From contig CALMTS010000105.1 of assembly GCA_937872685.1 (NCBI GenBank), forward strand, positions 1 to 41,560: a DNA stretch of 41,560 nucleotides, in the 5' to 3' direction. Under the pieces are notes generated by a model. That model was not told where the DNA came from. It saw only the letters and a list, made by a program, of their open reading frames with translations, and did not search any database. Origin of the DNA: an uncultured Desulfomicrobium sp. (GTDB lineage: Bacteria; Desulfobacterota; Desulfovibrionia; Desulfovibrionales; Desulfomicrobiaceae). Below are positions 1 through 41,560 of the stretch, piece by piece. The position numbers and the translations under genes were made by a program. Within the stretch, counting starts at the first letter, position 1; each line of letters opens with the position of its first letter.

Positions 1-103
1 AAGCCGGACCGCAGGTGCCGCGCCGGAAACCGGAGCATCCGAGCCGCCAAAGCGCAGCCTGCAAGAGCCGGTCAAGGCAGTCGGGGTAGTGATGCCGAGG
101 CAT
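1..103 (-). CDS. possible 5' end of a leftward gene, cut by the window edge
   Basis: On the minus strand an ATG at 103 opens a frame that runs without a stop to the window edge (34 codons, mostly G or C in the third position). The translated start is MPRHHYPDCLDRLLQAALWR followed by a Cys-containing stretch. No clear Shine-Dalgarno precedes it, and an in-frame TGA lies eleven codons upstream. The product is not recognised. In its favour, an AT-rich, promoter-like stretch and a palindrome lie upstream of it (to the right). It could equally be non-coding: the plus-strand frames are also open for parts of this stretch. Confidence 0.25.
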   Translation of the reverse strand, partial: MPRHHYPDCLDRLLQAALWRLGCSGFRRGTCGPA

Positions 104-386
104 CGCACCGGCCAACCAGCTGTTTTTGGGCAGATTTCAGATACACGACCCCAATCGTGTGATCAATATAAAAATCATGCTATTTAACGAATACGACTTA
201 ATAATTCGTACTAATTTTGTCGTCTTTGAACTTTCCTGGCGCATATGCGGGGACAGGTGGACGTGAAAAAAACAACCGGCAAAATTTTGCCGACCAGGAT
301 TCGGACAGTCGCGATCTGTCGAGAGCGGAAATGTCACGGAAGGCGGAAGGAGTGCTCCGGTCTCCCGGAGAGGGGCGCTGAGCCTT
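104..386. other. AT-rich intergenic stretch between the left edge and the first activator gene
   Basis: No gene is supported here. About 140-235 is markedly AT-rich compared with its surroundings and contains an inverted repeat (ACGAAT at 187-192, ATTCGT at 204-209). A perfect 16-bp palindrome lies at 277-292 and a CTCCGG-TCTC-CCGGAG hairpin at 355-370. The hairpin is just beyond the activator's stop codon on the minus strand and has no T-tract, so I do not call it a terminator. The stretch probably holds the promoter of a gene that begins left of the window. Confidence 0.5.
277..292. promoter_or_regulatory. perfect palindrome CGGCAAAATTTTGCCG, candidate operator
   Basis: This is a perfect 16-bp palindrome with arms CGGCAA and TTGCCG separated by four bases. 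The same arms with the same spacing occur at 1571-1586, upstream of the sigma-54 promoter of the permease operon. The shared design suggests one DNA-binding protein, most economically the activator at 387-1466. Its place beyond the 3' end of that gene would suit control of a gene further left. The function is inferred; only the symmetry is seen. Confidence 0.5.
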
Positions 387-1466
<1,080 letters not shown>

Positions 1467-1560
1467 ACTACGTACCCCGTCTCCATGCCCGGACTCCTAC
1501 GGAAAACAATCCGGAGGCTTTCCGCCGGACAGCGAAGATTTTGAGAAAAAAGGCACAATC

Positions 1561-1586
1561 TTGCCGAATGCGGCAATATTTTGCCG
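1561..1586. promoter_or_regulatory. three alternating TTGCCG/CGGCAA half-sites, candidate enhancer (UAS)
   Basis: Three half-sites alternate in orientation at 10-bp steps: TTGCCG at 1561-1566, CGGCAA at 1571-1576 and TTGCCG at 1581-1586. They form two overlapping dyads with four-base spacers. The block ends about 52 bp upstream of the -24/-12 promoter at 1639, a short but workable distance for an enhancer-bound activator. The right-hand dyad has the same arms and spacing as the palindrome at 277-292. Binding by the divergent Fis-type activator is inferred from position and symmetry. Confidence 0.65.
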
Positions 1587-1638
1587 TTTACATCCAACAC
1601 AGGAACTCGTCAACCCGCGGAACCCCTGCGTTTTCCCG

Positions 1639-1655
1639 CTGGCATGCTCCTTGCC
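1639..1655 (+). promoter_or_regulatory. sigma-54 (-24/-12) promoter of the permease operon
   Basis: CTGGCATGCTCCTTGCC matches the sigma-54 consensus YTGGCACGRNNNTTGCW at most defined positions and has the strict GG-N10-GC spacing. It points toward the permease gene at 1742, leaving a leader of about 75 nt. A sigma-54 activator gene is divergent, and candidate activator sites lie just upstream. Confidence 0.8.
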
Positions 1656-1741
1656 CTGTAAAGGTGCCAAATGCGTTGGGCATCGTGGCATTTCGAGAAA
1701 TGGTCTTCATAAGGAAACGTGTAAACGGGAGCGAAACTGGG

Positions 1742-2728
1742 ATGAAACTGAACACAACGTGGATGCGAATTCTGGGAGGAGCCGGACTTGCTCTCCTCCT
1801 GTTGGTCACTTTGGCCTGGGCTGGCAACAATACCGAACTCGCGGGCGAAGCCGCAAAGCAGATGGCGGAAGCCACGGGCGCCCCGTCCACCCTTCCGTGG
1901 TGGGCATGGCCCTGCATTCTGCTGGTCTTCTGCTTCATCCTCGGCATCATCGCCGTGCTGGCCGGCGTGGGCGGCGGCGTGCTCTACGTGCCCCTGGTCA
2001 GCGGATTTTTCCCCTTCCACCTCGACTTCGTGCGCGGCGCCGGCCTGCTCGTGGCCCTGGCCGGAGCCCTGGCCGCCGGACCGGGTCTGCTCAAGCGCAA
2101 CCTGGCCAGCCTGCGCCTGGCCCTGCCCGTGGCGCTCATCGCCTCCAGCTGCGCCATCGTCGGCGCCTTCCTGGGCCTGGCCCTGCCGGGCAACGTGGTC
2201 CAGATCTGCCTGGGCGGCACCATCATGGGCATCGCCATCCTGCTCCTGACCTCCAAGAACACGGCCCGTCCCGTGGTCACCAAGCAGGACGCCCTGGGCC
2301 TGGCCCTGGGCATCAACGGCGCCTACATGGAAGCCAACGGCGAAATCGTCGAGTGGAAGACCCACCGCACCCTGCCGGGCCTGCTGCTCTTCATCATCAT
2401 CGGCATCATGGCCGGCATGTTCGGCCTGGGCGCCGGCTGGGCCAACGTCCCGGTGCTGAACCTGCTCATGGGCGCACCGCTGAAGGTCGCCGTCGGCACG
2501 AGCAAATTCCTGCTCTCCATCACCGACACCTCCGCCGCCTGGGTCTACCTGAACCGCGGCTGCGTCATCCCCCTCATGGCCATCCCGTCCATCGTGGGCC
2601 TCATGATGGGCTCCTTCGTGGGCGTGCGCCTGCTGGCCAAGGCCAAACCGGCCTTCATCCGCTACATGGTCATCGGCGTCCTGCTTTTCGCCGGCGGCAA
2701 GGCACTGGCCAAGGGCCTGGGCTTCTAA
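1742..2728 (+). CDS. TauE/SafE family permease (328 aa)
   Basis: This is a polytopic inner-membrane protein of the TauE/SafE (formerly DUF81) family, whose members are proposed to move sulfonates, sulfite, sulfoacetate or other organic anions. The N-terminus has a signal-like hydrophobic segment, then two halves with Gly-rich helices, including GVGGGVLYVPL near residue 80 and FGLGAGWANVP in the second half, typical of this fold. I chose the ATG at 1742 because GGGAG at 1727-1731 is well spaced; an in-frame ATG at 1700 would add 14 hydrophilic residues. It is the first gene of a long operon behind the sigma-54 promoter. The substrate cannot be read from sequence; a sulfur oxyanion or organic acid would suit the organism. 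Confidence 0.9.
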   Translation: MKLNTTWMRILGGAGLALLLLVTLAWAGNNTELAGEAAKQMAEATGAPSTLPWWAWPCILLVFCFILGIIAVLAGVGGGVLYVPLVSGFFPFHLDFVRGAGLLVALAGALAAGPGLLKRNLASLRLALPVALIASSCAIVGAFLGLALPGNVVQICLGGTIMGIAILLLTSKNTARPVVTKQDALGLALGINGAYMEANGEIVEWKTHRTLPGLLLFIIIGIMAGMFGLGAGWANVPVLNLLMGAPLKVAVGTSKFLLSITDTSAAWVYLNRGCVIPLMAIPSIVGLMMGSFVGVRLLAKAKPAFIRYMVIGVLLFAGGKALAKGLGF

Positions 2729-2753
2729 CTTTCTCATAGCAAGGAGATACATC

Positions 2754-3173
2754 ATGAACGCACCTCAAACCAACGCCTCTGCCGAGCAGGTCACCTACGC
2801 CAACATCCTTTTCTATGGGTGCTGGAGCGGCTTGGCTCTCATGCTTGTCACGTATATACTCTATGTCTCCGGCATCATGGAGCCCTATGTTTCCATGGAG
2901 CTGGTGACCAAGTTCTGGTCCATGCCCGTGCACGAATACCTCGTGGAGAACAACGTGCCCATCGGTTGGGGCTGGGCGACCCTGCTGACCAAGGGCGACT
3001 TCCTGAACTTCCTCGGAATCGCGCTCCTGGGCGGCCTGACGATCGTGGCCTACATCCCGGTCACCATCGCCTACTTCAAGAAAAAAGACTTCAAGTTCGC
3101 ACTGATCGCCCTGCTTGAAGTCATCGTGCTCTGCGTGGCTGCGTCCGGTCTCATCGGGGGCGGCGCGCACTAA
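2754..3173 (+). CDS. small membrane protein of unknown function (139 aa)
   Basis: I do not recognise the family. Hydrophobicity suggests three transmembrane helices (about residues 15-41, 84-109 and 113-136) with a loop of about 40 residues between the first two and a short Lys-rich cytoplasmic turn (FKKKDFKF). The start has a good ribosome site (AAGGAG before the ATG). It follows the permease by 25 nt, so it is probably co-expressed and may be an accessory subunit of that transporter. The second TauE/SafE permease in the window (29332-30387) also has a small membrane protein next to it (30418-30717), which supports a partner role. Confidence 0.85.
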   Translation: MNAPQTNASAEQVTYANILFYGCWSGLALMLVTYILYVSGIMEPYVSMELVTKFWSMPVHEYLVENNVPIGWGWATLLTKGDFLNFLGIALLGGLTIVAYIPVTIAYFKKKDFKFALIALLEVIVLCVAASGLIGGGAH

Positions 3174-3184
3174 GGGAGAGACTC

Positions 3185-4417
3185 GTGCTCAAACGGATTG
3201 AAGACCTGATCGGAACCGACTGTCCTGACCTCCCGGCCCTGCTGGACGGTTTGCCCATGGGCATCGTCATGCTGGACGACGACGGCAGGGTCCTGATGCT
3301 CAACAAGGCTCTGGAAAACCTGACCGGCTACCGCCGCGAGGAAGTCCGCGGGCTGCCCTGCAGACACGTGCTGCGCAGCCGCGCCTGTGTCCAGGGCTGT
3401 CCCCACGGATCCGGGGAAGGGCCGGGGGCAGGAATCGAGACCGATTGCATCAACCGTCACCGCCGCAAGATCCCCGTGCGCATAACCCCCGTGCGTGTCT
3501 GCGACGGCAACAACCGCCCCGTATGCGTCCTCGACGTGGTCGAGGACCTGACCGCCCTGCGCGAGACCGAGGCGCGACTGTCCCAGGCCACGGGCCAGGG
3601 GCAGATCATCGGCCGCAGCCAGGCCATGGAGAAGCTTCTGCGCGTCGTGCCGGTCATAGCCCAGCACGACGCGCCGGTGCTCATCACCGGCGCGACCGGC
3701 ACGGGCAAGGATCTCCTGGCCGAAGCGGTGCACAAAGCCTCGCCGCGCTCGCGGGAGCCTTTCGTGCGCTTCAGCTGCGGCCCCATGCCCGAAGAACTCC
3801 TCGACGCCGAACTCTTCGGCCGCGTGCTGGACGGCTCCGGAGAGTTCAAAGCCGGACGCTTCCAGCAGGCGCAGGGCGGCACCCTCTACCTGTCGGAGAT
3901 CGCCGACCTGCCCCTGGCGCACCAGGGCAGGCTGGTGCGCTTCCTCGACGAGGGAACGGTGCTGCCCGTCGGTGCGATCAAGCCCGTGCGGGTCAACGCC
4001 CGGCTCATGGCCTCCACGGCCGAATCGCCGGAAAAACTGGTTCAGGACGGCCGGCTGCGGGAGGATCTCTTCCACCGCATCTCGGCCACGCGTCTGCACC
4101 TGCCGCGGCTCAAGGATCGCGGCGAAGACCTGGACTTCCTGCTGCACCACTTTCTGGGTCACTATGCCGCCCGGTTCAAAAAGAACATCACCGGCATCAG
4201 CCCCAAGGCGCTGCTCAGGCTCAACGAGCACGAATTCCCGGGCAACGTGCGGGAACTCAAGAACATCATGGAATTCGCGGCCATGGTCTGCACCGGCGAC
4301 AAGATCCGGACCGAACACCTGCCCGGCCACCTGACCGGCCAGTTCGACGCCGGCCCGGCACAGCGTTCCGCCGAAAAGGTCCGCAAACCGGCCCGAAAGC
4401 ACACGGAGGAGCGGTAA
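3185..4417 (+). CDS. PAS-AAA+ protein with degenerate sigma-54 activator motifs
   Basis: The 410-residue protein has an N-terminal PAS domain (about 20-125) with a Cys cluster (C59, C68, C72) of a kind seen in sigma-54 regulator PAS domains, then an AAA+ domain (about 140-385). Walker A is kept (GATGTGKD, 169-176), but Walker B reads LYLSE (234-238) with Ser in place of Asp. The GAFTGA loop is absent: after ELFG the segment RVLDGSGEFKA is about three residues shorter than usual and shows no GAFTGA. The sensor-II segment FPGNVRELKN remains. The C-terminus is a basic tail with no Fis-type helix-turn-helix. It therefore probably cannot remodel sigma-54 holoenzyme itself and may be a sensory or mixed-hexamer partner for the divergent activator (inference). 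GTG start with GGGAGAG upstream. Confidence 0.88.
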   Translation: MLKRIEDLIGTDCPDLPALLDGLPMGIVMLDDDGRVLMLNKALENLTGYRREEVRGLPCRHVLRSRACVQGCPHGSGEGPGAGIETDCINRHRRKIPVRITPVRVCDGNNRPVCVLDVVEDLTALRETEARLSQATGQGQIIGRSQAMEKLLRVVPVIAQHDAPVLITGATGTGKDLLAEAVHKASPRSREPFVRFSCGPMPEELLDAELFGRVLDGSGEFKAGRFQQAQGGTLYLSEIADLPLAHQGRLVRFLDEGTVLPVGAIKPVRVNARLMASTAESPEKLVQDGRLREDLFHRISATRLHLPRLKDRGEDLDFLLHHFLGHYAARFKKNITGISPKALLRLNEHEFPGNVRELKNIMEFAAMVCTGDKIRTEHLPGHLTGQFDAGPAQRSAEKVRKPARKHTEER

Positions 4418-4420
4418 GCC

Positions 4421-4770
4421 ATGGAACGTCGCGTACTGATCACCGTCGCCCGGGACGAAATCGCCCCCCGTTTCGACCTGACCACGGAGGCGTTGTTCCT
4501 GAACATCTCCGAGAGCGGGGAGATCGTCTCGCGAAAGTCCTTCCTTCTGGCCCAGCCCTCAGGCGACGACCTCTGCGACCTGGCCCTGTCCCGGGACATC
4601 GGGACCATCGTCTGCGGCGGCATCGAAGACGAGTACTATCATTATCTGCGCTGGAAGCGTATTGATGTCATAGACTCGGTCATGGGGCCCCTGGAGGCCG
4701 TCGTCACCCGCCTGACGGCAGGTCGGCTCAAAGCCGGGGACATACTTTACGACCGGGCCGGGGAGAACGC

Positions 4771-4774
<4 letters not shown>
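4421..4774 (+). CDS. NifX/NifB-type cofactor-binding domain protein (117 aa)
   Basis: This is a single-domain protein of the dinitrogenase iron-molybdenum cofactor family (NifX, NifY, NafY and the orange protein ORP). The fold is suggested by the N-terminal strand RRVLITVARDEIAPRFD, a central IGTIVCGGIEDEYYHYL segment and a C-terminal helix. Known members bind metal-sulfur clusters. A Cys is present at the loop where others have Gly, and there is no CGGGH tail like that of the ORP-like protein at 9983-10360. A good GGAGG precedes the start, and its end overlaps the kinase gene by four bases. Its place between a PAS-AAA+ protein and a kinase suggests a cluster-sensing input, which is inference. 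Confidence 0.85.
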
Positions 4775-6486
<1,712 letters not shown>

Positions 6487-6489
6487 ATC

Positions 6490-6882
6490 ATGGATATGAG
6501 CACCTGGAAAATCCTGCTGGTCGACGATGAGGCCGAATTCATCAACACCCTGGCCGAACGCCTGGATATAAGGGGCATTTCGGCACGGGTGGTCTATGAC
6601 GGGGACGCGGCCCTCAAGGCCGTGGCCGAAGAGGTTCCGCAGGCCATGGTCCTGGACGTCATGATGCCGGGCATCAAGGGCCTCGACGTTCTGCAGAGAG
6701 TCAAAGAAGAGCACCCCGAAGTGCAGGTCATCCTGCTCACGGGCCAGGGCAAGACCCGCGACGGCATCGAGGGCATGCGCTACGGAGCCTTCGCCTACCT
6801 GATGAAACCCCTGGACCTGGAAGAACTCATCACCACGCTCGGCGAGGCCATCAGCGCCACGCAAGGAACGCCACATGCCTGA
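6490..6882 (+). CDS. single-domain response regulator (CheY-like)
   Basis: A 130-residue receiver with the acidic pair D12/D13, phospho-acceptor D56 (VLDVMMPG), the conserved Thr (LLTGQG) and Lys in LMKPLDLEEL. There is no output domain. It follows the Cache kinase by three bases, which makes it the likely first acceptor, and its end overlaps the next gene by eight bases. An ATG six bases downstream is an equally good start. The role must be phosphate transfer or protein contact. Confidence 0.93.
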   Translation: MDMSTWKILLVDDEAEFINTLAERLDIRGISARVVYDGDAALKAVAEEVPQAMVLDVMMPGIKGLDVLQRVKEEHPEVQVILLTGQGKTRDGIEGMRYGAFAYLMKPLDLEELITTLGEAISATQGTPHA

Positions 6883-7507
6883 AATCGCGCAGGAAGCACG
6901 TTTCATGGGCTCCGTCACGGCCCTGACCATGCACGAAATGCAGAACGTCCTGGCCATCATCCGCGAGTCGGCCGGGCTCATGGGCGACATCCTGAAAGTC
7001 AACTCCCGGGTGGACTTCAAGCACAGGCCCAATATGGAGCGCACCCTCGAGAACATCGCCTCCCATGTGGACCGGGGCAAAAACCTGCTGGAGGCGACCA
7101 GCCGCCTGGCGCACTCCCCGGACGACGACATGCTCGAAGGGTGCGACCTGGCCGTCTACGCCAGGACAGTGGCCGTTCTTTCGGAGCGTCTTGTGCGTCT
7201 GCGGGGCGCGGCCGTCATCTTCACCCCGTCGCCCTCGGCGCTGCCCGTTGGCGTGGGCGCCCTGCAGGTGCTCATGGCCGGGTACAGGGCCGTGCAGTGG
7301 GCCGTGGGCGCCGGCACCAAGGACGGCGAGGTGCGCCTGGATCTGGAGGCCGGCCGGGATTTTCATGTCATGAGCGTGCGTCCGCCCGCCGGGATCACCC
7401 CCGACCCGGCCGGCGTGCAGTTTCTGGCTTCCCTGTTGGAGGACGGCCGGGTCGAATGGGATGGGACCCGGCTGCGCTTGCTCTTTCCCGTGCGCAAACA
7501 GGACTAG
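6875..7507 (+). CDS. kinase-like protein with H-box but no ATP-binding motifs (candidate phosphotransferase)
   Basis: The 210-residue protein begins with a HisKA-like helix containing H20 in MHEMQNVLAII, which matches the H-box pattern of the kinases on either side. A second helix pair follows (about 45-90). The C-terminal half (about 95-205) resembles a shrunken HATPase domain by position, but the N-box and the DxGxG and GxGLG boxes are missing. It therefore should not autophosphorylate. Size and layout match the phosphotransferases Spo0B and ChpT, which use a dimeric His bundle plus a vestigial ATPase domain to pass phosphate between receivers. It sits between two receivers, overlapping the first by eight bases. 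Assignment as a phosphorelay intermediate is inference. Confidence 0.82.
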   Translation: MPEIAQEARFMGSVTALTMHEMQNVLAIIRESAGLMGDILKVNSRVDFKHRPNMERTLENIASHVDRGKNLLEATSRLAHSPDDDMLEGCDLAVYARTVAVLSERLVRLRGAAVIFTPSPSALPVGVGALQVLMAGYRAVQWAVGAGTKDGEVRLDLEAGRDFHVMSVRPPAGITPDPAGVQFLASLLEDGRVEWDGTRLRLLFPVRKQD

Positions 7508-7511
7508 GCAC

Positions 7512-7892
7512 ATGGAAGAACCGAACATTCTGCTCATCGACGACGAAGAAGCCTTCGTGACCACCCTGCAGGAACGGCTCGAAATGCGCGGGTTCTCCCC
7601 GAGGGTCGCACTGAACGGTCAGGCGGGCCTGGACATGATCACCCAGGAACCGCCGGACGTGGTGGTGCTGGACCTGCGCATGCCTGGCATGAGCGGGCTC
7701 GAAGTGCTGCGGCGCATCCGCAAGGGGTGGCCGGGCCTGCCCGTGATCATGCTCAGCGGCCACGGCTCGGACCAGGACTTCGAGTCCTGCCTGAACCTCG
7801 GGGCGGCGCGCTACCACAAGAAACCCCTGGATATCGACGTCCTGCTGGAAAGCATCCGCGCCGTGACCCAGGGCAATCATCCCGCCCGGTAG
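7512..7892 (+). CDS. single-domain response regulator
   Basis: A 126-residue receiver with acidic residues D10/D11, phospho-acceptor D54 (VVLDLRMPG), the Ser/Thr position (MLSGHG) and Lys in YHKKPLDI. There is no output domain. I chose the ATG at 7512, four bases after the preceding stop, because the protein then begins directly at the first strand (EEPNILLID); the longer open frame upstream lies inside the preceding gene. With the pseudo-kinase before it, it could be the second acceptor of a relay. Confidence 0.92.
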   Translation: MEEPNILLIDDEEAFVTTLQERLEMRGFSPRVALNGQAGLDMITQEPPDVVVLDLRMPGMSGLEVLRRIRKGWPGLPVIMLSGHGSDQDFESCLNLGAARYHKKPLDIDVLLESIRAVTQGNHPAR

Positions 7893-7898
7893 GCATGT

Positions 7899-9065
7899 AT
7901 GGTCCATGTTCTGGTAGTCGATGACGAGCGCGATTTCGCCGACCTCCTGGCCGAGCGCCTTCGCACGCGGGGCATGGAGGCCCACACCGCCTACAGCGGC
8001 CGGGAGGCCCTGGAGGCGGCCCGCACATCGCCGCCGGAAGTCGTCATCCTGGATATCTCCATGCCCGGCATGAGCGGCCTGGAGACCCTCGACGCCCTGA
8101 AGGCCGAGCGCCCAGCGCCGGAAGTCATCCTGCTCACGGCCGACTCCACTCTGGGAACGGCAGTGGCAGGCATGAAGGGCGGAGCCCGGGACTACCTGCT
8201 CAAGCCCACGGACATCGACACCCTCGTCGCGGCCATCGGCGAGGCCGAAGGGCGCAGGATGGAGTCCCTGTCGCGGCAGCGCATGGCCGAGACGGCCAAG
8301 CTGGCCGCCCTGGGCGAACTGGCCACGGGCGTGGCCCACGAGATCAACAATCCGGTGCAGGTCATGCTCAACGAGGCCGGATGGATGGAGGAAGTGCTGC
8401 AGGAAACGCCCATGGAGGATGACCGCCGCAAGGAGTTCCTCGAATCGCTGGACCTCATCCGCCACCAGGCCCGGCGCTGCAAGGCCATCACCTCCAAGCT
8501 CCTGACCCTGCGCTGCGCCGTGGATACCCGCGGGGTCACGGCGGACCTGCCCGCCCTGGTCCGGACCCTGCTCGACACGCGCCAGAGCCGCATCGAATCC
8601 CTGGGCATCCGGGTGGAAGAACGCTGGGCGGACGGACTCGCGCACCTGAAGCTGCCCGCCTCGGAATGGGAGCAGGTGCTGGCCAATGTGCTGGACAACG
8701 CCATGGACGCCATGGAGGCGTTGCACTCCGCAGGGTCCATGGGCTCCGGCGAACCGGTCCTGACTCTTTCCGGTGACATCCGGGGCGGCGAACTTGAGGT
8801 CAGCGTGCAGGACACCGGCTGCGGCATCGAGGAGCATCTGCTGACGCGAATTTTCGAACCCTTTTTTTCCACCAAGGACGTGGGCAAGGGGATTGGATTG
8901 GGGCTGGCGATCTGCCACGGCATCATCGAGGCCATGGGCGGGAGCATCACCGTGCGCAGCACGCCTGGGCACGGGGCGACCTTCACCATCAGGGCGCCCA
9001 TGGCCGTGCATGCGCGCAACGAAAACAACGGGCCGGAAGATCCGGCATCTGCCAAGGAGGAATGA
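7899..9065 (+). CDS. hybrid receiver-histidine kinase (cytoplasmic)
   Basis: The 388-residue protein has an N-terminal receiver (D8/D9 acidic pair, D52 acceptor in LDISMPG, K102) followed by HisKA (H147 in GVAHEINNPVQ) and HATPase domains (N-box LDNAMDAM, DTGCG, GIGLGL). It has no membrane segment or PAS domain, so its input is probably phosphorylation of its own receiver, making it a relay or feedback kinase. It ends in a four-base overlap zone with the last receiver gene. Its kinase core resembles that at 4771-6486. Confidence 0.93.
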   Translation: MVHVLVVDDERDFADLLAERLRTRGMEAHTAYSGREALEAARTSPPEVVILDISMPGMSGLETLDALKAERPAPEVILLTADSTLGTAVAGMKGGARDYLLKPTDIDTLVAAIGEAEGRRMESLSRQRMAETAKLAALGELATGVAHEINNPVQVMLNEAGWMEEVLQETPMEDDRRKEFLESLDLIRHQARRCKAITSKLLTLRCAVDTRGVTADLPALVRTLLDTRQSRIESLGIRVEERWADGLAHLKLPASEWEQVLANVLDNAMDAMEALHSAGSMGSGEPVLTLSGDIRGGELEVSVQDTGCGIEEHLLTRIFEPFFSTKDVGKGIGLGLAICHGIIEAMGGSITVRSTPGHGATFTIRAPMAVHARNENNGPEDPASAKEE

Positions 9066-9067
9066 AG

Positions 9068-9487
9068 ATGAACAAGATGAAGTTGCTGATCGTGGACGAC
9101 GAGAAGGATTTGTGCCGCATCCTCGCCGACCGCCTGAATATCCTGTACGGGGTTTCCCCGGATGTGGCCCACACCGGCGACGACGCCCTGGAGATGATCA
9201 AGAAGAAGAGCTATGATGTCGTGGTCCTGGACATCGAGATGCCCGGCATCGACGGCATCGAGACCCTGAAGCGCATCAAGGAGATCAACGCCAAGATCCA
9301 GGTCGTGCTCTTCACCGGCCACGGCACCGACGAGACCCGCCGCATGGCCGAGGTCATGGGCGCCTTCAGCTACGTGGACAAGATCGACGGCCTGCCGAAG
9401 CTCGCCCCGATGATCGAGGGCGCCTTCCGTCTGCGCAAGGTGCTCGAAGACACCTACGCCGACGCCGCCATGAACGAGTACAACTAG
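9068..9487 (+). CDS. single-domain response regulator, last gene of the phosphorelay operon
   Basis: A 139-residue receiver with acidic residues D10/D11, D55 (VVLDIEMPG), Thr in LFTGHG and Lys in YVDKIDGLP. There is no output domain, but a helical tail of about 20 residues follows. The start is decided by AGGAGG at 9055-9060: it is seven bases from the ATG at 9068 but only one from the ATG at 9062. A strong hairpin follows the stop. As the last receiver of the operon it could be the terminal effector, acting by protein contact. Confidence 0.92.
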   Translation: MNKMKLLIVDDEKDLCRILADRLNILYGVSPDVAHTGDDALEMIKKKSYDVVVLDIEMPGIDGIETLKRIKEINAKIQVVLFTGHGTDETRRMAEVMGAFSYVDKIDGLPKLAPMIEGAFRLRKVLEDTYADAAMNEYN

Positions 9488-9498
9488 CCCGCAAAAGA

Positions 9499-9528
9499 CA
9501 AGGGGCGGCCCGTGCGGACCGCCCCTTG
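9499..9528. terminator. hairpin terminator between convergent operons
   Basis: A perfect 10-bp stem (CAAGGGGCGG at 9499-9508, CCGCCCCTTG at 9519-9528) with a 10-base loop. It lies between the plus-strand operon ending at 9487 and the minus-strand operon ending at 9551. No strong T-tract follows on either strand, so it may act as an mRNA 3'-end structure as much as an intrinsic terminator. Confidence 0.65.
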
Positions 9529-9550
9529 CCGTATCATTTGCCGATTCGGA

Positions 9551-9910
9551 TCAGCCCAGGCCGTACAGCAGGCAGAGCTGGTTCATGGCCCTGGCCCCGT
9601 CGTCCCAGCCGGGCATGGACGGCACGGCGCACAGCACGCCCAGGCCTTCGCTGTCCTCGTGGAATTCTTCCGGGCTCATGTCCGTGATGACCACGGTGTT
9701 GAGCATGGCGTTGACGCGCAACAGATCCGTCACGAACTTCTTGTAATCCATCCCCGGCGTCATGGCGTCCACCACCACGAGCTGCCACGGCGGCGTGGGT
9801 GCCCTGTCCAGCACGTCGGCGGCCGAAGCCGTCCATTCGACATCCTTCCCCAGGCCCAGCGCAAACTCGTGCAGGGCGTCCCGGCGCCCGGTGATTATGA
9901 CCACGTGCAT
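9551..9910 (-). CDS. degenerate receiver-like protein in the ORP-type cluster (119 aa)
   Basis: The fold looks like a response-regulator receiver: an N-terminal strand (MHVVIITGRR), a central strand with an Asp at the acceptor position (D48 in LVVVDAMTPG), a TDMSPE segment at the Thr position and a C-terminal helix. The acidic pair that normally binds magnesium after the first strand is missing (TGRR instead of DD), and no clear Lys is seen at the last position. Phosphorylation is therefore doubtful; it may act as a pseudo-receiver. GGAGG precedes the ATG. It is the last gene of the minus-strand cluster, 72 nt after the ORP-like gene. Confidence 0.78.
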   Translation of the reverse strand: MHVVIITGRRDALHEFALGLGKDVEWTASAADVLDRAPTPPWQLVVVDAMTPGMDYKKFVTDLLRVNAMLNTVVITDMSPEEFHEDSEGLGVLCAVPSMPGWDDGARAMNQLCLLYGLG

Positions 9911-9982
9911 GTCGTCCTCCAGCGTAGGTCGGTAAAGGGCCGGACAGCCCCCTTGGGCGGGGCCGCCCGGCCCGGAGGATGG

Positions 9983-10360
9983 CTAGTGGCCGCCGCCGCA
10001 GGTGAAATCCTGGGTGAAGGGGACCAGAGCGCCCTTGAGCAGGGCATCCACGGCCGTGCCGACGCTCGGTGCGCCTGCCCCGTAATATACGTCGATCCCG
10101 ACCTGGTTGAACCCCATGAGCGGACGCATGCCCATGCCGCCGGCAATGAGCAGGTTGACGCCGTTCTGGGCCAGATGGTTGACCGGGGCCATGCAGCCGC
10201 CCTGGACGTGGGGCACGTTGGGCAGGGTGCTGACCGCAGTGACCTGTCCGTTCACAACGTCGATGATGGTGTACACGTCGCAATGCCCGAAATGGGCGCC
10301 GACTTCCGCCTCAAGTCCCCCGGGATGTGCCGAAGGGACCGCTATTCTCGCCTTTTCCAT
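9983..10360 (-). CDS. orange-protein-like NifX-family protein (125 aa)
   Basis: A single dinitrogenase-cofactor-type domain. Metal- or cluster-binding candidates are H24 and C27 (AHFGHCDVY), the Met-rich GGMGMRPLMGF loop, and a C-terminal CGGGH. The orange protein of Desulfovibrio gigas, from this family, binds a Mo-Cu-sulfide cluster; whether this one does is unknown. The downstream neighbour is the degenerate receiver, and upstream are two ferredoxin-MinD ATPases, the partners found with orp genes in D. vulgaris. AGGAGAAGG precedes the ATG. NifX-like domains also occur at 4421-4774 and in the fusion at 12115-12807, so the window carries three divergent copies. Confidence 0.85.
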   Translation of the reverse strand: MEKARIAVPSAHPGGLEAEVGAHFGHCDVYTIIDVVNGQVTAVSTLPNVPHVQGGCMAPVNHLAQNGVNLLIAGGMGMRPLMGFNQVGIDVYYGAGAPSVGTAVDALLKGALVPFTQDFTCGGGH

Positions 10361-10373
10361 ACCTTCTCCTTGA

Positions 10374-11249
10374 TCAATGTGCGTTCAAAAGCCCTTGAAT
10401 GACCGTCCAGGCCTCGTTCACCCGGCGGCCGAAATTCTCGCCGTCCATTTCCGTCACCGCCTGCCGCCGGACCATGGCCTCGGTGACCACGGTGTCGTGG
10501 GGCAGCCGCCCGGCCAGCACGTAGCCTTTCCTGCGGCACATGGCCTCGATGCCCTCCGTATGCCCGGCGTTGAGGTCGTGCTTGTTGATGATGACCGCGA
10601 CCTTGATCCGGAAATGGTCGCACAGTTCCGCCACGCGCTCCAGATCGTGCACGCCCGAGGGGGTCGGCTCCGTGACCACGACGGCCAGGTCGGCCTGCGA
10701 CAGGGAGCTGATGACCGGACAGCCGATGCCCGGGGCCCCGTCGCACAGGATCAGGTCACGTCCCATCCGCTCGGCGAGCACGCGGGCCTCCTTCTTGAGT
10801 TCGCTGACAAGCCGCCCGGAATTCTCCTGCCCAGGGAAGAGCTGCGCGTGGACCATGGGGCCGAAGCGGGTGTCGCTCACGTAGCGCGTGCCGCAGTGAC
10901 GGGACGGAAAATCGATGGCCTCCTCCGGGCAGAAGGCCACGCAGACCTTGCAGCCCTCGCAGCGCAGCGGGTCGATGCGGAATTTCTCGCCGTCGGCATC
11001 CACCGCGCCGAAACGGCACATCTCCATGCACGTCCCGCAGCCGATGCACCTCTCGCGGTCGATGACCGCCTCGTTGCCCGAGTGGAAAGCCCCCTCGCGC
11101 ACCACCTGGGGATCGAGCAGCAGATGCAGGTCCGGTGCGTCCACGTCCAGGTCGCAAATGACCTTGTTCTCGGCCAGGTGCGCAAAGGCCGCCGTGACGG
11201 AGGTCTTGCCCGTGCCGCCCTTGCCGCTGATGATGACGATTTCACGCAT
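10374..11249 (-). CDS. MinD-superfamily ATPase with inserted two-[4Fe-4S] ferredoxin domain (1)
   Basis: A 291-residue P-loop ATPase: deviant Walker A GKGGTGKTS (9-17) and the DLDVDAPDLHL switch near 33-43, interrupted by a bacterial-type ferredoxin insert with C68, C71, C74, C78 and C97, C100, C103, C107. The rest carries the CDGAPGIGCPV and TEPTPSG motifs of the family. Homologues are paired in the orange protein complex of Desulfovibrio, where they are linked to cluster handling and cell division. Its start overlaps the end of the second copy by eight bases, and the ORP-like gene follows after 13 nt. The two copies probably form a heterodimer (inference). Confidence 0.93.
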   Translation of the reverse strand: MREIVIISGKGGTGKTSVTAAFAHLAENKVICDLDVDAPDLHLLLDPQVVREGAFHSGNEAVIDRERCIGCGTCMEMCRFGAVDADGEKFRIDPLRCEGCKVCVAFCPEEAIDFPSRHCGTRYVSDTRFGPMVHAQLFPGQENSGRLVSELKKEARVLAERMGRDLILCDGAPGIGCPVISSLSQADLAVVVTEPTPSGVHDLERVAELCDHFRIKVAVIINKHDLNAGHTEGIEAMCRRKGYVLAGRLPHDTVVTEAMVRRQAVTEMDGENFGRRVNEAWTVIQGLLNAH

Positions 11250-12105
11250 GCCCGCCCTCCTTGGCCATTTCCTTCAGGGTGCGGCTCAGGGCGCCGAACC
11301 GGGCCGAAAGCTCCCCGTCGAGTTCGGCCAGGACGAGCCCTTTTGAATAGTGTTCCGCAATGTCGCGGCGGTAGGGTATTTCGGCCACCACGGGCAGGCC
11401 GCGTTCGGCGCAGAACCCATAGACCCGTTCATCCCCGAGGCCGGCGCGGTTGACGACCACGGCCATGGGCTTGCCCAGAGGTGTGAAGGCCTCCACCGCC
11501 AGGGTGAAGTCGTAATAGCCGAAGGGCGTCGGTTCGGTCACGAGCACGATGACATCGCTGTCGGCCACGGCGCTCATGGCCGGACAGCTCACGCCGGGGG
11601 GCGCGTCGATGAGGATGTCCGCGTCCCCGGCCTCGGCCCGCATGTGCGAGCGCACATGGCGCATGAGCGGCGGGCTCATGGCCTCGCCGATGCGCAGCCG
11701 GCCCGTGACGCACGGGATCAGGTCCCGGGCCAGGCCCCGCTCCACGACGCCGAGCTCGCGGGTGGTCACGCCAATGGCCCCGGCAGGGCAGATGGCCATG
11801 CAGCCCCCGCAACCGTGGCACATCTCGGGGAAGGTCATGATGGCCTTGCCCATGACCGCGATGGCCTTGAACTGGCAGAGTTCGGCGCAGGCGCGGCAGT
11901 AGGTGCATTTTTCCTCGTCCACCTCGGGCACCTCGATGGTGACCGTCTCGATCCCCGAGATGTCGGGTTTCAGGAAAAGATGCAGGTTGGGCTCGTCCAC
12001 ATCGAGATCGACGGCCATGACCGGCCCAGGCCAGGTCACGGCCAGAGAGGCCGTAACCGTGGTCTTGCCCGTACCGCCCTTTCCGCTGGCGACTGCAACG
12101 ATCAT
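11242..12105 (-). CDS. MinD-superfamily ATPase with inserted two-[4Fe-4S] ferredoxin domain (2)
   Basis: A 287-residue paralogue of the next gene: Walker A GKGGTGKTT (9-17), DLDVDEPNLHL, then the ferredoxin insert with C67, C70, C73, C77 and C96, C99, C102, C106, then IDAPPGVSCPA and TEPTPFGYYD. Family knowledge: ATP-dependent MinD/Mrp-type proteins carry or deliver Fe-S clusters, or position proteins at the membrane. The C-terminal helix lacks an obvious MinD-type amphipathic membrane motif. It lies nine nt after the DUF134-NifX fusion gene. The two ATPases differ throughout, so they are old paralogues and not a recent duplication. Confidence 0.93.
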   Translation of the reverse strand: MIVAVASGKGGTGKTTVTASLAVTWPGPVMAVDLDVDEPNLHLFLKPDISGIETVTIEVPEVDEEKCTYCRACAELCQFKAIAVMGKAIMTFPEMCHGCGGCMAICPAGAIGVTTRELGVVERGLARDLIPCVTGRLRIGEAMSPPLMRHVRSHMRAEAGDADILIDAPPGVSCPAMSAVADSDVIVLVTEPTPFGYYDFTLAVEAFTPLGKPMAVVVNRAGLGDERVYGFCAERGLPVVAEIPYRRDIAEHYSKGLVLAELDGELSARFGALSRTLKEMAKEGGHA

Positions 12106-12114
12106 ATGCGCATC

Positions 12115-12807
12115 CTACTTGTTCGGGGCGTCGGCGAACTCGACCTTGCCGGCCTTGTAGAGTTCCACGGCCTCGGCCACGGTCATGTTGTCCAGGTTCT
12201 GGCCGATCTTGACCCCGGCCGCCTTCAGGGCGGAAAAGGCCTTGGGCCCGACATACCCGGTCAGGAGCACTCCCGCCCCGGCGTTGACGATATTCTCGGC
12301 GGCCTGGATGCCGGCGCCGTGGCTCATGGCCTGGGAAGACCCGTTGTCCACGTAGGTGGAGGCCATGGTCTCCAGATCGACGACCACGAAGCCACCGGCC
12401 CGGCCGAAACGCGGGTCCACACGGTCCGTCATTTTCGGGCCTTCGCTGGTCACGGCTATCTTCTTCATATTCAGCTCCTTGCTACGGGCCGCCAGGCGGT
12501 CCGGCTGCAGTTGCGCACAGGACATTCCGGAATCGTTGGCGATGTAGAGGGCCAACCCCTCCACCAGGGCCCGGGCCACGATGCGCCTGGCATCGCCCAG
12601 GATGCGGCCGAACGTGTGCCTCGACACGTGCATGCGGGCCGCGGCCTCCTCCATGCCCAGGCCGTGATAGTCGGCCAGGCGCAGGGCTTCGAAGCCGTCC
12701 ATGGGCATGTAGACTTCCGTCAGTTCGCGCAGGGGAATCCCGTGCGGTTTGAAAAACAACGCCTTGGGGCATCCTTCGATGCGGCGGCATTTCCTGGGTC
12801 GTGGCAC
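12115..12807 (-). CDS. DUF134 helix-turn-helix fused to a NifX-type domain (230 aa)
   Basis: Residues 1-100 form a DUF134/UPF0251 DNA-binding domain (VPRPRKCRRI start, DGFEALRLADYHGL, then a helix-turn-helix with EAAARMHVSRHTFGRIL at about 54-70). Residues 114-230 form a dinitrogenase-cofactor (NifX-like) domain beginning MKKIAVTSEGPKM. The start is a GTG at 12807 with GGAGG just upstream; it aligns with the start of the stand-alone DUF134 protein at 13455. The fusion suggests a regulator whose DNA binding responds to a metal-sulfur cluster or cofactor, probably controlling this cluster (inference). A strong ribosome site at the domain boundary suggests a second, shorter product. Confidence 0.88.
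   Translation of the reverse strand: MPRPRKCRRIEGCPKALFFKPHGIPLRELTEVYMPMDGFEALRLADYHGLGMEEAAARMHVSRHTFGRILGDARRIVARALVEGLALYIANDSGMSCAQLQPDRLAARSKELNMKKIAVTSEGPKMTDRVDPRFGRAGGFVVVDLETMASTYVDNGSSQAMSHGAGIQAAENIVNAGAGVLLTGYVGPKAFSALKAAGVKIGQNLDNMTVAEAVELYKAGKVEFADAPNK
12466..12480 (-). promoter_or_regulatory. internal ribosome-binding site and ATG at the fusion's domain boundary
   Basis: On the minus strand AAGGAG (12480-12475) lies six bases before an in-frame ATG (12468-12466), exactly where the NifX-like domain begins (residue 114). Use of this start would yield a free 117-residue NifX-like protein besides the fusion. The site is as good as those of the neighbouring genes; whether it is used is unknown. 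Confidence 0.55.
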
Positions 12808-12835
12808 AAATCCTCCGTTTTGCTCAAACGAGCAA

Positions 12836-13075
12836 TTATGCCTCTGGTTTTTCCGTGTCAATACCCCCGGCTCCGGATTGCGGGCCGGCGGCCTCATCCA
12901 CACACGATCCGTCCCGCCGCCTCCGGCCCAGGCCGCCGCCGGCCTGCCCGCCGCTCACGACGCCGCCTCCCGCGCCCGCCCGCTGACCGCGGCATCCGCC
13001 GCCCTGTCCGCGTCCGCCCTGGCCTCGTCCGCCCTGGCCTCGTCCTCCGCCACCTTGTCCTCTCTGACCCGGCAT
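12836..13075 (-). CDS. Gly/Arg-rich small protein (79 aa), overlapping the DUF134 gene
   Basis: The ATG at 13075 is preceded at five bases by AAGGAGGG, one of the best ribosome sites in the cluster. The product is low-complexity, with a Gly-Arg-Gln repeat (GRGQGG units) in the first half, Arg-rich in the middle and acidic at the end, with two Cys. Small Gly-rich proteins often accompany DUF134, MinD and NifX genes in sulfate reducers, but I cannot assign a family. It overlaps the 3' part of the DUF134 reading frame by 121 nt in another frame, and ends 28 nt before the fusion gene's GTG. A tandem 15-bp DNA repeat underlies the Gly-rich part. Confidence 0.5.
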   Translation of the reverse strand: MPGQRGQGGGGRGQGGRGQGGRGQGGGCRGQRAGAGGGVVSGGQAGGGLGRRRRDGSCVDEAAGPQSGAGGIDTEKPEA

Positions 13076-13455
13076 GATCGCCCTCCTTGAGTTTTTCCCC
13101 GGCCGCAGCCCGCTTGCGCGCGCCGGCATGGGATGGTCATGTTTTCCTGGCCGTTGCCGCCGGTCACGGCGTGCTCCGCGTCGACCTCGACGCGAATCGC
13201 CCATCCGCGCGACAACGCCCGCGCCACCTGGCTGCGGGCCTCGCCCAGGATGCGGCACAGCGTGGGCCGTGAGACCTGCATGCGCTCCGCGGCCTGCTCC
13301 TGGGTCAGGCCCTCGCCATCCACCAGGCGAAGGGCCTCGAACCCGTCGAGGCCGAGCACCACCCCGCGAAGCTCCGACATGGGCACTCCCTGGGGCTTGA
13401 ACACCGTCACTTCGGGCATGTCGGCCACGAACCTGCATTTTCTCCTGCGTCCCAC
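12955..13455 (-). CDS. DUF134/UPF0251 family DNA-binding protein with unusual tail
   Basis: Residues 1-100 are a canonical DUF134 domain (VGRRRKCRFV, DGFEALRLVDGEGL, helix-turn-helix EQAAERMQVSRPTLCRIL at about 53-70), a predicted sigma-70 region-4-like regulator. Beyond about residue 115 the protein becomes an Ala-Asp-Arg-rich low-complexity tail (DEARADEARADADRA) whose DNA also encodes the Gly-rich ORF in another frame. The GTG at 13455 is chosen because GGAGG lies four bases upstream and the N-terminus then matches the fusion protein; the ATG at 13467 has no ribosome site. As the first gene of the minus-strand cluster it is its likely regulator. The tail could be real, or a frameshift may have joined it. 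Confidence 0.8.
   Translation of the reverse strand: MGRRRKCRFVADMPEVTVFKPQGVPMSELRGVVLGLDGFEALRLVDGEGLTQEQAAERMQVSRPTLCRILGEARSQVARALSRGWAIRVEVDAEHAVTGGNGQENMTIPCRRAQAGCGRGKTQGGRSCRVREDKVAEDEARADEARADADRAADAAVSGRAREAAS
13012..13041. repeat. two exact tandem copies of a 15-bp unit
   Basis: The unit GTCCGCCCTGGCCTC occurs twice back to back (13012-13026 and 13027-13041), with diverged copies on both sides. The period is a multiple of three, so copy-number change would not shift either overlapping reading frame; it would only lengthen or shorten the Gly-rich and Ala-Asp-Arg-rich stretches. Confidence 0.8.
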
Positions 13456-13849
13456 TGCGCCTCCCATTCATATAATGAAATTATGTTCAAAATAATGCCA
13501 CAATAACCCCGTGTCAACAGCCGTGACGAAATCGGTCTGCAATTTATTTTGCCACAGAAACTTTCGTTGCGAGGCATCTTCCCGCCCGAACCGCCGCAAC
13601 GGCACGGGCAGGGCCCATGACGACAACTTTTATTGCGACACAAAGGCCGACACATCGGGCCAGGCGGTGTCCGGCGTATCGACGCCATTGCCGCCAGCCT
13701 GCGCGCCATCTGAAACAACATGCCGAATTTATGGAATTTTCAAATATGAGTGCGATCCGTTCCACACCACCGCCCCCCTTGCGGACGCATTCTGGCACGA
13801 ACCTTTCAAAAGGTCCGAGAAACCCCCACCCCGAGAAGAAGGAGCTGCC
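13456..13849. promoter_or_regulatory. divergent control region between the ORP-type cluster and the acuB-liv operon
   Basis: No gene is supported in this gap. Near the minus-strand start it is AT-rich and holds a short dyad ATAAT-GAA-ATTAT (13472-13484). A direct repeat CGACACA occurs at 13636-13642 and 13648-13654 (12-bp step). A sigma-54 promoter lies at 13792-13808 facing the plus-strand operon. The direct repeat lies about 140 bp upstream of that promoter, a typical enhancer distance, but symmetry is poor. Confidence 0.5.
13792..13808 (+). promoter_or_regulatory. sigma-54 promoter upstream of the acuB-liv operon
   Basis: CTGGCACGAACCTTTCA has a perfect -24 block (CTGGCACGA) and correct spacing; the -12 block reads TTTCA instead of TTGCA. 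It ends 41 bp before the ATG at 13850. The last two genes of the operon are an NtrC-type activator and its kinase, which suits sigma-54 control. The single -12 deviation lowers certainty. Confidence 0.62.
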
Positions 13850-14503
13850 ATGTTTGTCGGGCTCAAAATGCTCAAGAATTTCACTGCGATGCCCCCAGAA
13901 GCCCTGGCCGAGGACGCGCAGAGGCTCATGGACGAGCAGCAACTCTGGATGCTGTTCGTGGTCAAGGACGGGAAGCTCGCGGGATACGTGCGCACCGAAG
14001 ACATCAACGCGGCCATGCCCTCCCTCGTGACGGGCCTGGACAAGCACGAGCTCAATTACCTGCTGTCAAAACTGACCGTGGGCCGGATCATGCGCAAGGA
14101 CATCGTCACCGTCACCCCGGAGACGGAGATCGAGGCCGCGGCCATGCTCATGCACGCCAGGAACCTCGCCGGCCTGGCCGTGGTCAACCAGGGCGGCGAC
14201 CTCATCGGCTACATCAACCGCACCATCATGCTCGAAGTGCTGGCCGAGGAGATGGGTTACGGCCAGGGCGGCTCGCGCATCGTCTTCGAGGTCGTGGACC
14301 GGCCCGGTGTGCTCAAGGAAGTCTCGGGCATCATCGACGCCCTGGGCTACTCCATCATCTCCACCGGCACCTTCACCCACAGGGACCGACGCATGGTCGT
14401 CATCCGCGTGGACACGCCCAACCCCTCCTCCATCGCGGCGGCGCTGCAGAAAGCCGGGTACGACGTGGTCGGCCCCGAGGATTTCAAGCATGAATGGGAG
14501 TAG
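13850..14503 (+). CDS. acuB: CBS-pair and ACT domain protein (AcuB-like)
   Basis: The 217-residue protein has two CBS motifs (about 6-60 and 72-130; VGRIMRKDIVTVTPETEIEAA marks the second) and a C-terminal ACT domain (about 140-205; VFEVVDRPGVLKEVSGIIDA). CBS pairs bind adenosine nucleotides and ACT domains bind amino acids or similar ligands, so it is a probable allosteric sensor. It is annotated AcuB-like by architecture only; a role in acetoin use is not implied. AAGGAG precedes the ATG; longer upstream frames lie across the promoter. It overlaps livG by 14 bases and leads the transport and CoA-ligase operon, perhaps sensing acyl-CoA/ATP status or the transported ligand. Confidence 0.88.
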   Translation: MFVGLKMLKNFTAMPPEALAEDAQRLMDEQQLWMLFVVKDGKLAGYVRTEDINAAMPSLVTGLDKHELNYLLSKLTVGRIMRKDIVTVTPETEIEAAAMLMHARNLAGLAVVNQGGDLIGYINRTIMLEVLAEEMGYGQGGSRIVFEVVDRPGVLKEVSGIIDALGYSIISTGTFTHRDRRMVVIRVDTPNPSSIAAALQKAGYDVVGPEDFKHEWE

Positions 14504-15284
14504 CCCGCTGCTCGCGGTGCAGGAGGTCAGCCTGACCTTCAAGAACGTGGCGGCCCTGTCCCGGGTCTCGTGCAGCGTGCAGCAGGGCAGCATCACCTCC
14601 CTCATCGGCCCCAACGGCGCGGGCAAGACGAGCATGCTCAACTGCATTTCGGGCCGCTACACCCCGACCAAGGGGAAGATCAGCATGGGCGACCGCGAAC
14701 TGACCGGCGTGCCCGCGCACAAGCGCACGGGCTTCGGCCTGGCCCGCACCTTCCAGAACATCGCCCTGTTCCGCGGCCTGTCGGTTCTCGACAACCTCAT
14801 GGTGGGCCGCCACTCGCGCCTGGGATACGGCCTGCTGGCCTCGGTCTTCTACCTCGGCAAGGCAAGGCGGGAGGAAACGCGGCACCGGCAGCGCGTGGAG
14901 GAGATCATCGATTTCCTGAACCTCTCCCCCTACCGCCACCAGACGGCCGGGCACCTTCCCTACGGCGTGCAGAAAAAGGTCGAGCTGGGGCGCGCCCTGG
15001 CCGCGGAGCCCGAGCTGCTGCTCCTGGACGAGCCCATGGCCGGCATGAACCTGGAGGAAACCGAGGACATGGCCCGCTCCATCCTGGACATCAACGAGGA
15101 GTGGGGCGTGACGGTCTTTCTGGTGGAGCACGACATGGGCGTGGTCATGGACCTCTCGGACCACGTCATCGTCCTCGATTTCGGCAGGGTCCTGGCCAGC
15201 GGCACGCCCGAAGCCATCCAGTCCAATCCCAAGGTCATCAGCGCCTACCTGGGCGATGATGACGGCCTGTACAAGGGACGCTGA
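14490..15284 (+). CDS. livG: branched-chain amino acid-type ABC transporter ATP-binding protein LivG
   Basis: A 264-residue ABC ATPase with Walker A GPNGAGKTS, an extended Q-loop region (RTFQNIALFRGLSVLDNLMVG), a signature-like region PYGVQKKVELGRAL (the usual LSxGxQ is altered to LPYGVQ), Walker B LLLLDEPMAGMN and the H-loop VEHDMGVV. This is the LivG-type subunit of the HAAT family. The start ATG at 14490 lies within the end of acuB and gives MNGSSPLLAVQEVSL. The CoA ligase gene follows with no gap. Confidence 0.93.
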   Translation: MNGSSPLLAVQEVSLTFKNVAALSRVSCSVQQGSITSLIGPNGAGKTSMLNCISGRYTPTKGKISMGDRELTGVPAHKRTGFGLARTFQNIALFRGLSVLDNLMVGRHSRLGYGLLASVFYLGKARREETRHRQRVEEIIDFLNLSPYRHQTAGHLPYGVQKKVELGRALAAEPELLLLDEPMAGMNLEETEDMARSILDINEEWGVTVFLVEHDMGVVMDLSDHVIVLDFGRVLASGTPEAIQSNPKVISAYLGDDDGLYKGR

Positions 15285-17180
15285 ATGAACGCGCCGTACG
15301 AAACCACACTCCCCAAGCTCCTCCTGGAGAACAGCCGCACGCGCCCCGGCCGCACGGCCCTGCGCGAAAAAAGCTTCGGCATCTGGCAGCCTTTTTCCTA
15401 CCGGCAGTACCGGGACATCACCGCCGAATTCGCCGCGGGCCTGAAAGCCCTGGGCCTGGGCCGCGGCGACGTCATCGTCATCATCGGCGACAACCGCCCC
15501 GAATGGCTCTGGGCCCAGCTGGCCATCCAGGGCCTGGGCGGCGTGTCCCTGGGCCTCTACCAGGACTCTCCGGGCGACGAGATCGGCTATGTCTTCGAGC
15601 TGTCGGGGGCGCGCCTCGTGGTGGCCGAAGACCAGGAGCAGGTCGACAAGATCCTGTCCATCAGGGACGCCCTGCCCCTGCTCGAACACATCATCTATCA
15701 CGACTCCAAAGGGCTGGTCGCCTACGACGCTCCGGGCCTCAAAAGCTTCGACGACGTCCGCGCCCTGGGCCGCGACCGGGCGGGCGAGTTCGAGAACTGG
15801 GTCGACGGCGTATCGCCCGACGACACGGCCCTCATCGCCACCACCTCGGGCTCCACGGGACGGCCCAAGCTGGCCATGCTCTCGCACCGGAACCTGCTGT
15901 CCATGGCCTGGAACCTGGGGTTGTCCGACCCCAAACGCGATACCGACGAATTCGTGTCCTTCCTGCCCCTGGCCTGGATGGGCGAGCAGATGATGGCCGT
16001 GTCCTCGGCCCTGCTGTTCGGCTTCTGCGTCAACTTCCCCGAGGAGCCGGACACCGTGCAGGAGAACATCCGCGAAATCGGGCCGCACCTCATCTTCTCG
16101 CCGCCGCGCGTCTGGGAGAACATGGCCGCCAAGGTGCGGGTGCGCATCATGGAGACCTCGCCCTTCAAGCGTTTCCTCTTCAACCTGTGCATGCCCGTGG
16201 GGCTGCGCTACGCCGGGGCCGTGCTGCGCGGTGAAACGCCGTCGGCGGGCCTGCGCCTGGCCAACAGACTGGCCGACTGGGGTCTCTTCCGCGCCCTGCG
16301 CGACCGCCTGGGCTTCACGCGCATCCGCTCGGCCTCCACGGGCGGAGCGCCCCTGGGCCCCGACACCTTCACCTTCTTCCACGCCATGGGCGTCAACCTG
16401 AAGCAGATCTACGGCCAGACAGAGATCGCGGGCATCTCCTGCATCCACCGCGACGGCGCGGTCAGCTTCGACTCCGTGGGCGAGCCCATCACGGAAACCG
16501 AAATCCGCATCTCGGACGAGGGCGAGATCCTGTCGAAGAGCCCCGCCGTGTTCCAGGGCTACCTCGGGAACGATGCCGCCACGGCCGAAACGGTCACGGA
16601 CGGCTGGCTGCACTCCGGCGACGCCGGGTTCTTCAAGGACAACGGCCAGCTGGTCATCATCGACCGCCTCTCGGACGTCATGACCACGGCCGCGGGCGTG
16701 CGTTTCTCCCCGCAGTTCATCGAGAACAAGCTCAAGTTCTCGACCTACGTGCAGGAGGCCGTGGTCCTGGGCCACGGACGCGATTTCATCGCGGCCATCG
16801 TCTGCCTGGACGGGGACATCGCCGGCCGTTGGGCCGAATCCCGCGGCCTGACCTACACCACCTACCAGGACCTGGCGGCCAAACCCGAACTCTACGACCT
16901 CATCGAATCCGAGGTCCGGGCCATCAACCCGGCCCTGCAGCCAGGCACCGAAGTGCGCCGTTTCGCCCTGCTCTTCAAGGAACTCGACGCCGACGACGGC
17001 GAACTGACCCGCACGAGGAAGATCCGCCGCAAGGTCATCGGGGAGCGCTACGCGGAACTGATCAACGCGCTGTACGACGGCACGGACACCACCGACCTGT
17101 GCATCGCCATCACCTACCAGGACGGCTCCCACCGGGAGATGACGGGCGCCATCTGCATCCGCGACGTCGCGCAACAGTAA
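15285..17180 (+). CDS. AMP-forming acyl-CoA synthetase (long-chain type)
   Basis: The 631-residue enzyme belongs to the ANL superfamily and would activate a carboxylic acid to its CoA thioester through an acyl-AMP. Visible motifs are the phosphate loop TTSGSTGRPK, YGQTEIAG, and the adenylate-domain hinge DGWLHSGDAGFF...IIDRLSD. Overall length and layout match long-chain (FadD15-like) synthetases. Its ATG follows directly on the livG stop. Insertion of a CoA ligase between ABC genes suggests that the imported substrate is activated on entry, with a fatty, aryl or branched acid most likely; the chain length cannot be read from sequence. Confidence 0.92.
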   Translation: MNAPYETTLPKLLLENSRTRPGRTALREKSFGIWQPFSYRQYRDITAEFAAGLKALGLGRGDVIVIIGDNRPEWLWAQLAIQGLGGVSLGLYQDSPGDEIGYVFELSGARLVVAEDQEQVDKILSIRDALPLLEHIIYHDSKGLVAYDAPGLKSFDDVRALGRDRAGEFENWVDGVSPDDTALIATTSGSTGRPKLAMLSHRNLLSMAWNLGLSDPKRDTDEFVSFLPLAWMGEQMMAVSSALLFGFCVNFPEEPDTVQENIREIGPHLIFSPPRVWENMAAKVRVRIMETSPFKRFLFNLCMPVGLRYAGAVLRGETPSAGLRLANRLADWGLFRALRDRLGFTRIRSASTGGAPLGPDTFTFFHAMGVNLKQIYGQTEIAGISCIHRDGAVSFDSVGEPITETEIRISDEGEILSKSPAVFQGYLGNDAATAETVTDGWLHSGDAGFFKDNGQLVIIDRLSDVMTTAAGVRFSPQFIENKLKFSTYVQEAVVLGHGRDFIAAIVCLDGDIAGRWAESRGLTYTTYQDLAAKPELYDLIESEVRAINPALQPGTEVRRFALLFKELDADDGELTRTRKIRRKVIGERYAELINALYDGTDTTDLCIAITYQDGSHREMTGAICIRDVAQQ

Positions 17181-17189
17181 GGACAGGAC

Positions 17190-18077
17190 ATGGAATACTA
17201 TCTCCAGCTCATCATCAACGGCCTGGTGGTCGGGTCCATCTACAGCCTGGTGGCCCTGGGCTTCGTCATCATCTTCAAGGCCACCAAGGTCGTGAACTTC
17301 GCCCAGGGCGAGCTGGTCATGGTCGGGGCCTACATCTGCTTCGCCCTGACGGTGCAGTTCCAGCTGCCCTTCCTGGCCTCTTTCCTGCTGACGCTGGTCT
17401 TCTCCATCGTCCTGGCCACCGTGGTGGAACGCCTCATCCTGCGGCCCCTCATCGGCGAGCCCATCATCTCCGTCATCATGGTCACCATCGGCCTGTCGTC
17501 CATGCTCAAATCCTTCGTGCAGATGGTCTGGGGCACCCAGATCCAGGTCTTCCCGGCCATCCTGCCCCAGGAGCCCTACATGCTTCTGGGCCTGCCCATC
17601 GCGCCGGTGTACGTCGCGGCCTTCGGGCTCTCGGCGCTGCTCTTCGGGGTCTTCAGCCTGTTCTTCAAGTACTCGTCCCTGGGCATCGCCATGCGAGCCA
17701 CGGCCTTCGACCAGCAGGCGGCCCAGTCCATGGGCATCGGCATCAAATCCATCTTCGCCCTGTCCTGGTGCATCGCGGCCGTGGTTTCGAGCATCGGCGG
17801 CATCATCCTCGGCAACATCAACGGCATCAACGCCCAGCTCGGGCATCTGGGTCTCAAGGTCTTCCCGGCCGTGATCCTGGGCGGCCTCGACAGCCTGCTC
17901 GGCGCGGCCCTGGGCGGCCTCATCATCGGGGTACTCGAGAACATCTGCGAAGGCGCGGCCAAGGACCTCTTCGGCCTGGGCGGGTTCAAGGAAGTGGCGT
18001 CCTTCCTGATCCTGGTCGTCATCCTCATGGTCAAGCCCTACGGACTCTTCGGAACCAAGGAGATCGAACGCGTATGA
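17190..18077 (+). CDS. livH: branched-chain amino acid-type ABC permease LivH
   Basis: A 295-residue inner-membrane permease of the LivH type, with about eight helices and the family hallmarks GLVVGSIYSLVALGFVIIFKA, VNFAQGELVMVGAY and the conserved AMRATAFDQQAAQSMGI loop that contacts the ATPases. Its ATG is preceded by AAGGACAGG, nine nt after the ligase gene. It overlaps livM by four bases, as expected for translationally coupled subunits. Confidence 0.95.
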   Translation: MEYYLQLIINGLVVGSIYSLVALGFVIIFKATKVVNFAQGELVMVGAYICFALTVQFQLPFLASFLLTLVFSIVLATVVERLILRPLIGEPIISVIMVTIGLSSMLKSFVQMVWGTQIQVFPAILPQEPYMLLGLPIAPVYVAAFGLSALLFGVFSLFFKYSSLGIAMRATAFDQQAAQSMGIGIKSIFALSWCIAAVVSSIGGIILGNINGINAQLGHLGLKVFPAVILGGLDSLLGAALGGLIIGVLENICEGAAKDLFGLGGFKEVASFLILVVILMVKPYGLFGTKEIERV

Positions 18078-19123
18078 GCATGCACAAGTGCGGCCTCTTC
18101 TACACGACCTACGCCCGGGAGGACGGCCTCTTCCCCTCGAAGTTCCAGAAAACCTGCCTGGCCCTCTTCCTTGCGGCCATGCTGGCCTGCCCGCAATTCC
18201 TGGACTCCTACGCAGTATCCGTCCTGAACCTCATCCTCATCGCGGTCATCGGCGCCGTGTCCCTGAACCTGCTCACGGGCGTCTGCGGACAGATGTCCCT
18301 GGGCCACGGGGCCTTCGTCGGGGTGGGCGCATACGGGGCCGCCATCTTCTCGAACATGGGGGCGCCCTTCTTCCTGGCCCTGCTCGGCGGAGGCGCCGTC
18401 GCGGCCATGGTCGGCATGGTCTTCGGCATCCCGTCCCTGAGGCTCAAGGGCATCTACCTGGCCATCTCCACCCTGGCCGCCCAGCTCATCCTCGAATACG
18501 TCTTTCTGCACGCATCCAGCCTGACGGGCGGCGCCAACGGCCTGCCCGTGGACCCGCCCGAAATCCTGGGCTTCGCCTTCGACACCGACGCACGCATTTT
18601 CTACCTCATCCTTGCCGTGGCCGCCCTGTGCGTCCTGGCCGTGACCAACGTGACGCGCACCCGCCATGGCCGCGCCTTCGTGGCCATCCGCGACTACCAC
18701 CAGTCGGCCGAGAACGTGGGCGTGAACCTGTTCGCCTACAAGCTGCAGGCCTTTGGCCTCAGTTCCTTCCTGGCCGGCATCGCCGGCGGCCTGTGGGCCC
18801 ACTACACCATGTACATCACCCCCGAGCAGTTCTCCATGGGGCTGTCCATCAGCTACCTGGCCATGATCATCATCGGCGGCATGGGGTCCGTCATCGGCTC
18901 CATCTTCGGGGCCATCTTCATCACCCTGCTGCCGGAGCTCCTGAACCTGCTGATCTCGGCCCTGGGAGGGTTCGCCCCGGACCTGAGCGCCATCATCGTG
19001 CCCATGAAGGAAGGGGTCTTCGGGCTCATGCTGGTGCTGTTCCTCATCTTCGAGCCCGAAGGCCTGGCCCGCAAATGGCGGCTGACCAAGGCCTACTGGA
19101 AGCTCTACCCCTTTGCATATTGA
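18074..19123 (+). CDS. livM: branched-chain amino acid-type ABC permease LivM
   Basis: A 349-residue LivM-type permease with LNLLTGVCGQMSLGHGAFVG, RLKGIYLAISTLA and the ATPase-contact loop FVAIRDYHQSAENVGVN. The N-terminal extension of about 35 residues before the first helix (MSMHKCGLFYTTYAREDGLF) is longer than in Escherichia coli homologues of the core fold. The ATG at 18074 overlaps the livH stop by four bases; the upstream open frame belongs to other genes. Confidence 0.94.
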   Translation: MSMHKCGLFYTTYAREDGLFPSKFQKTCLALFLAAMLACPQFLDSYAVSVLNLILIAVIGAVSLNLLTGVCGQMSLGHGAFVGVGAYGAAIFSNMGAPFFLALLGGGAVAAMVGMVFGIPSLRLKGIYLAISTLAAQLILEYVFLHASSLTGGANGLPVDPPEILGFAFDTDARIFYLILAVAALCVLAVTNVTRTRHGRAFVAIRDYHQSAENVGVNLFAYKLQAFGLSSFLAGIAGGLWAHYTMYITPEQFSMGLSISYLAMIIIGGMGSVIGSIFGAIFITLLPELLNLLISALGGFAPDLSAIIVPMKEGVFGLMLVLFLIFEPEGLARKWRLTKAYWKLYPFAY

Positions 19124-19174
19124 CGTCCCGGCGTCCGCCGCCGGGGAAACCTTTTGCCGCATCCGGAGAGACCA

Positions 19175-20332
19175 ATGAAAAAACTTCTGCTTCTGACCGT
19201 CCTGGCCCTCGTGGTCACCGTGGGTTCCGCCTCGGCCGCCTACAAGGTGGGCGTGCTGTCCGACCTGACCGGCCCCACCTCCAGCGTGGGCACGCCCTAC
19301 GCCGAGGGCATCAAGGCCTACGTCTCCTGGCTGAACGAGAACGGCGGCATCGGCGGCGAGCCCATCGAACTCATCCAGGTGGACTACGCCTACAACGTGC
19401 AGCAGGCCCTGGCCGCCTACAAGCGCTTCACCTCCAGCGGCATCGTGGCCATGCAGGGCTGGGGCACGGGCGACACCGAAGCCCTGGTCAAGTTCGTGGC
19501 CAAGGACAAGATCCCGGTCTTCTCGGCCTCCTACTCGGCCCACCTCATGGACCCGCAGAAGGCTCCCTACAACTTCACCGCCGCCGCGGACTACTCCACC
19601 ATGGGCCGCGCCGGCCTCAACTACCTGCGCGAAACCTGGAAGGAGGCCCGCGCCCCGAAGCTGGCCTTCATCTTCCCGGACAACCCGTACGGCACCGCCC
19701 CCATCGCCGCCATGAAGGAATACGCCAAGGAGCTGGGCTTTGAGATCGTGGGCCAGGAGAACGTGGACCTGAAGGCCATCGACGCCACCCCGCAGCTCCT
19801 GAGCCTCAAGAAGGCCGAGCCCGACTTCGTCTGGACCGGCGGCACCACGCCGTCCACGGCCGTCATCATGAAGGACGCCCAGAAGCTGGGCATGACCTGC
19901 ACCTTCTTCAGCAACATCTGGAGCAGCGACGAGAACATCTTCAAGCTGGCCGGCGACGCGGCGAACGGCCACTTCGGGCTGCAGGGCGCGGCCATCTACG
20001 GCCAGCCCTCCCCGGGCATGGACCTGATCCGCAAGCTGACCAAGGACGAACACCAGATGACCCACTACGTTCGCGGCTTCGTCTCGGCCATGGTCATGTG
20101 CGAAGGCATGAAGATGGCCAAGGCGGCCGGCGAAGTCACGGGCGAGAGCATCAAGGCCGCCCTGGAGACCATGCGCGACTTCGACCCCATGGGCCTGGCC
20201 CCGGCCATCAGCTACTTCCCCGACGACCATCGCCCGAACCTGTCGGTCAACGTCTGCACCTTCAAGGACGGCAAGCTCGTGTTCGTGAAGACCGCCATCC
20301 TCGAACGCAAGAAGGAATGGCTCGGACTGTAG
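19175..20332 (+). CDS. livK: periplasmic ligand-binding protein of the Liv type (LivK/AmiC-like)
   Basis: The 385-residue protein has a Sec signal peptide (cleavage likely near residue 21, GSASA-AYK) and a type I periplasmic binding fold beginning YKVGVLSDLTGPTS, with GGIGGEPIELIQVD and YSAHLMDPQKAPYNF in the binding-lobe region. The family binds branched-chain amino acids, amides, or aromatic and short acids. The CoA ligases in the same operon point to an acid rather than an amino acid, which is inference. GGAGAG precedes the ATG. The highly expressed gene is followed by a strong hairpin. Confidence 0.94.
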   Translation: MKKLLLLTVLALVVTVGSASAAYKVGVLSDLTGPTSSVGTPYAEGIKAYVSWLNENGGIGGEPIELIQVDYAYNVQQALAAYKRFTSSGIVAMQGWGTGDTEALVKFVAKDKIPVFSASYSAHLMDPQKAPYNFTAAADYSTMGRAGLNYLRETWKEARAPKLAFIFPDNPYGTAPIAAMKEYAKELGFEIVGQENVDLKAIDATPQLLSLKKAEPDFVWTGGTTPSTAVIMKDAQKLGMTCTFFSNIWSSDENIFKLAGDAANGHFGLQGAAIYGQPSPGMDLIRKLTKDEHQMTHYVRGFVSAMVMCEGMKMAKAAGEVTGESIKAALETMRDFDPMGLAPAISYFPDDHRPNLSVNVCTFKDGKLVFVKTAILERKKEWLGL

Positions 20333-20341
20333 GGACCGCGA

Positions 20342-20369
20342 CGGCAGGGGCGCTCGGGCGTCCCTGCCG
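20342..20369 (+). terminator. strong hairpin after livK, partial terminator or mRNA stabiliser
   Basis: CGGCAGGG (20342-20349) pairs perfectly with CCCTGCCG (20362-20369), and the stem extends inward with one G-U pair to a four-base TCGG loop. A T-rich stretch follows about twelve bases later (GTTTCTTTCTG). Since livF and further operon genes lie downstream, it probably trims readthrough or protects livK mRNA, so that binding protein exceeds membrane subunits. Confidence 0.6.
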
Positions 20370-20409
20370 ACGGTGCCCGTTTCTTTCTGAAAACGACAAG
20401 AAGGCATTC

Positions 20410-21207
<798 letters not shown>

Positions 21208-21289
21208 ACGCTCCTGCACGAGCATGGAGCCCCCGGGTTCCGGAAGCGTCCCTCTTCAACAGGTTTCACACCCACTTTTCGGAGTGTCC

Positions 21290-22546
21290 ATGGACAGAAC
21301 ACAGGGCTTCTACCACGAGCGCGAAGCGGAATCGGCCAACACCCGGACGGCCCGGCAATGGAACGCGTTGCAGGCCGTCGTGGCCAGGGCGGCGTCCTTC
21401 GAGGGTGAATTCCGCGAGCGGCTGGCCACGGCGAGCATCGTGCCCGACGAAATCCGCTCTCTGGATGATTTCACTTCCATCCCTGTCCTGCGCAAGAAGG
21501 ACCTCTCCCGCCTGCAGCGGGAAAAAGGGCTGCCCTGGTTCCTGTCCTGCGCGCCCGGAACCCTCTCGCGCATCTACCAGTCGCCCGGTCCCATCTACGA
21601 CCCCGAAGGCCGCGAACCCGACTATTGGGGCTGGGCCGAGGCCTTCTACGCCGCGGGTTTCCGCGCCGGGGACCTGGCGCAGATGACCTTCAGCTACCAC
21701 CTCACCCCCGCCGGCCTCATGCTGGAGGAACCCCTGCGGGCTCTGGGCTGCGCCGTGATCCCGGCCGGGCCGGGCAATTCGGCCGTCCAGCTCCAGCTCC
21801 TGCAGGAACTGCCGGTGACGGGGTTCGTGGGCATGACGAGTTTTCTCAGGACCCTGGGGGAAAAAGCGCTGGAAAAGGGCCTCGACCCCAAGCGGGATTT
21901 CAGCCTGCAGGTCGGCTTCGTGGCCGCCGAGCGCCTGCCCGAGAGCCTGCGCTCCGAAGTGCAGGACATGTTCGGCATGGTCATCCGCCAGGGGTACGGC
22001 ACGGCCGACGTGGGCTGCATCGCCTATGAATGCCGGGAACTGGGGGGCATGCACCTCTCGGGGCGCTGCTACGTCGAGATCTGCGACCCGGTCACGGGCC
22101 TGCCCGTCCAGCCGGGGGAAACCGGCGAGGTCGTGGTCACGCCCTTCACCCTGGACTACCCCCTGGTGCGCCTGGCCACGGGAGACCTCTCCCGCCTGTC
22201 CGAAGCCCCCTGCGCCTGCGGCCGCACGTCCCCCAAGCTCATGGGCATCCTGGGCCGCGTGGACGACACGGCCAAGGTCAAGGGCCAGTTCATCTACCCG
22301 TCCCAGGTGGCCGCGGCCATGGCCAGGTTCCCGCAAATCCTCCGGCATCAGGTGGTGGTCGGCAACGCCGGGGGCAGGGACAGCCTGACCCTGCGCATCG
22401 AAACCAACGGGCCCGTGGACACCGCAGCCGTGGCCGCGGCGTTCCAGGAAACCGCCAAGCTGCGCCCTGCCGTGTCGGTCCTGGGCCTGGGCGAAACCAT
22501 CCCCGAGGGGGGCCCCGCCCTCGTGGACGAACGCACGTACGACTGA
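21290..22546 (+). CDS. phenylacetate-CoA ligase-like enzyme (PaaK family)
   Basis: A 418-residue member of the ANL superfamily with the PaaK-type layout: an N-terminal Trp/Asn helix region, the segment RQGYGTADVGCIAYECRELG and a C-terminal domain after GDLSRLSEAPCACGRTSPKL. The usual Gly/Ser/Thr-rich phosphate loop of these ligases (SSGTTGKP) is not evident; the corresponding segment reads IYQSPGPIYDPEG, so substrate or chemistry may differ, or it may activate poorly. It was chosen from the ATG at 21290, with GGAG nearby; the longer open frame runs into livF. The operon context favours an aryl or short acid as substrate. Confidence 0.87.
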   Translation: MDRTQGFYHEREAESANTRTARQWNALQAVVARAASFEGEFRERLATASIVPDEIRSLDDFTSIPVLRKKDLSRLQREKGLPWFLSCAPGTLSRIYQSPGPIYDPEGREPDYWGWAEAFYAAGFRAGDLAQMTFSYHLTPAGLMLEEPLRALGCAVIPAGPGNSAVQLQLLQELPVTGFVGMTSFLRTLGEKALEKGLDPKRDFSLQVGFVAAERLPESLRSEVQDMFGMVIRQGYGTADVGCIAYECRELGGMHLSGRCYVEICDPVTGLPVQPGETGEVVVTPFTLDYPLVRLATGDLSRLSEAPCACGRTSPKLMGILGRVDDTAKVKGQFIYPSQVAAAMARFPQILRHQVVVGNAGGRDSLTLRIETNGPVDTAAVAAAFQETAKLRPAVSVLGLGETIPEGGPALVDERTYD

Positions 22547-22555
22547 GGCACACCC

Positions 22556-23968
22556 ATGAGCAAATTCCCCACCTACCCCGTGCTTCTCGTGGACGACGAG
22601 GAAACCTGGCTCAGGTCCTTTTCCCTGGCCCTCAAGTCCCACGGCATCGACAACATCATCTGCTGCCAGGACAGCACCGAGGTGCCCGGCATCCTGGCCT
22701 CCACCGAGGTCGAGGTCATGGCCGTGGACCTGGCCATGCCCGGCATGTCCGGCGAGGATCTCATCGACGAGGTGGGCAGGACCCACCCCGACATCCCTGT
22801 CCTGGTCATCACCGGCCTCGGCCAGGTGGAGACGGCGGTGCAGTGCATCAAGCGCGGGGCCTTCGACTTCTTCGTCAAGACCAACGACAAGAGCAGCCTC
22901 GTCTCGGGCATCCGCCACGCCATCGAGATCCGCGAGCTCCGGCGCGAGAACAGCGGCCTGCGAAGCCGCTTCCTGCAGGACACCCTGGAACATCCCGAGG
23001 CCTTCGCGCCCATCGTGACCTGCTCCAAGGCCATGCGCTCCATCTTCCAGTACATCGAGGCCATCGCGCGCAGCACCCAGCCCGTGCTCATCACCGGCGA
23101 ATCCGGCGTGGGCAAGGAGCTGGTGGCCAAGGTCATCCACGACTTGAGCGGCCGCCAGGGCGAGTTCATCCCCGTCAACGTGGCCGGCCTCGACGACAAC
23201 ATCTTCGCCGACACCCTGTTCGGCCACAAGAAAGGTGCCTTCACCGGAGCCGACCGCGCCCGGCCCGGCCTGGTCGAGAACGCCAGGGCCGGCACCCTGT
23301 TCCTGGACGAGATCGGGGACCTGCCCCAGGCCTCCCAGGTCAAGCTGCTGCGCCTGGTACAGGAGCGAGAGTACCTGCCCATCGGCTCCGACGTGACGCG
23401 CAAGACCGACGCGCGCATCATCGCCGCCACCAACGTCGACCCGACCGGCCTGGGAGAACCCGAACGGTTCCGCTCGGACCTGTACTACCGCCTGCGCGCC
23501 CACCATGTGCACCTGCCCCCCCTGCGCAAACGCCGCGAGGACATCCCCCTGCTGGTGGACCACTTTTTGCGCCAGGCCTGCCAGCAGCGCAGAAAGCCGG
23601 CGCCCCCGCCGGAGCTCTTTCCCCTGCTCCTGAACTATGCCTTCCCCGGCAACATCCGCGAACTGCAATTCCTCGTCCTCGACGCCGCGAGCTGCACCAC
23701 GGGCGACACGCTGGACATCGACCGCATCCGGGAGCACGTGGCCGCCCATCACAGCGACCAGCCTGCGGCCAGGCCCGGCGAGGGTCCCATCGTGCAGTTC
23801 GGCCCGGAACTGCCGACCCTCAAGCGCGTCTGCGCGGAACTGGTGCAGGAGGCCATGCGCCGCACGGGCGACAACCAGGCCATGGCGGCCAGCATGCTGG
23901 GCGTGTCCCGCCAGGCCCTCAACAAGCGCCTCAACAAGATGCTGCGCGCCGAAGAGGACGATGAATGA
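22556..23968 (+). CDS. NtrC-family response regulator (sigma-54 activator)
   Basis: The 470-residue protein has a receiver with acidic residues D13/D14 and acceptor D58 (AVDLAMPG), an AAA+ domain with Walker A GESGVGKE (181-188) and GAFTGA (227-232), Walker [10 protein letters not shown], and a C-terminal Fis-type helix-turn-helix ([20 protein letters not shown]). All contacts for sigma-54 activation are intact. It is the natural candidate to act at the promoter at 13792 in response to the kinase that overlaps its end by four bases. Autogenous control of the whole operon would follow. Confidence 0.95.
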
Positions 23969-25569
23969 ACGGCCGTGAGGACCTCCTCGCCAGGCTGCGC
24001 GAACTGGAACGCGCCAACCGGGCCATGGCCCGTGAACTGGCCGACCTGCGCGCCCTGATGGACACGCCCCTCAACGTCATGCTCTTCTCCCTGGACCTCA
24101 ACTACAACTACATCGCCTTCAACCAGGCCCACCGCGAATTCGTCAAACACAACTGGAACCTGGACATCCACCCCGGGATGCATGTCTTCGACATCCTCGA
24201 CCCCGAGGAGCGCACCGCCTCGCGGCGCAACTTCGACCGCGTGCTGAAGGGAGAATCCTACATCCTGCGCCGCAGGTACCGCAGGCCCAAGGGCGAGGTA
24301 GGTTTCTACCAGAACACCTATGTGCCCCTCATGCGCGGCGGGGAAATCCTGGGAGCGGTGGTCTTCGCCCACGACATCACGGAGTGGAGCGAACGCGAGG
24401 AGGAAGGGAAGAAATACCGGGCCATCTTCGAGAAGGCCCTGGAGGGCATCTACCGCTCCACGGCCCAGGGCCGCTTCCTGGAAGCCAACAGGGAGATGGC
24501 GCGCATCCTGGGCTACGACTCGCCCGAAGACCTCATGGCCAACATCACGGACATCGCCCGGCAGCTCTACTGCGACCCGCCGGACCGCGACCGGGTCTTT
24601 TCCATCCTGCGCCGCGAAGGACTGATCAAGGATTTCGAGACGCGCATGCGCCGCAAGGACGGCAGCGAGATCTGGGTGGAGTTCAACGCCAGGAGCGAAA
24701 AGGACGAGCAGGGGCGCACGGTCTTCATCGAGGGCAAGCTCACGGACATCACGACCCGCAAGGAAGCCGAGCGCAAGGCCGAGCTCAGGGGTCAGAAAAT
24801 GATCCAGGCCGACAAGATGGCCTCCCTGGGCGTGCTGGTGGCGGGCGTGGCCCACGAGATCAACAACCCCAACAGCTTTCTGACCCTGAACCTGCCGCTG
24901 CTGCGCGACGTGTGGGCCGACGCCCTGCACGTCCTGGACGACTATCAGGAGGAGCACGGGGATTTCGTGCTCGGGGGCCTCGAATATTCGGAGCTCAAAC
25001 AGCAGATGCCGCTGCTGCTGCAGGGCATGATCGACGGGTCCGAACGCATCAAGGACATCGTCTCGCGCCTCAAGGACTATTCGCGCCAGCGGCCCGACGG
25101 CGAACGCGAGGCCACGGACATGAACAACGTGGTGGCCGGCGCCCTGGCCTTCGTGCGGCACAAGCTCAAGAGCGCCGCCCCGGGCTACCTGGTGCGGCTG
25201 GCCCCGGAACCCGCCCTGGTGGAGGCCGACCCCCAGCGCCTCATCCAGGTCCTCATCAACCTGCTGGTCAACGCCTGCGAGGCCGTGCCCGCCTCGGACG
25301 GCGAGATCACGGTGCAGGTCCTGTCGCGCTTCGGCGAGGACCGGGCCTGGGCCGGGGTCGAGGTCCGCGACAACGGCTGCGGCATCGACCCCTTCGATCT
25401 CAAGTACATCCAGGACCCCTTCTTCACCACCAAGCGCGAGCAGGGCGGCACGGGCCTGGGCCTGTCCATCTCCTCGGCCATCATGCACGAACACGGGGGC
25501 CGGCTGGAATTCTCGTCACAACCCGGCATGGGCACCACGGTGCGCATGCTCCTGCCCATGATGCGTTAG
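23965..25569 (+). CDS. soluble histidine kinase with two PAS domains
   Basis: The 534-residue kinase has a short coiled N-terminus, two PAS domains (about 30-140 and 150-265), HisKA with H297 (GVAHEINNPNSF) and a HATPase domain with N-box LVNACEAV, DNGCG and GTGLGL. No membrane segment is visible, so the signal is cytoplasmic, perhaps a CoA ester, redox state or the imported acid. Its ATG overlaps the NtrC-type regulator's stop. It ends the operon; the 3' side carries only a short GCCTGC-GCAGGC hairpin (25583-25600) without a T-tract. Confidence 0.94.
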   Translation: MNGREDLLARLRELERANRAMARELADLRALMDTPLNVMLFSLDLNYNYIAFNQAHREFVKHNWNLDIHPGMHVFDILDPEERTASRRNFDRVLKGESYILRRRYRRPKGEVGFYQNTYVPLMRGGEILGAVVFAHDITEWSEREEEGKKYRAIFEKALEGIYRSTAQGRFLEANREMARILGYDSPEDLMANITDIARQLYCDPPDRDRVFSILRREGLIKDFETRMRRKDGSEIWVEFNARSEKDEQGRTVFIEGKLTDITTRKEAERKAELRGQKMIQADKMASLGVLVAGVAHEINNPNSFLTLNLPLLRDVWADALHVLDDYQEEHGDFVLGGLEYSELKQQMPLLLQGMIDGSERIKDIVSRLKDYSRQRPDGEREATDMNNVVAGALAFVRHKLKSAAPGYLVRLAPEPALVEADPQRLIQVLINLLVNACEAVPASDGEITVQVLSRFGEDRAWAGVEVRDNGCGIDPFDLKYIQDPFFTTKREQGGTGLGLSISSAIMHEHGGRLEFSSQPGMGTTVRMLLPMMR

Positions 25570-25625
25570 GCGCCTTAGTCCCGCCTGCCTCGCCGCAGGC
25601 CTGCACTGCCCGAAAAATAAAAAAA

Positions 25626-25657
25626 GCATGGAAGCCCGCCAAGGCGGGACTCCATGC
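25626..25657 (-). terminator. rho-independent terminator of the minus-strand yajQ transcript
   Basis: The nested stem is GCATGGA/TCCATGC outside and CCCGCC/GGCGGG inside, and on the minus strand it is followed directly by a run of seven T then ATTTTT. It ends the transcript that carries the small membrane protein and yajQ. On the plus strand there is no T-tract, so it would terminate the kinase transcript less well. Confidence 0.88.
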
Positions 25658-25688
25658 CCTCATCGCGCCGAAAGACCTGGCCGGGAAG

Positions 25689-25919
25689 CTACTGGCTCTT
25701 GTCGATCATCTGTTCCTTCACCGTGGCGCTGCCCATGGTGAAGTTGATGATCCCGGACACGAGGTAGCCCAGGGCCACCAGCACCAGTACCGCCAGCGCC
25801 AGCTTCATGGTCTGCCGGGGCTGCTTCCACAGTAAAAACGCCAGAACAGCCCCGATGCCGAGGCCCGGAAACGGGTTGGCCATGAGCCATCCCCAGATGC
25901 CCGTCATGAATTCGTGCAT
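25689..25919 (-). CDS. small membrane protein (76 aa)
   Basis: I do not recognise the family. Two hydrophobic helices are likely: about residues 8-31 (WGWLMANPFPGLGIGAVLAFLL) and 37-58 (MKLALAVLVLVALGYLVSGI), joined by a short basic turn (WKQPRQTMK), with a polar C-terminal tail. It lies 11 nt after yajQ and before a strong terminator, so it is co-transcribed. GGAGGGGG precedes the ATG at a short distance. Confidence 0.8.
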   Translation of the reverse strand: MHEFMTGIWGWLMANPFPGLGIGAVLAFLLWKQPRQTMKLALAVLVLVALGYLVSGIINFTMGSATVKEQMIDKSQ

Positions 25920-25930
25920 GCCCCCTCCGG

Positions 25931-26422
25931 CTATTTCTTCATGTTGACGAACTGCAGCGGCAGTTCGAACTCCGCTCCCCTGAGCAGGGCCATGACGGCC
26001 TGCAGATCGTCGATCTGCTTGCCCGTGACCCGCACCTGCTCGTCCTGTATGGCCGCCTGAACCTTGAGCTTGCTGTCCTTGATGATCTTGACCAGCTTGC
26101 GCGCGGAGTCCTTGTCAATGCCGTCGTGCAGCTTGATCTCCTGCTTGAGTTGCCCGCGCGACGTCTTTTCGGGCTCGCCGAACTCCATGGACTTGGGATC
26201 CGCCTTGCGGCGCACGAAATGGGAAATGAGCATGTCCCGGATGGCCCGAATCTTCATATCGTCGCCCGTGACCAGGGAAATGACCTTGGTCTTGCGGTTG
26301 AACTCCATTTCCGTGATTACGCCCCGAAAGTCATAACGGGTCTCAACTTCTTTGCGAACATTGTTCACCGCATTGTCGACTTCCTGCAGATCGAGTTCGC
26401 TCACAATATCAAATGACGGCAT
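25931..26422 (-). CDS. yajQ: YajQ family nucleotide-binding protein
   Basis: The 163-residue protein matches YajQ (UPF0234) from end to end: [20 protein letters not shown] at the start, TRYDFRGV and the C-terminal [20 protein letters not shown]. YajQ proteins are small cytoplasmic proteins, some of which bind cyclic di-GMP and affect transcription. AAGGAGGG precedes the ATG. The upstream gap on the minus strand contains a TTGACG box that could be its -35, with only a weak -10. Confidence 0.95.
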
Positions 26423-26631
26423 TGCGCCCTCCTTTTCGTCAAAGTGTTCATTTTTGCGACCTCAGCTGAACCAAAAAAGCCACTTCCGTCAAGCCTCGAG
26501 CCTGAATGTATTCACTGGAATACACATGAGAATTTCTTGAAAAACCATGTCCGGTTTTCGTTCTTGCAGCTTTACGTAGCGAGCCGTCCCAAGTTTGCAC
26601 AGGGGGCTTCAATAGATTTTGCAGAAAGCAT

Positions 26632-26661
26632 TTGACTTTCGCGCAAACTTTACTATTTGAT
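26632..26661 (+). promoter_or_regulatory. sigma-70-type promoter of mucR
   Basis: TTGACT (26632-26637) and TTTGAT (26656-26661) are spaced by 18 bp in the AT-rich gap between yajQ and mucR. This places the start of transcription near 26668, inside the longer open frame, and so supports the downstream ATG at 26723 as the real start of mucR. The -10 is only a 4/6 match. Confidence 0.5.
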
Positions 26662-26722
26662 AAGGTACTTTGCTCGAATGGCTACAGCATCGACAACATC
26701 ACTATATACATATGGAGAAAAA

Positions 26723-27127
26723 ATGGAAGACTATCTCAAGCAGGCAATTGAAATCGTAAAGGCCCAGGCTTCTGTACGCAACATGAACGAGGATGAAATC
26801 ACCTCCATGATCCGCTCGCTGGCGCAGAATATTCGCGGCGTGGCCGAAGGCGTCGTTCCTGCCGCCGAAGGTGAACCCGCAGTGGACCCCAAGAACGCCA
26901 TCCGCGAGAAGAGCGTGCTGTGCTGCGAATGCGGCAAGTCCTTCAAGGTCCTGACCAAGCGCCACCTGGCCACCCACGGCCTGACCCCCGAAGAGTACCG
27001 TGAAAAATACGGCTACAAGAAGGGCACCTCCCTGGTCGCCAAGTCCCTGGCCCGCGACCGCCGCAAGACCATGCAGGGCATGAAGCTCTGGGAAAAGCGC
27101 AAGAAGGCCGTCAAGACCCCCGCGTAA
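26723..27127 (+). CDS. MucR/Ros-family zinc-finger transcriptional regulator
   Basis: A 134-residue protein: an N-terminal helical region used for oligomerisation in MucR proteins (about 1-45), then a Cys2His2-type finger with C67/C70 and H81/H85 (CCECGKSFKVLTKRHLATH), followed by the family segment LTPEEYREKYGY and a basic C-terminus. MucR proteins are H-NS-like, AT-rich-DNA-binding global regulators best known in alphaproteobacteria. The ATG at 26723 has GGAG at a good distance; upstream ATGs fall into the promoter. It has a single-gene layout with its own promoter and terminator. Confidence 0.92.
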   Translation: MEDYLKQAIEIVKAQASVRNMNEDEITSMIRSLAQNIRGVAEGVVPAAEGEPAVDPKNAIREKSVLCCECGKSFKVLTKRHLATHGLTPEEYREKYGYKKGTSLVAKSLARDRRKTMQGMKLWEKRKKAVKTPA

Positions 27128-27132
27128 CGCAG

Positions 27133-27158
27133 AAAACCCTCGTCACCGAGGGTTTTTT
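27133..27158. terminator. rho-independent terminator of mucR, partly bidirectional
   Basis: A 10-bp stem (AAAACCCTCG, loop TCAC, CGAGGGTTTT) is followed by T's on the plus strand (27153-27158). On the minus strand the stem itself ends in TTTT, so it can also end the minus-strand operon whose last gene stops at 27179. Confidence 0.9.
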
Positions 27159-27178
27159 CATGCCCGGCGTCCGGGACC

Positions 27179-27577
27179 TCACGCGTTGCGGCGTTCGAGG
27201 AGGCGGTCGTGGAGCACGTCGATGCGCTCCAGCAGTTCATCCACGGAACAGGGCTTGAGCAGGAAATCGTTGGCGCCGGCGCGCATGGCTTCCAGGGCCA
27301 TGTCCGTATGGGCGTGACCGGACAGGATGATCACCCCGAAATCCTCGCCCTTCAGGCGGCGCATCTCCCGCAGCACCTCCACCCCGCTCAGGTCCGGCAT
27401 CTTCATGTCCAGGACCACGATGTCCACCGCATTCCCCCTGAACCAGTCCAGGCCGGCCCGCCCCGAAGGCGCCGTGGCCACATCGAGCTTCTTGCGCCGC
27501 AGGTACTTGACCATGGTGCCCAGAAACTCCTCCTCGTCATCCACAAACAAGAGCTTGCAGTCTTCCAGAGAACTCAT
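27179..27577 (-). CDS. single-domain response regulator
   Basis: A 132-residue receiver with acidic residues D13/D14 (VDDEEEF), acceptor Asp in VVLDMKMPDLSG, the Ser/Thr position (ILSGHA) and Lys in LLKPCSVDEL. It has no output domain. It is the last gene of the minus-strand operon that contains a TauE/SafE permease and two membrane proteins. Its kinase is not in this operon; the kinases of region A are possible partners, since its sequence resembles their receivers. GGAGAGG precedes the ATG. Confidence 0.92.
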   Translation of the reverse strand: MSSLEDCKLLFVDDEEEFLGTMVKYLRRKKLDVATAPSGRAGLDWFRGNAVDIVVLDMKMPDLSGVEVLREMRRLKGEDFGVIILSGHAHTDMALEAMRAGANDFLLKPCSVDELLERIDVLHDRLLERRNA

Positions 27578-27592
27578 GGCCTCTCCATGGGA

Positions 27593-28393
27593 TCATGCCT
27601 GCACGGGACAGGCGATGTCACCCAGCCGCACGGGCGAATCCGCGGGAATCCGTATTCTGATTTCATTGCGGTCGCAGGACAGCACCGTGCCCTGTCCGAG
27701 GTCGCCGCGCAGGGGATGCGTGAACCTGAACGGCGCACCCTCTTCCACGCTTGAGCACGAGCGCATCTCCACTTCCGCTTCCAGGTAGCCGTCAATCTTC
27801 CGCAGCCTGAATATCTCCCCGCACCCGTGCTCCGCAAGCAGTTCATGCCACTTCCTGCCCAGCAGGTAATTGCCGCCGGCTGTGGCGAGTCCGAAAACGC
27901 CAAGCACCGCGGCCACGATGAACGGGTCGGCGCCGGTCCAGCGTGTCACGAGGGAGGGGGAACCGGCCTGCCTGGCCTTGGCGCTGGCGAAGACGCGGAC
28001 GGTGAAGACCAGGGCCGGATTCTGCTTTTCCCCGAACCTGTCGCGCACCTTGAAAATGTAGGTTCCGGGCCGCGGGACGGGGCTCACTTCGATGTGCCCG
28101 CGCCACATGCCGCCGCCAAAGAGATATCCCTTGAAAACGGCTTCCGGAACCAGACGCAGGGAACCGTCGAAAGCGCCGCCTTCGACCACGAAATCCTCGA
28201 TCCGTTCGGTTTTCGGGGGCATGGGGCCGCTCAGCGCATAGCGCTCCCCCGGGATGAGCCGGACCTGCCCCGATCCGCCGAAAATCCCGCCGCGCAGGCC
28301 GTCGAAAAGCACCAGAAGGGCCAGGCCCAGAAGGACCATGGCCACGGTGCCGCTTGCGCGCTGGAGGCGCCAGATCCGTTGGGCACGGATCAC
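27593..28393 (-). CDS. membrane protein of unknown function with extracytoplasmic middle (266 aa)
   Basis: I do not recognise the family. Predicted helices lie near residues 12-31 (VAMVLLGLALLVLFDGL) and about 160-180 (PFIVAAVLGVFGLATAGGNYL). Between them is a beta-rich segment with GPMPPKTERIEDF and PRPGTYIFKVRDRFGEKQN, which looks like a periplasmic carbohydrate-binding-like or Ig-like fold; the C-terminal about 80 residues are cytoplasmic and beta-rich. I chose the GTG at 28393, which overlaps the TGA of the preceding gene by two bases and has GGGGA upstream; the GTG at 28408 lacks a ribosome site. It is coupled to the small membrane protein before it. Confidence 0.75.
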   Translation of the reverse strand: MIRAQRIWRLQRASGTVAMVLLGLALLVLFDGLRGGIFGGSGQVRLIPGERYALSGPMPPKTERIEDFVVEGGAFDGSLRLVPEAVFKGYLFGGGMWRGHIEVSPVPRPGTYIFKVRDRFGEKQNPALVFTVRVFASAKARQAGSPSLVTRWTGADPFIVAAVLGVFGLATAGGNYLLGRKWHELLAEHGCGEIFRLRKIDGYLEAEVEMRSCSSVEEGAPFRFTHPLRGDLGQGTVLSCDRNEIRIRIPADSPVRLGDIACPVQA

Positions 28394-28623
28394 GCCGCGT
28401 CCCCGCACATGGAATCCGCGCTGCGCCGCAGCTTCCGCTTGGCCGCGAACCCCAGGACAATGATGGGCAGCAGCAGGCTCCCGAAGACCTTGAGGAAGAC
28501 AAGGGTGAACTCCTCGGGATTCTGCGCGGCCATGTACATGGCAACGGTCAGCGCCCCGAGAACCAGGGCGTTGATGGACAGGACGAGGATCTTGTGCAGC
28601 AGGAAAAATCTGTATTCGCTCAC
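28390..28623 (-). CDS. small membrane protein (77 aa)
   Basis: Unrecognised. It begins at a GTG (28623) with AAGGAG six bases upstream, giving VSEYRFFLLHKILV. Two hydrophobic helices (about 8-31 and 41-62) are followed by a basic tail (AKRKLRRSADSMCGDAA). It overlaps the next gene by four bases at its 3' end. With that gene it may form a small membrane complex coupled to the TauE/SafE permease upstream. Confidence 0.75.
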   Translation of the reverse strand: MSEYRFFLLHKILVLSINALVLGALTVAMYMAAQNPEEFTLVFLKVFGSLLLPIIVLGFAAKRKLRRSADSMCGDAA

Positions 28624-28695
28624 GTCGGGCTCCTTAAGGGGGGATGCGCGGGGCGTCCAGGAGGGCGGTTGTCCGCCCCGCGCATCCACGAGGCG

Positions 28696-29307
28696 TTACT
28701 TCTTGAAGATATCGGTCTTGCTGACGTTCATGAAACGGATGGCTTCGCCTTCCGTCTTGTAGTACACCCGCACCTCGTCGCCGGCGTCCCAGGTGTTCTC
28801 GGGGAAGCCGAAGTACTCTTCAGGCACGCTGAAGGTGGCGAGCATCTTCTGGCGTCCGGAATAGATGGTGATGGTCTTCTTGTCCTGGTCGACCACGGGG
28901 AACTTCTTGGCCGCGTTCTTGTCCTTGTCGAAAACCAGGGGGTGGTCCTTGGCGATGTCTTTCTGCACATCCACGATGGCGATGGGCAGATCCTCAAGGG
29001 CCTGGTTGTTGGGGTTGAAGATGCGGATGACCTTCTTGTCCACGTCCAGCTTCATGCGGTACCCGGCCTTGGGGTCCGCTCCGCGCTCGGCCGGATCCGT
29101 AGGCATCTTGTACGTATGCGGAGGCAGGATCGAATAGTCGGGATTCTGGGAATCCATGGCCTTGTCCTGGATCACGGTCACGGTCTGTTTGTCCTTGTCG
29201 AAGGCGATGACCCGCCCCTGATCCACCTTGCCGTATTCATCGCACCCAAGGACACCGAAGGTCAGCAGCGCGATGGCGAGTCCGAGCAGTATGCGTCTGG
29301 TATTCAT
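28696..29307 (-). CDS. lipoprotein, DUF4881-like (203 aa)
   Basis: The signal peptide ends in a lipobox (FGVLGC, C22); Asp at +2 would favour inner-membrane retention by the enterobacterial rule, which may not hold here. The mature part is hydrophilic and rich in DKDK-type motifs (VIAFDKDKQTVTVIQDK, FDKDKNAAKK, VDQDKKTITIY), consistent with a small beta-rich domain seen in sulfate reducers and annotated DUF4881; I am fairly but not fully sure of the family name. The ATG at 29307 has AAGGAG six bases upstream; a TTG at 29313 is not needed. It lies 24 nt after the permease gene. Confidence 0.85.
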   Translation of the reverse strand: MNTRRILLGLAIALLTFGVLGCDEYGKVDQGRVIAFDKDKQTVTVIQDKAMDSQNPDYSILPPHTYKMPTDPAERGADPKAGYRMKLDVDKKVIRIFNPNNQALEDLPIAIVDVQKDIAKDHPLVFDKDKNAAKKFPVVDQDKKTITIYSGRQKMLATFSVPEEYFGFPENTWDAGDEVRVYYKTEGEAIRFMNVSKTDIFKK

Positions 29308-29331
29308 GTTCAACTCCTTTCAGATTGCGCG

Positions 29332-30387
29332 CTAGTTCTTGCGGTTCTTGGCTGCCAGTTCCATCTTCACGCCCTGGACCATGCGCACGAAGATGTAGAG
29401 GGACATGCAGCTCACCAGGCCGAGGACCAGGACCGTGGACGCGCTGTTGAGCAGATCCTTGTAGGCGGGCAGCCAGGGCTGGACCAGCTTCAGCAGGATG
29501 GACACCGCGCAGCCGATGACGGCCATGCCGAAGGCGATGCGGATGCCGTAGCCCTTGATGTACTTGGTGGCGACAGCGCCGACCTGGGCGCCCATGGCGG
29601 CGCCGACCAGCATGATCATGGCCGCGACGAGTTCGGTGCGGCCCTTCCAGGTGTAGGTGGCCGCGCCGTAGAGGCCGGAGATGGCAACTTCGAAGAGGTC
29701 GGTGCCGACGGCGACATGGGTCGGGCAGCCGATCATGTAGATCAGGGCGGGCATGCGGATCAGACCGCCGCCGATGCCCAGGATGCCGGCCAGCCAGCCG
29801 GTGAAGAAGCTGACGAAGATGGGCAGCCAGGCGGAACAGTAGATGCCGGCTTCCTTCAGGTGAACCATCGGGGGAATCTTGATCTTGTGGAGAGCCTTGT
29901 GCCACTCGACGCCGGTCTCGAGGCCGGTCAGCTTCTCGCCGCGGGCGAGGGCAGCGCGTTCCTTGGCCCTGCGCTTGGCGACATCATGGAAGACCATCCA
30001 GGCGATGAAGGCCAGCAGGAAGATGTAGATCCAGCGCACGACCTTCTCGACGCTGCCGATGCGTTCCAGCCACATGACCATCTGGGCCCCGGCCTCGAAG
30101 CCGACCACGGTGCCGACCAGCATGATCAGGCCCAGTTTGTAGTCGACGTTGCCGAACTTGCCGTGGCGCATGGTGGAAATGAGGGACTTGCCCGCCATGT
30201 GCGCGATGTCGGTGCCGATGGCGAAGGCCATGGGGAAGCCGAGGATGTTGAGGCCGGGCGTGACCATCCACGCGCCGCCCATGCCGAAGAAGCCGCCGAT
30301 GATGCCCACGCCGACTCCGAGGATGATCAGGCCGGGCCAGAAAATTTTAACGCCTGCGATGGGCATGAGGACATAGAGCCAATCCAT
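29332..30387 (-). CDS. TauE/SafE family permease (second copy, 351 aa)
   Basis: A polytopic permease with the family motifs GGFFGMGGAWMVTPGLNILG near the N-terminus and GILGIGGGLIRMPALIYMIG in the second half, plus a central loop of about 60 residues (FHDVAKRRAKERAALARG onward). It differs strongly from the permease at 1742-2728, so it is not a recent duplicate. AAGGAG precedes the ATG. It is second in its operon, after a small membrane protein, and followed by the lipoprotein. Substrate unknown; sulfur oxyanion, sulfonate or organic acid are the family options. Confidence 0.92.
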   Translation of the reverse strand: MDWLYVLMPIAGVKIFWPGLIILGVGVGIIGGFFGMGGAWMVTPGLNILGFPMAFAIGTDIAHMAGKSLISTMRHGKFGNVDYKLGLIMLVGTVVGFEAGAQMVMWLERIGSVEKVVRWIYIFLLAFIAWMVFHDVAKRRAKERAALARGEKLTGLETGVEWHKALHKIKIPPMVHLKEAGIYCSAWLPIFVSFFTGWLAGILGIGGGLIRMPALIYMIGCPTHVAVGTDLFEVAISGLYGAATYTWKGRTELVAAMIMLVGAAMGAQVGAVATKYIKGYGIRIAFGMAVIGCAVSILLKLVQPWLPAYKDLLNSASTVLVLGLVSCMSLYIFVRMVQGVKMELAAKNRKN

Positions 30388-30417
30388 GGTTTATCTCCTT
30401 GGTCGATGGTGTACGGT

Positions 30418-30717
30418 TTAGTGTTCCGCCAGTTCGCGGGACTTCAGGTCGATGCCGATCCAGCCCATGATGATGTCGGCCAGGACGCCGAAAACCACGC
30501 CTGTGAGCGGGATCAGGATGACCGTCAGGATCATGAACTGAAAATGACTCTCATTGTACAGATTGGCCCACCAGGCCAGAACCCCGGTCAGCTTCCGGGT
30601 GTCCGCCACCAGCACGATGGGGGCCGCGCCGCCACCGCCGGCGGCCAGGGCGAAACCGGGACACAGCAGGACCATTGCCATCAGTGACCACCAGAGCCTG
30701 TTCAATCTTGCTTTCAT
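30418..30717 (-). CDS. small membrane protein preceding the second permease (99 aa)
   Basis: Unrecognised family. A signal-like or first helix lies at about 9-26 (LWWSLMAMVLLCPGFALA) followed by a Gly-rich stretch (AAGGGGAAP) and a second long hydrophobic segment (FQFMILTVILIPLTGVVFGVLADIIMGWIG). I chose the second of two adjacent ATGs (30717) because GGAGG at 30723-30727 is five bases from it and only two from the first. As with the first permease operon, a small membrane protein is paired with TauE/SafE. Confidence 0.78.
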   Translation of the reverse strand: MKARLNRLWWSLMAMVLLCPGFALAAGGGGAAPIVLVADTRKLTGVLAWWANLYNESHFQFMILTVILIPLTGVVFGVLADIIMGWIGIDLKSRELAEH

Positions 30718-31006
30718 CATAACCTCCAGAATGTTTGCTTCCCCGGCCCGGCCGCAGCCCCTTTCCAGGCTGCCGGCCAGGGCCTCTCCTCTGCCGTTTC
30801 GTCTCTACAACTCCTCCCGCCGTGCAATTTCAGCGGGTTAATCACGCATCTGGAGCCGAAAAAGCAAAGGTCGAGCCAACCTGATCACGCATTATTTTCG
30901 TTCTGTATTCCGGAGAGTTAAACATTCTTGTTGCGCAATTTTTCACAAGCGTGCACTATATGCACAACTCTTTCGCGATACATTCCCGGCAATCCGGAGG
31001 CCAGTC
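30718..31006. promoter_or_regulatory. divergent control region with palindrome and direct repeats
   Basis: No gene is supported in this gap between the permease operon and the membrane-bound activator. It contains a perfect dyad GTGCA-CTATA-TGCAC (30951-30965), 41 bp before the activator's ATG, and a direct repeat ATCACGCAT (30841-30849 and 30884-30892) 43 bp apart, about four helical turns. The right half is AT-rich. GGAGG at the right end is the activator's ribosome site. The pattern suits an operator or activator-binding array for one or both divergent operons. Confidence 0.5.
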
Positions 31007-33586
31007 ATGCCCTACTCCTACCCACCCATGCTCGACCCGGTGCTCAATCTCGAGAAGCCCGTGAAGGAATGGAGCATCACGCGCATCCTCCTGCTCCTGG
31101 GCACGCCGCTGGTGGCCGGCGTGCTCCTGGTCATGACCGTCTCGACATACCGGATCTCCTCCCACTACCTGAATCGCGCCTACGCGCGAAACGCCCACAC
31201 CAGGGCGCTGGCCCAGGCCCACGAACTGCAGCAGCTGCTCAAGGACGCGCGCTATGAGATCCAGAACCTGGCGCGCTCCGACGTTTCGGCCCAGGCCATC
31301 CAGAAATACATGATGGACAAGCCCGCGACAAAGCGGAACAAATACTGCGAGATCGCCTTTCACGGCACATCGCCCGAGGACAACTACGTCCTGCTGAACA
31401 CGGGGGAAAAGGTCTGGAAGGTCCCGGACGAGCAGGCCGCGGCCGTCAAGTTCGGCGCCTTCACGCGCAAGGAAAGGATCGGGGGCAAGATCGAGGACTT
31501 CGTGCAGATCGAACAGCCCGTGCAGGTCTACTACACATCGGTTCCGTACCTGGGTTCCGTGGAGAACATGGAGTTCTCGGTCATCAGGCTGAGTACGCCG
31601 GTGCTGGACGCGGAGAAGAAGTTCCGGGGATACCTGACATTGTCCGTCGATATCATCGAGATTCAGCGGATCATGACCACCTTCTCCTCCAGGCAGTCGC
31701 CCCTCTATATCTTCCCCCAGGAAAAGGAGCAGGTCAGGAGCTTTTTCTTCGATGCCGCGGGATGGCTCATCTGCGAGACGGGTCAGGCCAGCAACCCGCA
31801 CCTCAAGATCTCCATCGACGACATCCGCACGGGTCTGCAGGGCGATCTCGGCCGCCCGGGGTTTGCGACCGCGTTCCGGCCGAATCCGCAATACGAGAAA
31901 TACTGGGCTGTCGTGTCTGCGGTGCAGGCCGGAAAAGACGGCGAGATCGGATTTGCGAACTTCCTGAACGACCCGAACAACTCGGGCAGGGACCATTACC
32001 TCTATTATGTTCCGATCCGCTTCCAGGAGGAGGCCGCAGGGAACCCGGTCATCATCGGAGGGATAGGGTGCATCGACACGAGCTTCATGCTCAAGGCTTC
32101 GCGCTACGAAGTGGCCATGGCCCTCGGCATCTCCTGGGCCGTGGCGGTCCTGCTCACCGTCGCCGCATTCGTGTACCTGAATCGTAGAATCAGCAACCCG
32201 CTGAAACGGCTCACGTTCGCCACGGAAAAACTCGCCCTGGGAGACGACACATCCACCCTGGAACTCACCCCGCTCCCCAAGGAGCTGCGCCATCTCCAGC
32301 ACGCCATCAACATCCTCCTGCTCCAGTTGCAGGCGGCCCGCAACGAGACCCGCATCCGCCAGGGCCTGATCTTCGAGGAGATGCAGCGCCAGCCCGTCAG
32401 CCTCGACACGCTGGCTGAGAACGCGTCATCCGGCGAGACGGCCCTGTTCGCCGAAAAGGCCTTCGGCATCGTGGGTTCAAGCCAGGCGGTGCGCAACCTC
32501 AACGCCATGATCCACAAGGCGGCCCAGGTCATGGCCGACGTGCTGATCATCGGCGAAACCGGCACGGGCAAAGAGCTCACGGCCGAAGCGATCCACCGCG
32601 CCAGCACCCGCGCCACGGGCCCCTTCATTTCCATCAACTGCGGAGCGCTGGACGAAAACCTGCTCATGGACGCGCTCTTCGGGCATGTCAAAGGGGCCTT
32701 CTCCGAAGCCAAGGCGGACCGCAAAGGCGCATTTCTCGCGGCTTCGGGCGGCACGCTGCACCTCGACGAAATCGGCAACGCGTCCCCCAAGGTGCAGCAG
32801 GCCCTGTTGCGGGCCCTCGCGGCGCGCAGGATCCGTCCCCTGGGCAGCGATCAGGACCAGGCCTTCGACGCGCGCGTCGTGGCCGCCACCAACGTCGACC
32901 TGCTTGAATGCGCACGCAACGGAACGTTCCGCGAAGACCTCTACTACCGGCTGGCCGTCATCACCATCTCGACCCCGCCCTTGCGCGATCGCAAGGAGGA
33001 CATCCCCGCCCTGGTCCGTTCGTTCATGCGTGAGCACACCCGGGGAACGACTCCGCCGGACATCAGCCGCGGGGCCCTGGACAAACTGCTGCAGCACGAC
33101 TGGCCGGGCAATATCCGCGAATTGAAGAACTGCATCACGCGCGCCATGACCTTTGCCGAGGGCAACCTCCTGCTGGCCGACCACATCGAATTCGGCCAAC
33201 ACCGGACAGCCGGGCCCGCAACGGAACCCGCCGCAGCCCAGAACGCCCCCGCCCAATCCAAGATGCCGACAGGCGCCCGGAACGGGAGCGGCCCGGAGCC
33301 GCTTCCCGCGGCGCCGTCGGAAGTGCCGCAAGGCACCTCCGCGCAGAAGCCGTCCGTACTGCCCGAGGCGGTCCTGGCCACCCTGAACCCGCGGCAAGTC
33401 AAGGCCTGGCCCTCGATTGCCGCCAATGGTGGCACGAACCGTGCTCTGTATGAAAGCGCCGTGGGGGAAGAGATTTCGGTCAGAACCGCGCAATACGATT
33501 TGCAGGATCTGGTCAACAAGGGCTTGCTGAAGAAAACAGGCAAGGGCCCGTCCTCGCGGTACGTCGTGGCCGTCCGTACTCCATAA
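31007..33586 (+). CDS. membrane-bound AAA+ activator-like regulator (Cache-HAMP-AAA+-winged helix)
   Basis: The 859-residue protein has a first membrane helix (about 26-46), an extracytoplasmic Cache-like domain (about 50-365), a second helix (about 370-390), HAMP (about 390-445), and an AAA+ domain (about 485-720) with Walker A GETGTGKE (516-523) and Walker B LHLDE (584-588). The sigma-54 contact loop reads GAFSEA (563-568) instead of GAFTGA. After a Pro/Ala-rich linker (about 725-790) the C-terminus (about 800-859) looks like a winged helix (RTAQYDLQDLVNKGLLKKTGKG) and not a Fis-type domain. One protein would thus join sensing, ATPase and DNA binding at the membrane. GGAGG precedes the ATG. 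It is divergent from the second permease operon and followed by the PEP-synthase-like gene. Confidence 0.9.
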   Translation: MPYSYPPMLDPVLNLEKPVKEWSITRILLLLGTPLVAGVLLVMTVSTYRISSHYLNRAYARNAHTRALAQAHELQQLLKDARYEIQNLARSDVSAQAIQKYMMDKPATKRNKYCEIAFHGTSPEDNYVLLNTGEKVWKVPDEQAAAVKFGAFTRKERIGGKIEDFVQIEQPVQVYYTSVPYLGSVENMEFSVIRLSTPVLDAEKKFRGYLTLSVDIIEIQRIMTTFSSRQSPLYIFPQEKEQVRSFFFDAAGWLICETGQASNPHLKISIDDIRTGLQGDLGRPGFATAFRPNPQYEKYWAVVSAVQAGKDGEIGFANFLNDPNNSGRDHYLYYVPIRFQEEAAGNPVIIGGIGCIDTSFMLKASRYEVAMALGISWAVAVLLTVAAFVYLNRRISNPLKRLTFATEKLALGDDTSTLELTPLPKELRHLQHAINILLLQLQAARNETRIRQGLIFEEMQRQPVSLDTLAENASSGETALFAEKAFGIVGSSQAVRNLNAMIHKAAQVMADVLIIGETGTGKELTAEAIHRASTRATGPFISINCGALDENLLMDALFGHVKGAFSEAKADRKGAFLAASGGTLHLDEIGNASPKVQQALLRALAARRIRPLGSDQDQAFDARVVAATNVDLLECARNGTFREDLYYRLAVITISTPPLRDRKEDIPALVRSFMREHTRGTTPPDISRGALDKLLQHDWPGNIRELKNCITRAMTFAEGNLLLADHIEFGQHRTAGPATEPAAAQNAPAQSKMPTGARNGSGPEPLPAAPSEVPQGTSAQKPSVLPEAVLATLNPRQVKAWPSIAANGGTNRALYESAVGEEISVRTAQYDLQDLVNKGLLKKTGKGPSSRYVVAVRTP

Positions 33587-33608
33587 CCTGCATCCGGGAG
33601 ACTGCATC

Positions 33609-36167
33609 ATGGGATTCCGGGATCTGATCCAGGCGCTGCTCCCCCAAAAAAAAGCCGGGCAGGAGAACGAAGCCGTGCTGCGTTCCTTCCGCCTGCAATA
33701 CACGCACTTCAAGGATCTGCTCCTGTCCAACGCGGAACTCGGCACGATCATGGCGGAGATCGACGAGAAGCTGAAGGGGTCGGCCCTGTTCGGCATGAAC
33801 GAGATCCGGGCGCTGGCCACCAGGAGCGTCTTCCACACCATGCGCATGGTCACCGCCCTGAACGCCATTTCGGGCGACCGCTACGGCACGCTGCCGGCCA
33901 TGGTGGAACACATCAACGCCCGCATCAGCTCCATCCTGGACAGCAAACCCCAGCCCGTCATCACGGAATACACGTTTCCCATGTCGGCCGTGAACAAAGG
34001 TCTGGTGGATGTCGTCGGCGGCAAATGCGCAAACCTCGGAGAAATGCGCAATCGCGCAAACATCCCCACTCCGGCCGGTTTCGCGATTACCACGGCCGCC
34101 TACGAAGCATTTCTGCGCGGCGAGGGTCTGCGGGATGAAATCTTGAAGCAGCTCCGCGAAGCCAGGGCCGACGCCCCCGCCACCGTGGTCGCCGCGTCCG
34201 AGGCCATATTCAGGACCATCAACCGTGTCGGCGTCCCCGAAGACGTCATGCGCGACATCCTGGACGCCTGGGACCAGAGCTTTGCCGACCCCGCATCAAC
34301 CCGGGCGGCCTTGCGTTCCAGCGCCGTCGGCGAGGACGGGATCCTCTCCTTCTCCGGACAATACAGGACCATCCTCGGCGTCACGCGGGAAACACTGGAA
34401 GACGCCTTCCGCGAGGTCCTCGCCAGCCTCTTCTCGCCCCGCGCCATCACCTACCGCATCCACCACGGCGTGTCCTTCGAGCAATGCGCCATGGGCATGG
34501 CCTGCATCGAGATGGTGGACGCCCTGGCCAGCGGGATCATCTTCTCGCGCCACCCCGTGAACCCCCTGTCCGACGAGATGGTCCTCAATGCCATCTGGGG
34601 CCTGGGGGCCTATGCCGTGGACGGGATCATCGAACCCGACACCTGGCACGTCAGGCCGGGACCCGTCCCCCATATCGCCATGCAGCATGTCGCCGACAAG
34701 CGGGTGCGCCTCGTATCCGACGCGACAGGCAAGCATGAGGAGGCGGTCCCGGAAGCATTGCGCACCACGCCGTGCCTGAACACCGCGCAGGTCCTCGAGC
34801 TCGCCGCCATCGCGTCCCGCCTGGAAGGCCACTACCACCACCCCCAGGACATCGAATGGGCCCTGGACCGGGACGGGCGGCTCATGATCCTGCAAAGCAG
34901 GCCCATGCGGCTGGCCCACGCCCACCACAACGGCCTGGCCACCGCCGCCATCGAAGGCGCGCAACTGCTCATCGACCGGGCGGACATCGCCTGTGCCGGC
35001 ATCGGCTCGGGACAGGCCGTCCTGGCGCAAAACCTCGAGAATCTCGCCGATTTTCCGGAGGGCGGCATCCTCATCGCGCCCCACTCGCTCCCCAACTACG
35101 TCCTGGTCATGAACCGCGCCCAGGCCATCGTCACCGAGGCCGGCAGCATCACCGGACACATGGCTTCCCTGGCCCGCGAGTTCGATGTCCCGACCATCCT
35201 CAACGCCAGGCTCGCCACCACGAAAATCCTCGACGGACAGACCCTGACCGTGGACGCCATCACCGGCCGGGTCTATGCCGGGGTCGTCCCCGAACTCATG
35301 GCCTTCAAGTCGGCGCAGCGCTTCAGAATCGTTGATTCCCCGGTGCACGCCATCCTGCGCCAGGTCGCCGACCAGATCGTCCCCCTGCACCTGCTCGACC
35401 CGAAGTCGCCGGTCTTCAAACCCGAGTCCTGCACCACCCTGCACGACGTCATGCGCTTCGTGCACGAGCTCTGCTACACGGAAATGTTCCGCATCAGCGA
35501 CCGGGCCTCGGACGCCGGCGCCGTGTCCTGCCAGCTCAAGGCCAGGCTGCCCATCGACCTGCACCTCATCGACCTCGGCGGAGGGCTGAGGGACGTCGAC
35601 GGACCGTACGTATTTCCCGAGCAGGTCACCTCGGCGCCCCTGGCCGCCCTCCTGTCCGGGATGCTGCGCCCCGAGGTCCACGTTCGCGGGCCGCGCCCCA
35701 TCGACGTGGGCGGTTTCCTCTCGGTCATGACCCAGCACATGCTCGAACCCCCGACGGTCCAGGCCCAGCGCTTCGGCGAACGCAGCTACGGCATCATCTC
35801 CGACACGTACCTGAACTTCAGCTCGCGCGTGGGCTACCACTACAGCGTCGTGGACGCCTACTGCGGCGAGACCGTGTCCAAGAACTACATCACCTTCCAG
35901 TTCAAGGGCGGGGCCGCCGACGAGATCCGCCGCGAACGCCGCGTGCGCTGCATCGCCCTGATCCTGAGCCGCCTGGGCTTCACCACCGACGTGCGCGGCG
36001 ACATGACCCAGGCCCGGTTCCAGAAATTTTCGCGGGAAGAGACCCGTGAACGCCTGGACCAACTGGGCCGCCTGCTCATCGTCACCCGGCAGATGGACAT
36101 GCTCATGACCAGCGAAGCCGCCGTGACGGCCATGGCCGACAACTTCATGGCCGGTGACTACCACTAG
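33609..36167 (+). CDS. PEP/pyruvate-dikinase-like protein without PEP-binding barrel (852 aa)
   Basis: Residues about 130-435 match the ATP-grasp nucleotide-binding domain of PEP synthase and pyruvate phosphate dikinase (GGKCANLGEM, RSSAVGEDG, ILQSRP), and about 485-565 match the swivelling phosphohistidine domain with the catalytic His at H517 (TEAGSITGHMASLAREFDVP). The C-terminal PEP/pyruvate TIM barrel is absent; instead there are about 280 residues (570-852) that I cannot assign. Residues 1-120 are an unassigned helical domain. It could phosphorylate a substrate other than pyruvate or serve a regulatory role. GGGAG precedes the ATG, 22 nt after the regulator, so they are co-expressed. 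Confidence 0.88.
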   Translation: MGFRDLIQALLPQKKAGQENEAVLRSFRLQYTHFKDLLLSNAELGTIMAEIDEKLKGSALFGMNEIRALATRSVFHTMRMVTALNAISGDRYGTLPAMVEHINARISSILDSKPQPVITEYTFPMSAVNKGLVDVVGGKCANLGEMRNRANIPTPAGFAITTAAYEAFLRGEGLRDEILKQLREARADAPATVVAASEAIFRTINRVGVPEDVMRDILDAWDQSFADPASTRAALRSSAVGEDGILSFSGQYRTILGVTRETLEDAFREVLASLFSPRAITYRIHHGVSFEQCAMGMACIEMVDALASGIIFSRHPVNPLSDEMVLNAIWGLGAYAVDGIIEPDTWHVRPGPVPHIAMQHVADKRVRLVSDATGKHEEAVPEALRTTPCLNTAQVLELAAIASRLEGHYHHPQDIEWALDRDGRLMILQSRPMRLAHAHHNGLATAAIEGAQLLIDRADIACAGIGSGQAVLAQNLENLADFPEGGILIAPHSLPNYVLVMNRAQAIVTEAGSITGHMASLAREFDVPTILNARLATTKILDGQTLTVDAITGRVYAGVVPELMAFKSAQRFRIVDSPVHAILRQVADQIVPLHLLDPKSPVFKPESCTTLHDVMRFVHELCYTEMFRISDRASDAGAVSCQLKARLPIDLHLIDLGGGLRDVDGPYVFPEQVTSAPLAALLSGMLRPEVHVRGPRPIDVGGFLSVMTQHMLEPPTVQAQRFGERSYGIISDTYLNFSSRVGYHYSVVDAYCGETVSKNYITFQFKGGAADEIRRERRVRCIALILSRLGFTTDVRGDMTQARFQKFSREETRERLDQLGRLLIVTRQMDMLMTSEAAVTAMADNFMAGDYH

Positions 36168-36524
36168 GCAGGTTGCCCGCCCTCCCGCACCGCCCGGGGC
36201 ATACCGCCAGTTCAACGTCCCGCACCCGGCGCCTGCTCACGCGCCAAGACGCAGCCCGCCACCCACACCCAGGATACTTGCCCGGATATTGGGAAAAACA
36301 CCTATGCATACGGCTTGAAATGACCAGAAAATCGGGAGTCGATCCTATCGACACAACCCGCGCCTCTCCATAGATAATCTATTGAATTTCCCCGTGCTCC
36401 ACCATCGCCGGCCCCAGGCCCGGACAGATGCGCAGCGTCACCGCGCAAGGTCAGACCGCCTTCGCGGTGACGTCCACGTTCAGGGGAAAGATACACTCAA
36501 TTTTGCACACGGGAGACGAAAACG
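36168..36524. promoter_or_regulatory. non-coding gap with palindromes and a strong hairpin before the GltB-like gene
   Basis: No gene is supported here. Notable structures: palindrome GTCGAT-CCT-ATCGAC (36338-36352), palindrome ATAGATAATCTAT (36370-36382), and a hairpin with CGTCACCGCG (36436-36445) pairing with CGCGGTGACG (36463-36472), which extends inward by AAGG/CCTT. AT-rich sequence around 36365-36390 may hold a promoter. The hairpin lies 52 nt before the next ATG, without a T-tract, so it may be a leader structure or the 3' end of the preceding transcript. Confidence 0.55.
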
Positions 36525-38165
36525 ATGATCCAATGGCCCAAAAGCAACGATGTTCTCGGCACCACCAACCGCGGAAACCCGGCCGAATCCGGCCTGTGCA
36601 CGTTATGCCGCTCGGACTGCGCCGGAAAATGTGAAACCTGGATGTCCTGTCTCAAGGGGCGGCACATGCTCTACCCCAGGGATTTCGGTTCCGTAACCGC
36701 CGGCAGCGCCAACACCTGCCATGTGGGCGTGAGCTACAACTCCCTGCGCATCCAGGGCTACAACTACGGAGCCCAGGGCGTCGCTTCCGGCCGCACCACC
36801 AATCCCGACGACTGCCTCTTCACCAACGTCTCCCTGGAAACCTCCTTCGGCGCCACCGAAAGGACCAAGGTCCGCATGCCGCTCATGACCGGCGCCCTGG
36901 GTTCGACCTTCATCGCCGCCAAATACTGGGACTCCTTCGCCGCGGGCTGCGCCCTGGTGGGCATTCCCATCGTCATCGGCGAAAACGTGGTGGGCGTGGA
37001 CCGCGCATCCAGCATGGAAAACGGCCGCATCGAGAAATCGCCTGAACTCGACCGCCGCATCGCCGTCTACAACCGCTACTACGACGGCTTCGGCGCAGTC
37101 ATCGTCCAGCTCAACGTCGAGGACGCCCGCAACGGCGTGGCCGAATACGTCATCGAAAAGTACGGCAGCAACGTCTGCATCGAACTCAAGTGGGGACAGG
37201 GCGCCAAGAACATCGGCGGTGAGATCGAGGTCACGAGCCTGGACTACGCCCTGTTCCTGAAAAAGCGCGGCTACCTCGTGGACCCCGACCCCGAACTGCC
37301 CGAAGTGCAGGAAGCCTTCAAGGCCGGCGGCATCAAGGGCTTCGCCCGCCACAGCCGCCTGGGATACACGGACCTGCCCTCGGCCGACGCCGTGCACCAG
37401 AACTTCATGGACACCGTGGCCTACCTGCGCGGGCTCGGCTTCACCAAGATCTCCCTGAAGACCGGCTCCTACGGCATGGAAGCGCTGGCCATGGCCATCA
37501 AGTACGCCTCCGAGGCAAACCTCGACCTGCTGACCATCGACGGCTCCGGCGGCGGCACGGGCATGAGCCCCTGGAACATGATGGAAACCTGGGGCGTGCC
37601 CTCCGTGCTGCTCCACTCCAAGGCCGTGGAATACGCCACCATCCTGGCCGCCACCGGCAAAAAGGTCGTGGACATGTCCTTCGCCGGCGGCCTTGCCCGC
37701 GAAGACCACATCTTCAAGGCCCTGGCCCTGGGCGCGCCCTTCGTCAAACTCGTCTGCATGGGCCGCACCCTCATGATCCCAGGCTTCCTCGGCTCCAACA
37801 TCGAAGGCGCCCTGCACCCCCAGCGCAAGGAACGCATCTCGGGCAACTGGGACACCCTGCCCAAGACCGTGCGCGACATCGGCGAAACGCCCGAACAGAT
37901 CTTCGCCGGATACGAGACCCTCAAGGCCAAGATCGGAGCCGAGGAAATGCGGAGCGTGCCCTACGGCGCCATCGCCGCCTGGACCCTGGCCGACAAGCTC
38001 GGAGCGGGCCTGCAGCAGCTCCTGGCCGGCGCCCGCAAGTTCTCCGTCACGGACATCTCCCGCGGCGACATCGTCTCCGCCAACCGCGAGACCGAACAGG
38101 AAACGGGCATCCGTTTCATCACCGACGTCCAGGACGAGATCGCGCGCAAGATCCTGTCCGCATAG
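36525..38165 (+). CDS. FMN-binding glutamate synthase-type protein (GltB-like, stand-alone)
   Basis: The 546-residue protein matches the central FMN-binding domain of glutamate synthase large subunits: GQGAKNIGGE, SLKTGSYGMEALAMAIKYA, the GGGTGMSPWNMM glutamate-site region, and VDMSFAGGLAREDHIFKALALGA. It lacks the amidotransferase domain and has an N-terminal Cys cluster (C25, C28, C32, C36, C42), likely an Fe-S site or ferredoxin-type contact. Archaeal-type GltB proteins are similar. Its substrate is not certain; without a glutaminase partner in the window it may use free ammonia or act in another amino-group reaction. GGGAGA precedes the ATG. A long terminator hairpin follows. Confidence 0.9.
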   Translation: MIQWPKSNDVLGTTNRGNPAESGLCTLCRSDCAGKCETWMSCLKGRHMLYPRDFGSVTAGSANTCHVGVSYNSLRIQGYNYGAQGVASGRTTNPDDCLFTNVSLETSFGATERTKVRMPLMTGALGSTFIAAKYWDSFAAGCALVGIPIVIGENVVGVDRASSMENGRIEKSPELDRRIAVYNRYYDGFGAVIVQLNVEDARNGVAEYVIEKYGSNVCIELKWGQGAKNIGGEIEVTSLDYALFLKKRGYLVDPDPELPEVQEAFKAGGIKGFARHSRLGYTDLPSADAVHQNFMDTVAYLRGLGFTKISLKTGSYGMEALAMAIKYASEANLDLLTIDGSGGGTGMSPWNMMETWGVPSVLLHSKAVEYATILAATGKKVVDMSFAGGLAREDHIFKALALGAPFVKLVCMGRTLMIPGFLGSNIEGALHPQRKERISGNWDTLPKTVRDIGETPEQIFAGYETLKAKIGAEEMRSVPYGAIAAWTLADKLGAGLQQLLAGARKFSVTDISRGDIVSANRETEQETGIRFITDVQDEIARKILSA

Positions 38166-38173
38166 CAGCATCA

Positions 38174-38215
38174 CGCCAGAGGCGGACCGGCCGCGCGCCG
38201 GATCCGCCTCTGGCG
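38174..38215 (+). terminator. long hairpin terminator after the GltB-like gene
   Basis: A perfect 13-bp stem (CGCCAGAGGCGGA, 38174-38186; TCCGCCTCTGGCG, 38203-38215) encloses an inner CCGG/CCGG stem. It starts eight bases after the stop and is followed by a short ATTTCCC. It separates this gene from the kinase/regulator pair. Confidence 0.78.
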
Positions 38216-38272
38216 GCATTTCCCGTCCTGTGCTAGACGGCCACACGCGGCCGCTGGCCAGGAGAAGCCCCC

Positions 38273-39406
38273 ATGACCTTCCAGACAGACAACACCTACC
38301 CCCTCACCCGCGAAGCCTGGCAGGACTTCGTCGCCCAGCGCCGCAAGACCGAAAACGCCCTGCTCGAGCGCATCAAGGAGCTCGACTGCCTCTACGGCAT
38401 CACCCGCCTGGCCCAGCGCACGCAACAGCCCCTGGATGAACTGCTGGCCGATATCGCCGGGCTCATCCCGGCCTCCTGGCAATACCCCGGCATCGCCTGC
38501 GCCTCCATCCGCCTGGGTGACGCCCGCCACAACTCCCCGAATTTCCGCCCCACCCCGTGGCGCCAATCCAGCCCCATCCTCATCCGCGGCGAGGCCTGCG
38601 GCGAGGTCGAAGTCTGCTATCTCCAGGAATGCCCCGACAGCGACGAAGGCCCCTTCCTGCGCGAAGAACGCAGCCTCATCGACGCCGTGGCCGACCAGAT
38701 CGGCCGCATCGTGGCCCAGCGCCGGGCCGAGGAGCGCATGGGCGCCCTGTCCCGGGAGCTGATCATGGCCCAGGAGAACGAACGCCAGCGCATCGCCCGA
38801 GAACTGCACGACCACCTGGCTCAGGACCTCTCCCTGGCCAAGGCCGACCTGGAGCGCATCCAGTGCGCCCTGTCCGCCGAAGGGCCCTGCCGCGCCCAGA
38901 CCGCGGCCATCGCCGACCGCCTGGCCGCAGCCATCCGCGGCATCCGCGACCTGGCCTACGGCCTCCTGCCGCCCGGCCTGACGGAACTGGGCCTCGTCGA
39001 GACCGTGCTCGCCCACTGCGAGGAGTTCTCCCTGCGCCACGGCATCGTCGTCGATGTCTTCGCCGACGGGCTCGCCGGCGTGGACTTCGATTTCGACACC
39101 CAGATCAACATCTACCGCCTCATCCAGGAGGCACTGAACAACGTGCGCAAGCACGCCCGGGCCAGCCGCGTGGCCATCCGCCTGCTGGGGTCCTACCCGA
39201 GCCTGCTCGTGCGCATCGAGGACGACGGCTGCGGCGCGGATCTGGACGGGTGCCAGGCCGGCCCGGGCCGGCGCATGGGACTGTGGAGCATGCGCGAGCG
39301 GGTCCGCCTGCTGGGCGGGACCATCAGCTTCAAGTCCAAACCCGGCCAGGGCCTGCAGATCCGCATCGAAACCCCCTTGAACCGGAGCAGACGTGAGCAC
39401 ACCTAA
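38273..39406 (+). CDS. NarL-type sensor histidine kinase (cytoplasmic)
   Basis: The 377-residue kinase has a GAF-like N-terminal domain (about 30-145, ACASIRLGD... to AVADQIGRIVAQ), a HisKA_3 dimerisation domain with the phospho-acceptor His in RIARELHDHLAQDL, and a HATPase_c domain with N-box IQEALNNVRKHA and GLWSMRERV. This is the NarX/DesK-type kinase family. No membrane helix is visible. AGGAGA precedes the ATG. It overlaps its partner regulator by 14 bases. Confidence 0.94.
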   Translation: MTFQTDNTYPLTREAWQDFVAQRRKTENALLERIKELDCLYGITRLAQRTQQPLDELLADIAGLIPASWQYPGIACASIRLGDARHNSPNFRPTPWRQSSPILIRGEACGEVEVCYLQECPDSDEGPFLREERSLIDAVADQIGRIVAQRRAEERMGALSRELIMAQENERQRIARELHDHLAQDLSLAKADLERIQCALSAEGPCRAQTAAIADRLAAAIRGIRDLAYGLLPPGLTELGLVETVLAHCEEFSLRHGIVVDVFADGLAGVDFDFDTQINIYRLIQEALNNVRKHARASRVAIRLLGSYPSLLVRIEDDGCGADLDGCQAGPGRRMGLWSMRERVRLLGGTISFKSKPGQGLQIRIETPLNRSRREHT

Positions 39407-40061
39407 ACGCATCCTCATCGTCGACGACCACCCGCTCTACCGCGACGGCCTGCGCGCCCGCCTCTGCGCCAGGCCCGAGTTCACCGTGGTCGGCGAGGCC
39501 GGGAGCTGCGCCGAAGGCCTGCGCATGACCCGCGAACTCGCCCCGGACCTGGCCGTCGTCGACATCTCCCTGCCCGACGGCAGCGGCATCGAACTGACCC
39601 GCGAAATGCGCGCCGCCCGCCCCGGAATGCCCGTGCTCATCGTCAGCATGCACGCCAAGCTCGACTTCATCGCCGCCGCCTTCCAGGCCGGAGCCAGCGG
39701 CTACATGTCCAAGGAATCTGGCGGTGAAGGCATCCTGCAGGCCATCGGCACCGTCCTGAACGGAGGCCAGTATCTCGACGGCTCCCTCTCGCCCACGGTC
39801 CTGCGGCGCCTGAGCGACATCTCCGGCCGCAAGGCCAAGACCATGGACGCATCCTACGGCAGCCTGTCCCAGCGCGAACAGCAGGTCATGCGCCTGCTGG
39901 CCGAAGGCCTGACCCCGGATGAAATCGCGGCCAAGCTCTTCGTCTCCCGCAAGACCGTCCTCAACCACCGATACGCCATCATGACCAAACTCGGCATCAA
40001 GAGCCCCATGGCCTTCGTGCGCCACGCCGCCCGTCTGGGACTCATCGACATGGACGACTAG
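39393..40061 (+). CDS. NarL/FixJ-family response regulator
   Basis: The 222-residue protein has a receiver (acidic DD in VDDHPLYRDG, acceptor Asp in VVDISLPDGSG, Ser/Thr in IVSMHA, Lys in YMSKESG) and a LuxR-type helix-turn-helix (LSQREQQVMRLLAEGLTPDE, then KLFVSRKTVLNHRYAIMTKL). It starts with GTG at 39393, preceded by CGGAG, inside the end of the kinase gene. The pair is set off by a terminator on the left. Targets are unknown; self-control or the neighbouring GltB-like gene are possible. Confidence 0.94.
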   Translation: MSTPKRILIVDDHPLYRDGLRARLCARPEFTVVGEAGSCAEGLRMTRELAPDLAVVDISLPDGSGIELTREMRAARPGMPVLIVSMHAKLDFIAAAFQAGASGYMSKESGGEGILQAIGTVLNGGQYLDGSLSPTVLRRLSDISGRKAKTMDASYGSLSQREQQVMRLLAEGLTPDEIAAKLFVSRKTVLNHRYAIMTKLGIKSPMAFVRHAARLGLIDMDD

Positions 40062-40191
40062 CGTCGCAAAATCCGCGACAGCCCCATTTGCTTCTTTACC
40101 CTGGCGCCAGACGCTTGCTAGGAGAAGACTCCGGCGCGCTTCGAAACGCGCGCCCGAAGTACATTGCGCCCGATTTCATCAAGGATTTCTC
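40062..40191. other. leader region of the CorC-type gene with a GC-rich hairpin
   Basis: A perfect 7-bp stem GGCGCGC/GCGCGCC with loop TTCGAAAC lies at 40133-40154, about 37 nt before the ATG. It has no T-tract, and so looks like a leader structure and not a terminator. AAGGA then precedes the ATG. CorC/CNNM-type genes may be controlled by magnesium, but I see no match to a known riboswitch here. Confidence 0.4.
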
Positions 40192-41502
40192 ATGCTCGGC
40201 TCTTTGCTCTACCTGCTTCTGGTGTTTGCCCTGGTCCTGGCCAACGGATTCTTCGTGGCCTCGGAATTCGCCCTCGTCGGCGTCAGGCGCTCCCGCATCG
40301 CCACCCTGGCCGCCGAGGGCGACAGGAAGGCCAAACGGCTCCTGCGCCTCATCGACCACTTGAACGCCTACATCTCGGCCACCCAGCTGGGCATCACCCT
40401 GGCTTCCCTGGGCCTGGGCTGGATCGGCGAACCCGCCATCGCCGAACTGCTCAACCCGCTGCTCGAAGGACGCGTGCCGCCCGCCGTGCTGCACTCCATC
40501 TCCTTCGCCGTGGCCTTCAGCCTCATCACCTTCCTGCACATCGTCCTGGGCGAACTCGCGCCCAAGACCATCGCCCTGGAAATGGCCGAAAAAACCGCCC
40601 TGGCCATCGCGCTGCCCATGGAAATATTCTACCGGCTCTTCTTCTGGCCCATCCGCCTGCTCGACTGGTCGGGCACGCGCACCGTCCGCCTGCTCGGCTT
40701 CACCCCCAGCGCCACCCACGGCTCGGTCTACACCGAAGACGAACTGCGCATGCTCATCGACGCCAGCTACTCCAGCGGCCAGATCGAGGACGAGAAGCGC
40801 CGCCTCATCCGCCGCGCCTTCGACTTCAACACCACCGAGGCCTGCGAAGCCATGATCCCGCGCTCGGAGATCGCCGCCCTGCCCGTCACCTCCACCCTCG
40901 ACGAGGTCCTCGACGCCTTCCGCATCCACGGCTACTCGCGCCTGCCCGTGTACGGCGCGGACCTCGACGACATGGTCGGCGTCCTCTTCCGCCAGGACAT
41001 GGAACCCTTCATGTCCCGCGAGCCGGGCCTCGTCTTCTCCATGACCGCGCTCCTGCACCCGCCCACCTTCGTCCCCTCGGGCAAGCGCCTGGGCAAGCTC
41101 CTCAAGCAGATGCAGGCCACACGCACCCACCTCGTCTTCGTCATGGACGAATACGGCGGACTCGAAGGCCTCGTCACCCTGGAGGACGTGCTGGAAGAGA
41201 TCGTCGGCGAGATCAACGACGAATACGACGAGGAAGTCCGCTCACAGATCGTGCGCGACGGCGCGGCCTTCGTCATCGACGGCATGCTCGCCGTGCGCGA
41301 CGCCAACCGCAAGCTGAAGATGAAACTGCCCGAGGACGAAGCCTACACCACCATGGCCGGCTTCCTCCTGGCCCAGGCCGGACGCGTCCTGGAACCCGGC
41401 GACGAAGTGCCCGTCAAGGAAGGGGTGTTCAAAGTCGAAAGAGTGGAACGCCGGCGCATCGTACGCATCAGGTTCACGCCGGCGCCTCGCGAAGGGGAGT
41501 AA
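40192..41502 (+). CDS. CNNM/CorC family membrane protein (hemolysin-like, CBS pair)
   Basis: The 436-residue protein has an N-terminal DUF21 (CNNM) transmembrane domain (about 1-190; ANGFFVASEFALVGVRRSRI and GELAPKTIALEM), a CBS pair (about 205-330; EAMIPRSEIAALPV and VFVMDEYGGLEGLVTLEDVL) and a C-terminal CorC_HlyC domain (about 345-430). Proteins of this family are linked to magnesium or cobalt efflux or homeostasis. It is a single-gene unit on the right side of the window. The AAGGA ribosome site supports the start. Confidence 0.95.
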   Translation: MLGSLLYLLLVFALVLANGFFVASEFALVGVRRSRIATLAAEGDRKAKRLLRLIDHLNAYISATQLGITLASLGLGWIGEPAIAELLNPLLEGRVPPAVLHSISFAVAFSLITFLHIVLGELAPKTIALEMAEKTALAIALPMEIFYRLFFWPIRLLDWSGTRTVRLLGFTPSATHGSVYTEDELRMLIDASYSSGQIEDEKRRLIRRAFDFNTTEACEAMIPRSEIAALPVTSTLDEVLDAFRIHGYSRLPVYGADLDDMVGVLFRQDMEPFMSREPGLVFSMTALLHPPTFVPSGKRLGKLLKQMQATRTHLVFVMDEYGGLEGLVTLEDVLEEIVGEINDEYDEEVRSQIVRDGAAFVIDGMLAVRDANRKLKMKLPEDEAYTTMAGFLLAQAGRVLEPGDEVPVKEGVFKVERVERRRIVRIRFTPAPREGE

Positions 41503-41560
41503 GAAGGGAATGCCTCCGGCGGGCAGGGGCCTCGCCCCCTGCACCCCGTTCACATCTTGT
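41503..41560 (+). terminator. GC-rich hairpin after the CorC-type gene
   Basis: GCAGGGG (41523-41529) pairs with CCCCTGC (41536-41542) around a six-base loop, 20 nt after the stop. No T-tract is visible in the short stretch left. It probably ends the transcript, but the window stops soon after. Confidence 0.5.

Follow-up and report, generated by a model that had tools for sequence, protein, structure and literature searches.

A membrane-tethered enhancer-binding protein of the DVU0151 family predicted to activate a divergent TauE operon from a sigma-54 promoter in Desulfomicrobium

The open reading frame (ORF) at 31007-33586 on the forward strand of the window, the whole 41,560-nucleotide stretch of DNA that was analyzed, encodes an 859-aa protein with an ATG start. 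Our analysis indicates that this protein is very probably a one-component, membrane-tethered sigma-54 enhancer-binding protein (EBP) of the DVU0151 family, which would switch on the divergent TauE operon through its winged helix and the motif TYGCGCAA. The domain layout, the intact catalytic motifs, the conserved pairing with the operon, the conserved sigma-54 site, and the shared operator motif were computed, and rpoN is present in the same genome. The assignment to the DVU0151 type was made from the ORF, Pfam matches, and motif alignment, with DVU0151 of Desulfovibrio vulgaris Hildenborough as the counterpart (PMC4641369). For DVU0151, a regulator of this type with the unusual loop and the unusual DNA-binding domain had been predicted in 2015, and the regulator is therefore largely known; from the description in the main text of Kazakov et al. 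(PMC4641369), it is a further member of a computationally described family. New beyond that main text are the dCache assignment of the sensor, the family-wide acidic residue at position 5 of the loop, the operator motif, and a survey across the class. A literature search for membrane Cache-HAMP EBPs found no report, and a search for DVU0151 or the genes of its operon found no mention beyond PMC4641369 among the papers covered.

The regulator is ordered as a TM helix, a periplasmic dCache domain, a second TM helix, a HAMP domain, a PF00158 AAA+ domain, and a winged helix, all encoded on the forward strand. TM helix 1 (residues about 27-45; 31085-31141) has a hydropathy peak of 2.52 and is a continuous helix in the AlphaFold2 (AF2) model, and TM helix 2 (residues about 371-389; 32117-32173) has a peak of 2.29. 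The sensor region between them (residues about 49-364; 31151-32098) gave only a partial match to Pfam dCache_1, below the cutoff. The top PDB matches of an AF2 model of residues 1-460, built with 29 homologues as input (mean pLDDT of 78.3), were dCache chemoreceptor domains (Z of 18.5 for 4wy9, with 245 aligned residues and an rmsd of 3.4), at a sequence identity of only about 10%. On the basis of this model, a double-Cache fold is predicted between the two TM helices. The HAMP domain (residues 391-442; 32177-32332) matched PF00672 at 6.8e-06, with 26.8 bits against a cutoff of 25. The membrane Cache-HAMP-AAA+ layout proposed in the earlier note is thus borne out by Pfam, hydropathy, and AF2 structural matches.

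The AAA+ sigma-54 activation domain (residues 488-654; 32468-32968) matched PF00158 (Sigma54_activat) at 2.1e-59, and its nearest PDB sequence match is ZraR (2.5e-61). Walker A, Walker B, sensor I, and the arginine finger are all present, and alignment showed the catalytic motifs Walker A GETGTGKE, Walker B LHLDE, AATN, and FREDLYYRL to be intact. The L1 contact loop, previously read as GAFSEA, was found by alignment with exactly those letters at residues 563-568 (32693-32710). An AAA+ lid containing WPGNIREL follows at residues 660-733 (32984-33205; AAA_lid_14, PF25601, 3.3e-20).

At the C terminus (33365-33583), the last ~70 residues model in AF2 as a winged helix with the order H-H-H-beta-beta and a Fic/MecI/Fur-like fold; the top structural match was a Fic-protein C-terminal domain (Z of 9.5, 28% identity), with MecI and Fur domains ranking next. 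The domain carries the conserved motif RTAxYDLQxLVxxGLLxKxGxGPSxRYV. Pfam gave no HTH_8/Fis match at this end of the regulator, and HTH_8 is present in two of the three other EBPs of the window. The fold, the structural matches, and the missing HTH_8 match agree with the suggestion that a winged helix replaces the Fis domain. In a plasmid search with the regulator, none of the matches listed covered more than 39% of the query, and every one of them fell within the AAA+ and C-terminal half. Full-length relatives numbered only two in a scan of genome contigs, which also picked up Planctomycetota EBPs that resemble the regulator in their C-terminal winged helix and differ from it in their N terminus and in having GAFTGA. 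The Planctomycetota loci L064 and L066 encode such GAFTGA EBPs, with a winged helix reading LNRRQ..., and winged-helix outputs of EBPs are therefore not confined to the DVU0151-type family.

The AAA+ domain with its lid is shared with NorR, NtrC, ZraR, and NifA, which also match PF00158. Those proteins are soluble and carry GAFTGA together with a Fis-type HTH, whereas the regulator is membrane bound and combines a GAF[S/T][E/D]A loop with a winged helix. The dCache chemoreceptors Tlp1, TlpA, and TlpQ resemble the regulator at the other end, with a periplasmic double-Cache fold and then TM2; in dCache chemoreceptors as a family, HAMP comes after TM2. The output of the regulator differs from theirs in being an AAA+ transcription activator and not a chemotaxis signaling domain.

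Relatives at E values of 1e-90 or below were found in 183 of 348 genomes of the class and in 30 of its 59 genera, with a paralogue clade counted in, and the layout, which the earlier note took to be rare, is not rare within the class. The loop was compared across 63 distinct family proteins and reads GAFSEA in 25, GAFTEA in 23, GAFTDG in 9, GAFSDA in 2, GAYTEA in 2, WAYTEA in 1, and GAFTDS in 1. Position 4 is Thr or Ser throughout, and position 5 is acidic in all 63 (51 Glu and 12 Asp). Because the loop type and the winged helix are kept across these 63 proteins, the feature is not due to chance; orthologues with GAFTGA and Fis, named beforehand as the counterexample, were not found among the family proteins examined. 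The regulator's own genome has about 48 EBP matches, in which position 5 outside the family is mostly Gly and occasionally Ser, His, or Asn, with neither Glu nor Asp seen. A mixed collection of other organisms gave 83 EBP matches, seven with Asp at position 5 and none with Glu.

The same genome also carries a GAFTDG paralogue (G000:C403, locus L161, 2366-4891, reverse strand). Its clade has the same layout, a winged helix, and an acidic loop position 5 but differs from the regulator in its GAFTDG loop, in having no TauE neighbor, and in a sigma-54-like site with TTGT instead of TTGC, which points away from the gene at seven of eight loci. Elsewhere in the window, a PAS-AAA+ protein is encoded at 3185-4417 on the forward strand (PF00158, 5.2e-48); its loop column reads DGSG--, which is not GAFTGA-like, and it has no HTH match. 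Its sequence points to a possible non-sigma-54 EBP relative.

Upstream of the regulator and divergent from it lies a five-gene operon on the reverse strand. Its first gene encodes a 100-aa small membrane protein (30418-30720) that is conserved in TauE-linked loci. It is followed by a TauE/SafE (TSUP) transporter (29332-30387; PF01925, 8.2e-43) that is 62-98% identical across loci, a DUF4881 protein (28696-29313; PF16222, 2.9e-81), and, from ORF and locus comparison, a 99-aa membrane protein (28390-28689) and a 271-aa protein (27593-28408). The regulator and this operon are paired in TauE-linked orthologues across the genus, family, and order. At 4 of 20 further loci sampled, the TauE neighbor was absent, and a sigma-54-like site still preceded the regulator by about 97-112 bp. 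A gene for a PEP synthase-like protein (33609-36167, forward strand; PF01326, 3.6e-81) begins 22 bp after the regulator stop; it is kept beside most orthologues and is probably cotranscribed with the regulator. A stand-alone receiver-domain gene (27179-27577, reverse strand; PF00072) lies 15 bp after the five-gene operon and may belong to the TauE operon in the genus.

A sigma-54 -24/-12 promoter facing the TauE operon, TGGCTCGACCTTTGCT, is predicted at 30863-30878 on the reverse strand, 142 bp before the ATG of the operon's first gene. It matches 10 of 11 consensus positions, the single mismatch lying in the -24 element (TGGCTC). Sites with 10 or 11 of 11 matches point towards TauE in 32 of 35 TauE-linked intergenic regions and towards the regulator in none of the 35; first-order Markov shuffles, used as the null, reach 10 matches in about 0.25-2.5% per region. 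The whole 41.5-kb window contains just one other such site, within the coding sequence of the regulator. GAFSEA and GAFTEA orthologues alike face the same kind of site. In some genera (L148, L150, L164, L168, L204, L211, L215, and L216), a distance of 480-540 bp separates the sigma-54 site from the small membrane gene, and the extra DNA in L148, L150, L164, and L168, read by eye only, resembles a universal-stress-protein-type gene heading the operon.

A candidate operator, TTGCGCAA (30931-30938), lies 52 bp upstream of the sigma-54 site and was identified by motif enrichment and as an instance of the Gibbs motif TYGCGCAA. TTGCGCAA was found in 11 of 18 regions, where the expected number is 0.4. 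The Gibbs motif, which is placed between promoter and regulator and is common to related regions, scored 13.2 bits against 7.9-8.1 in shuffles (letter shuffles with fewer runs than the real data, making the margin approximate). A regulon search with a single composite promoter-operator pattern returned one occurrence in the regulator's own genome, at the regulator locus, and occurrences at the same locus in all seven further members of the genus that were examined and have a close orthologue; in genus members without a close orthologue, matches lay at other places. On weaker evidence, TCACGCA at 30885-30891 is a possible second operator half and TCACGCA at 30842-30848, just downstream of the -12 element, a possible third site. 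The three sites, at 30842, 30885, and 30931, follow one another at steps of 43 and 46 bp around the sigma-54 site, and comparable steps occur in L142 and L147. The spacing between operator and promoter differs among genera. TYGCGCAA would be bound by the winged helix of the regulator, the link between the two being one of position only. The computed divergent pairing, promoter, and shared operator lend support to the earlier proposal that the regulator controls the adjacent TauE operon.

The main text of PMC4641369 describes DVU0151 as a single-component EBP that has a GAFSEA loop and a winged helix (SSF46785), the latter matched in orthologues including Dbac_2039; the orthologues given are DvMF_2340, Dde_0697, and Dbac_2039. 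It places DVU0151 divergent from the sigma-54-dependent DVU0150-DVU0146, annotated as transmembrane transport, and reports a reconstructed binding motif. Compared by description, DVU0151 and the regulator are alike as one-component EBPs with GAFSEA, a winged helix in place of Fis, and a divergent five-gene sigma-54 operon, and the two operons agree in gene count and arrangement. The N-terminal region of DVU0151 was described there as conserved, with no sensor assigned in 2015, whereas dCache-HAMP with two TM helices is predicted here. That the same kind of target was predicted separately for DVU0151 in that main text counts for the sigma-54 reading.

Several observations count against this reading, namely, the effect of Glu in NorR, the TGGCTC mismatch at -24, the variable operator spacing, and the positional nature of the operator link. 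NorR becomes constitutively active with Asp or Asn at the position in question and nonfunctional with the Gly-to-Glu substitution G266E (PMC2941729). The G266E result would fit a GAFSEA loop that makes no sigma-54 contact, in a protein regulating sigma-70 promoters as TyrR, DhaR, and HupR do. However, the sigma-70-type EBPs named in PMC3162934 have deletions or position-4 changes, and the same paper gives Ser at position 4 in BkdR and Asp at position 5 in FlgR as variants of validated activators and lists Glu at position 5 as putatively functional. Strong sites also face the paired operon at all but 3 of the 35 loci, before GAFSEA and GAFTEA orthologues alike. Loss of sigma-54 function was rejected because the promoters are conserved, and we regard a lost contact as extremely improbable. 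The move away from sigma-54 raised in the earlier note is accordingly not upheld: the same operon is faced by the same kind of promoter whether the regulator has Ser or Thr at position 4, and the catalytic motifs are intact. The BkdR, FlgR, and NorR variants make Ser at position 4 unremarkable and leave the fixed Glu at position 5 mildly puzzling: either the outcome in NorR depends on its context or the DVU0151-type family has compensating changes. GHVKGAF also stands before GAFTGA in L024, an EBP of the same genome, so the residue three positions ahead of the loop is not an obvious compensating change. The invariant acidic residue might also mark a modified mode of sigma-54 contact, compensated by changes elsewhere in the ring, that arose in membrane-tethered EBPs with no direct gating of the loop by the sensor, but we consider this unlikely.

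The sigma-54 promoter could alternatively serve another EBP of the genome, where about 48 candidates are available, with the regulator acting elsewhere. The pairing of regulator and operon across families, the uniqueness of the composite site in the genome, and the occurrence of the operator motif together with that pairing argue against this, and we judge it very unlikely. A dual role, in which the regulator activates the TauE operon and represses its own gene, was proposed because operators lie close to the regulator's own start. The operator is 24-29 bp before that start in L149, L151, L152, L153, and L209, in some of which -35/-10-like elements, read by eye, precede it, and TTGCGCAA of the window is 76 bp before the regulator ATG. 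Nevertheless, a sigma-70 promoter scan of the window's intergenic region passed no candidate, and the shared intergenic region would account for the operator placement as well; we put the dual role forward only tentatively.

As a sigma-54 activator of the divergent operon, the regulator would bind a putative small ligand through its periplasmic dCache domain, and the signal would run from TM2 through HAMP to the AAA+ domain. The AAA+ ring may then assemble on TYGCGCAA operators through the winged helix and, upon ATP hydrolysis, the GAF[S/T]EA loop would remodel sigma-54-RNA polymerase at 30863-30878 by direct contact. The expected outcome is that the divergent five-gene TauE operon is switched on. 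These predictions provide a near-complete wiring diagram of sensor, operator, promoter, and target for a type of regulator carried by roughly half of the genomes sampled from the class, by some of them through the paralogue. The 63 natural proteins, all acidic at the loop position whose change to Glu abolished NorR function, are, in addition, useful for understanding what the sigma-54 contact loop tolerates.
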